Part shown: positions 1 to 64,000 of the stretch, piece after piece | Layout: each line of letters starts with the position of its first letter | How positions within the stretch are numbered: the first letter of the stretch is position 1 | NCBI RefSeq assembly: GCF_036013645.1 | Contig: NZ_CP107869.1 | Coordinates: forward strand, 4,464,001 to 4,528,000 | DNA: 64,000 bases | DNA from: Streptomyces sp. NBC_00490 | GTDB lineage: Bacteria > Actinomycetota > Actinomycetes > Streptomycetales > Streptomycetaceae | Direction of reading: 5' to 3' | Program-made: the position numbers and the translations under genes | The notes under the pieces: model-generated | Database searches by the model: none | What the model was told of the DNA's origin: nothing | Seen by the model: only the letters and a program-made list of their open reading frames with translations

Positions 1-633
1 GCTGAGGTGGATGACGCCGTAGTCGTAGGCGTGCCGCCGGTAGACGACACTCGGTTCCTTGGTCTCGGAGTCGACGAACAGGTAGAAGTCGTGCCCGACC
101 AGCTCCATCTCGTACAGAGCCTGGTCAAGGGTCATTGGGGAGGCGACGTGGGTCTTCTCGCGGACGATGAGGGGGCCTTCGCCCTTCACTTCCAGCGAGC
201 CGATCTTCTTGGTGGGTACGCCGTCCGGCTCCTGCTCGTGGACCGGGTCGCCGTTTCCGTTGAGCGTCGCCGCGCCCGGGACGTGGTCGGGAACCTCGGC
301 CGCCGTGAGCCGGCGTGAGCCGCGACGGGAGTAACGCTTGTCGTGCTGCTTGCGCAGCCGGGCGTCGAGCTTTTCCGCCGCCAGGTCGAGCGCCGCGTAC
401 GGATCACTTGCTGCCGCCTCCGCCCGGATCACCGGACCGCGGGAGCGGAGCGTGATCTCCACTCGGTCACAGCGGTCGGCCTGTCGGGGGTTCGGCTCCT
501 TGGACACCTCGACGTCGAGGCTGATCACCTTGCCGTCGAGCTTCTGGATCTTCTCCAGCTTCAGCTTCTCGGCCACGTGCTTGCGGAACCGCTCGGGCAC
601 CTCGGTCTTGCGGCCCTTGACGACGATGTCCAC
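1..633 (-). CDS. hpf: Long-form ribosome hibernation promoting factor (3' end outside window)
   Basis: The reading frame starts at a GTG (N-terminus VDIVVKGRKTEVPERF) and is open through 211 codons to the window edge, so the C-terminal few residues and the stop are missing. Residues 1-100 form an S30AE (YfiA/RaiA) ribosome-binding domain. Residues from about 155 onward (PTKKIGSLEVKGEGPLIVREK ... YEMELVGHDFYLF) are the C-terminal dimerisation domain of long HPF. Proteins of this family bind the 30S decoding region and pair 70S ribosomes into inactive 100S particles during stationary phase or stress. A purine-rich GGAACGGAG lies just upstream of the GTG. In actinobacteria the gene sits between comFC and secA, which fits the neighbour here. 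The family assignment is firm; how it is regulated is not visible. Confidence 0.93.
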   Translation of the reverse strand, partial: MDIVVKGRKTEVPERFRKHVAEKLKLEKIQKLDGKVISLDVEVSKEPNPRQADRCDRVEITLRSRGPVIRAEAAASDPYAALDLAAEKLDARLRKQHDKRYSRRGSRRLTAAEVPDHVPGAATLNGNGDPVHEQEPDGVPTKKIGSLEVKGEGPLIVREKTHVASPMTLDQALYEMELVGHDFYLFVDSETKEPSVVYRRHAYDYGVIHLS

Positions 634-944
634 GCAGAACTCCGTTCCCGGATCACTCCGCGCCACTGGCGGAGCATCTCCCTTTTGCACCAGGTCCCGG
701 TGAGCCCCGGAACCTCGGACTCGGTGACGTCCACCTCCTCCCCCGTGGGCAGGATCTCCACTCCACCGGGACGGGTGATTGTGAAAAACCCGCGGCACGG
801 CAATCGGATATGAGAGGTGTGGCCTGGGCCTTTCCTCACAACCGAACATATCTCGCCCGGACGGATGTCGTCACCCTCTACCGCGGCGTACCTCCGTTCA
901 GGTGAATTGGCCCTCTTATTACCTGCAACGATGCAACTTCGCAG
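634..944. other. Intergenic region upstream of hpf
   Basis: This 311-bp gap between comFC and hpf should hold the hpf promoter and 5' leader. It contains a patch of lower GC (about 780-960), but I could not pick a convincing -35/-10 pair or a strong terminator. A 92-codon open frame on the minus strand (561-839) overlaps hpf in another frame, has no family resemblance and is treated as spurious. Confidence 0.5.
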
Positions 945-2471
945 TCAGTTCCGGTTTATTTCGAAAGAACTTGGCGATGCCGCGACCACAGCCGCGCAGA
1001 TGACGTCACCGGCACGATAGGTCTGCACCATTCCTGGCCCACCGCCCACGTCTGCCTCCGCCGATCGATTCCTCCGTCCCCCTGTGCCTTCCCGAGCAGC
1101 CGTGCCGTACACAGGTGTTACGGCTGAGCCGTACGCGACCGAGCCACTGGCCCGCCCCCGCGCGACCGCCTCCGCGGCCACAGCCGTCGCCGCCCGCACG
1201 GCACGCGCCGCCTCCGTCAGGGAGGCGCCGGTCGTCATCAGGTCGTCGACGAGCACGACCGGCCCTCCGAGAAGCAACCGCCCACCACCGGGAACGACCT
1301 CGAGCGCACCCGAGAGATTCTCCAGCCGCTCCCGCGAGTCGAGCCCCGACTGATCAGCCACGGCCCGCCGCTGCCGCAACACACCGACCACCCGCGCCGC
1401 CACCCCACCACGCCGCAGCTCCCCCGCCGCCGCCAGCGCGATCCGCCGCGCCGGATCATGCCCCCGAGCCCCCACCACCCGCCGCGCGGACGGCACAGGA
1501 ACAAGCAACACGACCCGGTCCCCCGCTCCTGAACCCCCGACTCCCGCTGCCGCCCCACCCCCGGAACCGCCTCCCGCCGACCCCACCCCAGGCCCCACAG
1601 CAACCCCAGCAAACCCCGCAGCCCCACCCACAGACCCCGCGCCGCCACTCGCTGCTCCCCGACCACCGACCCCCGCCGAACCGCCGCAGCGCTCCGCCCC
1701 GGCGCCCGCAGAACCGCCGCCACGCCCCGCGGCGGCACTCAAGGAATCTCGACCATCCGTCCCCACCAAGCCGCCACCGCACTCCGCGCCGGCAGGCAAG
1801 AAACCTCGACCACCCGCCCCCGCCAGGCCACCACCACGCCCCACCGAGGCACGCTCCGCCCCCCAGCCGACACCTACCGCGAGACCACCCGTCGGCCCCT
1901 CCACGGGCGCCGCCAGCCCCCACCCCTCGGCCCCCGCGACACCTCCAGTCCACCCAGGCCCTACGGACTCCCGACCAGCACCCCCTGTCAGGTCGCCGAA
2001 CGCGCCACCGGCTCCCACAGGCCCCTCGCCGGAGCACCCCGGCCCCACGACACGTCGCCCCCGCTCCGCCCCCTCAGGACCCCACGCAGGCCCCTCAGAG
2101 CCCCAGCCGGCCCCCGTCGGCCCCGCACCAGCCCGGGTCACCGCACCACAGCCGACCGCCCCGCCCCCGGCCCACGCCTCCCGCAGCCCCGCCCGCACGG
2201 CCCCCGCCAGAGCCGCGCCCAGCGGTGCCGCCAAGGTCAGTGCGCCGCGTTCCTTGTGTGCCAGCAGCACCGCCCGCACCTCGTCGGCGTACGGCGCGGC
2301 CGCGTGCACCGCCGGCAGCCCCGCCGGCTCCGGCTCCGGTCGCACCCGGCACGGCACGGTCCCGCTCAGGGCGGCACGGCACTCCGGACAGAGCACCGTG
2401 CGAGCCCTCCCGCAGCCTCCGCACTCGGCCGGCAGCACCAGATCGGTCAGGTCCCGCCACCACCCCCGCAT
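945..2471 (-). CDS. ComFC-family phosphoribosyltransferase with a large Gly-rich repetitive insertion
   Basis: About 508 residues from the ATG that gives MRGWWRDLTDLVLP; the open frame extends further upstream, but the family usually begins near here. Order: an N-terminal Cys4 zinc ribbon (CGGC at about 16-19 and CPEC at about 27-30); a segment with AAPYADEVRAVLLAHKERG; a low-complexity Gly/Ala/Arg insertion of about 215 residues (roughly 100-316, nt 2175-1522); then the phosphoribosyltransferase core with VLLVPVPSARR and the PRPP-loop motif VVLVDDLMTTGASLTEA. ComFC proteins act in DNA uptake in competent bacteria; the role in Streptomyces is unknown. Normal family members are about 220-270 residues, so the insertion doubles the protein. 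It contains degenerate 19-residue tandem units. Catalytic motifs are intact, so the gene is probably functional. It lies downstream of lpqB and may belong to the mtrA operon. Confidence 0.82.
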   Translation of the reverse strand: MRGWWRDLTDLVLPAECGGCGRARTVLCPECRAALSGTVPCRVRPEPEPAGLPAVHAAAPYADEVRAVLLAHKERGALTLAAPLGAALAGAVRAGLREAWAGGGAVGCGAVTRAGAGPTGAGWGSEGPAWGPEGAERGRRVVGPGCSGEGPVGAGGAFGDLTGGAGRESVGPGWTGGVAGAEGWGLAAPVEGPTGGLAVGVGWGAERASVGRGGGLAGAGGRGFLPAGAECGGGLVGTDGRDSLSAAAGRGGGSAGAGAERCGGSAGVGGRGAASGGAGSVGGAAGFAGVAVGPGVGSAGGGSGGGAAAGVGGSGAGDRVVLLVPVPSARRVVGARGHDPARRIALAAAGELRRGGVAARVVGVLRQRRAVADQSGLDSRERLENLSGALEVVPGGGRLLLGGPVVLVDDLMTTGASLTEAARAVRAATAVAAEAVARGRASGSVAYGSAVTPVYGTAAREGTGGRRNRSAEADVGGGPGMVQTYRAGDVICAAVVAASPSSFEINRN

Positions 2472-2603
2472 GCCCACCACTGTGCCAACGCCCGCGCCAC
2501 CCGGCCAGCCCTGTGGACAACCCCCTGCGCCGCTCGTGCCCCGGTCGGAAACCGCCCACCGCACCGACCGGGCCTCACCGATCCACGTCGCGCCGCGCCG
2601 CGC

Positions 2604-4448
2604 CTACCCGGGATAGACCGGCGCCGTCCCGTCCTTCACCACCTGCTGCCACTTCGCCCCGGCCAGAAGCCGGACGATGCCGTCCTCCTCCGAGTACGCC
2701 ATCAACGGCAGTTGCTCGTCCTCGGACGAGGCCAGGACCTTCACACCTGTCAGTGCGGCAGGCGCCGACCCCACCGGAGTGGAGCCGTCGACCTGGACGT
2801 ACGCCATCTGCTGCACGCCACCGTCCTCGCGTCCCACCACCACGAGCCGGCTGTCCCCGGCCCACGACATGGCGGTGACCTCCACCAACTGCGGTGCCAC
2901 CGAGCGAGGTTCGACGACCGCGATGGGCTTCTGCCCGCTCGCCTTGTCACCCCGCTCGATCCGCCCGACGTAGAGGGACTTCTTGCTGCCCTTCTCCACG
3001 ATGAGTGCGATCCGCACTCCATCGGCGGCCATGCGCACCGCGTCGATGCGTCCGTCGAGCCCCGTGGTGTCGACCTCGATGGGCTCGCCCGCGCCGTTCT
3101 TCAGGAGCAGCAGCCGAGGATGGTCGGGATCGCGGTCGGCCACCCACAGGTCGCCCTCGCCGTCCCAACTGGGCGTGGTGAGACGGTCGTTCTGGGTCTT
3201 GCCGTCGCTGTGCAGGACCGGCTCGCCGAGCGAGGCCCCCGACACCAGCGACCCGACGTACAGGTCGCTGCCGTCCAGGGACACCCCGGCCGCCTTGCGC
3301 TCGTCCCGGGAGACCGCGGCCGACCGCAGCTCCTTCTCACCCTCACCGAGCGCACCCGGCACCGCCGCGAAGGACTCCGGGTTCGTGCTCGCGCTCGCCA
3401 GCCTGACGAGGCGGTGCTTGCTGTCGATGAAGTACTGGTAGCCGTCCTTCGCGACCTCGTGCACCACCGCGGTCTCGGCGTCGCTCTCGTTGAGGGGGCC
3501 GCACAGCTGGGTGCCGTCGGAGCGCTGCAGTTCGACCGAGCTCACCCCCGTGGGGGTCAGGTCCCGCAGTGTGAAAAGGAGTTGCGCGGCCATCTCCTGG
3601 CACTTCTTCGAACCGACCCGGTCCGCCTTGGCATTCAGCGGCACTGTCAGCCGGTTCTGGTCGTCGGGCGTCAGTTGGGTGACGTCCTTCTTCAGCGCCG
3701 TACCCGTGGGGAAGCTCGACCGGACGACCGGGTTCAGCCAGCGAGAGGGCCCGGCGAGCAGCAGACTCACGGTCTGTGTCATCGGGTCGACCTTCTTGCG
3801 CACATAGACGGGGTCGGCGACGGCCACCGGCTGGCCGTCCGACTCGGTCGAGGAGTTCGAGGCGAAGTAGTACCTGTTGACCGACGTGTAGTTGCGCAGG
3901 AAGTCCGACTTGCCCATGACCACGCCCCGCGGCGGCGAGTCGATCCGCCACTGCTTGGACTTCTTCTCACGCACGAGGTGCAGCGTCTTGTCGTACTGGC
4001 CGCCGGCGGGCGAGTACACCTGCTGTCCGTCGACGGTGGCGACCTTCTCGCCCGTCAGCGAGAACACCGCGTCGGACGAGTCCTTCCCGCCGCTCGAAAG
4101 CTTCTCGGACGAGTCCGGCCCGTCCGCGAGCACCGTGAGAGACGCCTCGGGCTTCCAGGTGCGCGCGACGTTGGCGGTCAGATACTTTCGCGCCGTCTCG
4201 AAATCCGGGTCGTCACTGGTCAGCGCTTCGAGAAAGCCGTCCACGATCTCCGGCGCCTCAGCGTTCTCCCGGGGCGGCTGTGCGTAGACCCGTACCTGCG
4301 GGTCCTGCCGCGGTGTGGACTCCACCCCGCGCAGGTCCCCGCTGTCCGGCATCGAGGCGCACCCCGCCAGCAGTACGGCGCCGCAGGCGACCGACACCAC
4401 CGTGCGCACCGGTCCCCGCCGGCCGCCCCCCACGCGGTCAGCGCCCAC
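2604..4448 (-). CDS. lpqB: Lipoprotein LpqB, partner of the MtrAB two-component system
   Basis: 614 residues. The chosen start is a GTG (VGADRVGGGRRGPVRTVV) preceded by GGGAGG at a good spacing and overlapping the mtrB stop by 11 nt. Residues 10-30 form a lipoprotein signal peptide ending in the lipobox LLAGC (Cys30). A GerMN-like domain follows (about 190-320), then a C-terminal beta-propeller-like region. In mycobacteria and Streptomyces, LpqB is an extracytoplasmic lipoprotein that interacts with the sensor kinase MtrB and tunes MtrA phosphorylation. The overlap with mtrB indicates translational coupling and a shared operon. Confidence 0.93.
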   Translation of the reverse strand: MGADRVGGGRRGPVRTVVSVACGAVLLAGCASMPDSGDLRGVESTPRQDPQVRVYAQPPRENAEAPEIVDGFLEALTSDDPDFETARKYLTANVARTWKPEASLTVLADGPDSSEKLSSGGKDSSDAVFSLTGEKVATVDGQQVYSPAGGQYDKTLHLVREKKSKQWRIDSPPRGVVMGKSDFLRNYTSVNRYYFASNSSTESDGQPVAVADPVYVRKKVDPMTQTVSLLLAGPSRWLNPVVRSSFPTGTALKKDVTQLTPDDQNRLTVPLNAKADRVGSKKCQEMAAQLLFTLRDLTPTGVSSVELQRSDGTQLCGPLNESDAETAVVHEVAKDGYQYFIDSKHRLVRLASASTNPESFAAVPGALGEGEKELRSAAVSRDERKAAGVSLDGSDLYVGSLVSGASLGEPVLHSDGKTQNDRLTTPSWDGEGDLWVADRDPDHPRLLLLKNGAGEPIEVDTTGLDGRIDAVRMAADGVRIALIVEKGSKKSLYVGRIERGDKASGQKPIAVVEPRSVAPQLVEVTAMSWAGDSRLVVVGREDGGVQQMAYVQVDGSTPVGSAPAALTGVKVLASSEDEQLPLMAYSEEDGIVRLLAGAKWQQVVKDGTAPVYPG

Positions 4449-6468
4449 GACTTGCCTCCCCTTGTTTGTTCCGGCCCTCCGGACCGCCGTTGCGGGCATC
4501 CGAGGACTGCGCGTCCGCGGCGCCCGTGTCGTCCGCCGGCCTCGCTCCCCCGGTGGGCCGCGGGACCACGCGCGCGCCGTTGCCGGGCAGCGCCGTCGGA
4601 TCCGCGGTGGGGGCGGCGGACGCCCTCGGCGTGAGGGGCGCCGGCTCGCTCGACGTCTGCACCGGCACGGTGGCGCGCTTCTCCCCGTCCCCCGCGCGCG
4701 GCAAGCCGGCGTCATTGAGTCCACGATTGCGGCGTGAGTCCTTGGGCTCCAGCGGTATCGGCGAGCCCCGCAACGGCTCGTCCGCCGTCCTGGGCAGCGT
4801 CAGCCGGAACTGCGAGCCACCACCCGGCTCACCCCACGCCTGCAGCCAGCCGCCGTGCAGCCGCGCGTCCTCCAGGGCGATGGACAGCCCCAGGCCCGTA
4901 CCACCGGTCGTACGCGCGCGTGCCGGGTCGGCCCGCCAGAAGCGGCTGAAGACCCGGGTCGCCTCACCGGGCTTGAGCCCTACGCCGTAGTCGCGCACCG
5001 CGACCGCGACCGCTCCGCCCGCCGAGGCCAGCTTGACCACGACATCCTTGCCCTCGCTGTGCTCCACGGCGTTGACGACGAGATTGCGCAGCACCCGCTC
5101 CACCCGCCGGGCGTCGGCCTCGGCGACGACGGGCTGCTGGTCGCCCACGAGCCGTATCCGCGTGCTCTTGCGCTCGGCGAGCGGCGCGGCCCCGCTGACG
5201 ACCCGCTGCACGACCACGCGCAGATCGATCGGCTCCGCCTCCAGCGCCGCCGCACCCGCGTCGAACCGGCTGATCTCCAGCAGGTCGGCGAGCAGCGACT
5301 CGAACCGGTCCAGCTGGTCGGCCAGCAGCTCCGCCGACCGCGCGGTCACCGGATCGAAGTCCTCCCGCGCGTCATGGATGACGTCAGCGGCCATACGTAC
5401 GGTCGTCAGCGGCGTCCGCAGCTCGTGCGACACGTCGGACACGAACCGCCGCTGCATCCGTGACAGGTCCTCCAGCTGCTGGATCTTCAGCTGAAGGTTC
5501 TGCGCCATCTTGTTGAAGGCCTCACCGAGCCGGGCGATGTCGTCCTCACCGGTGACCTTCATACGTTCCTGCAGACGCCCCGCGGACAGCCGCTCGGCGA
5601 TCCCGGCCGCCATCCGCACCGGCGTGACGACCTGGCGCACCACCAGCCAGGCAATGGCCCCGAGGAGTACGACGACGAAGAGCCCGGCCGTCGCCAGCGT
5701 CCCCTTGACCAGGCTCAGCGACTTCTCCTCCTGGGTGAGCGGGAAGAGGTAGTAGAGCTGGTACGGCTCGTTGTTCGGGTCGTTGACCTGCTTGCCGATG
5801 ATCAACGCGGGCTGCGACTCCTGACCGTTGGTGTACACGATCCGGGTGTAGCTCTGGGCCGGGAGCAGGCTGCTGTCGACGCGGTCCCGCAGGTCCTGGG
5901 GCACACTCGCCGGCGGAAAGACGTAGCCGGAGGCACGCGGACCGCGCCCCCCGCTGTCTCCACCCGCAGGCAGCGTGACGACGTCGAAGGCGCCCTGGCC
6001 GCCACTGGAGAGGGACTCCACGAGGTCGCCCATCCACTGGCTGACGTTCTGGTTGGCACGCCCGTCCTCGCCGCCTGCGCTCACCGCCGCGTCGGCCTCC
6101 TGCTTGGCCACCGAGAAACCACCCGCGGCCTGGCTCTGCGACGCCTTCACCTTGGCGTCGAGCAGCCCGTTGCGGACCTGTCCGATGACGACGAAGCCGA
6201 GCAGCAGCACCACGCCCAGCGACATCAGCAGCGTGGTGGCGACGACCTTGAGCTGGATGTTGCGCCGCCACAGCCGCATGACGGGCAGCAGCGGCCGGCG
6301 CACCCAGCGCATGAACAGCCTCAGGACCGGGCTGCCCTGGACTCCGCCCTGCAGCAGCCCGCCCTCGAAGAAGCGTCCCCAGCGGGAGCCCGAGGTCTTC
6401 CGACCGACAGGCCGCTCCGCACGGGCCCCGGTCCGCCCGGGCGACGAAGCGGCACTGTCTCCGGACAT
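4438..6468 (-). CDS. mtrB: Sensor histidine kinase MtrB
   Basis: 676 residues from MSGDSAASS. This ATG follows the mtrA stop by a single base; a longer frame exists upstream inside mtrA. A basic cytoplasmic N-terminus is followed by a transmembrane helix (LKVVATTLLMSLGVVLLLGF), a large extracytoplasmic sensor region (about 100-220), a second helix (TAGLFVVVLLGAIAWLVV), a HAMP domain, a HisKA domain with phospho-acceptor His348 in SDVSHELRTPL, and a HATPase_c domain with N, G1 and G2 boxes (NAVEHSEG, GVGLKPG, GGTGLGLS). A Pro/Ala-rich disordered tail ends the protein. MtrB phosphorylates MtrA and controls cell wall metabolism, division and development in actinobacteria. Confidence 0.95.
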   Translation of the reverse strand: MSGDSAASSPGRTGARAERPVGRKTSGSRWGRFFEGGLLQGGVQGSPVLRLFMRWVRRPLLPVMRLWRRNIQLKVVATTLLMSLGVVLLLGFVVIGQVRNGLLDAKVKASQSQAAGGFSVAKQEADAAVSAGGEDGRANQNVSQWMGDLVESLSSGGQGAFDVVTLPAGGDSGGRGPRASGYVFPPASVPQDLRDRVDSSLLPAQSYTRIVYTNGQESQPALIIGKQVNDPNNEPYQLYYLFPLTQEEKSLSLVKGTLATAGLFVVVLLGAIAWLVVRQVVTPVRMAAGIAERLSAGRLQERMKVTGEDDIARLGEAFNKMAQNLQLKIQQLEDLSRMQRRFVSDVSHELRTPLTTVRMAADVIHDAREDFDPVTARSAELLADQLDRFESLLADLLEISRFDAGAAALEAEPIDLRVVVQRVVSGAAPLAERKSTRIRLVGDQQPVVAEADARRVERVLRNLVVNAVEHSEGKDVVVKLASAGGAVAVAVRDYGVGLKPGEATRVFSRFWRADPARARTTGGTGLGLSIALEDARLHGGWLQAWGEPGGGSQFRLTLPRTADEPLRGSPIPLEPKDSRRNRGLNDAGLPRAGDGEKRATVPVQTSSEPAPLTPRASAAPTADPTALPGNGARVVPRPTGGARPADDTGAADAQSSDARNGGPEGRNKQGEASRGR

Positions 6469-6469
6469 G

Positions 6470-7159
6470 TCAGCTGGGTCCTGCCTTGTATCCCACGCCA
6501 CGAACGGTCACCACGATCTCGGGCCGCTCCGGGTCCTTCTCGACCTTGGAGCGCAGCCGCTGCACATGCACGTTGACCAGACGGGTGTCGGCCGCGTGCC
6601 GGTAACCCCACACCTGCTCGAGCAGCACCTCACGGGTGAACACCTGCCACGGCTTGCGCGCCAGCGCGACCAGCAGGTCGAACTCCAGCGGCGTCAGCGC
6701 GATCGACTGCCCGTCCCGCTTCACGGAGTGACCGGCCACGTCGATGACGAGGTCGCCGATGGAGAGCTGCTCGGGCGCCGGCTCCTCCGACCTCCGCAGC
6801 CGCGCCCGGATACGGGCGACGAGCTCCTTCGGCTTGAACGGCTTCACGATGTAGTCATCGGCACCCGACTCCAGGCCCACGACGACGTCGACGGTGTCGC
6901 TCTTCGCCGTGAGCATCACGATCGGCACCCCGGACTCCGCCCTGATCAGGCGGCACACCTCGATGCCGTCCCGACCGGGCAGCATCAGGTCCAGGAGCAC
7001 CAGGTCGGGTTTGGTCTCACGGAATGCGGCCAGCGCCTTGTCGCCGTCGGCTACGAAAGACGGCTCAAAACCTTCACCACGCAGCACAATGCCGAGCATC
7101 TCGGCCAGTGCGGTGTCGTCGTCGACGACAAGGACTCGTCCCTTCATAAACGCCATCAT
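6470..7159 (-). CDS. mtrA: Response regulator MtrA (OmpR family)
   Basis: 229 residues. The receiver domain (about 8-120) has the acidic pocket VVDDD, phospho-acceptor Asp57 in LVLLDLMLPGRDG, the Thr in MLTAKS and the Lys in YIVKPF. The C-terminal winged-helix DNA-binding domain (about 132-226) includes LTPLEFDLLVALA and the recognition-helix region TRLVNVHVQRLRSKVE. MtrA is a global regulator of division, osmotic and developmental genes in actinobacteria. Nearby Met codons at residues 1, 2 and 5 are alternative starts. The gene is first in the mtrA-mtrB-lpqB operon; four GTCAC/GTGAC elements lie just upstream and could be autoregulatory sites. Confidence 0.96.
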   Translation of the reverse strand: MMAFMKGRVLVVDDDTALAEMLGIVLRGEGFEPSFVADGDKALAAFRETKPDLVLLDLMLPGRDGIEVCRLIRAESGVPIVMLTAKSDTVDVVVGLESGADDYIVKPFKPKELVARIRARLRRSEEPAPEQLSIGDLVIDVAGHSVKRDGQSIALTPLEFDLLVALARKPWQVFTREVLLEQVWGYRHAADTRLVNVHVQRLRSKVEKDPERPEIVVTVRGVGYKAGPS

Positions 7160-7174
7160 CCCATTCTCATAACA

Positions 7175-7236
7175 GTGACAGAGGCGCTGGTGAGCAGGGT
7201 CACTGGCCCGTGACGATAGTCGTACCAGGTCGTCAC
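7175..7236. promoter_or_regulatory. Cluster of four GTCAC/GTGAC elements upstream of mtrA
   Basis: GTGAC or GTCAC occurs at 7175, 7199, 7210 and 7232, with offsets of 24, 11 and 22 bp, i.e. close to whole helical turns. OmpR-family regulators bind phased half-sites, so these are candidate operator elements for mtrA. The assignment is inference; no binding consensus was tested. Confidence 0.4.
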
Positions 7237-7259
7237 TGTCTGCCCCCGTCCGGCGACGT

Positions 7260-7296
7260 CGATGTCAGTAACGGATGTCAGCTACTACTGACATCG
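7260..7296. repeat. Inverted repeat between mtnA and mtrA
   Basis: CGATGTCAGTA (7260-7270) is perfectly repeated in inverse as TACTGACATCG (7286-7296) around a 15-nt spacer, and the spacer carries another ATGTCAG. There is no run of T on either side, so an operator is as likely as a terminator for mtnA. Confidence 0.6.
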
Positions 7297-7370
7297 ACCC
7301 AGCGTAGGCGCACCCTCACACCATGGTCGGCCCCACGGCTTTCGGCCAGGCCTCGCCCGCCGTGGGACCG

Positions 7371-8513
7371 CTAGCCGATCGTCACCTCGCGCGACCTGGC
7401 GCACAGCTCCTCCAGCGCCTCCGCCGTCACCGGCGAGACAACGCCCTCCTCCGTGACGATCGCCGTGATCAGCTCGGGCGGCGTCACATCGAACGCCGGG
7501 TTGTACGCCGTCGTCCCCAGCGGCGCCACCGGCATCCCGCCCCCCGCTCCCGTCACCGGTACCTGCGGCGCGGCGATCTCCGTCACCTCGAACCCAGGGC
7601 GCTGCTCGACCTCGATGGAGGCCCCGTCCGGCGTGTCCGGATCCACCGTCGTCACCGGCGCCACCACGATGAACGGCACATGGTGGTACCGCGCGAGCAC
7701 CGCGAGCGGATAGCTCCCCACCTTGTTCGCCACCGACCCGTCGGCCGCGATCCGGTCCGCCCCGATCAGCACCGCGTCCACCTCCCCCGCCGCGAACAGC
7801 GAGCCCGCCGCGTTGTCGGTGAGCAGGGTGTACGCCATCCCGCTGCGCGCCGCCTCGTACGCCGTCAGACGGGCACCCTGCAGCAGCGGACGCGTCTCGT
7901 CCACCCACAGGCGCCTCAGCCGCCCCACCCGATGCGCCGCGAGCGCGACCGCGAACGCCGTCCCCTCGCCACCCGACACCAGCGAACCGGTGTTGCAGTG
8001 CGTGAGGATCCGATGCCCGCCGCCGGGCAGCAACTCGTCCAGCAGCGCCAGCCCGCGCTCCGCCATCCGTGCGCTGGCCTCGGCGTCCTCCCGGTGCAGC
8101 GCCCGTGCCGCGACCAGCGCCGCGATCGCGGCCTGCCCCGCGTCCCCGCTCTTGGCGAGCGCCGCCCGGTACGCGGACAGCGCCCGCCGCACCCCGACAG
8201 AGAGGTTCACCGCGGTGGGCCGGGCACCCGCGAGCCCCGTCGCGGCCTCGTCCACGTCGAAGCCGCGCGCGGCGGCGAGCGCGACGCCGTACGCCCCCGC
8301 GATGCCGAGCACGGGGGCCCCGCGCACGGCGAGCGAACGGATCGCCTCCACCAGCGCGGGTGCGTCCGTACAGACCAGCTCGACCTCCTCGGCCGGCAGC
8401 CTCGTCTGGTCCAGAAGGACCACGACGGGACCTTCGGGTGGCTCTTCCCAGCGGATCGTCGGTATGTCGGTCGGCCTGCTGTCCTCGCCGGATTGCGCGT
8501 ACTGATCAGCCAT
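7371..8513 (-). CDS. mtnA: S-methyl-5-thioribose-1-phosphate isomerase
   Basis: 380 residues from MADQYAQSGEDSR. The protein shows the MtnA/eIF2B-alpha family landmarks: RSLAVRGAPVLGIAGAYG near the N-terminus, HCNTGSL with the catalytic Cys, the VDETRPLLQGARLT segment, and GADRIAADGSVANKVGS with the catalytic Asp. It converts 5-methylthioribose-1-phosphate to methylthioribulose-1-phosphate in methionine salvage. No other salvage gene is adjacent. The open frame extends upstream without family similarity, so the ATG at 8513 is preferred. Confidence 0.94.
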   Translation of the reverse strand: MADQYAQSGEDSRPTDIPTIRWEEPPEGPVVVLLDQTRLPAEEVELVCTDAPALVEAIRSLAVRGAPVLGIAGAYGVALAAARGFDVDEAATGLAGARPTAVNLSVGVRRALSAYRAALAKSGDAGQAAIAALVAARALHREDAEASARMAERGLALLDELLPGGGHRILTHCNTGSLVSGGEGTAFAVALAAHRVGRLRRLWVDETRPLLQGARLTAYEAARSGMAYTLLTDNAAGSLFAAGEVDAVLIGADRIAADGSVANKVGSYPLAVLARYHHVPFIVVAPVTTVDPDTPDGASIEVEQRPGFEVTEIAAPQVPVTGAGGGMPVAPLGTTAYNPAFDVTPPELITAIVTEEGVVSPVTAEALEELCARSREVTIG

Positions 8514-8653
8514 GCGGTCAGTCTGCCCCGTATCCGGCGGACAATTGAAGGTGTGCAGCCGATACCTTGCCCGGTCCCCCGGCCACCACCCCATGGCACG
8601 ATGGCTGCCAACCTGCCACCGCGACCGCGGACGGGCACCGTGAAGGAGCGACG

Positions 8654-9982
8654 ATGAAAGACACTCCGGGCTGGGCCTCGCCCGGATCTGCCCCGTCCGA
8701 CGGGCAGGAACCCGGCGCGTCCGGCCCTGCCGAGCCCGCAGACCGTCCCGGCCCCGCGGACCAGCCCGGTGCGGACCCGCAGGGCCCCGGCTCGAAGTGG
8801 TCCAAGGAGCAGCCGCCACCCGCCCAGTGGTCGGCACCGACCGGCCCGGCGCACCCCGGCCAGACCCCGCCGCCCCCACCACCGGGCCCCGGCTGGGGCG
8901 CCCGTCCCCCGGCCGGCCCCGGTGGTCCCGGTAATGGCCAGGGCGGACACGGCGGGTACGGCGGCTGGGGAAGCGGCTGGGGCGGCCCCCCGCCGGCGGC
9001 CAAACCCGGTGTGATCCCGCTGCGCCCGCTCGGCGTGGGCGAGATCCTCGACGGCGCGGTCTCCACCATGCGCACCTACTGGCGCACGGTCCTGGGCATC
9101 TCCCTGACCGTCGCGGTCGTCACGCAGATCGTCGTCATCCTCCTCGAGGGCCTGGTCCTCAACGACGCCAGCACCGCGGCTCTTGACGACCCCAGCGCCA
9201 GCGTCGACGAGCTGACCCGCGCCCTGGGCGACGCCATGCTCAGCACCGGTGTCGTCTTCCTGATCTCGCTGATCGGCACGATCGTGGCGACCGCCCTGCT
9301 CACGACGGTCACCAGCCGCGCGGTCCTCGGCAAGTCGGTGACCACCGGCGAGGCCTGGCGCGACGCCCGACCCCAGGTGGCCAAGCTCTTCGGCCTGATC
9401 TTCCTGCTGATCCTCATCGCCGTCGCCGTCGTCGCGGTGGGAGCCCTGCCGGGCATCCTCGCCGTCGTCGCGGGAGCCGGTGACGGGGGAGCGGCCCTCG
9501 CCGTCCTCGGCAGCTTCGCCACCGGCGTCGTCGCCCTGTGGCTGATGGTCCGCTTCTCCCTCGCCTCGCCCGCGCTGATGCTGGAGAAGCAGGGCATCCT
9601 CAAGTCGCTGAGCCGCTCCGCGAAGCTGGTCCGCGGCTCCTGGTGGCGCGTCTTCGGCATCCAGCTGCTCGCCACGCTCATCGCCAACATCGTCGCCTCG
9701 ATCGTCGTCCTCCCCTTCGCCTTCATCGCCTCCGCCCTGGATGGCGAGGGCTTCACCGGCCTCGTGAACAGCGGAAGCGATTTCGGCTGGACGTACCTCA
9801 TCGTCAGCGGCGTCGGCTCGGTGATCGGCGCCATGATCACCTTCCCGATCACCGCGGGCGTCACCGTGCTCCTCTACATCGACCAGCGCATCCGCCGCGA
9901 GGCCCTCGACATCGACCTCGCCCGCGCGGCAGGCATCCAGGACTCCGGCTCCGGCACCGCCGGTCCCACGCCCGGAGGCTGA
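8654..9982 (+). CDS. Polytopic membrane protein with a Pro/Gly-rich N-terminal tail
   Basis: 442 residues, starting at an ATG preceded by AAGGAGCG. The first 115 residues are disordered and rich in Pro, Gly and Gln. From about 140 there are around six hydrophobic helices (for example GISLTVAVVTQIVVILLEGL and FGLIFLLILIAVAVVAVGAL), resembling glycerophosphodiester phosphodiesterase-type membrane domains without any catalytic domain. It is the first gene of a five-gene operon with DUF4129, DUF4350, MoxR and DUF58 genes; the next gene begins 4 nt after its stop. Function unknown; a membrane platform for the operon is inferred from position only. Confidence 0.8.
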   Translation: MKDTPGWASPGSAPSDGQEPGASGPAEPADRPGPADQPGADPQGPGSKWSKEQPPPAQWSAPTGPAHPGQTPPPPPPGPGWGARPPAGPGGPGNGQGGHGGYGGWGSGWGGPPPAAKPGVIPLRPLGVGEILDGAVSTMRTYWRTVLGISLTVAVVTQIVVILLEGLVLNDASTAALDDPSASVDELTRALGDAMLSTGVVFLISLIGTIVATALLTTVTSRAVLGKSVTTGEAWRDARPQVAKLFGLIFLLILIAVAVVAVGALPGILAVVAGAGDGGAALAVLGSFATGVVALWLMVRFSLASPALMLEKQGILKSLSRSAKLVRGSWWRVFGIQLLATLIANIVASIVVLPFAFIASALDGEGFTGLVNSGSDFGWTYLIVSGVGSVIGAMITFPITAGVTVLLYIDQRIRREALDIDLARAAGIQDSGSGTAGPTPGG

Positions 9983-9986
9983 TGCG

Positions 9987-10748
9987 GTGAGCCTGACGGG
10001 GGGAGTTCCGGCATCGCTGCCGACGATGCCGGGCGCAGTCGTGCGCGCCGGCGACACCTTCGTGCTGTCACTGTCACGCTCCGACGGCGAGCCGCCGATC
10101 ACCATCCCGCGTGATCCCGCGCGCGAGGCGGCGCGACGCGAACTGTCCAAGCGCCTGTACCACGAGAACGACCCCAGCTGGTTCCAGCGTGCCCTCGACG
10201 CCTTCTGGGACTGGGTCGGCAAGCTGTTCAGTACAGCCGCGACCGCGACCCCCGGCGGAGCGCTCGGCCTGGTCGTCGTCATCCTGGCCGTCATCGCGGT
10301 CCTGGGCGCCCTGTGGTGGCGCCTCGGCACCCCGCGCCGCGAACCCGCCTCCTCCGCCACCCTGTTCGACGACCGCCCCCGCAGCGCCGCCGAACACCGC
10401 GCGACCGCCGAGGCACACGCCGCCCAGGGCCACTGGAACCAGGCCGTCCAGGAACGCATGCGAGCTATCGTCCGCTCCCTGGAGGAACGCGCCCTCCTCG
10501 ACATCCGCCCCGGCCGCACCGCCGACGAGGCCGCCGCGGAAGCCGCCCGCGCCCTGCCCTCCCGTGCGGACCGGCTGCACACCGCGGCCCGCGACTTCGA
10601 CGACGTCACATACGGCGGCCGCAGGGCGAGCCGGCAGTCGTACCAGCGCATCGCCGACCTCGACCGCGACCTGGAACGCACCAAGCCCCAACTCGCGAGC
10701 AGCACCCACAGCGCGGCCCCCAACCCCCGCCGGGGAGCCGCCGAATGA
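9987..10748 (+). CDS. DUF4129 domain membrane protein
   Basis: 253 residues from a GTG 4 nt after the previous stop. An extracytoplasmic N-terminus (with REAARRELSKRLYHENDPSW) is followed by one transmembrane helix (GGALGLVVVILAVIAVLGAL, about 92-111). The cytoplasmic C-terminus has the DUF4129 pattern (GHWNQAVQERMRAIVRSLEE ... RPGRTADEAAAEAA). DUF4129 proteins co-occur with MoxR and DUF58 proteins, and some relatives are fused to transglutaminase-like domains. The stop overlaps the next start (ATGA), showing translational coupling. Confidence 0.85.
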   Translation: MSLTGGVPASLPTMPGAVVRAGDTFVLSLSRSDGEPPITIPRDPAREAARRELSKRLYHENDPSWFQRALDAFWDWVGKLFSTAATATPGGALGLVVVILAVIAVLGALWWRLGTPRREPASSATLFDDRPRSAAEHRATAEAHAAQGHWNQAVQERMRAIVRSLEERALLDIRPGRTADEAAAEAARALPSRADRLHTAARDFDDVTYGGRRASRQSYQRIADLDRDLERTKPQLASSTHSAAPNPRRGAAE

Positions 10749-11932
10749 CCACCGAGGCCACCCTCCCGTCCACCTCGGCCTCGCCCACGGCACGCCAGGT
10801 ATGGACCCGCACGCGAGGCATCGCGCTCGCCCTCGTTGCCCTGCTGGCCGCCGCCGTCACGATCGCCGTGATGCGCTCCGACGCCCGGCACGGCGACCTC
10901 GACCCGCGCTCCGCCGACCCCTACGGCAGCCGTGCCGTCGCCGAACTCCTCGCCGACCGCGGGGTGTCCACCCGCGTGGTCACCACCCTGGACGAAGCAC
11001 GCGCCGCAGCCGGCCCGGACACGACCCTCCTGGTCGCCCTCCCCGATCTGCTGACGCACCGTCAACAGGCCCGTCTGCACTCCACGATCGCCGAATCCGG
11101 CGGCCGCACGGTCCTCGTCGCCCCCGGCGGCGCGTCCGTCGAAGGGCTCGCCCCCGACGTCACGGCAGACCCCGCCACCAGCGCCGACTCCACGCTCGAG
11201 CCCGACTGCGACCTGCCCGCCGCCCGGCGCGCGGGCGCCGCCGACACCGGCGGCATCCGCTACACCACCACCCACCTCGACGCCGACTCCTGCTACCCCA
11301 GCCAGCGCCTGGCCACCCTGCTGCGCGTCCCGACGCCCAGAGGCGGCGACACCGTCGTACTCGGCGCGCCCGACATCCTCCGCAACGACCGCCTCGACGA
11401 GCAGGGCAACGCCTCCCTCGCCCTCCAACTCCTCGGCTCCCGCCCCCATCTGGTCTGGTACCTCCCCTCGCTCTCCGACGCGTCGGCCGCCGCCGACGAA
11501 CGCAGCTTCTTCGACCTGCTCCCCTCGGGCTGGCGATGGGGCACCCTGCAACTCTTCGTCGCCGCAGCCCTGGCCGCCCTCTGGCGGGCACGCCGACTCG
11601 GCCCCCTCGTACCCGAAAGACTCCCCGTGGCGATCCGCGCCTCCGAAACCGTCGAAGGCCGAGCCCGCCTCTACCGCAATGCCAACGCCCGCGACCGCGC
11701 GGCCGCCGCTCTCCGCTCCACCACCCGCACCCGCCTCGCCCCCCTCGTAGGCGTCCCCGTCTCCCAGGCACACGCGCCCGAAGCCCTGCTCCCCGCCCTG
11801 TCCGCGCATCTCCACAACGACGGACAGACCCTGCCCGCCCTGCTCTTCGGCCCGCCGCCCGGCGACGACGCAGCCCTCGTCTCTCTCGCCGACCAACTCG
11901 ACGCCCTCGAAAGAGAGGTACGCCGTTCATGA
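10745..11932 (+). CDS. DUF4350 domain membrane protein
   Basis: 395 residues, overlapping the previous gene by 4 nt. An N-terminal membrane helix (GIALALVALLAAAVTIAVM, about 26-44) precedes an extracytoplasmic alpha/beta domain with DPRSADPYGSRAVAELLADR typical of DUF4350. A second helix near residue 270 (GTLQLFVAAALAALW) leads to a cytoplasmic tail with VPERLPVAIRASETVEGRAR. DUF4350 proteins are found only with MoxR/DUF58/DUF4129 operons; their biochemical role is unknown. The stop overlaps the MoxR start. Confidence 0.85.
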   Translation: MTTEATLPSTSASPTARQVWTRTRGIALALVALLAAAVTIAVMRSDARHGDLDPRSADPYGSRAVAELLADRGVSTRVVTTLDEARAAAGPDTTLLVALPDLLTHRQQARLHSTIAESGGRTVLVAPGGASVEGLAPDVTADPATSADSTLEPDCDLPAARRAGAADTGGIRYTTTHLDADSCYPSQRLATLLRVPTPRGGDTVVLGAPDILRNDRLDEQGNASLALQLLGSRPHLVWYLPSLSDASAAADERSFFDLLPSGWRWGTLQLFVAAALAALWRARRLGPLVPERLPVAIRASETVEGRARLYRNANARDRAAAALRSTTRTRLAPLVGVPVSQAHAPEALLPALSAHLHNDGQTLPALLFGPPPGDDAALVSLADQLDALEREVRRS

Positions 11933-12921
11933 TGGCCCCGACCACTGACAACGCCGGGTACTCCGGGGACCCGGACGCCGCCCGGGCCTCCCTGGAAGCC
12001 CTGCGCGCCGAGATCGCCAAAGCCGTGGTCGGCCAGGACCCCGCCGTGACCGGCCTTGTCGTCGCCCTCCTCTGCCGCGGACACGTTCTCCTAGAAGGAG
12101 TCCCTGGGGTCGCCAAAACGTTGCTCGTCCGCGCCCTCGCATCCGCACTCGAACTCGACACCAAGCGCATCCAGTTCACCCCGGACCTCATGCCGAGCGA
12201 TGTGACGGGCTCCCTCGTCTACGACACCCGATCCGCCGAGTTCTCCTTCCAGCCCGGCCCGGTCTTCACCAACCTCCTCCTCGCGGACGAGATCAACCGC
12301 ACGCCTCCCAAGACCCAGTCGTCCCTCCTCGAAGCGATGGAGGAACGCCAGGTCACGGTCGACGGCACCCCCCGCCCGCTTCCGAACCCCTTCCTCGTCG
12401 CCGCGACCCAGAACCCGGTGGAGTACGAGGGCACCTACCCTCTCCCCGAAGCGCAGCTGGACCGCTTCCTTCTCAAACTCACCATCCCCCTCCCCTCCCG
12501 CCAGGACGAGATCGACGTCCTCACCCGCCACGCCGAAGGCTTCAACCCCCGCGACCTGCACGCCGCCGGCATCCGCCCGGTAGCAGGCCCCGCAGACCTT
12601 GAAGCCGCCCGAGCAGCGGTCGCGAAGACGACCATCTCCCCCGAGATCACGGCCTACGTCGTCGACATCTGCCGCGCCACCCGCGAATCCCCGTCCCTGA
12701 CCCTCGGCGTGTCCCCCCGAGGCGCCACGGCCCTCCTCGCGACCTCCCGCGCCTGGGCCTGGCTGACGGGTCGCGACTACGTCATCCCCGACGACGTGAA
12801 GGCCCTCGCGCTCCCCACCCTCCGGCACCGCGTACAACTCCGACCGGAGGCCGAGATGGAGGGCGTGACAGCCGACTCCGTCATCCACGCGATCCTCGCC
12901 CACGTCCCCGTCCCCCGCTGA
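11929..12921 (+). CDS. MoxR-family AAA+ ATPase
   Basis: 330 residues; two in-frame ATGs (11929 and 11932) overlap the previous stop. Walker A is GVPGVAKT and Walker B LLLADEINR, followed by TPPKTQSSLLEAMEERQVT and sensor 1 in ATQNPVEYEGTYPLPEAQLDRF. MoxR ATPases act as chaperone-like remodelers, typically with DUF58/VWA partners, and the next gene is such a partner. The substrate in this operon is unknown. Confidence 0.94.
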   Translation: MMAPTTDNAGYSGDPDAARASLEALRAEIAKAVVGQDPAVTGLVVALLCRGHVLLEGVPGVAKTLLVRALASALELDTKRIQFTPDLMPSDVTGSLVYDTRSAEFSFQPGPVFTNLLLADEINRTPPKTQSSLLEAMEERQVTVDGTPRPLPNPFLVAATQNPVEYEGTYPLPEAQLDRFLLKLTIPLPSRQDEIDVLTRHAEGFNPRDLHAAGIRPVAGPADLEAARAAVAKTTISPEITAYVVDICRATRESPSLTLGVSPRGATALLATSRAWAWLTGRDYVIPDDVKALALPTLRHRVQLRPEAEMEGVTADSVIHAILAHVPVPR

Positions 12922-14231
12922 TGGCTCTCACCGGACGCGCCGCACTCCTCGCGGCCCTGGGCTCGATCCCCGTCGGCATCTGGGAACCGGGCCTGACGGG
13001 CCTCCTCGCGGTGAACGCCCCCCTGGCCCTGGCCTGCGCCTGCGACTTCGCCCTCGCGGCCCCCGTACGCCGCCTGCGCCTGACCCGCTCCGGCGACACC
13101 TCCGTACGCCTGGGAGAGACGGCCGACGTCACCCTGACGGTCACCAACCCATCCAACCGCCCGCTCCGGGCCCACCTGCGCGACGCCTGGCCCCCCAGCA
13201 GCTGGCTCCCCGGCACAGAGACAGCGGCCTCCCGCCACCGCCTCACGGTCCCCGCAGGTGAACGCCGCCGCCTCACCACCCGGCTGCGCCCCACCCGCCG
13301 AGGCGACCGCCAGGCCGACCGCGTGACGATCCGCTCCTACGGCCCCCTCGGCCTCTTCAACCGCCAAGGCACCCACAACGCGCCCTGGACGGTACGCGTC
13401 CTGCCTCCGTTCACCAGCCGCAAGCACCTCCCCTCGAAGCTCGCCCGACTACGCGAACTCGACGGCCGCACCAGCGTGCTCACCCGCGGCGAGGGCACGG
13501 AATTCGACAGCCTTCGCGAATACGTCCCCGGCGACGACACCCGCTCCATCGACTGGCGCGCCACCGCCCGCCAGTCCGCGGTCGCCGTCCGCACCTGGCG
13601 CCCCGAACGCGACCGCCACATCCTCCTCGTCCTCGACACCGGCCGTACGTCAGCCGGCCGTGTGGACGACGCCCCACGCCTCGACGCCTCCATGGACGCG
13701 GCACTACTCCTGGCAGCACTCGCCTCCCGCGCCGGCGACCGAGTCGACCTCCTCGCCTACGACCGCCGACTACGCGCCCTGGTCCAGGGCCGCACAGCAA
13801 GCGACGTCCTGCCGTCCCTGGTCAACGCGATGGCGACACTCGAACCGGAACTCGTCGAAACAGACGCACGCGGTCTTACAGCCACTGCGCTCAGGACGGC
13901 CCCACGCCGCTCCCTGATCGTGCTGCTGACAACCCTCGACGCCGCCCCGGTCGAAGAAGGGCTGCTTCCCGTCCTCGCCCAGCTCACCCAGCGGCACACC
14001 GTCCTCGTGGCATCCGTGGCCGACCCCCACGTCACCCGCATGGCCAAAGCCCGCGGAAACACCGACGCCGTCTACGAAGCCGCATCAGCCGCACAAGCAC
14101 AGAGCGAACGCCATCGCACCGCGGAACAGCTCCGACGGCACGGTGTCACCGTCGTCGACGCAACACCGGATGAGCTGGCGCCGGCACTGGCGGATGCATA
14201 TCTGGCCCTGAAGACGACGGGCCGTCTGTAA
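12921..14231 (+). CDS. DUF58 domain protein, MoxR partner
   Basis: 436 residues; its ATG overlaps the MoxR stop by 1 nt. The N-terminus has two short hydrophobic stretches (about 5-50). It carries the DUF58 signature GEGTEFDSLREYVPGDD followed by IDWRATAR, and a VWA-like C-terminal fold (ILLVLDTGRTSAG). This is the last gene of the operon; a strong bidirectional terminator follows at 14280. The operon composition suggests a membrane-linked ATPase system whose target is not identified. Confidence 0.92.
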   Translation: MALTGRAALLAALGSIPVGIWEPGLTGLLAVNAPLALACACDFALAAPVRRLRLTRSGDTSVRLGETADVTLTVTNPSNRPLRAHLRDAWPPSSWLPGTETAASRHRLTVPAGERRRLTTRLRPTRRGDRQADRVTIRSYGPLGLFNRQGTHNAPWTVRVLPPFTSRKHLPSKLARLRELDGRTSVLTRGEGTEFDSLREYVPGDDTRSIDWRATARQSAVAVRTWRPERDRHILLVLDTGRTSAGRVDDAPRLDASMDAALLLAALASRAGDRVDLLAYDRRLRALVQGRTASDVLPSLVNAMATLEPELVETDARGLTATALRTAPRRSLIVLLTTLDAAPVEEGLLPVLAQLTQRHTVLVASVADPHVTRMAKARGNTDAVYEAASAAQAQSERHRTAEQLRRHGVTVVDATPDELAPALADAYLALKTTGRL

Positions 14232-14279
14232 TTCAGCACTCGGAAAGAGAATCGGAAGGAAAAGAAAGGCCCTAAACGC

Positions 14280-14317
14280 AAAAAAGGCCCACGCCTGATG
14301 GCGTGGGCCTTTTCTAA
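14280..14317. terminator. Bidirectional terminator between the DUF58 operon and the rRNA operon
   Basis: A-run, then AAAAGGCCCACGCC, a TGAT loop, GGCGTGGGCCTTTT and further T-rich sequence. The perfect stem with A and T tracts on both sides suits termination of the plus-strand DUF58 operon and of the convergent minus-strand rRNA operon. Confidence 0.9.
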
Positions 14318-14322
14318 AATTG

Positions 14323-14441
14323 GTTCGGCGGTGTCCTACTCTCCCACAGGGTCCCCCCTGCAGTACCATCGGCGCTGTAAGGCTTAGCTTCCGGGTTCGG
14401 AATGTAACCGGGCGTTTCCCTCACGCTATGACCACCGAAAC
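14323..14441 (-). rRNA. rrf: 5S ribosomal RNA
   Basis: Read on the minus strand, the 119-nt segment begins GTTTCGGTGGTCATAGCG, contains the conserved CCGAACCCGGAAGCTAAGC loop and ends with pairing ACACCGCCGAAC. It is separated from the 23S 3' end by about 100 nt containing no tRNA. Confidence 0.96.
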
Positions 14442-14540
14442 ACTATGAAACTGTCGAACAATGCCGCACCACACCCGAATTATGGGTATGGGGCTGTTCG
14501 TGGTTTCAGAACCAACACAGTGGACGCGAGCAACTGAGGA

Positions 14541-19489
<4,949 letters not shown>

Positions 19490-20048
19490 TGTTTACCCGT
19501 AATCGGGTGCACACATCACGAGAGCGGAACCACCGGCGGAATAAGCCGATGGTTCACAGCGTCCTCGCTGTGTTTTTCTTCAAAGGAACCTCATCTACGA
19601 CCATGACGGCCGGAGACGGGGTATCAACTAATCTGGCGTTGATTTTTGGCACGCTGTTGAGTTCTCAAGGAACGGACGCTTCCTTTGTACTCACCCTCTC
19701 GGGCTTTCCTCCGGGCTTTTCCCTTCGGTCTTGCGTTTCCGACTCTATCAGACCGTTTCCGGTTCCGATTTCCTCGGTGCTTTCCAGGTTCCCGCTTTCG
19801 CGTTTCCCTTTCCGGCGGCTCCGACTTTATCAGAAGTTCCGGGCCGGACTGACCGGCCGCTCATTTCCGAATTATCGGGAGTGGCTTCTTCGAAACGACG
19901 TTTCAAGAAGCAGACAGACACTCACTGCTGCCGACCGGGCTAGACCCAGTTCTAGGCAACTGTTTGAATCTACCTCCCCGCTCTCTCCGTGTCAACGGTT
20001 CCTGCGGGGCGAAGAGGACACTAGCAGCTCGGCCGCCCCGTACGCACA
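19490..20048 (-). promoter_or_regulatory. rRNA operon promoter and leader region
   Basis: This 559-bp gene-free stretch lies upstream of the 16S gene. The best promoter on the minus strand is TTGACA (19995-19990), a 17-bp spacer and TAGATT (19972-19967). Two further repeated elements, CTGATAAAGTCGGAG and CTGATAGAGTCGGAA, give -10-like hexamers TAAAGT (19829-19824) and TAGAGT (19747-19742) with no consensus -35, as seen in multi-promoter Streptomyces rrn operons. The leader element TTGAGAACTCAACAGCGTG lies near 19655-19680. An imperfect hairpin at 19885-19910 lies between the first and second promoters. Confidence 0.8.
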
Positions 20049-21056
20049 TCAGGCCGCCATGGGGACCGTGGCGCTGCGTTCGGCCTCCGCGACGTCGCCC
20101 GATTCTCCGGTGCGGGCAGCGCGCCCGCCGAGGATGTAGACGTACGCGAGGAAGGCCAGTTCGGCGACGACCCCGATGCTGATGCGCGCCCAGGTGGGCA
20201 GGCCGGACGGGGTGACGAAGCCTTCGATGGCTCCGGAGATGAAGAGGATCAGGGCAAGGCCGATGGCCATGCCGATCGCCGCTCGGCCTTCCTCTGCGAG
20301 GGCGGCTCGACGCGTGCGTGGGCCCGGGTCGATGACGGTCCAGCCGAGGCGCATGCCTGTTCCCGCGGCGACGAACACCGCGGTCAGTTCCAGCAGACCG
20401 TGGGGCAGGACCAGGCCGAGGAAGGTGTCGAGGCGGCCTGCCGAGGACATCAGGCCGAAGCCGACTCCGAGGTTGAGCATGTTCTGGAAGAGAATCCAGA
20501 GGACCGGGAGGCCGAGGAAGACCCCGAGGATCAGGCACTGCGCGGCGGCCCACGCGTTGTTCGTCCAGACCTGGGCGGCGAAGGAGGCCGCGGGGTGGCT
20601 CGAGTAGTAGGACTCGTACTGCCCGCCCGGGCGGGTGAGCTCGCGGAGTTCGCTGGGGGCCGCGATGGTGGCCTGTACTTCCGGGTGGGTGCCGATCCAC
20701 CAGCCCAGGAGGGCTGCCACGGCTGTGGAGAGAAGCGCGGTGGGCACCCACCAGTGGCGTGCTCTGTAGACCGCCGCGGGAAAGCCGTACGCCAGGAAGC
20801 GCGTGACGTCCCGCCAGGAGGCGCGACGGGTGCCTGTCACAGCACTACGCGCGCGTGCCACCAGTTGGCTGAGCCGGCCCGTCAGCTGTGGGTCGGGGGC
20901 ACTGGACTGGATCAGGGAGAGGTGCGTGGCCGTGCGTTGATAGAGAGTGACGAGTTCGTCGGCCTCGGTGCCGGTCAGCCGCCGCTGGCGTCGGAGCAGG
21001 GCGTCGAGGCGGTCCCACTCCGCTCGGTGAGCGGAGACGAAGACGTCGAGGTCCAT
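20049..21056 (-). CDS. SpoIIM/DUF95-family membrane protein
   Basis: 335 residues from MDLDVFVSAHRAEWDRLDALL. A cytoplasmic helical N-terminus (about 1-95) precedes about five to six membrane helices. The family motif region is NNAWAAAQCLILGVFLG ... LGVGFGLM, and LPHGLLELTAVFVAAGTG is the most conserved part of the stage II sporulation protein M family. In Bacillus, SpoIIM acts in engulfment; the actinobacterial relatives are uncharacterised and usually pair with RDD proteins near MoxR operons. Here the RDD gene is divergent, 127 bp away. Confidence 0.88.
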   Translation of the reverse strand: MDLDVFVSAHRAEWDRLDALLRRQRRLTGTEADELVTLYQRTATHLSLIQSSAPDPQLTGRLSQLVARARSAVTGTRRASWRDVTRFLAYGFPAAVYRARHWWVPTALLSTAVAALLGWWIGTHPEVQATIAAPSELRELTRPGGQYESYYSSHPAASFAAQVWTNNAWAAAQCLILGVFLGLPVLWILFQNMLNLGVGFGLMSSAGRLDTFLGLVLPHGLLELTAVFVAAGTGMRLGWTVIDPGPRTRRAALAEEGRAAIGMAIGLALILFISGAIEGFVTPSGLPTWARISIGVVAELAFLAYVYILGGRAARTGESGDVAEAERSATVPMAA

Positions 21057-21183
21057 CGGTTCGGCTGCTCCTCGGGCTCGTCGGCGACTCGTCGTGGGTG
21101 TCAGCTTGTCGTACTGCGGTGCGATGCGCCCTCAGCTTGGCAGACTGACCGTTCTCGGAGCGGGTCAGGGAAGGACGGCGGAC

Positions 21184-22116
21184 GTGAGTGAGCTGGTGAC
21201 GGGCGAGGCGGTGGCGCTGGAGCTGCGTCCTGCGCGGCTGCCGAGCAGGGCGTTGGCCGTGCTGCTCGATCTGCTGGTGGGCGTGATCGTCTACGTGGTC
21301 GTGACCATCGCGCTGGTGGCTTCCACGGCCTCCCTGGACGAGGCGGCCCAGTTCGCGGTGTCTCTCGCGGCGTTCGTGCTGGTCATGGTGGGCGGTCCCA
21401 TCGCGGTCGAGACGCTCAGCCACGGTCGTTCGCTCGGGAAGTTGGCGTGCGGGCTGCGGGTGGTACGCGACGACGGCGGACCGATCCGGTTCCGGCACGC
21501 GCTGGTGCGCGGCGGGATCGGTGTCATCGAGATCCTGCTGACGTTCGGGGTCGTCGCCTGTGTCGCGTCACTCGTCTCGGCGCGGGGGCGACGGCTCGGG
21601 GACGTGTTCGCGGGGACTCTGGTCGTACGGGAGCGGGTTCCGGTCGCGCACACGGGATTCCTGCCTCCGCCGCCGCCCTGGCTGGCCGGACGTTTCTCCG
21701 GGCTGGACCTTTCCGCCGTTCCGGACGGGTTGTGGCTCGCCATCCGGCAGTACCTGGGGCGGATGCAGCAGTTGGACCCGCAGGTCGGCTGGGCGATGGC
21801 CGAGCGGCTCGCCGCGGACGTCGCGGTGCGTACGGGGACCCCGGCGCCGCAGGGTGTTCCGCCGGCTGCGTATCTCGCGGCGGTGGTGCAGGAGCGCCAG
21901 GCCCGGGAGGCTCGGCGGGCTTTCGGGAACGGATCGGCGGCGGCGTACGGAACGCAGCCTGCTCAGCCACCTTCGCTCTCACCGGCTGCGGCTAGCCCCG
22001 CTCCCCCTCCCCACTACGGTCCCGCCGCAGTGCCTCCGCCTCCGTCACCCGAGGCCGGGCCCGCGGAGACGCCGTCGCCTGAGCGTCCTGGTACCGGATT
22101 CGCGCCTCCTGCGTAA
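21184..22116 (+). CDS. RDD-family membrane protein
   Basis: 310 residues. The GTG giving VSELVTGEAVALELRPARLP is chosen because GGAAGGACG lies just upstream; a longer frame starts at 21094. The RDD domain spans about 12-155, with Arg and Asp in PARLPSRALAVLLDLLVG and the motif SLGKLACGLRVVRDDG. Three membrane helices are visible. The C-terminal half is soluble, then Pro-rich and disordered. RDD proteins are poorly characterised; some are proposed transporters. It is divergently paired with the SpoIIM-like gene. Confidence 0.87.
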   Translation: MSELVTGEAVALELRPARLPSRALAVLLDLLVGVIVYVVVTIALVASTASLDEAAQFAVSLAAFVLVMVGGPIAVETLSHGRSLGKLACGLRVVRDDGGPIRFRHALVRGGIGVIEILLTFGVVACVASLVSARGRRLGDVFAGTLVVRERVPVAHTGFLPPPPPWLAGRFSGLDLSAVPDGLWLAIRQYLGRMQQLDPQVGWAMAERLAADVAVRTGTPAPQGVPPAAYLAAVVQERQAREARRAFGNGSAAAYGTQPAQPPSLSPAAASPAPPPHYGPAAVPPPPSPEAGPAETPSPERPGTGFAPPA

Positions 22117-22143
22117 GCCTTACCGCCGTACTGCCCCCCCTGC

Positions 22144-22758
22144 TCACGCGAAGACGGACGGCGGCGATTCGAGGTCCTCCAGCTCGATGCCTGGAGCCGA
22201 GAGGACCACGTCCCCGGCGATGTGCACGGTGTGCTGCTCTCCCGTGTCCAGGGCTGTGACCTGGTATTCGTCCACGGTCAGGGGGCCGTTGTCAGTGGCG
22301 TGTGCTTCGCTTTTCATCAGCGCCCAGGACTGGTCCACGGTGCGCGGGGCGAGGACCGGATCCGTGAAGGCGACGAGTCGTACGCGGGTGGCTGATGCGG
22401 AAGGGGTGAGGCGTAGGAGTCGGGTGGTGGCGATGAGGAATGCCGGGGATGTGCCGGTGAAGGCGTGGGCGGGGACATTGCCTTCCGTGGCGTGAGCTCC
22501 GGTGGGGTCTGTACGGACCCAGGTGACGCCGTCGAGAGCGGCGCCGCGTACCTGCCAGCCACCGGCGTGGAGTTCCAGACGGATGGGGCGGCCGAGTTCG
22601 TCGAGGGCCAGGTCGACGGAGCCGGAGTGGTCGCCCGCGGGGTTCGTCAGCTGGGCGACGTAGCGCCAGCCGGAGGGGCCGGGGGCGCAGTGGAAGTGCT
22701 CTTCTGCGAGGGGGGTGTGATCGTGCGGATCATGGAGCGAATAGCGGCCGCGGGGCAT
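22144..22758 (-). CDS. Conserved hypothetical protein
   Basis: 204 residues from MPRGRYSLHDPHDHTP. I do not recognise the family. It has no signal peptide or membrane helix. The sequence looks beta-rich (GWRYVAQLTNPAGDHSGSVD, GRPIRLELHAGGWQVRG) with a His-rich N-terminus, and resembles small lipocalin-like or substrate-binding barrels only superficially. It lies downstream of ahcY on the same strand, after a terminator, and converges on the RDD gene with a 27-bp gap. Confidence 0.75.
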   Translation of the reverse strand: MPRGRYSLHDPHDHTPLAEEHFHCAPGPSGWRYVAQLTNPAGDHSGSVDLALDELGRPIRLELHAGGWQVRGAALDGVTWVRTDPTGAHATEGNVPAHAFTGTSPAFLIATTRLLRLTPSASATRVRLVAFTDPVLAPRTVDQSWALMKSEAHATDNGPLTVDEYQVTALDTGEQHTVHIAGDVVLSAPGIELEDLESPPSVFA

Positions 22759-22803
22759 GGAAGTCCTGGGTCTTGACGGGCTGGTCGGGCCGGAGCGGCC
22801 AAA

Positions 22804-22841
22804 GGGGCAGGCCCCCGGCACGGGGGTGCGGGGGCCTGCCT
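22804..22841 (-). terminator. Terminator downstream of ahcY
   Basis: An inverted repeat GGCAGGCCCC ... GGGGCCTGCC with a GC-rich loop sits 28 bp beyond the ahcY stop. There is no long T tract, as is common for Streptomyces terminators. Confidence 0.75.
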
Positions 22842-22868
22842 CGAAGGTCCTGCTGCTGAGGAGAGTGC

Positions 22869-24326
22869 TCAGTAGCGGTAGTGGTCCGGCTTGTACGGTC
22901 CGTCGACGTCGACGCCGATGTAGGAGGCCTGCTCCGGGCGCAGCGTCGTCAGCTTCACGCCGAGCGCGTCCAGGTGGAGGCGGGCGACCTTCTCGTCCAG
23001 GTGCTTGGGCAGCGTGTAGACGCCGATCGGGTACTCCGACTGCTTGGTGTACAGCTCGATCTGGGCCAGCGTCTGGTCCGCGAACGAGTTGGACATCACG
23101 AACGACGGGTGACCGGTGGCGTTGCCCAGGTTCAGCAGACGGCCCTCGGACAGGACGATCAGGACCTTGCCGTCGGGGAACTTCCAGGTGTGGACCTGGG
23201 GCTTGACCTCGTCCTTGACGATGCCGGGGATCTTGGCGAGGCCGGCCATGTCGATCTCGTTGTCGAAGTGGCCGATGTTCCCGACGATGGCCTGGTGCTT
23301 CATCTTGGCCATGTCGCTGGCCATGATGATGTCCTTGTTGCCGGTCGTGGTGATGAAGATGTCGGCCTTGTCGATGACCTCGTCGAGGGTCGTGACCTGG
23401 TAGCCGTCCATCGCCGCCTGAAGGGCGCAGATCGGGTCGATCTCGGTGACGATGACGCGGGCGCCCTGACCGCGCAGGGACTCCGCACAGCCCTTGCCGA
23501 CGTCGCCGTAGCCGCAGACGACCGCGGTCTTGCCGCCGATGAGGACGTCGGTGGCGCGGTTGATGCCGTCGATCAGGGAGTGCCGGCAGCCGTACTTGTT
23601 GTCGAACTTCGACTTCGTGACGGCGTCGTTCACGTTGATCGCCGGGAAGAGGAGGAGGCCGTCGCGCATCATCTCGTACAGGCGGTGGACGCCGGTGGTG
23701 GTCTCCTCGGTCACGCCGCGGATCTCCGAGGCGAGCTGGGTCCACTTCTGGGAGCCGTCGGTGATGGTGCGGTTCAGGAGTTCGAGGACGACGCGGTGCT
23801 CGTCGTTCTCGGCGGTGTCGACCGAGGGGACCTTGCCGGCCTTCTCGTACTCGACGCCCTTGTGGACGAGGAGGGTGGCGTCACCGCCGTCGTCGAGGAT
23901 CATGTTCGGGCCACCGGTGAGGGTGTTCGGCCAGGTCAGAGCCTGCTCCGTGCACCACCAGTACTCCTCCAGGGTCTCGCCCTTCCAGGCGAAGACGGGG
24001 ATGCCCTGCGGGTTCTCGGGCGTCCCGTTCGGGCCTACCGCGACGGCGGCGGCCGCGTGGTCCTGGGTGGAGAAGATGTTGCAGGACACCCAGCGGACCT
24101 CGGCGCCCAGAGCGACCAGGGTCTCGATCAGGACGGCGGTCTGCACGGTCATGTGCAGGGAGCCCATGATGCGGGCGCCGGCCAGCGGCTGGGTGGCGGC
24201 GAATTCCTTGCGGATCGCCATCAGGCCGGGCATCTCGTGCTCGGCAAGGGTGATCTCCTTGCGGCCGAACTCGGCCAGGGAGAGATCGGCGACCTTGAAG
24301 TCCTGTCGGTTGTCGACAGTCGTCAT
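22869..24326 (-). CDS. ahcY: Adenosylhomocysteinase
   Basis: 485 residues from [16 protein letters not shown], ending in the canonical [11 protein letters not shown]. Substrate-domain motifs include [16 protein letters not shown] and [15 protein letters not shown]. The NAD-binding Rossmann motif is [16 protein letters not shown]. The enzyme hydrolyses S-adenosylhomocysteine to adenosine and homocysteine, relieving product inhibition of methyltransferases. It is divergent from the PTS gene across a 471-bp gap that includes a hairpin in its own 5' leader. Confidence 0.97.
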
Positions 24327-24797
24327 TACGGGCTGCTCCTCAAGGTTGGGGCGAGGTGGACACGGCTGGTCTGCGCGGCGGCGGACACGGGGGTGCCCGA
24401 AAGAGGACACAGGCATGCCCGGTGCGCGCAGCGCAGTCCGTCGGAGGCCCTCTCTCCCTCGGACGATCCGCATCGGGATCGCCCGACCGCCATCAGCAGC
24501 GACGTCTGGCTCCGTCCCAAGCTACACCGGTACGCCCGGGTGCCCCCAGTCCACCTCCGAACACATCGAGCCGATCACGAGGCAGCCGCGAGAGGAGGGT
24601 CGGGGTGGCCGCGCCATCGATAACAGGACACCCACGATCGTCGGACCAGGAGCCAACAGGCCGTGACAATCCGGGATTTTTGAACCTTTGAGCGGGGCGG
24701 CACGTGCTGCAGGATGCAGGGGATCGGGAACAGCTGATCGATCTTGCGGGGCGTCCGGGACGGCGTTCCGTGCGAACAATGGCGTTAGGAGATCGAC
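24327..24797. other. Divergent intergenic region between ahcY and the PTS gene
   Basis: This 471-bp gap should contain both promoters. On the ahcY RNA strand, 24463-24437 folds as TCCG-AG-GGAG, loop, CTCC-GA-CGGA, a hairpin with a symmetric AG/GA internal loop. Upstream of the PTS start there is AGGAG at a good spacing. A lower-GC patch lies at 24660-24690. I could not assign -35/-10 hexamers with confidence. Confidence 0.5.
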
Positions 24798-26852
24798 GTG
24801 ACCAGTCCGGCCGGCCCTCCCCCCACGGGCGGCGGCAGTGGCGAGCAGCAGAGGTTGAGGCTGCTCGCGGTGACCGCCTGCCCGACCGGCATCGCGCACA
24901 CGTACATGGCGGCCGAGAAGCTCGCGCAGGCTGCCGAGAGCCGCGGCATCGACATGAAGGTGGAGACGCAAGGGTCCATCGGGGCCGAAAACGTACTTGA
25001 TGACAACGATGTCAGCACCGCGGACGGCATCATCGTCGCCGCGGACAAGGATGTGGACCTGAGCCGTTTCGTGGGCAAGCGGGTCCTGACGGTCGGGGTG
25101 GCGGAGGGGATCCACCATCCCGAGCAGTTGATCGAGCGGGTGCGGTCGGCGCCCGTGCACCAGCCGGACGGGGCGAGTGCGCCCGCGGCCGGTGCGGGCG
25201 GTGGCAAGGAGCGCAGCGTCGGGTACAAGGCGCTGATGAACGGGGTCAGCTACATGATCCCGTTCGTGGTGGTCGGCGGGTTGCTGATCGCGATCTCGCT
25301 CTCGCTCGGCGGACACACGGACCCGTCGGGCGGTCTGGTCATCCCGAAGGACTCCTTCTGGATGGACGTGAACAACATCGGCGTCATCGGCTTCACGCTG
25401 ATGGTGCCGATCCTGTCGGGATACATCGCGTACGCCATCGGCGACCGCCCCGCCCTCGTACCCGGCATGATCGGCGGCTGGATCGCCAACACCGGTTCGC
25501 TGTACGACTCCAAGGCGGGCGCCGGGTTCATCGGGGCGATCGTGACCGGGTTCCTCGCGGGGTATCTGGTGTTGTGGATCAAGAAGGTCAAGGTCCCCAA
25601 GTTCGTGCAGCCGATCATGCCGATCATCGTGATCCCGATCGTGGCGACCACGGCGCTGGGGCTGTTCTTCATCTACGTCATCGGGAAGCCGATCTCCTGG
25701 GTGTTCGAGCACCTGACCAGCTGGCTGAGCGGGATGACGGGCACGAGCGCGATCCTGCTCGGCGCGATTCTCGGGCTGATGATCGCCTTCGACATGGGCG
25801 GGCCGGTCAACAAGACGGCGTTCCTGTTCGGCACGGGGCTCATCGCGACCGGCAATCAGACGGTCATGGGCATGTGCGCGGCCGCGATCCCGGTCATGCC
25901 GTTGGGTCAGGGCCTGGCCACGCTGATACGCAAGCGGCTCTACACCGAGCAGGAGAGGGAGACCGGGCTCGCCGCCCTGTTCATGGGCTGCTTCGGTATC
26001 TCCGAGGGAGCGATCCCGTTCGCGGCGGCGCGGCCCGCGCAGGTCATCCCGGCGAACATGCTGGGCGGCGCGGTGGCCGGTGCGATAGCCGGGGTCGCCG
26101 GGGTCGAGGACGCGGTGCCGCACGGCGGGCCGATCGTGGCGGTGCTGGGCGCGGTGAGCGGTGTGCCGATGTTCTTCGTGGCCGTGGTGATCGGAACGGT
26201 CGTCACCGCGCTCACGACGGTCGCCCTCGTCGACATCGGCGAGCGGAGGCGGCGCGGCGAGGCGGGCGTCGGGGTGCCGTCGGTCGGGCCCGAGCCGGTG
26301 CTGGTCGGAGCGGGTGCGGGTGGGACGCCGGGTGGCGGGAGCGTCGTGGCGCAGAAGGTCGTACGTGAGTCCGTGGCGGCACCCGTCGCGAGCGCGGAGG
26401 TTCTCTCCGGGTATCTCACCGAGCAGACCGTGAAGACCGAGCTCGACGCGGTCGCCAAGGAGGCCGCCGTGCGGGAGATGGCCGGGCTGCTGGCGCGGAC
26501 CGGCAAGGTCTCGGACGTCGACGAGCTGGTGACGACCGCGCTGCGACGGGAGGAGCAGGGCACGACCGGACTCGGTGAGGAGATCGCGATTCCGCACGCC
26601 AAGACGGACGCGGTGAGCGCGCCGGTCGTCGGGTTCGCGCGGTCCACCGAGGGCATCGAGTGGGGGTCGCTGGACGGTACGCGGGCCAGGTTGGTGTTCA
26701 TGATCGCCGTACCGGAGGCGGCCGCGGGTGACGAGCATCTGCGGATCCTGGCGCTGCTGTCGCGGAAGTTGATGGACGCCGGGTTCCGGGAGCGGCTCAC
26801 TGCGGCGCCGGACGAGCGGGCGGTGCTCGAGGTGCTGAGCGAGATCCGGTAG
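24798..26852 (+). CDS. Fructose-type PTS permease, domains IIB-IIC-IIA fused
   Basis: 684 residues from a GTG preceded by TTAGGAGATCGAC. The IIB domain (about 18-115) has the phospho-Cys28 in VTACPTGIAHTYMAAE. The IIC domain (about 138-480) has about eight to ten helices with GGPVNKTAF and GISEGAIPFA. The IIA domain (about 545-684) has the phospho-His600 in EEIAIPHAKTDAV. It imports and phosphorylates a sugar, probably fructose or a related hexose, at the membrane. No 1-phosphofructokinase, HPr, enzyme I or DeoR regulator gene is next to it. The fructose family is clear; the sugar is inferred. Confidence 0.92.
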   Translation: MTSPAGPPPTGGGSGEQQRLRLLAVTACPTGIAHTYMAAEKLAQAAESRGIDMKVETQGSIGAENVLDDNDVSTADGIIVAADKDVDLSRFVGKRVLTVGVAEGIHHPEQLIERVRSAPVHQPDGASAPAAGAGGGKERSVGYKALMNGVSYMIPFVVVGGLLIAISLSLGGHTDPSGGLVIPKDSFWMDVNNIGVIGFTLMVPILSGYIAYAIGDRPALVPGMIGGWIANTGSLYDSKAGAGFIGAIVTGFLAGYLVLWIKKVKVPKFVQPIMPIIVIPIVATTALGLFFIYVIGKPISWVFEHLTSWLSGMTGTSAILLGAILGLMIAFDMGGPVNKTAFLFGTGLIATGNQTVMGMCAAAIPVMPLGQGLATLIRKRLYTEQERETGLAALFMGCFGISEGAIPFAAARPAQVIPANMLGGAVAGAIAGVAGVEDAVPHGGPIVAVLGAVSGVPMFFVAVVIGTVVTALTTVALVDIGERRRRGEAGVGVPSVGPEPVLVGAGAGGTPGGGSVVAQKVVRESVAAPVASAEVLSGYLTEQTVKTELDAVAKEAAVREMAGLLARTGKVSDVDELVTTALRREEQGTTGLGEEIAIPHAKTDAVSAPVVGFARSTEGIEWGSLDGTRARLVFMIAVPEAAAGDEHLRILALLSRKLMDAGFRERLTAAPDERAVLEVLSEIR

Positions 26853-26967
26853 GACGGGGTGTGGTGCGTGCGGGCCCTGGCCACCGAGGTGGGGCCCGCA
26901 CAAGCCATTCACAGCGGGGCGCTACCCTCTGCCGCCGCGGATGTTCCGTGTGGGGAGGGAGTGGCTG

Positions 26968-27636
26968 ATGGGCAGGGCTCGGGGGCTGGGGATCGCGGCC
27001 GTCGTGGTGGGTCTGGTGGGGTTGCTCGCGGGGCTGGGCGGCGTCGGCTACGGACGGTATGCCTTCGGGGGTTCCGTCGTGTCGGGCGAGAGCATGGCGC
27101 CGACGTTCGGGCGGGGCGACCGGGTCGTCTTCGAGCGGATCGACGGGAGCGAGGTGCGGCGCGGGGACGTCGTGGTGTTCTCGGCGCCGGACCGGTACGG
27201 CGTCGACGCGCTGGTGATCGAGCGGGTCGTCGGAGTGGGCGGGGACCGGGTGACGTGCTGCACCGGGGACGCGCGGGTCACCTTGAACGGGGAGCCGCTG
27301 CGGGAGCCCTATCTCAAGGGCGCGGAGGCCGGCGGCGGATTCCCCGCCTACGACGTACGGGTCCCCGAGGGGCGGCTGTTCCTGCTGGGCGACCACCGTG
27401 CGAACGCCCGTGACTCGCGGGCCTTTCTCGACGATCACGGCGGGACGCTGCCGACGTCGGCGATCCGGGGGCGGGTGATCGACGACTACACCGTGCCGGT
27501 GGTCCTCGGGGTGGCGATGACGGCCGGCGTGGTGCTCGTGCTGGTCGCCGCCGGGCTGGGGATCGCCGCGATGGTCGTACGACGGAAGGCGCGGGCCGTG
27601 GTGCCGCCACCGCCGCCCTGGGCGGTGCGGGTCTGA
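26968..27636 (+). CDS. Signal peptidase I-like protein lacking the catalytic lysine
   Basis: 222 residues from MGRARGLGIAAVVV, chosen because GGGAGGGA lies 8 nt upstream; an in-frame ATG also exists at 26941. There is an N-terminal anchor (about 7-27), the catalytic-Ser region SGESMAPT (Ser42), box C RRGDVVVF, and box D VIERVVGVGGDRV where Glu85 replaces the Lys normally preceding Arg. Box E LLGDHRANARDSR is intact. A second helix follows (VVLGVAMTAGVVLVLVAAGLG), then a Pro tail. Family type I signal peptidases use a Ser-Lys dyad, so this member may be inactive or use different chemistry. It is a solo gene ending at a strong shared terminator. Confidence 0.85.
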   Translation: MGRARGLGIAAVVVGLVGLLAGLGGVGYGRYAFGGSVVSGESMAPTFGRGDRVVFERIDGSEVRRGDVVVFSAPDRYGVDALVIERVVGVGGDRVTCCTGDARVTLNGEPLREPYLKGAEAGGGFPAYDVRVPEGRLFLLGDHRANARDSRAFLDDHGGTLPTSAIRGRVIDDYTVPVVLGVAMTAGVVLVLVAAGLGIAAMVVRRKARAVVPPPPPWAVRV

Positions 27637-27639
27637 CAG

Positions 27640-27677
27640 CCGAGGGGGCCCACCGGAATTCCGGTGGGCCCCCTCGG
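27640..27677. terminator. Perfect 38-bp palindromic bidirectional terminator
   Basis: CCGAGGGGGCCCACCGGAA is followed immediately by its exact reverse complement. It lies between the convergent stops of the signal peptidase-like gene and the CDF transporter gene. Confidence 0.9.
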
Positions 27678-27683
27678 TGGGTG

Positions 27684-28667
27684 TCAGTGGCCGGCGGCGT
27701 CGTGCTGCGCCGGTCCTCCGGGTGTCGCCTCTCGGTCGGCGCCCTTGGCGGCCTCGGACGCGCTGAAGATGTCCGGCTCGAGGTAGATCACGCGGGCGAT
27801 CGGGACGGCCTCGCGGATACGGGCCTCGGCGGCGTTGATCGCGTTGGCGACCTCGGTGGCCGTGTCGTCGTGCTGGACGGCGATCTTGGCGGCGACCAGG
27901 AGCTCCTCGGGGCCGAGGTGGAGCGTGCGCATGTGGATGATGCCGGTGACGACGTCGCCGTCGACGATCGCGGCCTCGATCTTCTGGACCGCCTCGATGC
28001 CCGCGGACTCACCGAGGAGCAGCGACTTGGTCTCCACGGCCAGGACGAGCGCGATGAGGATGAGCAGGATGCCGATGCAGAGGGTGCCGATGCCGTCCCA
28101 GACGCCGTCGCCGGTGGCGAGGGCCAGGCCGACGCCGCCGAGGGCGAGGATCAGACCGATGAGCGCGCCGAGGTCCTCCAGGAGGACGACCGGCAGCTCG
28201 GGCGCCTTGGCGTGGCGGACGAACTGCTTCCAGGACTGCCCGCCGCGCAGGCCGTTGGACTCCTTGATGGCCGTCCGGAAGGAGTAGGCCTCGGCGATGA
28301 TCGCGAAGACGAGGACGCCCACCGGCCAGTACCAGTGCTCGATCTCGTGCGGGTGCTTGATCTTCTCGTAGCCCTCGTAGACCGCGAACATGCCGCCGAC
28401 CGAGAAGAGCACGATGGAGACGAGGAAGGCGTAGATGTAGCGCTCGCGGCCGTACCCGAACGGGTGTTGCGGGGTGGCCTCGCGCTGGGCCTTCTTGCCG
28501 CCGAGCAGCAGCAGGCCCTGGTTCCCGGAGTCGGCGAGGGAGTGGACGGACTCGGCGAGCATCGAGGACGAGCCGCTGAAGAGGAACGCCACGAACTTCG
28601 ATGCCGCGATCGCGAGGTTGGCGCCAAGTGCCGCCACGATCGCCTTGGTTCCGCCTGTCGCGCTCAT
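27684..28667 (-). CDS. Cation diffusion facilitator (ZnT9-like) metal exporter
   Basis: 327 residues from MSATGGTKAIVAALGANLAIA. The transmembrane part (about 8-215) has six helices with the HxxxD-type site in LAESVHSLADSGNQGLLLLG and an ED site in VLLEDLGALIGLIL. The cytoplasmic C-terminal domain (about 215-300) has the CDF ferredoxin-like pattern. The HSLADSGNQ motif matches the SLC30A9-like branch more than the classic ZitB/FieF branch. It probably exports Zn or another divalent metal. It is downstream of manA on the same strand, 116 bp away. Confidence 0.9.
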   Translation of the reverse strand: MSATGGTKAIVAALGANLAIAASKFVAFLFSGSSSMLAESVHSLADSGNQGLLLLGGKKAQREATPQHPFGYGRERYIYAFLVSIVLFSVGGMFAVYEGYEKIKHPHEIEHWYWPVGVLVFAIIAEAYSFRTAIKESNGLRGGQSWKQFVRHAKAPELPVVLLEDLGALIGLILALGGVGLALATGDGVWDGIGTLCIGILLILIALVLAVETKSLLLGESAGIEAVQKIEAAIVDGDVVTGIIHMRTLHLGPEELLVAAKIAVQHDDTATEVANAINAAEARIREAVPIARVIYLEPDIFSASEAAKGADREATPGGPAQHDAAGH

Positions 28668-28783
28668 GTGTTCGCGTTGTCCCTTCGTATGTCCACGCAG
28701 TCCAGGCCTTTGCCCGTCCTTTGCCAGTGGGCCATTGTTGCAGCCCTTCCGGGCAGAGGTGTGTCAGGTGTCCACAGCCCCGG

Positions 28784-29935
28784 TCATACGATCACAGTGG
28801 CCCGGAAGACGGTGCCCGCCCCGGTCACGTCGGCCTTCTCACCTGCGGGAACGAAGACGGACTGACCGGGGTTCAGCTCGTGTTCCCCCGCCCGGACGGA
28901 ACCCGCCGTGCACAGCAGGATCTGCGGGGTGGCGCGGGTGAGGTCGTGTGCGGCGCCGCCTTCGGGGAGGACGTACCGAGACAGCCGGAACTCGTCGATC
29001 GGCGTCTCGTAGACCTCTTCGCCGTCCGGGGACGCCTCGGGGCGCAGCACCCCCGCGTCGGCGGCCTCGAAGCGGACGATGCGCAGGAGTTCGGGGACGT
29101 CGACGTGCTTGGGGGTCAGGCCGCAGCGCAGGACGTTGTCGGAGTTGGCCATGATCTCGACGCCGAGGCCGCTGAGGTAGGCGTGCGGGATGCCGGCGCC
29201 GAGGAACAGGGCCTCGCCGGGCTGGAGCCGGACGTGGTTGAGGAGCATCGCGGCGATGACGCCCGGGTCGCCCGGGTAGTGGTGGGCGATGTCCGCGTAC
29301 GGGGCGTACCCGCCGCCGAGGCGGGCGCAGGCCGCCGCGGACTCCGTCACCGTACGGGCCATCTCCTCGCGGTCCGCGCCGAGTACGGCCGTCAGGACCT
29401 CACGCAGCGCCGCTTCCTCGGGGTGGGCGTGCAGCAGGTCGACGTACGGCTTGAGGGAGTCCACGCCGAGGCCGGCGAGCAGGCCGGCGGCTTCGAGAGG
29501 GGCGCGGAAGCCGCACAGGCCGTCGAACTCGGTGAGCGCGCAGATGAGTTCGGGCTTGTGGTTGGCGTCCTTGTAGTTGCGGTGCCCGGCGTCCACGGGG
29601 ATCCCGCGGCGCTCCTCGTCCTCGTAACCCTCCTTGGCCTGCGTCAGGTCGGGGTGCACCTGGAGGGAGAGCGGGGCCCCGGCAGCGAGGATCTTGAGGA
29701 GGAAGGGCAGGCGGGGGCCGAACTTGGTGACGGCGTCCGCGCCCAGCTCGCGCTCCGGGTCGGCCTCGATGACCTCGACCAGCGTGCCGCGTCCCGTGCG
29801 CGAGGGTGCGCCCGGGTGGGCGCCCATCCACATCTCCGCCTGCGGCTCACCGCTCGGGGCGACGCCGAGCAGTGCGGGGATGGCGGTGGTGGAACCCCAG
29901 GCGTAGGGGCGGATCGTGTTGTCGAGGCGGTCCAT
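28784..29935 (-). CDS. manA: Mannose-6-phosphate isomerase, class I
   Basis: 383 residues from MDRLDNTIRPYAWGS. Type I PMI landmarks are AEMWMGAHPGAPS, the Zn-binding LSLQVHPD, KPELICALTEFDGLCGFR, and PGEALFLGAGIPHAYL with the distal metal ligands and catalytic region. It interconverts fructose-6-phosphate and mannose-6-phosphate, the entry step to GDP-mannose; manB and manC are in this window. It is 41 bp downstream of the SIS gene, probably the same transcript. Confidence 0.96.
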   Translation of the reverse strand: MDRLDNTIRPYAWGSTTAIPALLGVAPSGEPQAEMWMGAHPGAPSRTGRGTLVEVIEADPERELGADAVTKFGPRLPFLLKILAAGAPLSLQVHPDLTQAKEGYEDEERRGIPVDAGHRNYKDANHKPELICALTEFDGLCGFRAPLEAAGLLAGLGVDSLKPYVDLLHAHPEEAALREVLTAVLGADREEMARTVTESAAACARLGGGYAPYADIAHHYPGDPGVIAAMLLNHVRLQPGEALFLGAGIPHAYLSGLGVEIMANSDNVLRCGLTPKHVDVPELLRIVRFEAADAGVLRPEASPDGEEVYETPIDEFRLSRYVLPEGGAAHDLTRATPQILLCTAGSVRAGEHELNPGQSVFVPAGEKADVTGAGTVFRATVIV

Positions 29936-29976
29936 GGGGTTCTTTCTGTACGACGGTCAGAACGGCCTGGGCATGA

Positions 29977-31104
29977 TCAGGTGCCGGAAGCGAGCGCCAG
30001 GTAAACCGCGGCGAAATCCGTGATGGCGATCAGTTCCGCGAGGGTCTCCAGTTCGCCGCCCTCCTCCGGTTCCAGCTCGCTGATGGGGGTGTCGTGGCTC
30101 AGGGCCAGCTCACGGGCGGCGGGGGCGGCGGAGAGACCGCCGAGGGGACGGTCGCGCAGCAGCACCGCGCGCGCGTGCATCACCGGTGCTTCTTCCACGC
30201 GGTCGCGGAAGAAGTCGTCCGGGTCGGCGCTGGCGGCGAGCGGTCCCGCCAGCAGGGCGTTGTGGGCGGCGAGCGCCTCGGGCAGTTCGGCGACGACGGC
30301 GGGGCGGCCGGCGAGTTCGGCGAGGGCGGCGGCGAACCGGCGGCCCGCCGGACCGGCCGAGACGCCCTCCGTCCAGATCACCGGGAGCGCGTCGGCGAGT
30401 TCGGTGGCCAGGGTCTTGGCGGGATTGCTGTACGTCGCGATGGCCGGGCCGCAGCGTTCGGCGATGTGGTCCAGGCGGTCGGCGACCTTCTCCAGGACGT
30501 CCGGCGGGGCGGTGACCAGACCGGTGCGGTCGAGGATCGCGAGCAGCGGGGTGAGCAGGGCCCACAGGATGCCGGGGGCGGACGCGGCGAGGGCTTCGCC
30601 CTCCTCGTAGGGGGCCGTCGCCAGGGGTACGAAGAGGCCGTGGGCGCCTTGTACGGCCTCGGTGAGCGGGGTGTTCGCGGGGGCCACGGCGACGACCGTG
30701 CAGCCACGGCGGTAGGCCTGGTCGGCGAGGAGGGACAGGCCCGGTTCGGTGCCGTCGGAGGTGGCGATCAGGAGCACGTCGACCGAGCCCGTCCAGCCCG
30801 GGAGTTCCCAGCGCAGGGCGCCGGCCGCGGGGGCCACGCCGGTGGGGGCCAGGCGGATGACGGGGCTGCCGGCGCCGGCGAGGGTGCCGAGGAGGTCGGC
30901 GACGCAGATGGCGGCGGCGCCGGGGCCCGCGATCAGGACCGCGCGGGGGCGGCCGTCGGGCTTCAGTTCGTTGACGCCGGCCTCGGCGGTGTGCCTCGCC
31001 GCGGTGCGGACTCGGGCGCCTGCTTCGGCGGCGCCGCGGAGCAGGCCTCGGCGGTCGGCCGCCGAGAGGGCCTCGGGGGTGTCGAGCAGCGATTCGTCGA
31101 GCAT
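29977..31104 (-). CDS. SIS-domain sugar isomerase-like protein
   Basis: 375 residues from MLDESLLDTPEALSAAD, with AGGAGG upstream; a longer frame starts at 31143. The N-terminal SIS half contains AVLIAGPGAAAICVADLLG and LLIATSDGTEPGLSLLADQA. The C-terminal half resembles the PGI/PMI C-terminal domain, with TYSNPAKTLATELADALPVIW and LSHDTPISELE near the end. Relatives are annotated as bifunctional phosphoglucose/phosphomannose isomerases, but the actinobacterial member beside manB and manA is not proven to have this activity. Its position between manB and manA implies a role in mannose-phosphate metabolism. Confidence 0.85.
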   Translation of the reverse strand: MLDESLLDTPEALSAADRRGLLRGAAEAGARVRTAARHTAEAGVNELKPDGRPRAVLIAGPGAAAICVADLLGTLAGAGSPVIRLAPTGVAPAAGALRWELPGWTGSVDVLLIATSDGTEPGLSLLADQAYRRGCTVVAVAPANTPLTEAVQGAHGLFVPLATAPYEEGEALAASAPGILWALLTPLLAILDRTGLVTAPPDVLEKVADRLDHIAERCGPAIATYSNPAKTLATELADALPVIWTEGVSAGPAGRRFAAALAELAGRPAVVAELPEALAAHNALLAGPLAASADPDDFFRDRVEEAPVMHARAVLLRDRPLGGLSAAPAARELALSHDTPISELEPEEGGELETLAELIAITDFAAVYLALASGT

Positions 31105-31191
31105 GGGCGGCAGCCTCCTGCGATCGCCGGGTTCGTCGGTCACTCGGGTCGCCGTTGCCGGCGCTCCCTGCGGCTGGTCGCCGGGGGACGC

Positions 31192-31362
31192 TTACGCGGG
31201 GCGGCGGGCCTCGTCGACGAGGAGGACGGGGATGCCGTCGCGGACGGGGTATGCCAGGCCGCAGTCCTGGCCGGTGCAGATCAGCTCGGTGTCCTGCTCC
31301 TCGAGGGGGGCGTGACAGGCCGGGCAGGCGAGGATCTCCAGGAGGCCGGCTTCGAGCGGCAT
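31192..31362 (-). CDS. Trm112-family zinc-ribbon protein
   Basis: 56 residues from [17 protein letters not shown]. Four cysteines (CPAC at 13-16, Cys29, Cys34) form a zinc ribbon, followed by [17 protein letters not shown], the hallmark of the Trm112/YcaR family. Eukaryotic and archaeal members activate methyltransferases; bacterial partners are unknown. It lies 87 bp upstream of the SIS gene. Confidence 0.9.
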
Positions 31363-31480
31363 GGGGTGTCCCTTCGGGGGCGGGCAGGTGCCTGTGCGGA
31401 TGTGCCTGGTCAGGGTACCGCCGGAGGGGAGGTGGGTGTGGGGGTTGGGGACAGAGTGGGTGGATGGGGCCCGGCGGTGT

Positions 31481-31591
31481 TCGCACCCGCCGCCCCTACC
31501 CGTCCCATCCTCCGAGGGCTGCCGCCCCTTCGACCCCGCCCCCAGGGGGCTCTGCCCCCTGGACGCCATCGGCCCGAAGGACCTCGTCCGC
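31481..31591. repeat. Dispersed intergenic repeat, copy A
   Basis: A GC-rich element directly 3' of manB that shares long identical blocks with 46094-46205, including CGCCGCCCCTACCCGTCCCA continuing to TCCTCC, GCCGCCCCTTCGACCCC and CCTCGTCCGC. It contains a hairpin at 31542-31562 (CCAGGGGGC, TCT, GCCCCCTGG) that may terminate manB transcription. Confidence 0.8.
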
Positions 31592-31601
31592 GCGCGTGCC
31601 G

Positions 31602-32966
31602 TCACGCCCGGATGATCGCCAGTACCTCGTCCCGGATCTTCGCCATCGTCGTCGCCTCCCGTGCCTCCGCGTTGAGGCGCAGCAGGGGCTCGGTGTTGGA
31701 CGGGCGGACGTTGAACCACCAGTCGGAGGCGCTGACCGTGAGGCCGTCGAGTTCGTCCAGGGTGATGTCTTCCCGGGGCTCGTACGCGGCGCGGATCGCC
31801 GCCAGGCGGCCGGTCTGGTCGGCGACGGTGGAGTTGATCTCGCCGGAGCCGGTGTAGCGGTCGTACTCGGCCACGAGGGCGGACAAGGGGCCCTCCTGGC
31901 CGCCGAGGGCGGCGAGGACGTGGAGGGCGGCGAGCATGCCGGTGTCGGCGTTCCAGAAGTCCTTGAAGTAGTAGTGGGCGGAGTGTTCGCCGCCGAAGAT
32001 CGCGCCGGACTTCGCCATCTCGGCCTTGATGAAGGAGTGGCCCACGCGCGTGCGTACCGGCGTGCCGCCGTGCTCCTCGACGACCTCGGGCACCGACCAG
32101 GAGGTGATCAGGTTGTGGATGATCACGCCGCTGCCGCCGTTCCTGGCGAGCTCGCGCGCGGCGACCAGGGCGGTGATCGCGGACGGGGAGACCGGGTCGC
32201 CGTTCTCGTCGACGACGAAGCAGCGGTCGGCGTCGCCGTCGAAGGCGATGCCCAGGTCGGCGGACTCCTCGCGCACCCGCTTCTGCAGGTCCACGATGTT
32301 CGCCGGGTCGAGGGGGTTGGCCTCGTGGTTCGGGAAGGTGCCGTCCAGTTCGAAGTACATCGGGACGAGCGTCAGGGGCAGGCCCGCGAAGACCGTGGGG
32401 ACCGTGTGGCCGCCCATGCCGTTGCCCGCGTCCACGACGACCTTCAGGGGGCGGATGGAGGTCAGGTCGACCAGGCCCCGCAGGTGGGCCGCGTAGTCCT
32501 CCAGCGTGTCGCGCCGGCTGATCGTGCCCTGCGTGGCCGTCGGGGCCGGGGCGCCCGAGTCGATCCAGCCCTCGGCCAGTGCGCGGATCTCGGCGAGCCC
32601 CGTGTCCTGGCCGACCGGGGCGGCGCCCGCGCGGCACATCTTGATGCCGTTGTACTGGGCCGGATTGTGCGAGGCCGTGAACATCGCGCCCGGCAGGTCC
32701 AGCGCGCCCGAGGCGTAGTACAGCTGGTCGGTGGAGCACAGGCCGATCTCGGTGACGTCGACCCCCTGCGCGGCCGCCCCGCGCGCGAAGGCACGCGACA
32801 GGCCGGGGGACGAGGGCCGCATGTCGTGCCCGACCACGATCGCGGTCGCCGCGGTCACCCGGACGAAGGCGACCCCGAAGAGCTCGGCCAGCGTCTCGTC
32901 CCACTGGTCGGGAACGACACCGCGCACGTCGTACGCCTTCACGAGCTGTGACAGATCAGCAGCCAC
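31602..32966 (-). CDS. manB: Phosphomannomutase/phosphoglucomutase
   Basis: 454 residues from [19 protein letters not shown]. The phosphoserine loop is [16 protein letters not shown] (Ser99). The metal-binding loop is [17 protein letters not shown], sugar specificity is suggested by GEHSAHYYF, and the phosphate-binding loop by [15 protein letters not shown]. It converts mannose-6-phosphate to mannose-1-phosphate and possibly the glucose analogues. It heads the manB-Trm112-SIS-manA group, although 239 bp with a repeat/terminator separate it from the Trm112 gene. Confidence 0.95.
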
Positions 32967-33067
32967 GGCCTAACCCTTCTCAAAGTCGGTCGGTCGCCCC
33001 AAACTACCCGCCCCCACCGACGGCGGTGCCGCGCGTCCCCTGAGTGGAACCTGGACGTAACCTCAGG

Positions 33068-34684
33068 TCAGGGCAGCATCCACCCCAGAACCGGCGAGCT
33101 CTGCCCGACGACGATGAGGCACATCACCAGCAGCAGCCCCAGGCTCCAGGGCAGCACCTTGCGCAGCAGGTCCCCCTCGCGGCCGGCCAGACCGACGGCG
33201 GCGCAGGCGATGGTGAGGTTCTGCGGGGAGATCATCTTGCCGAGGACGCCGCCCGAGCTGTTCGCGGCGGCCAGGAGCTCCGGCGACAGCCCCGACTCGC
33301 GGGCCGCGGTGACCTGGAGCGCTCCGAACAGGGCGTTGGCCGAGGTGTCGGAGCCGGAGACGGCCACGCCGAACCAGCCCAGCACCGGGGAGAGGAAGGC
33401 GAGTCCGGCGCCGGCCGCCGCCACCAAGTGGCCGATGGTGGCCGCCTGTCCGGAGAGGTTCATGACGTACGCCAGCGCCAGCACCGAGGTGACGGTCAGG
33501 ATCGCGAACCTCAACTCGTGGACGGTGGCGAGCCATTCCCTGACCGCCACGCGCGCGTGCACGCCGAGGACGACCGCCGTGCACAGTCCGGCGAGCAGCA
33601 CGAGCGTGCCGCCGGTGGCCACGATCGGCCAGGTGAACACGTTGCCGCCGACCGGGTCGCCGTCGGGGCCCACGACGTTCAGGAAGGGCCAGTCGTAGGT
33701 CTGGGTCGCCTTCGCCAGCCAGTCCTTGACGGCGGGGATCTGGGCGAGGGAGAAGATCACGACGATCAGGGCGTACGGGGCGTAGGCGCGCACGACGTCA
33801 CCGCGCGGGTCCGCCTCGTCGAGTTCCTCGCTGCGGGTGCCGGTCAGCACGGACGCGCGTACGGACTCGGTGGCGGGCACGCGGGCGCGGGGGACGGCGA
33901 CGAGGGCGGCCGCGCCGAGCAAGGCGGCGCCGATGTCGGCGAGTTGGGCGGAGACGTAGTTGGAGGCGGCGAACTGGCCGACGGCGAAGGCGGTTCCGCA
34001 GGCCAGGGCGGGCACCCAGGTCTCCCTGAGACCGCGCCGCCCGTCGACGAGGTAGACCAGCACGAGCGGCACCACGAGAGCCAGCAGCGGGGTTTGCCGC
34101 CCGACCACGGACGCGACGGTGTCCAGGGGCAGTTCCGTCACCTGGGCGAGCGTCACGACCGGGGTGCCCATCGCGCCGAAGGCGACCGGCGCGGTGTTGG
34201 CGACCAGCGCGACGACCGCCGCGCGCACCGGGTCGAAGCCGAGCGCGACGAGCATGACCGAGCAGATCGCGACGGGCGCCCCGAAGCCGGCGAGGGCTTC
34301 CAGGAGGGCGCCGAAGCAGAAGGCGACGACGAGGGCCTGGATGCGCGGGTCGTCGGAGAGCCGCCCGAAGGAGCGGCGCAGGATGTCGAAGTGCCGGGTG
34401 CGGACCGTCATCCGGTACACCCACAGGGCGTTGACGACGATCCACAGGATGGGGAAGAGGCCGAAGACGGCTCCCTGGGCGCCGCTGGAGAGGGTCTGGC
34501 CCAGGGGCATGCCGTACGCGAGCCAGGCGACCAGAACGGCCGTCAGAAGGCCGATGAGGCCCGCGAGGTGGGCTTTGAGGCGGACGCCGCCGAGCAGGAC
34601 GAGGACGATCACCAGCGGCAGGGTGGCGACGAGGGCGGACAGGCCCAGTGAGTCGGCGACGGGTTCCAGTTCCTGGACGTACAC
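33068..34684 (-). CDS. lldP: L-lactate permease
   Basis: 538 residues, about 12-14 membrane helices, single-domain LctP family. Landmarks are FGALLEALAGFGAPVAICS, ANTAPVAFGAMGTPV, FGVAVSGSDTSANALFGALQ and SSGGVLGKMISPQNLTIA. It imports lactate, and glycolate in some bacteria, with protons. There is no lactate dehydrogenase gene next to it. It is 101 bp upstream of manB on the same strand. Confidence 0.94.
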   Translation of the reverse strand: MYVQELEPVADSLGLSALVATLPLVIVLVLLGGVRLKAHLAGLIGLLTAVLVAWLAYGMPLGQTLSSGAQGAVFGLFPILWIVVNALWVYRMTVRTRHFDILRRSFGRLSDDPRIQALVVAFCFGALLEALAGFGAPVAICSVMLVALGFDPVRAAVVALVANTAPVAFGAMGTPVVTLAQVTELPLDTVASVVGRQTPLLALVVPLVLVYLVDGRRGLRETWVPALACGTAFAVGQFAASNYVSAQLADIGAALLGAAALVAVPRARVPATESVRASVLTGTRSEELDEADPRGDVVRAYAPYALIVVIFSLAQIPAVKDWLAKATQTYDWPFLNVVGPDGDPVGGNVFTWPIVATGGTLVLLAGLCTAVVLGVHARVAVREWLATVHELRFAILTVTSVLALAYVMNLSGQAATIGHLVAAAGAGLAFLSPVLGWFGVAVSGSDTSANALFGALQVTAARESGLSPELLAAANSSGGVLGKMISPQNLTIACAAVGLAGREGDLLRKVLPWSLGLLLVMCLIVVGQSSPVLGWMLP

Positions 34685-34854
34685 GGGCGCCTCCCCGATT
34701 CCGATTCCGTCATGCGGAAAGCGATTTCTCGTTTCGGCTTCCGGAATGGTCGTGTCCGCGCCAAGCGGTCGTCAATGGGTGTGCGTCACTGAGCGGAATA
34801 TGCACCGAACGCACACAGGAACGGGGGCAGTCGGGCGAGCCCGGGAGAACCGGC

Positions 34855-35274
34855 TCAGTTGTCGGGCGAGCGCAGCACCCGCAGATGGCCGCGGCGAGCG
34901 ACCTCCATCGGGTCCGCCGCGCGTCGTCCGCCGGCCTGTGCGGCGCGCTCCTGCGGACGGGCCGCCTCGCGGACCGCGTTGGCAAGCGCTTCCAGGTCGT
35001 CACCGCTGGGACGGGCGGGGGTCGAACTGTCGAGGAGCCGGACGACCTCCCAGCCACGGGGGGCGGTGAGGCGCTCGGAGTGCTCGGCGCACAGGTCGTA
35101 ACAGTGGGGTTCCGCGTAGGTGGCGAGCGGGCCGAGGACCGCGGTCGAGTCGGCGTAGACGTACGTCAGCGTCGCGACGGCGGGGCGGCCGCAAGCGGTG
35201 CGCGAACAGCGACGTACAGGGCTCACGATGTTGGACGGTACCGCACTCCTGAGCGGGCCGCGACGACTCTCCAC
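34855..35274 (-). CDS. DUF3499 family protein
   Basis: 139 residues from the GTG giving VESRRGPLRSAVPSN, which has GGAGTGA upstream; a later GTG (VSPVRRCSRTAC) is an alternative with no ribosome-binding site. The conserved core is RRCSRTACGRPAVATLTYVY ... YDLCAEHSERLTAPRGWEVVRL, with a likely metal site (CSRTAC and CAEH). It is an actinobacterial family of unknown function that is syntenic with manB and whiB across the phylum. Confidence 0.88.
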   Translation of the reverse strand: MESRRGPLRSAVPSNIVSPVRRCSRTACGRPAVATLTYVYADSTAVLGPLATYAEPHCYDLCAEHSERLTAPRGWEVVRLLDSSTPARPSGDDLEALANAVREAARPQERAAQAGGRRAADPMEVARRGHLRVLRSPDN

Positions 35275-35568
35275 CAGGTCACTCCACCGTGTCGTGGTGT
35301 GAAACGCCCCACACGCCCCTCCGGTCACACCTCACTGACCTGCGTAGACATCGCTTTCCAAGATCTCGGACGCTCTGCGGTCCGATCACCAGCCGGTACA
35401 AACACGGTCAATTGCCTTGAGATCACCGGTCTCGGAGAGATACGGAATCGAGCCCAACCTTGGCCGGAATGGTCATCCCGCGACATGCCGTATGTGGCGG
35501 CCGAACACCGTCGGCGCACCGCGTGGGCCCCGGCGCCCGGCCCCGCCGGGGACTACGCTTCACCAGTG
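35275..35568. other. Divergent intergenic region between DUF3499 and metallopeptidase genes
   Basis: Contains the promoters for both genes. On the plus strand TTGAGA, a 17-bp spacer and ATACGG near 35413-35441 is a weak candidate promoter. Nothing else was recognised. Confidence 0.35.
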
Positions 35569-36012
35569 ATGGACAACCCCGTACCGCCCCGTGCCGCCGC
35601 CCCCGGGCCCCGCCGACGTGACCGCCACGGCAGGGGCATGCGCGGCCCGATCGCCCCGCCCCAGGTACCGCTCGCGGCAAGCCGTGCCGACGCGTTCGCG
35701 GACCTGGTGCAGGACTCCGTGGAGCGCCTGGAACGCCGGTGGCCGCAGCTCGCCGACATCGACTTCCTCGTGCTGGAAGTACCCCGGCTGGAGGGCGAGA
35801 CCTGGAACGACGAGGCGGTCCCCCTCGGCGGCACGATTCCCGCGCGCGAGGGACGCCCCGGACGCGTGGTGGTGTACCGGCGCCCCGTGGAGATCCGCAC
35901 CAAGGGCCGCGACGAACGCGCGGCCCTGGTGCACGAGATCGTCGTCGAACAGGTCGCCGAACTGCTGGGGCTCACACCCGAGACCGTCGACCCGCGCTAC
36001 GGCGAGGACTGA
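35569..36012 (+). CDS. Metallopeptidase-family (zincin_1) protein with a degenerate active site
   Basis: 147 residues from MDNPVPPRAAAPG; a GTG one codon upstream is an alternative start. The N-terminal 35 residues are basic and disordered. The core FADLVQDSVERLERRWPQLA ... FLVLEVP and the C-terminal LVHEIVVEQVAELLGL match PF06262 (zincin-like metallopeptidase). The usual HExxH has become HEIVVE, so the second His is missing, which makes peptidase activity doubtful. The stop is 6 bp from the convergent DUF5719 stop. Confidence 0.85.
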   Translation: MDNPVPPRAAAPGPRRRDRHGRGMRGPIAPPQVPLAASRADAFADLVQDSVERLERRWPQLADIDFLVLEVPRLEGETWNDEAVPLGGTIPAREGRPGRVVVYRRPVEIRTKGRDERAALVHEIVVEQVAELLGLTPETVDPRYGED

Positions 36013-36018
36013 CCGGCC

Positions 36019-37509
36019 CTACCTCTGCAGCACCGACACGTCCTGATCGGCCTGCGGCACCTGGACCATGCCCCGGTCGTCCGGCAGCGTCTGCACCGTG
36101 AACCCCGGGACACCGTCCTGCGTGTCCGTCAGGGTCCGGGCCGCGTAGACCGGGCCGCCCGACACCGGCTCGACGGTCAGCGCGTACGTGCCCTTCAGAC
36201 CGCTCGGGACCGGCAGTTCGATGTCCTGCGTGGTGCCGCCCTTGATCGTGTACGTCTTCGAGGCCGCCTTGCCACCGCCGCTGCCCGCCGACGCGGTCAC
36301 CTGGACCTGCGCGCCGCGGCCGGGGGCCACGAGGGACAGCGTGGTGCCCTTGGCACTGTTGTCGACGACCGTCGCGCGCGTGCCCACCGCGCGCGTGGCC
36401 GGAATGAAAGCGGTCTCCTTCTGGTCACCCTTGCCACGGGTGACCCGGACCGCCGCGACGACCGGCACGGACTCGTCGGTCGGCGTCAGCACCAGCGAAC
36501 CGGCCTCCCCGCGCATGACGTCGCCCAGGTCGACCGCGGTCGTCATGCCCGCCTTGACGTGCAGCGTCTCGTTCCCGGCGGGCGTGATCAGCCCGGACGG
36601 CGAGGCGAGCTGCACCTTCAGGTCGGCGTCGGCGTCACCCGGCGTGAAGGCGACCAGGCGTACGTCGGTGGCGTCCTTGGGGATGCCCGGCAGCACGAGA
36701 CTGGCCGCCGGGTCCGTGGACGCCGCCAGCCAGTCGCCGCCGATCTTGTCGTCGAGGGCCTGCACCGCGGCCCCGACCCGGCCGCTGCGGACGTTGACGT
36801 GCACGGTCAGGTTGGTCTGCTTGTCGCTGACGAGCGTGGACAGCAGGATCGGCTCGCTGGAGTGCGGCGGGACGGTGATGTCCTCGCCGGCCGGGGCCTC
36901 CAGCGCACCGTCCTTGCCGTACAGCTCGACGTCGACGACGGCCGCCGAGTCGTCGGGGTTGGTCAGGTGGACGTAGTCGGTGCGGTCCGCGTCGGTGCTG
37001 GCACCGGGGAACCAGAACTCCGTGTCGGCCGCGGTGCAGTTGACGCCCTGCAGGCCGCGTCCGGTGCCGGCGGCGACCTCGGTGGTCTCCTGCACGGTCC
37101 AACCGGGCGCGAACTGGCCCTCGGCGGTCCCGATGAGCGCCGGGGAGTCACCGCCCGAGGTGTCACCCGTGACCGGGGTGCCGGGCTCCTTCGGGGTGAG
37201 GACCGGCTTGTCGGCCTTCTTCTTGCCGGACTTCTTCCCGTCCTGCGACTCCTGCGCGGCGGAGACGAGTCCGGCCTCGCCGTCGCTGCCCGCGCCCTCG
37301 GTGACGGGCGTGAAGGACGTGTACGACGTCTCGGCGAGGTCGGAGATGCTCGGGCTCGGGCACAGCAGGCTCGTGCGCTCCACGGGCAGCTCGGTGGCGG
37401 TCGTGGCGGTGTCCGTGCCGGACGCGTCGGGCGTGGTGAGCGTGGCGAACCCGGTGACGGCGGCGAGGGCGGTCACACAGGCGAACAGGGACACGGTGGT
37501 GCGGTTCAC
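36019..37509 (-). CDS. DUF5719 family exported protein
   Basis: 496 residues from a GTG that overlaps the glycosyltransferase stop by 4 nt (GTGA), so it is translationally coupled. An N-terminal membrane anchor or signal (about 5-25, VSLFACVTALAAVTGFATL) is followed by an extracytoplasmic, beta-rich protein with a Lys-rich linker near 100 (GKKSGKKKADKP). It has no catalytic motif that I recognise. The coupling with the large glycosyltransferase suggests a dedicated accessory role in envelope glycan assembly. Confidence 0.85.
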   Translation of the reverse strand: MNRTTVSLFACVTALAAVTGFATLTTPDASGTDTATTATELPVERTSLLCPSPSISDLAETSYTSFTPVTEGAGSDGEAGLVSAAQESQDGKKSGKKKADKPVLTPKEPGTPVTGDTSGGDSPALIGTAEGQFAPGWTVQETTEVAAGTGRGLQGVNCTAADTEFWFPGASTDADRTDYVHLTNPDDSAAVVDVELYGKDGALEAPAGEDITVPPHSSEPILLSTLVSDKQTNLTVHVNVRSGRVGAAVQALDDKIGGDWLAASTDPAASLVLPGIPKDATDVRLVAFTPGDADADLKVQLASPSGLITPAGNETLHVKAGMTTAVDLGDVMRGEAGSLVLTPTDESVPVVAAVRVTRGKGDQKETAFIPATRAVGTRATVVDNSAKGTTLSLVAPGRGAQVQVTASAGSGGGKAASKTYTIKGGTTQDIELPVPSGLKGTYALTVEPVSGGPVYAARTLTDTQDGVPGFTVQTLPDDRGMVQVPQADQDVSVLQR

Positions 37510-40500
37510 TGCTGGCTCCCGTCGGGGTGCTCGCCGCCGTGCTGCTGCGGCTGCGCCGGGTCGTACGTCGCGTCGTAACCCTGGTCGTACGGCTGCCCGT
37601 ACTGGTCGTACGACGGCTGCTGCGCCTGTCCGCCGTAGGCGTACGGGTCGTACTGGCCGCCCTGGTAGGGGTCCGCGTAGTTCTGCTGGTCGTAGCCGCC
37701 CGCCGGGTACTGCTGGGCGGCCTGGTACTGGTCACCGCCGTAGGTGTTGTACTCGGCGCCCTGGTAACCCGCCTGGTCCATCCCGTAGGTCTGCTGCTGC
37801 GGAACCGGCACCGGGGTCTCCTCCGAAGGAGGAGAGACGGGCTCGTCGCCCTGGGCGGAGTCCTCGGCCTCGGCCTGGGCGCGCAGACGGCGGGCGCGGC
37901 GGCCCTCGCCCTCCACCGCCTGGGCGGGGATCGCGCGCTCCTCCTCGGGGAGGTCGTCGTCGATGTCGCGGCGCCGGCCCGGCAGGGCGAGCACCACGAG
38001 GACGACCGCGAGGGAACCCTGCACCCACAGCCAGGCGGTGTGGGTGATCGGGTCGTCGTAGACGACGTCCAGCCTGCCGCCGGAAGCCGGGAGTTCGAAG
38101 CCCTGGGCCCAGCCGTCGACCGTCTTGGCGGTCAGCGGCCTGCCGTCCAGGGTGGCCGTCCAGCCCTCGGCGGCGGTGTCGGCGAGGCGCAGGGTGCGGC
38201 CGTCGTCGCCCGCCGGGATCGTGGTGTGGATCTCGACGGGTCCCGCGGCGACGAGCGTCGGGGCGCCGGAGCCGCTGACGATGGTGGCGCGGGCGACGTC
38301 CTGGTCGACGCGCCACAGCGCGCTGCGGTGCTGCTGGCTGAGCCGGGTCAGGCCCGGGGTGGCGTCCAGAACGCGGGTGACCTCGCGCGGGGCGCCCTTG
38401 TGGACCAGGACATAGCGCACCGCGAACTTGCCGAGCTGGTCGGACTGGTCGGCGCCGGAACCGGCGACGAGGTTGGCGACGACCTTGTCGAGGCGGCTGT
38501 TCTCGCCGTCGGCGGCGGTGAGCTCGGCGTCGCCGAGGCGGGCGCCGGAACCGCGGACCAGCATGTAGCCGACGTGGGCGGTGGAGTCGCTGTCCAGGAC
38601 GAGGGTGCGGGCCCGGTCGCGGTTGTTGCTGTCCTCGGCGACGAACGCGGGCACCTGCACCGGGTCGCGTCGCTCGACGGGGCCGTCGGCGCCGCCGAGC
38701 ATCCAGCCGGCGGCGACGAGCAGCGGGCCCGCGGCGGCGGCGAAGGCGATCAGCGCGGCGACCGGCTGGCGCCAGCCGAAGCTCTGCTCGGCGACACGCG
38801 CGCGTGCGCCGTCGGCACCGAGCACGGCGGCCGCCAGCAGGGCGAGGCCGTAGACGAGGGTGGCCGGGCCGGCCCAGGCCGAGCCGTTGGACAGGACCGC
38901 GAAGACGAGGCCCGCCAGGGCGACCGTCCAGGCCGTCCAGATGCCGAACTGACGCTCCGAGCGCAGCAGGGCGGCCAGCGCGGCCAGCACGACGCCGATG
39001 AGCATCAGCCCGCTGACCGTGCCGGGGCCGCCGGGGCTGGCGCCGAGCAGGTCGAGGGCGGAGGCGGCCGAGGTGCCGTACGCGAGGCCCGCCTCGTCGA
39101 AGAACCCGAACGGGAGCAGCGTGAGCGACCAGGGCGCGAGGATCAGCAGGGGCGTGCCGAACTGGGCCAGGAAGCGCAGGCCGTAGGCGGTGATGTCGGC
39201 GCGGCGCACGGCCAGGACGCCGAGGCCGAGCAGCAGCGCGAGGGGCCAGATGATCGGCGTGAACGCGGTGGTGACCGTCAGCAGCAGGGCGTACGCCCAG
39301 GTGGCGCGCCAACTGCCGCGCGCGTCCGAGGTGTTCGCGAGGCCGGATGCGGCGATGCCCGCGCGGGCGATGAGCGGCAGCAGGATCGCGAGGACGGCGG
39401 TGCCGAGGCGGCCGCCGGCGAGGGCGCCGGTGGCGGCGGGCAGGAAGGCGTAGACGACGGCCGCCCACGCGCGCAGGAGCCGCGACTCGACGAGCGGGCG
39501 GGAGGCGAAGTAGGCGGTGACGCCGGCCAGTGGCACCGAGCAGACGAGCAGGACCGTGATGGCGAGGCCCGTCGACCCGAACAGCAGGGAGGAGAGCATC
39601 GCGACGAACGCCAGGTACGGCGGCGCGGACGTGGTTCCTCCGGCTCCGACCGCGTGCCAGGAGTCGAGGTAGCGCGACCACAGCTCGCCGGAGTCCGCCG
39701 GGGCGGGCAGCAGGGCGCCGCCCGTGAGCGCGCCGGCGCCGAGGAGTGCACGGCAGGCGGCCAGCGAGACGAGCAGCAGCACCAGGAAGAGCACCGGTCC
39801 CGGCTTGCGGGCGATGCGCTTGACGCGGGCGAACTGCTCGATCTCCAGGAAGTCGGCGTCGTCGCCGCCGGGTCCGGACTCGACCGCGCCGCCGTGTCGT
39901 CCCGCGCCCGAGGTGGCTTCGGGGTCGGAGCTGCCGAACAGGTCACCGGCGACCTGTTCGACGGTGGCCCGCACGGTCGCGCCGGGGGGCGGGAACAGCG
40001 GCCGCATCTCACCCTTGTCGACCACCGGGGTGCCGCGCCTGCGGCGGCCGGCGACGATCCGCTCGGGCCGCAGCAGTGTGCCGAGCAGGCCGCGGATCTC
40101 GTCGAGGGCCTGTCCGGGGACCTTGCCGACGAGGTTGGCGACCGTCCGCAGCACCGTGCCGACGACGAGTCGCAGCAGGACCCAGGGCAGCACGGCCGTA
40201 CGGCTGTTGACGAGCAGGGTGTAGGCGGCGCCCGCCTTGTCGACCTTGTGCGGGGAGGCCGCGGTGCGGCCCACGCAGTCGACGGCGCGGCGCTCGCGGG
40301 AGGCCGCCTCCGCGTGGCGTACGACCGCCTCGGGGGCGACGAGGACACGGTGGCCGGCGGCCGTGGCACGCCAGCACAGGTCGACGTCGTCGCGCATCAG
40401 GGGCAGGCGTCGGTCGAAGCCGCCGAGCTGGTCGAAGACGTCGCGGCGCACGAGCATGCCGGCGGTGGAGACGGCCAGCACGGGCCGGACGTGGTCGTGC

Positions 40501-41138
40501 TGGCCCTGGTCCTGTTCGCGGCGGTCCAGGCCGGTCCAGCGGCGCCCGGAGTGGGCGATGGTGACGCCGACCTCGAGCAGCTGCCGCTTGTCGTACCAGC
40601 CGCGGAGCTTGGGGCCCACGACGGCGACGTCGTCCCGGCCGAGCTCCAGCTCGTTCTCCACGACCCTCAGCAGCTGGGCCAGGGCGTCGGGTTCGGGGGC
40701 GCAGTCGTCGTGCAGCAGCCACAGCCACTGCACCGGCTCTCCGTGCGGGAGCTCGGGCAGGTCGTAGGCGTCGTCGCGCCACGAGCGCGTGACGGGGTCC
40801 CAGCCGCTGGGCCGCTTCAGGTACGGCAGCTCCTCGGGGGTGAGGAGGGGCGCGCTGCGGTTGGCCTCCTCGACGGCCTGGCCGAAGCCGGTGCGGCGGG
40901 CCAGGTGCAGCACGTGGTCCGGTCCGAGGGCCTCGGTGACCAGCTGCGCGGACTCGTCCGCGCTGCCGGTGTCGGCGGCCATGGCGAACTGGACGGGGCG
41001 CTCCTGGCCGAGCAGCCCGGCGAGCGCGTCGGGCAGCCAGCGGGCGCCGTCGTGGGAGACGAGGACCGCGGTCACCACATGACGCGGAAACTCGGGAGTG
41101 GCAGCGTCGTGAGCTGCCGTGTGGCTGTGCACGGACAT
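37506..41138 (-). CDS. Giant membrane glycosyltransferase (GT2 head, polytopic body, prion-like tail)
   Basis: 1,210 residues. A GT2 domain lies at about 20-290 with VVTAVLVSHDGARWLPDAL, the DxD-type site LLHDDCAPEP and FDRRLPLMRDDVDLCWR. About 12-13 membrane helices span roughly 440-850. An extracytoplasmic beta-rich domain follows (about 850-1050), then a final helix (HTAWLWVQGSLAVVLVVLAL). The last 100 residues are a Gln/Tyr/Gly-rich disordered cytoplasmic tail. The architecture resembles actinobacterial cell-wall polysaccharide transferases using lipid-linked donors; the substrate is unknown. It lies between whiB and its coupled partner DUF5719. Confidence 0.9.
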   Translation of the reverse strand: MSVHSHTAAHDAATPEFPRHVVTAVLVSHDGARWLPDALAGLLGQERPVQFAMAADTGSADESAQLVTEALGPDHVLHLARRTGFGQAVEEANRSAPLLTPEELPYLKRPSGWDPVTRSWRDDAYDLPELPHGEPVQWLWLLHDDCAPEPDALAQLLRVVENELELGRDDVAVVGPKLRGWYDKRQLLEVGVTIAHSGRRWTGLDRREQDQGQHDHVRPVLAVSTAGMLVRRDVFDQLGGFDRRLPLMRDDVDLCWRATAAGHRVLVAPEAVVRHAEAASRERRAVDCVGRTAASPHKVDKAGAAYTLLVNSRTAVLPWVLLRLVVGTVLRTVANLVGKVPGQALDEIRGLLGTLLRPERIVAGRRRRGTPVVDKGEMRPLFPPPGATVRATVEQVAGDLFGSSDPEATSGAGRHGGAVESGPGGDDADFLEIEQFARVKRIARKPGPVLFLVLLLVSLAACRALLGAGALTGGALLPAPADSGELWSRYLDSWHAVGAGGTTSAPPYLAFVAMLSSLLFGSTGLAITVLLVCSVPLAGVTAYFASRPLVESRLLRAWAAVVYAFLPAATGALAGGRLGTAVLAILLPLIARAGIAASGLANTSDARGSWRATWAYALLLTVTTAFTPIIWPLALLLGLGVLAVRRADITAYGLRFLAQFGTPLLILAPWSLTLLPFGFFDEAGLAYGTSAASALDLLGASPGGPGTVSGLMLIGVVLAALAALLRSERQFGIWTAWTVALAGLVFAVLSNGSAWAGPATLVYGLALLAAAVLGADGARARVAEQSFGWRQPVAALIAFAAAAGPLLVAAGWMLGGADGPVERRDPVQVPAFVAEDSNNRDRARTLVLDSDSTAHVGYMLVRGSGARLGDAELTAADGENSRLDKVVANLVAGSGADQSDQLGKFAVRYVLVHKGAPREVTRVLDATPGLTRLSQQHRSALWRVDQDVARATIVSGSGAPTLVAAGPVEIHTTIPAGDDGRTLRLADTAAEGWTATLDGRPLTAKTVDGWAQGFELPASGGRLDVVYDDPITHTAWLWVQGSLAVVLVVLALPGRRRDIDDDLPEEERAIPAQAVEGEGRRARRLRAQAEAEDSAQGDEPVSPPSEETPVPVPQQQTYGMDQAGYQGAEYNTYGGDQYQAAQQYPAGGYDQQNYADPYQGGQYDPYAYGGQAQQPSYDQYGQPYDQGYDATYDPAQPQQHGGEHPDGSQQ

Positions 41139-41318
41139 CGAGGTACGGGCCCCGGTTCGGTGGACTGCGGTGGACGCCTGTGCCCCCAGGGGACAGCGGG
41201 GCGTCTCGGACGAGCGCCCACACTATCGGCTGGGCATGGGGACGGCCCGCCGCCTGTGGACAACCCACCTGCGACGGGCCGTAAGTCCCGTATGTGCGTG
41301 CCGTGTGGCACCGACCGG

Positions 41319-41582
41319 TCAGACGGCCGCCTTCTTCAGGCGGCGGCGCTCCCGCTCGGACAGGCCGCCCCAGATGCCGAACCGCTCGTCGTTCGCGAGG
41401 GCGTACTCGAGGCACTCGGAGCGGACTTCACAGGACAGGCAGACCTTCTTGGCCTCGCGGGTGGAGCCACCCTTCTCGGGGAAGAAGGACTCGGGGTCGG
41501 TCTGGGCGCACAGCGCGCGCTCCTGCCAGCCGAGTTCCTCGTCCGCGTCGTCGACCAGCAGTTGCTGCACCAGCTCGGTCAT
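41319..41582 (-). CDS. whiB: WhiB transcriptional regulator (iron-sulphur)
   Basis: 87 residues. The four cluster-binding cysteines are Cys25, Cys48, Cys51 and Cys57 (C-X2-C-X5-C at the last three), followed by the G[I]WGG turn at 69-73 and the basic C-terminal tail SERERRRLKKAAV. The sequence and position match the founding WhiB of Streptomyces, needed with WhiA for sporulation septation. Regulation is expected to be developmental; a promoter is annotated upstream. Confidence 0.96.
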   Translation of the reverse strand: MTELVQQLLVDDADEELGWQERALCAQTDPESFFPEKGGSTREAKKVCLSCEVRSECLEYALANDERFGIWGGLSERERRRLKKAAV

Positions 41583-41655
41583 GTGCGCCCCTCGTCTGTC
41601 TTTCGCGTCCCCGTGATCTAGCCGTTACCGATGTCGGCTGAACGACACGAGTGAA

Positions 41656-41685
41656 ATTACAAGTGTGCTGCTCCGGGCGAGTCAA
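41656..41685 (-). promoter_or_regulatory. Candidate whiB promoter
   Basis: On the minus strand TTGACT (41685-41680), an 18-bp spacer and TGTAAT (41661-41656) form a good vegetative-type promoter 74 bp upstream of the whiB start. A GACAC motif, the core recognised by WhiA, lies just downstream at about 41644-41648, but a pentamer is weak evidence. Confidence 0.5.
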
Positions 41686-41896
41686 GCCGAGATCTGCTAT
41701 TGGGCCCCTTATTCACTCTGCGGAACCAAGGCCTAGCAGAAAGTGTTCAAATCGCCATAAACCTTGACAAGCAGATAGGGCCCGGGGGAACTTCCGACCC
41801 GCGCAGGACCTGTACGGAGAAGGACGCCCAGAACTTCGATCCCGTTCCGCGCGCCCGGTTGTGCGCCATGTGTCCCGGTAGACCTCTGAACAAACC

Positions 41897-41929
41897 TTTC
41901 ACCTCACAGATGGACCGGATGAGGTGAAA
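41897..41929. repeat. Perfect 10-bp inverted repeat, probable operator
   Basis: TTTCACCTCA and TGAGGTGAAA are separated by 13 bp. The right arm ends 24 bp upstream of the -35 of the leader ORF promoter. It could bind a dimeric regulator. A terminator is unlikely because no gene reads into it. Confidence 0.6.
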
Positions 41930-41953
41930 CATGTCCCACATGTCGGTGTCGAG

Positions 41954-41983
41954 TTGACAGTGCCGGGTGTGAGCCGCTGTCCT
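41954..41983 (+). promoter_or_regulatory. Candidate promoter of the cysteine dioxygenase transcript
   Basis: TTGACA (41954-41959), an 18-bp spacer and TGTCCT (41978-41983). The -35 is consensus, the -10 is weak. Initiation about 7 bp downstream would begin at or next to the ATG at 41991, giving a leaderless first ORF. Confidence 0.5.
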
Positions 41984-41990
41984 TGTGGGC

Positions 41991-42083
41991 ATGCTCGCGA
42001 ACTCGGCACTCACCACGACCCGCACCGCCGGGTCCCACGGTGCTGCCCGCGCGCGCTGTAGCTGTTGCTGTCCCAGCTGTTGA
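41991..42083 (+). CDS. Cysteine-rich leader peptide upstream of cysteine dioxygenase
   Basis: A 30-codon ORF beginning MLANSALTTTR and ending CSCCCPSC before TGA. Five of its last eight codons are Cys (TGT or TGC), an extreme bias in a high-GC genome where Cys is rare. There is no Shine-Dalgarno sequence; the promoter placement suggests leaderless translation. A terminator-like hairpin follows 20 nt after the stop, and the next gene degrades cysteine. Polycysteine leaderless ORFs acting as cysteine-responsive attenuators are known in mycobacteria. Being coding is inferred from this context; expression is unproven. Confidence 0.6.
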   Translation: MLANSALTTTRTAGSHGAARARCSCCCPSC

Positions 42084-42103
42084 GCGACACCCGCTCCGGC
42101 TGA

Positions 42104-42128
42104 AGCCGAGTCGCCCTGCGACTCGGCT
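42104..42128 (+). terminator. Attenuator-like hairpin between leader ORF and cysteine dioxygenase
   Basis: AGCCGAGTCG pairs perfectly with CGACTCGGCT around CCCTG (one more C-G pair possible), followed by CTTCTGTTC. It lies 48 nt before the dioxygenase start and 21 nt after the leader stop. An alternative stem AGCTG/CAGCT (42060-42078) lies within the Cys codons. It could be an intrinsic terminator whose formation depends on leader translation. Confidence 0.6.
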
Positions 42129-42175
42129 CTTCTGTTCCCCTCTGACCTTCTTTCACTGAGGAACCAGCGCATCCC

Positions 42176-42688
42176 ATGAACAGCGACAACGACCTCCAGA
42201 TCGCCGGCGACATCCTCGAGGTACCGCACCTGCTCCAGGCCCCGCGCGAGCACCCGGCCACCGTCGCCGAGTTCGTCGGCCTGGCCCGCTCCATCGCCGC
42301 CGACCGCTCCCAGTGGGAGCACCTGGTGCAATACGACGCCACGTCGCGCTGGTACCACCGGCTGCGCACCGGGCCGGGGTACGAGGTGTGGCTGCTTTCC
42401 TGGGTGCCCGGTCAGGGCAGCGGTCTGCACGACCACGGCCGGTCCTCCGGGGTGCTGACCGTCCTGGACGGCGAACTGACCGAGCGGACGGAGCGCGGCA
42501 CGCGCGCGCTGGGGACGGGCTCGCAGCGGGTGTTCGCGCCGGGTTATGTGCACGAGGTCGTCAACGACGCCCTGGAGCCGGCGGTCACCCTGCACGTCTA
42601 CTACCCGGGCCTGACGGAGATGCCGATGTACACCGCGTGCACCGCGGCCCCCGCGACGTACGACGAGGTGGACGTCGTCACCGCCTGA
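42176..42688 (+). CDS. Cysteine dioxygenase (cupin)
   Basis: 170 residues from MNSDNDLQIAGDILEV; GAGGA lies somewhat far (about 13 nt) upstream. The cupin motifs carry the iron ligands: two His in GSGLHDHGRSSGVLTVLDGE and one in PGYVHEVVNDA. The type I cysteine dioxygenase family oxidises cysteine to cysteine sulfinate with O2. The preceding Cys-rich leader ORF supports cysteine as substrate and signal. A related 3-mercaptopropionate dioxygenase activity cannot be excluded. Confidence 0.9.
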   Translation: MNSDNDLQIAGDILEVPHLLQAPREHPATVAEFVGLARSIAADRSQWEHLVQYDATSRWYHRLRTGPGYEVWLLSWVPGQGSGLHDHGRSSGVLTVLDGELTERTERGTRALGTGSQRVFAPGYVHEVVNDALEPAVTLHVYYPGLTEMPMYTACTAAPATYDEVDVVTA

Positions 42689-42722
42689 CGCGTTGTCGTA
42701 CCGGCCTGCAAGACTTGCCCCC

Positions 42723-43682
42723 ATGCGCATTGTGGTTCTGGCAGGCGGCATCGGTGGTGCCCGGTTCCTGCGCGGTCTGAAGCAGGCCGCGCCGGACGCG
42801 GACATCACGGTCATCGGCAACACCGGGGACGACATCCACCTCTTCGGGCTGAAGGTCTGCCCGGACCTCGACACGGTGATGTACACGCTCGGCGGCGGCA
42901 TCAACGAGGAGCAGGGCTGGGGCCGGGCCGACGAGACCTTCCATCTCAAGGAGGAGCTCGCGGCGTACGGCGTGGGGCCGGAGTGGTTCGGACTGGGCGA
43001 CCGGGACTTCGCCACGCACATCGTGCGGACGCAGATGATCGGCGCCGGGTTTCCGCTCAGCGCGGTCACCGAGGCGCTCTGCGACCGCTGGCAGCCGGGC
43101 GTGCGGCTGATCCCGATGTCCGACGACCGGGTGGAGACGCACGTGGCCGTCGAGGTGGACGGCGAGCGCAAGGCGATCCACTTCCAGGAGTACTGGGTGC
43201 GGCTGCGGGCCTCGGTCCCGGCGGAGGCGATCGTGCCGGTGGGCGCGGAGCAGGCCAAGCCCGCGCCGGGCGTCCTGGAGTCCATCGCCGAGGCGGACGT
43301 CATCCTCTTCCCGCCGTCCAACCCCGTCGTCTCGGTCGGCACGATCCTCGCGGTGCCCGGCATCCGCGAGGCGATCGCCGAGGCCGGGGTGCCGGTGGTC
43401 GGTCTCTCCCCCATCGTCGGGGACGCGCCCGTGCGCGGGATGGCCGACAAGGTGCTCGCCGCGGTGGGCGTGGAGTCGACGGCCGCGGCGGTGGCCGAGC
43501 ACTACGGCTCGGGGCTGCTGGACGGCTGGCTCGTCGACACCGTGGACGCGGGCTCGGTGGACCGGATCGAGACGGCGGGCATCCGCTGCCGGGCCGTACC
43601 GCTGATGATGACGGACCTCGACGCGACCGCCGAGATGGCCCGCGAGGCACTCGCGCTGGCAGAGGAAGTACGCGCGTCATGA
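42723..43682 (+). CDS. cofD: 2-phospho-L-lactate transferase (F420 biosynthesis)
   Basis: 319 residues from [19 protein letters not shown]. CofD/FbiA landmarks are [20 protein letters not shown], the [15 protein letters not shown] region, [12 protein letters not shown] and [13 protein letters not shown]. It joins the phosphoenolpyruvate- or lactate-derived moiety to Fo to form dehydro-F420-0 or F420-0. The stop overlaps the start of fbiB (ATGA), so the pair is translationally coupled. Known as fbiA in actinobacteria. Confidence 0.96.
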
Positions 43683-44980
43683 CCACGGACGGTTTCCGCG
43701 CCTGGGCCGTGCCCGGCCTTCCCGAGATAGCGCCCGGCGACGACCTCGCCAAGCTCATCGCCGCCGCCGAGCCCGGGCTCGCCGACGGTGACGTCCTCCT
43801 CGTCACCTCCAAGATCGTCTCCAAGGCGGAGGGCCGGGTCGTCGAGGCGGCCGACCGGGAGGCGGCGATCGACGCCGAGACGGTCCGCGTGGTGGCCAGA
43901 CGCGGCGCCCTGAGGATCGTCGAGAACCGGCAGGGCCTGATCATGGCGGCGGCCGGGGTCGACGCCTCCAACACCCCCGCCGGCACGGTCCTCCTGCTGC
44001 CCGAGGACCCGGACGCTTCCGCCCGCGCGATCCGCGAAGGACTGCGCGACCTGCTCGGCGTCGACGTCGGGGTCCTCGTCACCGACACCTTCGGGCGGCC
44101 GTGGCGCGCCGGGCTCACGGATGTGGCGATCGGCGCGGCGGGTGTGCGGGTGCTCGACGACCTGCGGGGCGGCACGGACGCGCACGGCAATCCGCTCAGC
44201 GCGACCGTCGTCGCCACGGCCGACGAACTCGCCGCCGCCGGCGACCTGGTGAAGGGCAAGGCCGCCGGGCTGCCCGTCGCGGTCGTGCGGGGGCTCGCGC
44301 ATGTGGTGGCCGAGGAGCACGGGGAGGGGGCGGGTGCCATGGTGCGCGACGCGCGCGACGACATGTTCCGGCTGGGCACCTCCGAGGCGATCCGGCAGGC
44401 GGTGACCCAGCGCCGTACGGTGCGGGCCTTCACCGACGAGCCGGTCGACCCCGGCGCGGTGCGCCGCGCGGTCGCCGCGGCCGTGACGGCTCCGGCGCCG
44501 CACCACACGACGCCGTGGCGTTTCGTGCTGCTGGAGTCCGCGGAGTCACGGACCCGGCTGCTGGACGCGATGCGGGACGCCTGGATCGGTGACCTGCGGC
44601 GGGACGGCAAGAGCGAGGAGTCGATCGCCAAGCGGGTGAAGCGCGGGGATGTGCTGCGCAACGCGCCGTACCTGGTGGTGCCGTGTCTCGTGATGGACGG
44701 CTCGCACGACTACGGCGATCCGCGGCGGGACGGCGCCGAGCGGGAGATGTTCGTCGTCGCGACCGGGGCCGGGGTGCAGAACTTCCTCGTCGCACTGGCC
44801 GGCGAGCGGCTGGGGTCGGCGTGGGTGTCCTCGACGATGTTCTGCCGGGACGTGGTGCGCGAGGTGCTCGGGCTGCCCGGCGACTGGGATCCGATGGGGG
44901 CGGTCGCGGTCGGGCATCCGGCGCGGGAGCCGGGGCCGCGTCCGGACCGGGACGCGGGGATGTTCATCGAGGTGCGGTGA
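43679..44980 (+). CDS. fbiB: F420-0:gamma-glutamyl ligase fused to a nitroreductase domain
   Basis: 433 residues from [16 protein letters not shown]. The N-terminal CofE domain (about 8-240) has [32 protein letters not shown] and [19 protein letters not shown]. The C-terminal FMN nitroreductase-like domain (about 250-430) has [12 protein letters not shown] and the HHTTPWRF region. FbiB adds poly-gamma-glutamate to F420 and its C-terminal domain reduces dehydro-F420. It overlaps fbiA by 4 nt. Confidence 0.96.
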
Positions 44981-45061
44981 GGGCGGCACCGTACCTCTAG
45001 GCTCGAGGGGACCCTCGTAGGACTCTCGCGGGCCCTCTCCCTCTCTCCCGGGACTTCATTC

Positions 45062-46066
45062 GTGGCTGGACGGTTCACTCCGCGGCCCACGCGTACGACC
45101 GTGCGCGGCGGGCATGTCGCCGTGCCCGGGGGCGTGCCGCGGCAGGTGGCGGCGCCGGGGCGGGTGCGGACGTGGGTGCCCGAGGGGCCGCTGGATCTGG
45201 GGCTTGTGCTCGGGCCGTTGCGGCGGGGGCCCGCCGATCCGACGTTCCGGGCGCTGCCGGACGGGTCGGTGTGGCGGGCCAGTCTCACGCCTGCCGGGCC
45301 GGGGACGCTGCGGGTCACCGCGGCCGGTGGCCAGGTGCGCGGGGAGGCGTGGGGGCCGGGCGCGGAGTGGCTGCTCGACGGGTTGCCGTCGTTGCTCGGG
45401 GCGGCCGACGACCCGTCCGCGTTCGCGCCCCGGCACCGGTTGCTGGCCTCGGCGCAGCATCGGCGGCCGGGGCTGCGGCTGACGCGGACGGGGCTGGTGC
45501 TGGAGTCGCTGATCCCGTCGATCCTCGAGCAGAAGGTGACGACCGACGAGGCGTACCGGGCGTGGCGGTCGCTGGTCCGCAAGTACGGCGAGCCGGCGCC
45601 GGGGCCCGCGGCCGGTGGACGGCTGTTCGTGATGCCCGCTCCCCGGACGTGGGCGTTGATCCCGTCCTGGGAGTGGCATCGGGCCGGGGTCGACAACAAG
45701 CGGGCGTCGACGATTCTGCGGGCGGTCCGGGTCGCCGCCCGGCTGGAGCAGGCGATGGCGATGGAGCCGGCCGAGGCGCAGGCCAGGCTGGAGGTCGTGC
45801 CGGGAATCGGGCCGTGGACATCCGCGGAGGTCGTGCAGCGCAGCCATGGGGCGGCGGACGCGGTGACCGTGGGGGATCTGCATCTGCCGGGGATCGTCGG
45901 GTGGGCGCTGGCCGGGGACCGGGACGCGGACGACTCCATGATGCTGTCGCTGCTGGAACCGTATGCCGGGCAGCGGCATCGGGCGGCGCGGTTGATCCTG
46001 TTGAGCGGGCGGACGCCGGCGCGGCGGGCTCCGCGGATGCCGCGGGGGGACATCGGGCGACTGTGA
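45062..46066 (+). CDS. AlkA-type DNA-3-methyladenine glycosylase (HhH-GPD)
   Basis: 334 residues from a GTG (MAGRFTPRPTRTT). The HhH-GPD domain (about 150-310) has SLIPSILEQKVTTDEAYRAW, the helix-hairpin-helix LEVVPGIGPWTSAEV and the likely catalytic Asp in DAVTVGDLHLPGI. The N-terminal part is divergent. Such enzymes excise alkylated bases. It follows fbiB by 81 bp and may or may not be cotranscribed. Confidence 0.9.
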   Translation: MAGRFTPRPTRTTVRGGHVAVPGGVPRQVAAPGRVRTWVPEGPLDLGLVLGPLRRGPADPTFRALPDGSVWRASLTPAGPGTLRVTAAGGQVRGEAWGPGAEWLLDGLPSLLGAADDPSAFAPRHRLLASAQHRRPGLRLTRTGLVLESLIPSILEQKVTTDEAYRAWRSLVRKYGEPAPGPAAGGRLFVMPAPRTWALIPSWEWHRAGVDNKRASTILRAVRVAARLEQAMAMEPAEAQARLEVVPGIGPWTSAEVVQRSHGAADAVTVGDLHLPGIVGWALAGDRDADDSMMLSLLEPYAGQRHRAARLILLSGRTPARRAPRMPRGDIGRL

Positions 46067-46093
46067 CCGGGGGCGGCCGGCCCCGGGCGTTTT

Positions 46094-46205
46094 TCGCCCC
46101 CGCCGCCCCTACCCGTCCCATCCTCCAGGGGCGCCGCCCCTTCGACCCCGATCCCTGGGGGCTCGGCCCCCAGACCCCCGACGGCCCCGAAAGGGCCTCG
46201 TCCGC
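46094..46205. repeat. Dispersed intergenic repeat, copy B
   Basis: Homologous to 31481-31591, with the same block order. Its hairpin (46155-46173, CTGGGGGC, TCG, GCCCCCAG) differs from copy A by an A-T to T-A swap that keeps pairing. It lies between the convergent 3' ends of the AlkA-type gene and manC, where it may act as a terminator. Confidence 0.8.
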
Positions 46206-46245
46206 AAACTCCCCCAGAGGGGGCACCCCCGGGACGGGCTGTCCT

Positions 46246-47328
46246 CTACTGGTCCGAGGAGAAGCGCACCGCGCCTGCCGGGATGCGTGCGTCGCACCAC
46301 ACCCGGGCGCCCTCGCGCAGTTCGTTGTCGGCGCCGATCACCGCGCCGTCGCCGATGACCGTGCCGGTGAGGACCGAGCGCTCGCCCACGCGGGCCCGGG
46401 TCCCGATCAGGGAGTCGGTGATGACGGCGCCGGGTTCGATGACCGCGCCGGGGAGGATCGTGCTGCCGAAGACGCGGGCGCCCTCGGCCACGAAGGCGCC
46501 CTCGCCGACCACGGTGCCGCCCGTCAGTTTGGCGTCGGCGGCCACCCGTGCCGTGGGCAGGACGAGACGGTCGCCGCAGCGGCCGGGGACCGCCGGGGAG
46601 GGGGCGCGGCCGAGGACGAGGTCCGCCGAGCCTCGTACGAAGGCGGCGGGGGTGCCGAGGTCCAGCCAGTACGTCGAGTCGACCATGCCCTGGAGGTGGG
46701 CTCCGGCCGCGAGGAGGCCGGGGAACGTCTCGCGTTCCACCGAGACCGGGCGGCCTGCCGGGATCGTGTCGATCAGGGAGCGGCGGAAGACGTAGGCGCC
46801 CGCGTTGATCTGGTCGGTGACGATCTCCTCGGGGGTCTGCGGCTTCTCCAGGAAGGCCAGTACCCGGCCCGACGGGTCGGTGGGGACCAGGCCGTACGCC
46901 CGGGGGTCCGTCACCTTCGTCAGATGGAGGGAGACGTCCGCGTTCGTCGACTCGTGGGTGGCGACCAGCGCCCTGATGTCCAGGCCCGTCAGGATGTCGC
47001 CGTTGAAGATCAGGACCGGGTCGTCCGGTGCGGAGTGCAGCCGGGACGCCACGTTGCGGATCGCGCCGCCCGTGCCCAGCGGCTCGTCCTCCGTCACGTA
47101 CTCGATGTGGAGGCCGAGTGCCGAGCCGTCGCCGAAGTACGGCTCGAAGACCTCCGCCAGATAGGACGTGGCGAGGACGATGTGGTCCACGCCCGCCGCT
47201 CTGGCTCTCGCCAGCTGGTGTGTGAGGAAGGGGACCCCGGCCGCGCGCACCATGGGCTTCGGCGTGTGCACGGTGAGCGGGCGCAGCCTCGTGCCCTTGC
47301 CGCCGACCAGGAGGATCGCTTCTGTCAC
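46246..47328 (-). CDS. manC: Mannose-1-phosphate guanylyltransferase / NDP-sugar pyrophosphorylase
   Basis: 360 residues. The nucleotidyltransferase domain (about 1-235) has the activator loop LVGGKGTRLRPLT followed by HTPKPMV, DEPLGTGGAIRN and FNGDIL. A C-terminal left-handed beta-helix (about 255-355) has the hexapeptide pattern GTVVGEGAFVAEGARVFGST. It fits the GDP-mannose pyrophosphorylase that completes the ManA-ManB pathway; related glucose-1-phosphate nucleotidyltransferases cannot be excluded from sequence alone. Mycobacterial synteny supports ManC. Confidence 0.9.
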   Translation of the reverse strand: MTEAILLVGGKGTRLRPLTVHTPKPMVRAAGVPFLTHQLARARAAGVDHIVLATSYLAEVFEPYFGDGSALGLHIEYVTEDEPLGTGGAIRNVASRLHSAPDDPVLIFNGDILTGLDIRALVATHESTNADVSLHLTKVTDPRAYGLVPTDPSGRVLAFLEKPQTPEEIVTDQINAGAYVFRRSLIDTIPAGRPVSVERETFPGLLAAGAHLQGMVDSTYWLDLGTPAAFVRGSADLVLGRAPSPAVPGRCGDRLVLPTARVAADAKLTGGTVVGEGAFVAEGARVFGSTILPGAVIEPGAVITDSLIGTRARVGERSVLTGTVIGDGAVIGADNELREGARVWCDARIPAGAVRFSSDQ

Positions 47329-47482
47329 CTGTAGTCTCCGCTTCCTGCCGGTGACCGGCCGAACTGTCTTTCGACCGGTCAGTGTATGCAGACCGTTGTG
47401 CGGCGCTTTCGGCGGCAGCGCGGTACTCCGCCCCAGGCCCCCGACGGCGGTGGAGATGGCTGAACGCGGTCCCCCGGTTCCC

Positions 47483-48838
47483 CTAACGCCCCTGGTAGTC
47501 GGCCGCGCTCGAACGGGCCGAGCCGAGCTTGCGGTAGAGCTCCTTGCCGGGGCAGGCGGTGGAGAAGCCGTCCCGGTGACCGGAGATCACGTTCAGGCGT
47601 ACCTTCTTGCCTTTTCGGTAGAGATTGCCACCACCGGACTTCAGGTATGTCTTGCCGCTCGGATTGGCGCCGTAGAGACCGAGCTTCCACGCCGTCAGCC
47701 GGGCGATCCCCCGCACGGCGGCGGCTTTGGGACGGGAGGAGCCGAAGCTGCCGAGAACGGCGATCCCCATGCTGTTGGTGTTGAAACCGAGCGTGTGGGC
47801 GCCCAGGACCGGCTTCGCCACGCCGCCGGCACGACCCTCGTAGATCTTTCCGCACTTGTCGACGAGGAAGTTGTAGCCGATGTCACGCCATCCCATGCTC
47901 TGGACGTGGTAGCGGTAGATACCGCGAATGACGGAGGGCGCCTGCGAACACTTGTAGGTGTTGCCGGTGGCGGTGTGGTGGACGAAGGCCGCCTTGACCT
48001 TCTTCGTGTAGACGAAGGTCTTCTCGCGCAGGCCCTCGTTCGCGCCCCAGCCGCGCCGGGTGACGATACGCGGGCGCGGGCCGATGTACGGCTTGACCCG
48101 CTGCTGCTCCGTCAGTTCGCCGGCCCGCAGGGTGAGCAGTTCCCGTTCGGTCCGCGCACGGTCGAGGGCGGGGATCTCCAGGGCGCCGAGGGGGGCGAGG
48201 TCGGCGTTGGCGGCTGAGGCGGTGACGGGCCCGGTGCCGAGCGAGCCGGCGCGCGCTCCGCTCACCGGCGGGCCCTCGGGAGCCGAGGCCTCCCCGGGGT
48301 CCACGAGTTCCAGACGCAGACCCGGCGGCAGGACGCCCGGCGAGGCGGCACGCTCGTCGCCGCCCGCACGCACGCGTACCTCGACGCCGTCCGAGTCCCC
48401 CACCCACAGCGGTGCCGTCCCCCCGCGCACCCGGCCCGAGGTGCGCTCGGCCGTGCCGGGGTCGGCGCCGTCGTCGGCGTAGTGCGTCTCCACGTCCTGC
48501 CAGTCGGACCAGGTGCCGGACGTGACGGCACGCGTGCGTACCTGGACGCTGCCGTCCAGGGCGGTGTCCGGGTCGTCCCAGACGACGCCGACCATCGAGA
48601 AGCGGCGCACATCGCGGGCCGGCAGGCCCTGTTCGGCGGCGGGGCCGAGGGCTCGGTCGCGGCCCAGGGGGGCGAGGGGCAGGGACTGGGTGCTGCCGGG
48701 GACGAACACTTCCGCGTTCGGCGCCGGGCGCGCGACGGTCGCGGCGGCGGGTGGGCCCGGCGGAAGAGCCAGAGCGGCCGCGCAGGTGACACCGATCGAG
48801 GAAGCAAGGAATCCACGCATGCCAACGATCGTGGACAC
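47483..48838 (-). CDS. Secreted PGRP-type N-acetylmuramoyl-L-alanine amidase
   Basis: 451 residues from MSTIVGMRGFLASS (GTG); an ATG six codons later is an alternative. A signal peptide covers about 7-33. A beta-rich N-terminal part (about 75-180, VVWDDPDTALDGSVQVRTRA) precedes the PGRP/amidase_2 domain (about 255-430). Zn ligands are His in AAFVHHTAT, His in ISGHRDG and Cys in STACPGK, with Tyr in IGYNFLVDKCGKIYEGR. It cleaves the amide bond between muramic acid and the stem peptide. It lies beside manC and the LCP region. Confidence 0.92.
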   Translation of the reverse strand: MSTIVGMRGFLASSIGVTCAAALALPPGPPAAATVARPAPNAEVFVPGSTQSLPLAPLGRDRALGPAAEQGLPARDVRRFSMVGVVWDDPDTALDGSVQVRTRAVTSGTWSDWQDVETHYADDGADPGTAERTSGRVRGGTAPLWVGDSDGVEVRVRAGGDERAASPGVLPPGLRLELVDPGEASAPEGPPVSGARAGSLGTGPVTASAANADLAPLGALEIPALDRARTERELLTLRAGELTEQQRVKPYIGPRPRIVTRRGWGANEGLREKTFVYTKKVKAAFVHHTATGNTYKCSQAPSVIRGIYRYHVQSMGWRDIGYNFLVDKCGKIYEGRAGGVAKPVLGAHTLGFNTNSMGIAVLGSFGSSRPKAAAVRGIARLTAWKLGLYGANPSGKTYLKSGGGNLYRKGKKVRLNVISGHRDGFSTACPGKELYRKLGSARSSAADYQGR

Positions 48839-48948
48839 AGCCTGACATTTCCGCCATTCAGGAATTGACGGACCGTCGGGTCCCGTTCCCCCGAACCGGC
48901 GACCCCGCCCCTCGTTGCGCGGCGTCGCCCCCGCGTACGCTTGCGCGG

Positions 48949-49704
48949 GTGACCACCACCGACCGCACCCCTGCCGACCTGCTGCGTTCCGCGCTCGCCG
49001 CGGACGCCGGACGCCCCCTGGTGACCTTCTACGACGACGCCACCGGCGAGCGCGTCGAACTGTCCGTGGCCACCTTCGCCAATTGGGTGGCCAAGACCGC
49101 CAATCTGCTCCAGGGCGAGCTGTCCGCTGAACCCGGCGACCGGGTCGCGCTGCTGCTGCCCGCGCACTGGCAGACGGCGGTGTGGCTGCTGGCCTGCTCG
49201 TCGGTGGGCGTGGTCGCGGACGTGGGCGGCGACCCCAAGGCCGCCGACATCGTGGTGAGCGGCCCGGACACGCTGGACGCCGCCCGGGCCTGCTCCGGCT
49301 CGCGCATCGCGCTCGCGCTGCGCCCGCTGGGCGGCCGGTTCCCCCAGACGCCGGACGGCTTCGCCGACTACGCCGTCGAGGTGCCGGGACAGGGCGACCG
49401 CTTCGCGCCGTTCACGCCGGTCGACCCCGAGGAGCCGGCGCTCGTCGTGGCCGGACGGGAGTTCAGCGGCGCCGAGGTCGTCGAGCGGGCGGCCGCGGAA
49501 GCCCCCGGCCTGGGGCTGACGGGACCGAGGGCGCGGCTGCTCTCGGGGAGGCCGTACGACACCTGGGAGGGGCTCAGCGCCGGGCTCTACTCCCCGCTGG
49601 CCACCGGCGGGTCGGTGGTGCTGTGCCGGCATCTGGAGCGGCTGGGTGAGGAGTCGCTGGCCCAGCGGATCGAGAGCGAGCGGGTGACGGCGACCGCGCG
49701 CTGA
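48949..49704 (+). CDS. TIGR03089 family protein (truncated AMP-ligase-like)
   Basis: 251 residues from the GTG giving VTTTDRTPADLLRSAL. It resembles the N-terminal half of acyl-CoA synthetase/AMP-binding enzymes (PLVTFYDDATGERVELSVAT, NWVAKTANLL, GDRVALLLPAHWQTAVWLLA) but lacks the P-loop and the C-terminal domain. The actinobacterial family is conserved beside LCP genes, including in mycobacteria. Function unknown. It is upstream of the first LCP gene by 172 bp. Confidence 0.87.
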   Translation: MTTTDRTPADLLRSALAADAGRPLVTFYDDATGERVELSVATFANWVAKTANLLQGELSAEPGDRVALLLPAHWQTAVWLLACSSVGVVADVGGDPKAADIVVSGPDTLDAARACSGSRIALALRPLGGRFPQTPDGFADYAVEVPGQGDRFAPFTPVDPEEPALVVAGREFSGAEVVERAAAEAPGLGLTGPRARLLSGRPYDTWEGLSAGLYSPLATGGSVVLCRHLERLGEESLAQRIESERVTATAR

Positions 49705-49876
49705 GCGGGGCGGTCGTTCGTCCGCGGGCCCATCGTGGCCGGTCGCGCAGGTGTCCGCGCCGCCCGCTCGAAAGTGCCCGCACTCCCCCGTCCGGCCCAC
49801 CACCGTCCGCCCCAGCCCTCCCATCCACGCCATGGTCGTAGGAGCAGCCGCAGTCGACGCTCGTACGCCATGAGGG

Positions 49877-51190
49877 GTGGATCCGGACGTGACCGACACC
49901 GCTGGTACGCCCTCGGCAGGCTCCCTCGGTCCGGGAGCGGGGGCGTCCGCGACCGGGAACGGGTTGATACGACGGCGTCGGCGGCGGTGGCTGCGGTACG
50001 GGGCGGTCGCGGTGGCCGTCACGGTGGTGGCCGGTGTGGGGGCCGGGTGGGCGGTGTACGCGAAGCTGGACGGCAACATCACGCCGGACAACGCGGCGGC
50101 CGCCGAGCTCGCCCGGTACGAGAAGGAGCGGCCCACCGCGCTCGTCAAGGACGCGCTGAACATCCTGCTGATCGGGTCGGACTCACGGTCCGGGGACGGG
50201 AACGCGCGGTACGGGCGGGACTCGGGGACCGAGCGGTCGGACACCACCATCCTGCTGCACCTCGCCGCCGGGCGGCGCAGCGCCACCGGGGTCTCGCTCC
50301 CCCGCGATCTGATGGTGGACGTGCCCGCCTGCCGGCAGCGGGACGGCAGCCGCTCCGAGCCGACGTTCGCGATGTTCAACTCCGCCTTCCAGAAGGGCGG
50401 TTCGGCCTGCACCATCCGAACCGTCGAGAACCTCACGGGAGTTCGCATCGACCATCACGTGGTCGTCGACTTCCACGGCTTCAAGGACATGGTCGACGCG
50501 ATCGACGGCGTACGGATCTGTCTGGACGAGCCCATCCACGACAAGGCCGCCAAGCTGAACCTGCCGGCGGGCAGGGTGACACTCAGCGGCGAGCAGGCCC
50601 TCGGGTACGTGCGGGCCCGAAAGTCGCTCGGCGACGGCAGCGACACCGACCGGATGGACCGCCAGCAGCGCTTCCTCGCGGCGCTCGTCAACAAGGTGCA
50701 GAGCAATGACGTCCTGCTGAACCCGGTGAAGCTCTATCCCTTGCTGGACGCGGCGACCTCGTCGCTCACCACCGACCCGGATCTGGCCCACTTGCACGGT
50801 TTGTACGACCTCGTCCGCGGGATGCGCGACATCCCCACCGCACGTGTGCAATTTCTGACCGTCCCCAGGGAGTCGTACGCCCACGACGCCAATCGCGACC
50901 AACTCGTACAGGCCGACGCCGAGAAGCTGTTCGAACGGCTCCGCAAGGATCAGCCGGTGGCGGTCGCCGAGGAAGTTCCACAGGATTCCGCGACAAAAAG
51001 CCCCAATTCGAGCGACGGTTCGCAAGAAGAAGCGGATTCCCATGAGGAGTCGTACGCCAACGACTACTCCGAGTACGGAGCCCGCTACGACGGCAAATCC
51101 GGCACGAAGCGGCCCGATGAGCCCGTCGCGGCCGTTTCGCCCGCGCCGACGTTCCGCGGAAACACCGCCGCCGAGGACACCTGCAAGTAA
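49877..51190 (+). CDS. LCP (LytR-CpsA-Psr) family glycopolymer ligase 1
   Basis: 437 residues from a GTG (MDPDVTD); a second GTG four codons later is possible. An Arg-rich cytoplasmic N-terminus leads to a membrane helix (about 40-62, GAVAVAVTVVAGVGAGWAVY). The LCP domain (about 93-310) has LNILLIGSDSRSG, SDTTILLHL, GVSLPRDLMVDVP and the Arg pair in ALGYVRARKSLGDG. The tail is acidic and Ser-rich without a LytR_C domain. LCP enzymes transfer undecaprenyl-linked glycopolymers to peptidoglycan outside the membrane. First of four tandem LCP genes. Confidence 0.92.
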   Translation: MDPDVTDTAGTPSAGSLGPGAGASATGNGLIRRRRRRWLRYGAVAVAVTVVAGVGAGWAVYAKLDGNITPDNAAAAELARYEKERPTALVKDALNILLIGSDSRSGDGNARYGRDSGTERSDTTILLHLAAGRRSATGVSLPRDLMVDVPACRQRDGSRSEPTFAMFNSAFQKGGSACTIRTVENLTGVRIDHHVVVDFHGFKDMVDAIDGVRICLDEPIHDKAAKLNLPAGRVTLSGEQALGYVRARKSLGDGSDTDRMDRQQRFLAALVNKVQSNDVLLNPVKLYPLLDAATSSLTTDPDLAHLHGLYDLVRGMRDIPTARVQFLTVPRESYAHDANRDQLVQADAEKLFERLRKDQPVAVAEEVPQDSATKSPNSSDGSQEEADSHEESYANDYSEYGARYDGKSGTKRPDEPVAAVSPAPTFRGNTAAEDTCK

Positions 51191-51421
51191 AGCGATTGCC
51201 AAGGCGACGTACAGGTGTTCAAGGAAATGGGGCGGATTGACCAGTTGTAGGGACGTGGAATTTGTCACCGTCGTCGCTTGACGATGAACTGGCCGGATAG
51301 TGTGAGCGATCCTGCGCATCCGGCCATCAGGACTTCCTGGGGTCGGGCACAGGGTGACCGAGACCCGAGCGCCTTTGAGGGGGAAGGCGCCGCGTGGCCC
51401 CGACGGAGGATTCAGACAACC

Positions 51422-53173
51422 GTGGACGCGCAAGGCCGTGGGCGGGCGGACGACATCGACCCCGCAGACCAGTGGGTGCTCAATCCGACCACTGGCGAAT
51501 ACGAACTGCGACTGACTCCTTCCGCACCGCAATCACCGGTGCCAGGACCTCGTAGATCCGCTCCCCGCTCCGGCGGCGGAGGAGGCTCCGCGGGCGGAGC
51601 GACGCGCAGCAGGTCGGCGGCCCCGGGCCGTACGGCACCCGCCGAGGCGCCCGGCCGTGACGTGCCGCCGCCCCGCAGACGCCGTGGCGCGCCCGAGGAA
51701 CCGCTGCCGGGCCGGCGCAACCGGCGGCCGGTCAAGAAGAAGTCGAAGGCCAAGAAGGCCGTCGTGTGGACCGGCGGCGTCATGGCGTTCGTCCTGATCG
51801 GCACGGCCGGTGCGGCCTATCTGTACCTCAAGCACCTCGAGGGCAACGTCACCACCGAGGACGTCGGCAACGTGGCGGATGACGGCTTCAGCAAGGACGA
51901 GGCCTTCAACATCCTGATCATCGGCACCGACAGGCGGACCGGCGCGGGCAACGAGGGCTACGGCGACAAGGGGAGCGTCGGGCACGCCGACACCAACATC
52001 CTGCTGCACGTCTCCAAGGACCGTACGAACGCGACCGCGATGAGCATCCCGCGGGACCTGATCGTCGACGTGCCCGACTGTGACGGCAAGGACGGCGCGG
52101 TCATCCCGGGCACCCAGGACAAGCGCTTCAACACCAGCCTCGGCCAGGACGGCCGCAACCCCGGCTGCACCATGAAGACGGTCGAGGAGCTCACCGGCAT
52201 CGACGTGAACCACTTCGCGATGGCCGACTTCAACGCGGTGAAGACGCTGACGAGCGCGGTGGGCGGGGTGGAGGTCTGTCTCGCCAAGGACGTCAACGAC
52301 CCCGACTCGCATCTGAACCTGTCGGCCGGCAAGCACACCATCGAGGGCGAGCAAGCACTCGCCTTCGTCCGCACCCGGCACAGCTTCGGCAACCAGGGCG
52401 ACCTGGACCGCATCAAGGTCCAGCAGCAGTTCATGAGTTCGCTGATGCGCAAGATGACCTCGGGCGACACCCTCACCAGCCCCACGAAGCTGATAAAGCT
52501 GGCCAACGCCGCCACCAAGGCGCTCACCGTCGACAAGGGCATCGGCAAGGCCAGCACGCTCAAGGACGTGGCGCTGGAGCTGAAGAAGGTGCCGATGAAG
52601 AACATCACCTTCACCACGGTCCCGGTCAAGGACAACCCGGCCGAGGTGGTCAAGGCGACCGTCGTGCCCCTTGAGCCGAACGCCTCGCAGGTCTTCAACA
52701 TGATCAAGAGTGACACCTCCTTCACCGCGGTCAAGGCCAAGGAGAAAAAGGAGAAGGCCGCCGTCGCCGCCCGGCTGAAGGGCACCAAGTCGGACGCCTC
52801 CGAGGTGCGGGTGCGGATCCTCAACGGCGGGGCTCCGGGCGGCAGCGCCCAGGAGGAGCTCACCTACCTCCAGACCGAGGCGGGTGTGTCCAAGTCGGAG
52901 AACGCGGGCAACGCGGAGAAGGCGCTGAAGAAGACGACCCTCGAGTACGCCCCGGACCAGGCGGACCAGGCCCGCAGGCTGGCCGCGATCATGGGGCTCT
53001 CCGGATCGGCGATGAAGCCGGGCGAGAGCGTCACCAACTCCCAGGGCCTGCCGACCATGACGCTGACGCTGGGCGAGGACTTCAAGGGGGCCGGGGTGAA
53101 GTTGAACTCCTCCTCGGCGGCGGTTCCGAACGTGGACAAGACCACGGCCAACGAGGTCAAGTGCGCGAGTTGA
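51422..53173 (+). CDS. LCP family glycopolymer ligase 2, with LytR_C domain
   Basis: 583 residues from the GTG giving VDAQGRGRADDIDPADQW, with GGAGG 12 nt upstream; a longer frame begins at 51278. A disordered Pro/Arg cytoplasmic part (1-110) contains NPTTGEYELRL. It is followed by a membrane helix (about 115-137), the LCP domain (about 158-390) with FNILIIGTDRRTG, MSIPRDLIVDVP and AFVRTRHSFGNQGD, and a C-terminal LytR_C domain (about 460-545, VRVRILNGGAPGG). It is separated from the previous LCP gene by 231 bp, so it may have its own promoter. Confidence 0.92.
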   Translation: MDAQGRGRADDIDPADQWVLNPTTGEYELRLTPSAPQSPVPGPRRSAPRSGGGGGSAGGATRSRSAAPGRTAPAEAPGRDVPPPRRRRGAPEEPLPGRRNRRPVKKKSKAKKAVVWTGGVMAFVLIGTAGAAYLYLKHLEGNVTTEDVGNVADDGFSKDEAFNILIIGTDRRTGAGNEGYGDKGSVGHADTNILLHVSKDRTNATAMSIPRDLIVDVPDCDGKDGAVIPGTQDKRFNTSLGQDGRNPGCTMKTVEELTGIDVNHFAMADFNAVKTLTSAVGGVEVCLAKDVNDPDSHLNLSAGKHTIEGEQALAFVRTRHSFGNQGDLDRIKVQQQFMSSLMRKMTSGDTLTSPTKLIKLANAATKALTVDKGIGKASTLKDVALELKKVPMKNITFTTVPVKDNPAEVVKATVVPLEPNASQVFNMIKSDTSFTAVKAKEKKEKAAVAARLKGTKSDASEVRVRILNGGAPGGSAQEELTYLQTEAGVSKSENAGNAEKALKKTTLEYAPDQADQARRLAAIMGLSGSAMKPGESVTNSQGLPTMTLTLGEDFKGAGVKLNSSSAAVPNVDKTTANEVKCAS

Positions 53174-53190
53174 CCATGTGAAGCGTGTGA

Positions 53191-53251
53191 CCTGACAGGC
53201 CTGTCGTACGTCTAACAGGGCGTGACGGCAGGCCTGTTCAGTGCTGTCAGG
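53191..53251. repeat. Nested inverted repeats between LCP genes 2 and 3
   Basis: The outer arms are CCTGACAG (53191-53198) and CTGTCAGG (53244-53251). Inside lie AACAGG/CCTGTT (53214-53238) and the perfect palindrome ACAGGCCTGT (53195-53204). The region can fold as a terminator for LCP2 or serve as an operator for LCP3. Confidence 0.6.
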
Positions 53252-53270
53252 GTGGGGAGGGGACGGGGAG

Positions 53271-54887
53271 ATGACCCAGAACAGTGTGCAGGGGGAAAGG
53301 ACGCGAGAGGGCGTCCCGCAGGCTCGGGAGGGGGCCGCGGAGGGGAACGGGAGCGGAAGCAGGCACGGCAGACGCCGGGCACGGCCGCGCCGTAAACACC
53401 GCGTGCTGAGATGGTCCGCGACGACGCTGTCGGTGCTGATACTCGGCACGGCCGGCGCCGGATACCTGTACTACCAGCACCTCAACGGCAACCTCGGCAC
53501 GGGTGAGCGCAGCAGCGGCGACTCCAAGGCGAAGAAGAGCGCGCCGAACGCGGCCGGGCAGACCCCGCTGAACATCCTGCTGATCGGCTCCGACAGCCGT
53601 GCCTCCGCCGAGAACGTGAAGCTCGGCGGCAGCAAGGACAGCCGCGGCAACCCGCCGCTGGGGGATGTGCAGATGCTCATCCACCTGGCCGCGGACCGGA
53701 AAAGCGCCGCCGTGGTGACCGTCCCGCGCGACACCCGGGTGCCCATCCCCGAGTGCACCGACCCGGAGACGGACGAGGTCTACCCGGCGACGACCAGAGA
53801 GATCATCAACACCACGCTGGGCCGCGGCGGGGCCGGCTGCACGCTGGCGACCTGGCAGAACCTCACCGGGGTCTACATCGACCACTGGATGACGATCGAC
53901 TTCGCCGGCGTGGTGCGCATGGCGGACGCCGTCGGCGGCGTCGAGGTCTGTGTGAACCAGAACGTCCACGACCGCCCGCTGCCCGGTGTGCCCGGCGGCT
54001 CCGGCCTCAAGATGAAGGCCGGCCGCAAGGAGGTCAAGGGCGAGGAGGCACTCCAGTGGCTGCGCACCCGGCACGCGTGGGGCAGTGACCCGCTGCGGGC
54101 GAAGGCCCAGCACATGTACATGAACTCGATGATCCGCACGCTGAAGAAGCAGAACGTCTTCACCGACGGCGGGCGCCTGATGGACCTGGCCGAGGCGGCC
54201 ACGAAGTCGCTGGACGTCTCCGAGGAGATCGGCAGCGTGAAGAAGCTGTACGACCTCAGCAAGCAGCTCAAGTCGGTGCCGGCGGACCGGATCACCATGA
54301 CGACGATGCCGAACATCGAGGATCCGCAGGACAGGAACCACCTGGTCCCGTTGGAGGCCGACGCCGAGAAGCTGTGGCAGATGCTCCGCGACGACGTGCC
54401 CTTCGACGACAACGGGACGGACTCGGGGAAGAAGAAGCCCAAGGAGAAGGTCTCCGACGATCCGGCGGCGGCGGACGGCGAGATCGGCGTCCTGGTGCAG
54501 AACGCCACGCGGTCCTCCTCGCTCGGTCCGGTCGACGGACGGGCGCGGACCGTCAGCGGGCTGCTGACGGAGAAGGGCTTCGCCCGCGCGTCGGCGGACA
54601 CCACGTCGGGGCTCGCCGAGGAGCGGACCGTGGTGCGCTTCCCGAGCGCGGATCTGGAGGGCGATGCCCAGCGGATCGCCAAGTCGCTCGGGATTCCGCT
54701 GAGTTCGGTGAAGAAGTCGACGGACGTCTCCGGGGTCACCCTGATCGTGGGCGCCGACTGGCGCGAGGGCACCACGTATCCGAAGAAGTCCGACCCGAGG
54801 GCCGGGGACCTGCCGTCGACCTCCGACGAGCTCAACGGGGCGGACAGCAGCAAGTGCATGGACGTGTACAAGCCGTACCGCTGGTAG
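53271..54887 (+). CDS. LCP family glycopolymer ligase 3, with LytR_C domain
   Basis: 538 residues from MTQNSVQGERTREG; a frame ten codons longer exists. A basic N-terminus precedes the membrane helix (about 44-64, TLSVLILGTAGAGYLYYQHL). The LCP domain (about 90-330) has LNILLIGSDSRAS, VTVPRDTRVPIP and LQWLRTRHAWGS. The LytR_C domain is near 405-500 (GVLVQNATRSSS ... DLEGDAQRIAKSLGIPLSSV). It is strikingly similar to LCP 4 along its length, indicating recent tandem duplication. Confidence 0.92.
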   Translation: MTQNSVQGERTREGVPQAREGAAEGNGSGSRHGRRRARPRRKHRVLRWSATTLSVLILGTAGAGYLYYQHLNGNLGTGERSSGDSKAKKSAPNAAGQTPLNILLIGSDSRASAENVKLGGSKDSRGNPPLGDVQMLIHLAADRKSAAVVTVPRDTRVPIPECTDPETDEVYPATTREIINTTLGRGGAGCTLATWQNLTGVYIDHWMTIDFAGVVRMADAVGGVEVCVNQNVHDRPLPGVPGGSGLKMKAGRKEVKGEEALQWLRTRHAWGSDPLRAKAQHMYMNSMIRTLKKQNVFTDGGRLMDLAEAATKSLDVSEEIGSVKKLYDLSKQLKSVPADRITMTTMPNIEDPQDRNHLVPLEADAEKLWQMLRDDVPFDDNGTDSGKKKPKEKVSDDPAAADGEIGVLVQNATRSSSLGPVDGRARTVSGLLTEKGFARASADTTSGLAEERTVVRFPSADLEGDAQRIAKSLGIPLSSVKKSTDVSGVTLIVGADWREGTTYPKKSDPRAGDLPSTSDELNGADSSKCMDVYKPYRW

Positions 54888-55168
54888 CGGCCGGCGTCCT
54901 GAAACTGTTCGGCCGAGCCGGCTTCCCGGACCCCACAGCAAACTCCTAACTGGCTGCAGAATGATGAAGCGTGGTCAGGTTCCGGGGCTTGAACAGCGCT
55001 TCGACAGCGTATTCGACAACGGTTCTCGCGTACGCTTCCGACGAGGCGGACCAGGCACACAGCCGACCGCCGGGCTGGGGAGGCTCGGCAGTCCGTCAGG
55101 CGCAGGGTGGGGAGGGCAGGGAGTTGGCGCAAAGTGTGCGCGGCGAGGTTCCCGCGGTGGAGGACACG

Positions 55169-56725
55169 ATGTCCCTCACGCCGCAGGATCCCGGGCCGCC
55201 GGCCGGACACGGCGAGAGACGGCGCGGGAAAGACGGCCGACGACGGGCGCGCCGCGCCCTGCGCTGGTCCGCGCTCGTGCTGTCGGTGGTGATACTCGGC
55301 ACCGCGGGCGCCGGGTATCTGTACTACCGGCACCTCAACGGCAACATCAAGAAGGACGACCTGAACCTCGGCAACGAGAAGGACAGGGCGGCCAAGACGG
55401 AGGCGAACGCCGCCGGGCAGACCCCTCTGAACATCCTGCTGATCGGCTCCGACGCGCGGAACAGCAAGGAGAACCAGAAGCTCGGCGGTGCCAAGGACAC
55501 GTACAACACCGCGCCGCGCGCGGACGTCCAGATGCTGTTGCACGTCTCGGCGGACCGCTCCAACATGTCGGTGGTCAGCATGCCGCGCGACACCCTGGTC
55601 GACATACCCGAGTGCACGGACCCCGACACCGAGAAGACCTACTCGGCGCTCACCTCGGCGATGACGAACGACTCCCTCGGCCGCGGCGGCCCCGGCTGCA
55701 CGGTGGCGACCTGGGAGAAGCTCACCGACATCCACATCGACCACTTCATCATGGTCGACTTCGCGGGCGTGGTGTCGATGGCGGACGCCATCGGCGGCGT
55801 ACCGGTCTGCGTGGACGCCAACATCCACTCGCACACCTCCTCGGGCAAGGGCTCGGGCCTGAAGCTGGAGGAGGGCACCACGTACATCAAGGGCGAGCAG
55901 GCCCTCCAGTGGCTGCGCACGCGGTACGGCTTCGAGGACAACACCGACATCGCGCGGGCCAAGGCCCAGCACCAGTACATGAACTCGATGGTCCGCGAGC
56001 TGCGCGAGAACGCGACACTGAGCAGCCCGAACAAGCTGCGCAAGCTCGCCGAGACGGCCACCGAGGCGTTGACGGTGGACGACGGACTGGGCAGCGTGAC
56101 GAAGCTGTACGACCTGAGCAACGAGCTGCGGAAGGTCCCCAGCAAGCGCATCACCATGACGACGATGCCGTGGCAGTACGCCTCGGACGGCAACCGGGTG
56201 GTGCCCAAGCCGGAGGAAGCGGAGAAGGTGTTCCGGCTGGTCCGTGAGGACATCGCGCTCGACGGCAAGGACAAGAAGAAGGCAGCGGACGAGACCTCCG
56301 ACGACCCGGCCGCCGCGGACGACAAGATCGCCGTCCAGGTGCAGAACGGCACCCGCACCAGCACGCAGTCGGCGGTCACGGGGCGGGCAGGCGATGTGAC
56401 CGAACTCCTCGTCGGCAAGGGGTTCACCGCGGCCAGGTCGGACTCCTCGGCGGCGCCCAGCCAGGCCAAGACGGTCGTCCGCTACCCGAGCGCCGACCTG
56501 GAGGGCGATGCCCAGCGGATCGCCAAGTCCCTGGGGATTCCGATGAGTTCGGTGAAGAAGTCGACGGACGTCTCCGGGGTCACCCTGGTCGTCGGCGCGG
56601 ACTGGCGCTCGGGTACGGCCTACAAGGCCCCGGCGGAGGACGACGCGCTGCCCGAGTCGGAGGACACCTTCAACGGCGCGGACACCAAGGCCTGCATGCA
56701 CGTCAATCCCGACTTCACCTGGTAG
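55169..56725 (+). CDS. LCP family glycopolymer ligase 4, with LytR_C domain
   Basis: 518 residues from MSLTPQDPGPPAGHG, with GGAGG directly upstream. The membrane helix (about 33-53, LSVVILGTAGAGYLYYRHL) is followed by the LCP domain with LNILLIGSDARNS, VSMPRDTLVDIP and LQWLRTRYGFED, and a LytR_C domain (VQVQNGTRTSTQ ... KSLGIPMSSVKKS). It differs from LCP 3 mainly in the linker and in residues lining the LCP pocket. A terminator follows at 56751. Confidence 0.92.
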   Translation: MSLTPQDPGPPAGHGERRRGKDGRRRARRALRWSALVLSVVILGTAGAGYLYYRHLNGNIKKDDLNLGNEKDRAAKTEANAAGQTPLNILLIGSDARNSKENQKLGGAKDTYNTAPRADVQMLLHVSADRSNMSVVSMPRDTLVDIPECTDPDTEKTYSALTSAMTNDSLGRGGPGCTVATWEKLTDIHIDHFIMVDFAGVVSMADAIGGVPVCVDANIHSHTSSGKGSGLKLEEGTTYIKGEQALQWLRTRYGFEDNTDIARAKAQHQYMNSMVRELRENATLSSPNKLRKLAETATEALTVDDGLGSVTKLYDLSNELRKVPSKRITMTTMPWQYASDGNRVVPKPEEAEKVFRLVREDIALDGKDKKKAADETSDDPAAADDKIAVQVQNGTRTSTQSAVTGRAGDVTELLVGKGFTAARSDSSAAPSQAKTVVRYPSADLEGDAQRIAKSLGIPMSSVKKSTDVSGVTLVVGADWRSGTAYKAPAEDDALPESEDTFNGADTKACMHVNPDFTW

Positions 56726-56750
56726 CCGAAGCTCCACCCAACTCGCCCAC

Positions 56751-56787
56751 GGCGAAGGCCCCTTCCCCCGCGGAAGGGGCCTTCGCC
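56751..56787. terminator. Terminator after LCP gene 4
   Basis: GGCGAAGGCCCCTTCC and GGAAGGGGCCTTCGCC form a perfect 16-bp stem around a 5-nt loop, 26 bp beyond the stop. Confidence 0.9.
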
Positions 56788-56840
56788 GTTCATGAAATGA
56801 TCATGTCGGTTCTGCAGTGACACCTGACAGGAGCTCAACC

Positions 56841-57260
56841 ATGCTCACTCTCAAGCGAATCGGCTCCGCGGTGGCCGTCCTCGGCCTCACGGCGGCCGGC
56901 ACGATCGCCGCCACCGGAAGCGCCTCGGCGGCCTCGTACGCCGGTACCTGCGGGTCCGGCTACAGCGTGATCGACACCATGGACGTCGGCGACGGAACCG
57001 CCTACCTCACCTACAGCGGCGCCACCGGCAAGAACTGTGTCGTCACCGTCAGCGACACCCAGGGGACGCCCATGGTCCTGGGCGCCAACCTGCGGCTGCA
57101 CCGCACCGACGCCGTGTGGAAGTCCAGCGAGGAGGACTCCGGCACCTTCAAGTACTACGCGGGCCCGCTGTACCTCTCCGCCGCGGACAAGTGCATCGAC
57201 TGGGGCGGCCGCGCGGCCTCCAACTACACACGCATCGACTACGGCGTCCACTGCGGCTGA
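56841..57260 (+). CDS. Small secreted SapA-like protein
   Basis: 139 residues from MLTLKRIGSAVAVLG, with AGGAG upstream; the frame extends nine codons further. A signal peptide ends near residue 33 (ATGSASAA-SYA). The mature domain has four Cys (CGSGY, KNCVVTV, DKCIDWG and the C-terminal HCG) and the pattern GTFKYYAGPLYLSA. This recalls spore-associated protein A (SapA) of Streptomyces, a secreted spore-coat protein of unknown role. The family link is by recollection. It is flanked by terminators, so monocistronic. Confidence 0.75.
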   Translation: MLTLKRIGSAVAVLGLTAAGTIAATGSASAASYAGTCGSGYSVIDTMDVGDGTAYLTYSGATGKNCVVTVSDTQGTPMVLGANLRLHRTDAVWKSSEEDSGTFKYYAGPLYLSAADKCIDWGGRAASNYTRIDYGVHCG

Positions 57261-57271
57261 GCCGCGGACCA

Positions 57272-57306
57272 CGAAGGCCCCCTCCCGGCGCGGGAGGGGG
57301 CCTTCG
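57272..57306. terminator. Bidirectional terminator after the SapA-like gene
   Basis: CGAAGGCCCCCTCCCG, GCG, CGGGAGGGGGCCTTCG is a perfect 16-bp stem between convergent genes. Confidence 0.9.
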
Positions 57307-57323
57307 ACGCGTTCAAGGCCGTC

Positions 57324-58364
57324 CTAGGCCTCCGTCAGCACCGCCGGCCGCCGCGAGGCGATGACCTTCTTCGCCAGTGACTTCGGGCTGGTCAGGAAGC
57401 CGAAGCCCCAGCACATGTGCATGGTGGCGAGCGCGACGGGGATCTGCAGCCGCGCCTTCAACGGCAGGCCCTTGCCGGCGGGCAGCGACCCGAGGGCGAT
57501 CGCCGCGAGATAGCCGCCGGGGACCACGAAGCCGAGCGGGGTCAGGGCCGCGCCCACCACGATCCCCGCCGCGATCGCGCACACCGCGGTCGGCGGGGCG
57601 AGGTAGCGCAGGTTGATGGAACCGGAGTGGTAGCGGGCGACGACGTGCCGCCAGCGGCCGTAGTCCTTGTACTGCTTGGCGAGCGCCTTCACCGAGGGCC
57701 TCGGGCGGTACGACACCCTGAGCTCCGGCGAGAACCAGATCAGCCCGCCCGCCTCCCTGATCCGGAAGTTCAGCTCCCAGTCCTGGGCGCGGATGAACTC
57801 CTCGTTGTAGCCGCCCTGTTGCTCCAGCGCCGCGCGCCGGAACACCCCGAGATAGACGGTCTCCGCCGGTCCGGCCTCGCCGCCCGTGTGGAACGCGGCG
57901 TTGCCGACCCCGATCTTCGAGGTCATCGCGGCGGCGACCGCGTGCTCCCAGTCGTTCTCGCCCTCGGCGTGCATGATGCCGCCGACGTTGTGCGCGCCGG
58001 TCTCCTCCAGGAGCCGTACGGCGGTCGCGATGTAGTTCGGGGAGAGCATGCCGTGGCCGTCGACGCGGACCACGATCGGATGGCGGGAGGCCTTGATCGC
58101 GGCGTTGAGGGCGGCGGGCGTGCGGCCGGTCGGGTTCGGGACCGTGTGCACACGCTTGCTGTCGGACGCAGTCTCGCGTACGAGCTCGGCGGCGATCTCG
58201 TCCGTACGGTCCTTGGACGGACCGAGGGCGATCACGACCTCCAGCTCGCCGGCGTACTCCTGCGCGAGGATCGCTTGGACGGCTCCGCGCAGATGCCGCT
58301 CCTCGTTGAGGACGGGCATGATCACAGACACGGCGGGGAGCTGCACGTCGGGCTTGGCGTTCAT
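57324..58364 (-). CDS. GT2 family glycosyltransferase
   Basis: 346 residues from MNAKPDVQLPAVSVIMPV. The GT-A fold shows SVIMPVLNEERHLRGAV, the donor-binding DGHG (at the DxD position), and the ED/QxxRW-like motifs EFIRAQDWELNFRIREAG. A basic segment and two hydrophobic stretches (about 265-305) at the C-terminus suggest membrane association. It is divergent from LCP gene 5 and likely makes a glycan that the LCP enzymes could attach; the sugar is unknown. Mycobacteria have a GT2 (rhamnosyltransferase WbbL) near the equivalent LCP gene. Confidence 0.9.
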   Translation of the reverse strand: MNAKPDVQLPAVSVIMPVLNEERHLRGAVQAILAQEYAGELEVVIALGPSKDRTDEIAAELVRETASDSKRVHTVPNPTGRTPAALNAAIKASRHPIVVRVDGHGMLSPNYIATAVRLLEETGAHNVGGIMHAEGENDWEHAVAAAMTSKIGVGNAAFHTGGEAGPAETVYLGVFRRAALEQQGGYNEEFIRAQDWELNFRIREAGGLIWFSPELRVSYRPRPSVKALAKQYKDYGRWRHVVARYHSGSINLRYLAPPTAVCAIAAGIVVGAALTPLGFVVPGGYLAAIALGSLPAGKGLPLKARLQIPVALATMHMCWGFGFLTSPKSLAKKVIASRRPAVLTEA

Positions 58365-58490
58365 AGGGGGCTCACGTTACCGCGAACGGGGGACACCGAT
58401 GCGCCCCGCCCAGGTGGTTCCGGCGGCCGCAGATCGTATGGGCCTACGGTGCTGATGATCCCACGTACGGCCCTCGCGGAGGTGTCCCCC

Positions 58491-59933
58491 ATGCCCACGC
58501 CGCCCCGCCGCTCCCCCGCGCACCGGCCCCGACCACGGCCGCCCGTACGACGGCGCAAACCCCGTTGGGCCGCCCGGGTGGTCACGACGCTCTCCGTGGT
58601 GATCCTCGCCTCGGCCGGGATCGGACACGCGGTCCTGTCCAGCCTGGACGCGGACATCGCGCGCGTGGACCCCTTCAAGGACATGAAGAACCGGCCCAGA
58701 GCCGGCCACGGCATGAACGTGCTGCTGGTCGGCACCGACGGCCGGGACAAGATCACCGAGGCCGAGCGGCAGAAGTACCGGCTCGGCGGCGCCCCCTGCC
58801 ACTGCACCGACACGGTCATGATCGTGCACATCTCGGAGGACCGGGAGCGCGCGAGCGTGGTGAGCCTGCCGCGCGACTCGTACGCCATGACACCGGCGCA
58901 CACCGACCAGACCACCGGAAAACCGCACCACGGCCACCCCGTCAAGCTCAACGCGGCATACGCGGAGGGCGGTCCGAACCTCACCGTCCGCACGGTCGAG
59001 AACATGACCCACGTGAAGATCGACCACTACCTCGAGGTCGACTTCACCAGCTTCATGAAGACGGTCGACGTGCTCGGCGGCGTGGAGATCTGCACCGCCG
59101 ACCCGCTGAAGGACGCGTACACCGGACTCGACCTCCCCGCCGGAACCCACACGCTCATGGGCGGCGAGGCCCTCCAGTACGTCCGCTCCCGGCACATCGA
59201 CGGCGCCGCCGACCTCGGCCGGATGAAGCGCCAGCAGCGGTTCATGGCCGCGCTGATCGACCGGGCCACCTCCTCCGGGATCCTGCTGAACCCAATGAAG
59301 TTCCGGGACATCACCCGGGCCGTGCTCGGCTCGGTACGCGCCGACAAGGGCTTCGGCACGGACGAACTGCTGGACCTCGGGCGGGCGATGCGCAACTTCT
59401 CCCCCTCCTCCTCGGAGTTCACCACGGTCCCGATCGGGCAGATGGGATACGCCGTGAAGGGCGTCGGTTCCACCCTGAAGTGGGACCCGAAGAAGTCCGG
59501 CCGCCTCTTCCAGGCCCTGCGCGACGACAGGCCGCTGGCCGCGCACAAGCCCAGGAGCAAGGCCGTCCGCGTGGGGGTGGCCCCGCAGCAGATCCGCGTC
59601 CAGGTCGAGAACGGCACCGCCACCGCCGGTCTCGGCAAGCGCGTCGACTCCCAGCTCGCCGCGACCGGCTTCCGCACCACCCGCCAGCCGGTGACCTCCG
59701 CGAACCGCACCGTCAAGCGCACGGTCGTCGCCTACGACCCCCGCTGGGACCGCTCCGCGAAGTCCCTCGCGGCGGCCCTGCCGGGCAGCGAACTGCGGGC
59801 GGTGACGGGACAGGGACCGGTGCTGAAGGTGATCGCCGGGGCGGACTTCGAGAAGGTGCGCAAGGTGCGGGCCGAGGATCCGTATCAGGGGGAGTTCGGG
59901 GTGGTGACGGGGGACGAGGTGGGGTGCCTGTAG
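58491..59933 (+). CDS. LCP family glycopolymer ligase 5, with LytR_C domain
   Basis: 480 residues from MPTPPRRSPAHRPRPR, with GGAGG 8 nt upstream. The Arg/Pro N-terminus is followed by a membrane helix (about 26-46, TTLSVVILASAGIGHAVL). The LCP domain (about 70-320) has MNVLLVGTDGRDK, VSLPRDSYAM and LQYVRSRHIDGA. The LytR_C domain is near 365-455 (IRVQVENGTATAGLG). It has an insertion with two Cys (PCHCTD) after the first LCP strand, shared with no other member here. Confidence 0.92.
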   Translation: MPTPPRRSPAHRPRPRPPVRRRKPRWAARVVTTLSVVILASAGIGHAVLSSLDADIARVDPFKDMKNRPRAGHGMNVLLVGTDGRDKITEAERQKYRLGGAPCHCTDTVMIVHISEDRERASVVSLPRDSYAMTPAHTDQTTGKPHHGHPVKLNAAYAEGGPNLTVRTVENMTHVKIDHYLEVDFTSFMKTVDVLGGVEICTADPLKDAYTGLDLPAGTHTLMGGEALQYVRSRHIDGAADLGRMKRQQRFMAALIDRATSSGILLNPMKFRDITRAVLGSVRADKGFGTDELLDLGRAMRNFSPSSSEFTTVPIGQMGYAVKGVGSTLKWDPKKSGRLFQALRDDRPLAAHKPRSKAVRVGVAPQQIRVQVENGTATAGLGKRVDSQLAATGFRTTRQPVTSANRTVKRTVVAYDPRWDRSAKSLAAALPGSELRAVTGQGPVLKVIAGADFEKVRKVRAEDPYQGEFGVVTGDEVGCL

Positions 59934-59941
59934 GGCACCCC
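59921..59941 (+). terminator. Hairpin overlapping the LCP gene 5 stop codon
   Basis: GGGGTGCC and GGCACCCC pair across the TAG stop (5-nt loop). It is a possible terminator. Confidence 0.55.
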
Positions 59942-60070
59942 GTCATCCCGATGGCCCTTCCCGGGGAAATGGATTATTGCCGTCCGCCCGATGGCGCCCG
60001 GCGCCGTCCGGGCGTAGGACGGAAGGGCGACGGAGCCCGGCCCGGGCCCCCGCACCCCCCAGGAGGAGCC

Positions 60071-60430
60071 ATGACCCAGCCCGGAATGACCGCGATGAGC
60101 AAGGAGATGCAGGACTGCGTCGAGGCGTGCATGTCCTGCCACAGCATGTGCGAGGAGACCATGAGCTCCTGCATGCAGATGGGCGGCCAGGCCCAGATGC
60201 AGGTCATGCGCGCGCTCATGGACTGCGCCGAGACGACCCGGATGTGCGCGGACATGATGATGCGCCGCTCGCCGATGTCGGCCGAGATGTGCGCGATGTG
60301 CGCCAAGGCCTGTGAGATGTGCGCCGAGGCGTGTATGAGCATGCCGGACGACGAACAGATGATGCGCTGTGCCGAGGCGTGTCGGCGCTGCGCGGAGATG
60401 TGCCGGACGATGGCGGGCGCCACGATGTGA
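60071..60430 (+). CDS. Cys-rich four-helix-bundle copper-storage-type protein
   Basis: 119 residues from MTQPGMTAMSKEMQDC, with AGGAGGA directly upstream. It has 16 cysteines (16, 20, 23, 27, 34, 52, 59, 74, 77, 81, 84, 88, 100, 104, 107, 111), many in CxxxC and CxxC spacing on predicted helices, plus over 20 Met. No signal peptide is visible, so it is probably cytosolic like Csp3. The family (DUF326-type) binds many Cu(I) ions inside a tetrameric bundle and buffers copper. A terminator follows at 60450. Confidence 0.88.
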   Translation: MTQPGMTAMSKEMQDCVEACMSCHSMCEETMSSCMQMGGQAQMQVMRALMDCAETTRMCADMMMRRSPMSAEMCAMCAKACEMCAEACMSMPDDEQMMRCAEACRRCAEMCRTMAGATM

Positions 60431-60449
60431 GGCGGGCCTGAGGCCGTTC

Positions 60450-60475
60450 CAGGGGCACCCCGCGGGGTGCCCCTG
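60450..60475 (+). terminator. Terminator after the copper-storage-like gene
   Basis: CAGGGGCACCCCG and its exact reverse complement form a 26-bp palindrome just 19 bp beyond the stop. Confidence 0.85.
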
Positions 60476-60501
60476 ATCCTGTGTGCGGCAGGCTGCTTCC
60501 C

Positions 60502-60999
60502 ATGACCGCCCTGCCGGTGTTCCGCTACCACCCCGACCCGCTCGCCACCGGCTCGGTGGTCCCGTCCCAGGCGCGGTGCGACTGCTGCGGGCAGCGCCGC
60601 GGGTTCGTGTACGACGGTCCGGTGTACGCCGTCGTCGATCCCGGGGCCCTGTGCCCGTGGTGCCTCGCGGACGGCAGCGCCAGTGAGCGGTACGAGGCGC
60701 AGTTCACGGAGACCGAGGGGCGGGTGCCGATGGAGGTGCGGCTCGAGGTCGACCGGCGCACCCCCGGCTTCCGCGGCTGGCAGCAGGAGCGGTGGCTGAC
60801 CCACTGCGGGGACGCGGCGGCGTTCCTGGGACGGGCGGGGGCCGCGGACGTACGGCGTCACCCGGACGCCCTGGCCGGCCTTGTGGCGGAGTTCGGCGAG
60901 GAGCTCTGCGCCGCCCTGGAGGCCGACGGGCAGCCCACGGCGTACCTCTTCGCCTGCCTCCACTGCGACCGGCACCTCGCCTACGCGGACTTCACGTGA
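60502..60999 (+). CDS. CbrC family protein
   Basis: 165 residues from MTALPVFRYHPDPLATG; a frame seven codons longer is possible. CbrC/UPF0167 features are the N-terminal FRYHPDPL, the zinc-type CDCCGQRRGFVYDGPVYA and LCPWCLADG, the WLTHCGDAAAFLG segment and the C-terminal LFACLHCDRHLAYAD. E. coli CbrC is in the CreBC regulon and linked to colicin E2 tolerance; the biochemical role is unknown. It converges on LCP gene 6 (19-bp gap). Confidence 0.88.
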   Translation: MTALPVFRYHPDPLATGSVVPSQARCDCCGQRRGFVYDGPVYAVVDPGALCPWCLADGSASERYEAQFTETEGRVPMEVRLEVDRRTPGFRGWQQERWLTHCGDAAAFLGRAGAADVRRHPDALAGLVAEFGEELCAALEADGQPTAYLFACLHCDRHLAYADFT

Positions 61000-61018
61000 G
61001 CGGCGTCGCCGCGGCGGC

Positions 61019-62302
61019 TCAGTTGCCCGAGACCGTGACCGTCTCGTCGTTCTTCAGCTGCTCCACGAGGGTCTTCACCTTCGCCTTGTCCCAGACGAGG
61101 TTGCCGTTGACGGAACCGGAGATCGGCATGTTCATGGACTTGCCGTCGCCGCTGTTGACGCTCTTCATGGCCCAGAACATCTCGCCCAGGTCGAACAGGC
61201 CCATGTCCTTGTCGACGATGAGCGAGTCGAGGCCGGCGCCCATGGTCGGGTAGAGCTTGAAGGGGTTCAGGAGCGTGCCCGGGGTGGCGACCTGGTTGGC
61301 GAGGGCGGCGAGGAACTTCTGCTGGTTCTTCGTCCGGTCCAGGTCGGAGGCCCTGAGGGCGTACCGGGTGCGGACGAAGGCCAGGGCCTCCTCGCCGTTC
61401 AGGGTCTGCTTGCCCGCCTCGAAGTCGGCGCCGGACTTGGTGTCCTTCATGCCGCCCTTCGGGATGGTGATCTCGACGCCGCCCACCGCGTCCACGATGT
61501 TGGCGAAGCCCGCGAAGCCGATCTCGACGTAGTGGTCGATGCGCAGCCCGGTGTTGAACTCGACCGTGCGGACCAGCAGCTCGGGCCCGTCCTCGGCGTA
61601 CGCCGCGTTGAGCTTGGTGTGCCGGCCCGTGCCCTTGTACGTCTTGCCGGACTCGGAGCCGACGAACGACGGGATCTCCACGTCCGAGTCACGCGGCAGG
61701 GAGATCAGCGTGTCGCCGTTGCTGCCGGTGTGCAGGATCATCATCGAGTCCGTGCGCTTGCCCTCGGCGGACCCGGTGTGCAGCTTCTTCTTCTCCTCGG
61801 CGGACATGCCGGCACGGCTGTCGGAACCGACGATCAGGTAGTTCGTGCCCTCGCCCGCGTCCGGCCGGTCGATGACCTTGGAGAGGTCGACCTCGCGGTT
61901 GAGCTTGGAGTCGGCCCAGAAGTAGGTGCCGATCGTCGTCACGACCAGGACGGTCACCACGGTGATCGCCGTCCACTTGATACGGCGGCGCCAGTTCGGC
62001 GCAGGACGCGGCTCGCGCGTACCGCCGCCGGGGCCGCCCGGTCCGCCGCCGCCGTAGACCTGGCCGGTGTTGTAGCCGCTGTCGTAGCCGTCCACGGCGG
62101 TGTCATCGGCGTACGACGGCTGCTGCGGGACCCCGCCGCCGTAGGGCGGCGCGGACTGGCCGGGGCCGCCCCCGTACCCACCCGAGGCGGGCCGGCGGAC
62201 CTGCCGCATGGCGCGCGCGCCTTCGGGCTGTGCGCTCGCGCTGCCGCGTCCGTACCGGTTGCCGCGGTTCTCGTCGGACCATGCCTCGGGCCAATCGTTC
62301 AT
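61019..62302 (-). CDS. LCP family glycopolymer ligase 6
   Basis: 427 residues from MNDWPEAWSDENRGNRY. A long cytoplasmic Gly/Tyr/Gln/Pro-rich tail (about 25-105) precedes the membrane helix (about 112-133, WTAITVVTVLVVTTIGTYFW). The LCP domain (about 150-370) has TNYLIVGSDSRAG, LISLPRDSDVEIP, HTKLNAAYAEDGPELLVRTVE and AFVRTRYALRASD. There is no LytR_C domain. Its motifs set it apart from LCP 1-5 and it is on the opposite strand, so it is an independent member rather than part of the tandem expansion. Confidence 0.92.
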   Translation of the reverse strand: MNDWPEAWSDENRGNRYGRGSASAQPEGARAMRQVRRPASGGYGGGPGQSAPPYGGGVPQQPSYADDTAVDGYDSGYNTGQVYGGGGPGGPGGGTREPRPAPNWRRRIKWTAITVVTVLVVTTIGTYFWADSKLNREVDLSKVIDRPDAGEGTNYLIVGSDSRAGMSAEEKKKLHTGSAEGKRTDSMMILHTGSNGDTLISLPRDSDVEIPSFVGSESGKTYKGTGRHTKLNAAYAEDGPELLVRTVEFNTGLRIDHYVEIGFAGFANIVDAVGGVEITIPKGGMKDTKSGADFEAGKQTLNGEEALAFVRTRYALRASDLDRTKNQQKFLAALANQVATPGTLLNPFKLYPTMGAGLDSLIVDKDMGLFDLGEMFWAMKSVNSGDGKSMNMPISGSVNGNLVWDKAKVKTLVEQLKNDETVTVSGN

Positions 62303-62421
62303 GGGGCCAAGTGTGCAGGGAACGACTGTGTCCTTTACAAGGGTCGTAGGAAAATCAGGGCACTGCTGTTGCGAACCCAACACAAAGTCCGCGATGGAGG
62401 CCTCGGCATAAGGTGGAGGCC

Positions 62422-62970
62422 ATGACAGACCAGGCCCCCTCAGCGGAGTCCGATATTCCGGGCAAGCCCACCTCCGCGTCCCGCACCACGCTCAGCCACA
62501 TCATGACCCACAACGACACCAACCTTCTGGGGACGGTGCACGGTGGCGTGATCATGAAGCTGGTCGACGACGCGGCGGGAGCGGTGGCCGGACGGCACTC
62601 CGGCGGGCCCGCCGTCACCGCCTCCATGGACGAGATGGTCTTCCTGGAGCCGGTCCGCGTCGGTGACCTCGTCCATGTGAAGGCCCAGGTCAACTGGACC
62701 GGCCGGACCTCGATGGAGGTCGGGGTGCGGGTCCTGGCCGAGCGGTGGAACGAGTCCGACCCGGCCACCCAGGTCGGCTCCGCCTACCTCGTCTTCGCCG
62801 CGGTCGACGCCGACGGCAAGCCCCGCATGGTGCCGCCCGTCCTCCCGGAGACCGAGCGCGACAAGCGCCGCTACCAGGAGGCCCAGATCCGCCGCACCCA
62901 CCGACTGGCCCGACGCCGCGCGATCATGGAGCTACGGGAGAAGCGGGCGGCGGAGGGGATCGAGGACTGA
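62422..62970 (+). CDS. Hotdog-fold acyl-CoA thioesterase
   Basis: 182 residues from MTDQAPSAESDIPGKP, with AAGGTGGAGG upstream; a GTG three codons earlier is possible. The hotdog domain has the YciA/BACH-type signature LSHIMTHNDTNLLGTVHGGV with the catalytic Asp region, then GGPAVTASMDEMVFLEPV. It hydrolyses acyl-CoA thioesters. Its stop is followed by a strong terminator shared with the convergent acyl-CoA dehydrogenase gene. Confidence 0.93.
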   Translation: MTDQAPSAESDIPGKPTSASRTTLSHIMTHNDTNLLGTVHGGVIMKLVDDAAGAVAGRHSGGPAVTASMDEMVFLEPVRVGDLVHVKAQVNWTGRTSMEVGVRVLAERWNESDPATQVGSAYLVFAAVDADGKPRMVPPVLPETERDKRRYQEAQIRRTHRLARRRAIMELREKRAAEGIED

Positions 62971-62985
62971 GCTCCGCCTTCCGTG

Positions 62986-63030
62986 GAAACAGCGAGGGGC
63001 GCCCGGATGCCGGGCGCCCCTCGCTGTTTC
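62986..63030. terminator. Strong bidirectional terminator
   Basis: A perfect 21-bp stem beginning GAAACAGCGAGGGGCGCC and closing with GGCGCCCCTCGCTGTTTC-type complement, with loop ATG. It lies between the convergent thioesterase and acyl-CoA dehydrogenase genes. Confidence 0.92.
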
Positions 63031-63037
63031 TCCATCC

Positions 63038-64000
63038 TTACGGCAGGTTGCGGGCCATGACGATGCGCTGGACCTGGTTCGTGCCCTCGTAGATCTGTGT
63101 GATTTTGGCGTCGCGCATCATGCGCTCCACCGGGTAGTCGCGGGTGTAGCCGTACCCGCCCAGCAGCTGCACCGCGTCCGTGGTGACCTCCATCGCCACG
63201 TCCGAGGCGAAGCACTTGGCCGCCGCGCCCTGGAAGGTGAGGTCGGAGTCGCCGCGCTCGGAGGCGGCCGCGGCCTGGTACGTCAGGGCGCGGGCGGCGG
63301 CGATCTTCATGGCCATGTCGGCGAGCATGAACTGGATGCCCTGGAACTCGGCGATGGCCTTGCCGAACTGCTTGCGCTCCTGGACATAGCCCTTGGCGTA
63401 GTCGAGGGCGCCCTGGGCGACACCGAGGGCCTGCGCCGCGATCGTGATGCGGGTGTGGTCCAGGGTCTTCATCGCCGTGGCGAAGCCGGTGCCCTCCTCG
63501 CCGATCATGCGGTCGGCGGGGATGCGGACGTTGTCGAGGTAGACCTCGCGGGTCGGGGAGCCCTTGATGCCGAGCTTCTTCTCGGGGGCGCCGAAGGAGA
63601 CGCCCTCGTCGGACTTCTCGACGACGAAGGCGGAGATGCCCTTCGAGCGCTTCGTCGGGTCCGTCACGGCCATCACCGTGTAGTACTCGGACTCGCCCGC
63701 GTTGGTGATCCAGCGCTTCACGCCGTTGAGAATCCAGTGGTCGCCGTCGCGGACCGCCTTGGTCTTCATGCCGGCCGCGTCGGAGCCCGCGTCGGGCTCG
63801 GAGAGCGCGTACGAGAACATGCCGTCGCCCTTGGCGAGCGGGCCCAGGTACTTCTTCTTCAGCTCCTCGGAGCCGGAGAGGATGACGGGCAGGGAGCCCA
63901 GCTTGTTGACCGCCGGGATCAGGGAGGAGGAGACGCAGACGCGCGCGACCTCCTCGATCACGATCACCGTGGCCAGCGCGTCGGCGCCCGCGCCGCCGTA
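63038..64000 (-). CDS. Acyl-CoA dehydrogenase (5' end outside window)
   Basis: 321 codons of open frame, truncated at the N-terminus by the window edge. FAD/substrate motifs are YALSEPDAGSDAAGMKT, WITNAGESEYY and GYTRDYPVERMMRDAKI, with the catalytic Glu in QIYEGTNQVQRIVMARNLP. It catalyses alpha,beta-dehydrogenation of acyl-CoA in fatty acid or branched-chain catabolism. The position relative to whiB and the LCP genes matches fadE25 of mycobacteria by recollection. Confidence 0.95.
   Translation of the reverse strand, partial: YGGAGADALATVIVIEEVARVCVSSSLIPAVNKLGSLPVILSGSEELKKKYLGPLAKGDGMFSYALSEPDAGSDAAGMKTKAVRDGDHWILNGVKRWITNAGESEYYTVMAVTDPTKRSKGISAFVVEKSDEGVSFGAPEKKLGIKGSPTREVYLDNVRIPADRMIGEEGTGFATAMKTLDHTRITIAAQALGVAQGALDYAKGYVQERKQFGKAIAEFQGIQFMLADMAMKIAAARALTYQAAAASERGDSDLTFQGAAAKCFASDVAMEVTTDAVQLLGGYGYTRDYPVERMMRDAKITQIYEGTNQVQRIVMARNLP

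Follow-up and report, generated by a model that had tools for sequence, protein, structure and literature searches.

A conserved poly-cysteine leader ORF as the likely cysteine sensor in front of a cysteine dioxygenase gene in Streptomycetaceae

Why should a short ORF ending in a run of Cys codons stand in front of a gene whose product degrades cysteine? The question was raised by a stretch of 64,000 nucleotides from the chromosome of Streptomyces sp. NBC_00490 (hereafter the window), in which a first-pass annotation had proposed a cysteine-responsive attenuator upstream of cysteine dioxygenase (CDO), adding that the sign of control may be reversed. The gene order at the locus is whiB, CDO, cofD, and its features are collected in Table 1. 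The identity given to the downstream gene was borne out, the CDO protein matching PF05995 (CDO_I) with an E-value of 3.4e-20 and 72.7 bits (Pfam cut-off 23) and retrieving cysteine dioxygenases of solved structure in a sequence search. Two S. coelicolor proteins, SCO3035 and SCO5772, were reportedly demonstrated as active CDOs by Dominy and co-workers in 2006. Since the whiB of the locus is SCO3034 in S. coelicolor (PMC4255298), the window CDO is, judged by its position, very probably SCO3035.

CDO was present in all 150 Streptomycetaceae genomes, covering 17 genera. Its neighbours are also kept: in a named Streptomyces set, the best 80 of 524 stretches encoding a relative, 79 loci have a WhiB motif upstream of CDO, and a CofD motif follows it in all 80. 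CDO and cofD/fbiA are probably on one transcript, and F420 synthesis may come under control of the leader, cofD/fbiA starting 34 nt after CDO. Between whiB and the leader lies an inverted repeat that may serve whiB or the leader promoter as an operator and whose GATGAGGTGAA was found at most 420 nt upstream of CDO in 72 of the best 80 of the 524 stretches.

Table 1. Features of the CDO locus in the window, and the leader of the second CDO gene of the same genome.
Feature	Position	Strand	Description and basis
whiB	41319-41582	minus	ORF list and translation; upstream of CDO
10-bp inverted repeat	41897-41929		TTTCACCTCA...TGAGGTGAAA, between whiB and leader
Promoter	41954..41983	+	-35 TTGACA 41954-41959, 18-nt spacer, -10-like TGTCCT 41978-41983; conservation
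Leader ORF	41991..42083	+	30 codons, ATG 41991, peptide MLANSALTTTRTAGSHGAARARCSCCCPSC, stop TGA 42081-42083; conservation
Putative sensor codons	42057..42080	+	Cys 23, 25, 26, 27, 30 (TGT TGT TGC TGT TGT); Cys conservation across loci
Hairpin P1	42074..42102	+	10 bp, 42074-42079 and 42082-42085 with 42093-42102; pairing conservation, covariation
Hairpin P2, terminator-like	42104..42138	+	stem 42104-42128, tail CTTCTGTTCC; terminator scan, compensatory changes
Pyrimidine-rich stretch and SD	42134..42164	+	GAGGA 42158-42162; sequence, folding
CDO	42176..42688	+	170 aa; PF05995, sequence match to solved cysteine dioxygenases
cofD/fbiA (2-phospho-L-lactate transferase)	42723..43682	+	TIGR01819, PF01933; 34 nt 3' of CDO
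Second CDO leader	G000 C1 7323549-7323605 (L082, L302)		GTG-started, VTDTCVRLWRRVHMDLVRYAGCVCRVSC, over the NF042934 cut-off; rhodanese-like ORF after CDO; window genome

The first-pass annotation had staked its reading on conservation of the Cys codons and of the frame in relatives, and both proved conserved. A leader ORF was found upstream of CDO in 80/80 of the named set (the best 80 of 524), mostly of the form MLANxALTSTRxAGSxGAAxARCSCCC..C and with 3 to 7 Cys within the last 12 codons. We then considered 89 further Streptomycetaceae CDO loci (29 given as loci and 60 fetched). Of these, 82, from 16 genera, had an ORF that begins with ATG and whose last 14 codons include three or more Cys; looser rules added leaders at L154, which represents a 17th genus, L164, and L187. 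As for the remaining loci, L156 was cut by a contig end and L141, L159, and L185 were without a leader ORF, L159 having the Cys run and no start codon. The kept set of 163 loci thus comprised the window, the 80 and the 82 (including the weak-looking leaders of L160 and L165), seven of the 89 family loci being dropped under the first rule; the two sets overlap, the 163 loci corresponding to 159 distinct sequences and 145 distinct peptides. Beyond the MLAN type, the peptides had little in common except the Cys run, whose length and order varied freely between loci. Four or more of the last 14 codons were Cys in 153 of the 163 loci versus 1 of 1630 dinucleotide shuffles; three or more were Cys in 163/163 by selection and in 21/1630 shuffles. 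The conservation of the leader ORF is not due to chance.

The promoter, the start, and the run of five Cys among the last eight of 30 codons (CSCCCPSC) were confirmed at the coordinates first proposed, the -10 being weak as described. No site in 41600-42200 passed a sigma-70 promoter scan, which requires the second hexamer to have A in position 2 and T in position 6, and the promoter assignment therefore rests on conservation. TTGAC preceded an in-frame start by 35 nt (2 loci), 36 nt (113), or 37 nt (48) in 163/163 kept loci, a distance that had played no part in picking them; in 156 loci, this start was the first Met of the ORF itself, the remaining seven having a different one in frame within 60 nt. 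By comparison, four other 5-mers were found 35-38 nt before the start in 0, 1, 0, and 3 loci, and TTGAC itself at 20-23, 25-28, and 55-58 nt in 6, 9, and 0 loci; its occurrence at 45-48 nt in 67 loci probably arises from Leu TTG codons inside the ORF being counted as starts. The second hexamer was TGTCCT or TCTCCT in 115/163 loci. This fixed geometry would place the 5' end of the transcript at or near the start codon and suggests that the leader ORF is probably leaderless.

The window peptide had no match in NCBIfam or Pfam, and Rfam covariance models gave 0 matches up to E 1 in 41850-42250. In 91 MLAN-type loci, we observed 67 synonymous versus 207 non-synonymous changes in the ORF body, compared with 58:140 expected for random single changes, and the three codon positions varied equally; we therefore detected no purifying selection on the amino acids of the body, which by itself gives no coding signal. 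It follows that what is kept is DNA or RNA, plus the frame and the Cys run. Codon choice in the leaders was also peculiar, with 657 TGT and 189 TGC among the Cys codons of the 163 loci; the corresponding CDO genes had a TGT:TGC ratio of 0:7, and four genes of the window one of 1:12.

The small alternative stem first noted within the Cys codons does exist, and is actually the 10-bp hairpin P1, whose 5' arm contains the last Ser-Cys codons and the stop codon (CAGCTG-TT-GAGC pairing with GCTCC(A/G)GCTG). In 81 sequences (73 distinct), 92.2% of the P1 cells were paired versus 18-44% when the arms were slid. Fifteen cells were changed on both sides versus 4.8 +/- 1.7 in shuffles (0/500 as high), a count that kinship of the sequences can inflate; 14 of them belonged to a single pair, in which a change of Ser AGC to Gly GGC is matched by T to C in the partner, and double changes concerned two pairs in all, a number that shuffles often reach (133/500). 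The announced terminator-like hairpin, P2, was likewise recovered as the sole such site in 41600-42200, with 11 pairs and a loop of 3 (shuffles 0.3 +/- 0.6 sites). In 39 short-spacer sequences, P2 was 81.3% paired versus 20-40% when slid and had 18 double-changed cells versus 6.4 +/- 2.2, so that covariation was seen in both hairpins. Its median energy was -9.5 kcal/mol in 85 of 94 ML-type loci (nine without a clear E3 or P2 were dropped) and the tail had at least 4 T in 8 in 24 of these 85; P2 was absent or different in some loci. As first stated, there was no clear antiterminator: the competing 2:3 pairing was too weak, with a median of -3.9 kcal/mol in the 85 loci, coming within 3 kcal of P2 in 17. 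Since compensatory changes affect P1 and P2 while the peptide body is without amino-acid-level selection, the leader seems to be a sensor whose main job is to make ribosomes read the Cys codon run.

Downstream of the P2 stem, GTTCC (42134-42138) could pair with GGAAC (42160-42164) and hide the SD. Predicted folding left the SD mostly paired in every ribosome state. Over the 163 loci, folding alone indicated no SD switch by ribosome position, the mean opening being 0.23 for free RNA, 0.26 with a ribosome stalled at the first Cys codon, and 0.27 with one at the stop codon; the SD opened by more than 0.2 in three loci at the stop and in one at the stall. In both classes of Streptomyces, RNAalifold predicted pairing between the Cys tract and the initial codons of CDO, and the two regions (42057-42085 and 42178-42192 in the window) are complementary in many Streptomyces, GCUGUUGCUGUUC with GAACAGCGACAGC. 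This duplex is weak in the window, where its rank was 76 among 152 windows; outside Streptomyces it is mostly poor, with exceptions such as L166 and L176. Not being conserved, it was set aside.

Related leaders occur elsewhere in the window genome. The model NF042934 had 12 matches, 10 of them over the cut-off, in front of genes that we read from translations as cysI, a MoaD-CysM operon, the second CDO with a rhodanese, and a thiosulphate sulphurtransferase. The eleven matches other than the second CDO leader (L301 and L303-L312, two under the cut-off) also precede, by translation, FMN monooxygenase/sulphonate-type operons, transport lipoproteins, and a regulator. It is possible that these leaders form a ribosome-read sulphur regulon. 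The cysI leader has one Cys codon and that of the second CDO four; from these codons, a shared Cys signal is not evident for the cysI leader. A leader, MTTTSSRTLATEATMTPGARCMCRMCAF, is also located upstream of metN (metNIQ, L313); its S. lividans counterpart has been called methionine-dependent (PMC8079986). In the tail of the L313 leader, Cys codons equal or outnumber Met codons, and cysteine may be read there too. A search of the window genome for the pattern CCCC, which misses CSCCC, gave 56 matches, and those near a stop that we looked at appeared to be ordinary coding DNA in the wrong frame.

Outside Streptomycetaceae, CDO was found in 54 of 118 genomes of the class Actinomycetes (E 1e-10), and most out-of-family CDO loci examined are without a Cys leader. 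By inspection, five of 22 such loci (L223-L244) had one (L231, L233, L234, L236, and L243); Cys-containing frames at L229 and L235 were further off and treated as noise, and the others had none within the stretch scanned. Similarly, inspection found no Cys leader at 11 of the 13 CDO loci of family f26. In another actinobacterial family, f19, CDO was present in 8/22 genomes, and a leaderless-type Cys-codon leader stood at 8/8 CDO loci of its genus g53: five MRCCC, one MQSCR, and two MQASALVLVMRRHIDLKRTCTAICR. They share a promoter-like stretch and, just after the stop codon, a CTCCGG complementary to the CCGGAG that holds the CDO SD. The long form contains an HxDLxR motif like that of NF042934, and we infer that the short leaders are deletions of it. 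Within this one genus, the CDO leader is thus either 25 codons long (HIDLKR form) or only five (MRCCC or MQSCR), while promoter stretch and anti-SD are similar (L250-L257), which provides a natural series for the study of minimal attenuators.

How, then, might the leader act? The transcript would begin at or beside the ATG, and ribosomes short of charged Cys-tRNA would slow in the five C-terminal Cys codons, of which four are TGT. The leading edge of a ribosome lies about 15 nt past the first P-site base; by this footprint arithmetic, a ribosome waiting at Cys 26, 27, or 30 would cover the 5' arm of P1 in part or wholly, whereas P1 would otherwise form and take in the last Cys codon and the stop codon. 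Together with P2 downstream, P1 would lower the expression of CDO and probably of cofD/fbiA, ribosome occupancy would relieve this effect, and the peptide itself would have no job. Scarcity of charged Cys-tRNA, for example during thiol oxidation, would thus turn CDO on together with the cysteine-synthesis operons that carry related leaders. We consider it highly likely that the translated leader senses Cys. That the ribosome gates P1 is, in our view, reasonably probable; the explanation as a whole, sign included, has a somewhat better than even chance of being right. As for the attenuator first proposed, conservation upholds the poly-Cys, leaderless-type ORF as a likely sensor in front of CDO; transcription may terminate at the hairpin, P2 being variable, however, missing in some loci, and without a predicted antiterminator. 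In a toy kinetic model with assumed rates, if stalls from Cys 26 onwards mask P1, slower Cys decoding raised its masking from 0.06 to 0.61 (with faster initiation, from 0.23 to 0.61); if only a ribosome on the stop codon masks, masking fell to 0, which corresponds to the opposite sign. In this model, the sign would therefore depend on which stalls mask P1.

Published expression data bear on the sign. In wild-type S. coelicolor under H2O2, 28 genes were raised by the cut-off of the study (PMC4991794), and by our own count from its table 1, 18 of them are sulphur genes (SCO6094-6102, SCO4164-4165, SCO2910-2912, metI, metN, SCO5772, and SCO3035, metQ being below the cut-off). Both CDO candidates are among them, SCO5772 with 8.0x and SCO3035 with 6.54x (PMC4991794), and the operons matching the raised ones carry Cys-codon leader ORFs in the window genome. 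Diamide is also reported to induce cysI, cysA, and cysM with or without NdgR (PMC4340878). A shortage of charged Cys-tRNA would be a simple common cause of the co-induction under H2O2, which favours the ordinary sign, in which this shortage turns CDO on, since SCO3035 rises together with the cysteine-synthesis operons; this is not decisive. Binding of SenR upstream of SCO6102 (PMC4991794) offers another reading of the co-induction, stress-induced cys genes are reported to lead to more cysteine (PMC4340878), and in Streptomyces SCUT-3 grown on feather, cdo1 rose 50.2-fold and cdo2 8.3-fold (PMC7181669), either of which could be the counterpart of the window CDO; all three observations fit the reversed sign as well. 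We accordingly hold the ordinary sign as fairly probable, on the co-induction data and the footprint arithmetic, with these counter-readings; the possibility of reversal raised by the first-pass annotation is made less attractive by the co-rise. At a more tentative level, below an even chance, both CDOs would belong, probably family-wide, to the same ribosome-sensed regulon as cysteine synthesis via leaderless Cys-codon leaders, Cys-tRNA shortage in thiol oxidation turning synthesis and oxidation on together; what S. coelicolor shows as a sulphur response to H2O2 would then, for the most part, be this leader regulon at work, with CDO needed for sulphite or redox supply and not for disposing of surplus cysteine.

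Other explanations differ in the sign or in the level of control. In the reversed case, ribosomes that have passed all Cys codons would reach the stop, open P1, and turn CDO on, whereas at low cysteine they would stall at Cys 23, too far upstream for P1, and leave CDO off. This would suit the catabolic role of CDO, CDO being on while cysteine is short being physiologically odd and a point against the ordinary sign; a stall at Cys 23 does leave P1 free by footprint arithmetic, the stop-only version of the toy model behaves in this way, the anti-SD of the f19 genus starts directly after the leader stop, and the feather data and the stress-raised cysteine point in the same direction. However, three of the five Cys codons (26, 27, and 30) are stall sites that would mask P1 partly or wholly, successive Cys codons prolong this masking at low Cys in the toy model, and in S. 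coelicolor CDO rises with the cysteine-synthesis operons, not against them (PMC4991794), so that we regard reversal as rather unlikely. Purely translational control, in which the waiting ribosome would free the CDO start region (by relieving SD masking or the pairing of the Cys tract with the start codons) and transcription would be unaffected, we also judge unlikely. It is the mechanism reported for the mycobacterial examples, and it would account for the anti-SD at 8/8 f19 loci (longer in L257), for the RNAalifold pairing in both Streptomyces classes, and for the few loci in which a ribosome on the leader opens the SD (e.g., L178, L179, L194, and L197). In Streptomycetaceae, however, the SD barely responded to ribosome position over 163 loci, neither the window nor, for the most part, the other genera gave a good tract-start duplex, and it is mRNA that changes in the published data, although the stability of an mRNA could depend on its translation.

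The leader could also be no sensor at all. The conserved block might be a DNA regulatory region, i.e., a promoter with regulator sites, of which the poly-Cys frame would be a by-product; all codon positions are indeed equally conserved, and SenR (PMC4991794) and NdgR (PMC4340878) have been reported at other cys promoters. We consider this very improbable, since the Cys run and the frame persist in 16 genera despite a different surrounding peptide, the in-frame start keeps its promoter distance in every kept locus, shuffles almost never reach four Cys, and the compensatory changes in P1 and P2 are of the RNA type. Slighter still is the chance that the ORF encodes a functional Cys-rich small protein, metal- or thiol-binding. 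The CxCCC-type run is kept across the family, as such a protein would have it, but the body shows no purifying selection, the run is free in length and order, the bodies differ in other genera, and a 5-codon MRCCC form exists in another family.

If the translated leader does sense Cys, cysteine-responsive leader-ORF control extends from synthesis to degradation across a whole family of antibiotic producers, and the speed of the ribosome is probably a cysteine gauge for Streptomyces and its relatives. The leader regulon would simply explain the presence of 18 sulphur-operon genes among the 28 of one RNA-seq list for oxidative stress; two CDO genes, perhaps along with F420 synthesis, would be governed by a thiol gauge that the ribosome reads. 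With the ordinary sign, the accepted role of bacterial CDO in the removal of surplus cysteine would need rethinking; with the reversed sign, this would be an unusual attenuator, its gene being on when the amino acid is plentiful.

The nearest known systems are the polycysteine leaderless short-ORF attenuators of mycobacteria, which Canestrari and co-workers are said to have described in 2020 in front of synthesis or assimilation genes, the ribosome freeing a hidden ribosome-binding site. The window leader resembles them in being a short, probably leaderless ORF with consecutive Cys codons near the stop, a cysteine-metabolism gene downstream, and proposed control by ribosome speed. In contrast to those attenuators, the gene downstream of the window leader destroys cysteine; moreover, the leader peptide matches no model of that set and folding predicts no SD switch, a structure of SD-hiding form being present in the f19 genus, whereas the window family gave no response in the folding of 163 loci. 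The window leader and six other CDO leaders had no match at E up to 10 to NF042934 (cis_reg_atten) or NF042936 (Ms4527A), while as a control the cysI leader of the window genome passed NF042934 (33 versus 27 bits) and not NF042936 (28.2 versus 45). Window-type CDO leaders differ from both models by longer Cys runs and by lacking the HVDLxR motif, and some distant Streptomycetaceae CDO leaders end in LRRAASALCC, which in our own reading resembles HVDLxRxxSAxC of NF042934.

Cys leader peptides have also been described in Mycobacterium, Propionibacterium acnes, and Bifidobacterium (Seliverstov et al., 2005; PMC1262725). They share with the window leader a Cys codon run near the stop and a cysteine gene downstream; they are without a conserved terminator and sit before cys operons and cbs, not CDO (PMC1262725). 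Both S. coelicolor and S. avermitilis belonged to the genomes of that study, the passages considered mentioning no case of Cys in Streptomyces (PMC1262725). The leader peptides of S. lividans, including metL, which were found by RNA-seq as leaderless short ORFs, offer a likeness in that metL (ARCMCRRMCAF) is Cys-rich; none of the eight leaders listed is called cysteine-dependent, and the word dioxygenase has 0 occurrences in the main text (PMC8079986). Set beside the trp-type attenuator, the window has the terminator-like P2, which covaries in 39 short-spacer loci; a T-rich tail was present in only 24 of 85 loci, P2 is absent in some, and no mutually exclusive antiterminator was found at the medians given above. 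A literature search by title and abstract, covering mostly open-access papers, found no Cys leader before CDO among the papers listed. What is new here is thus probably the cysteine-responsive leader-ORF control of a catabolic gene, such gauges having previously been described, as far as we found, before cysteine-making genes.
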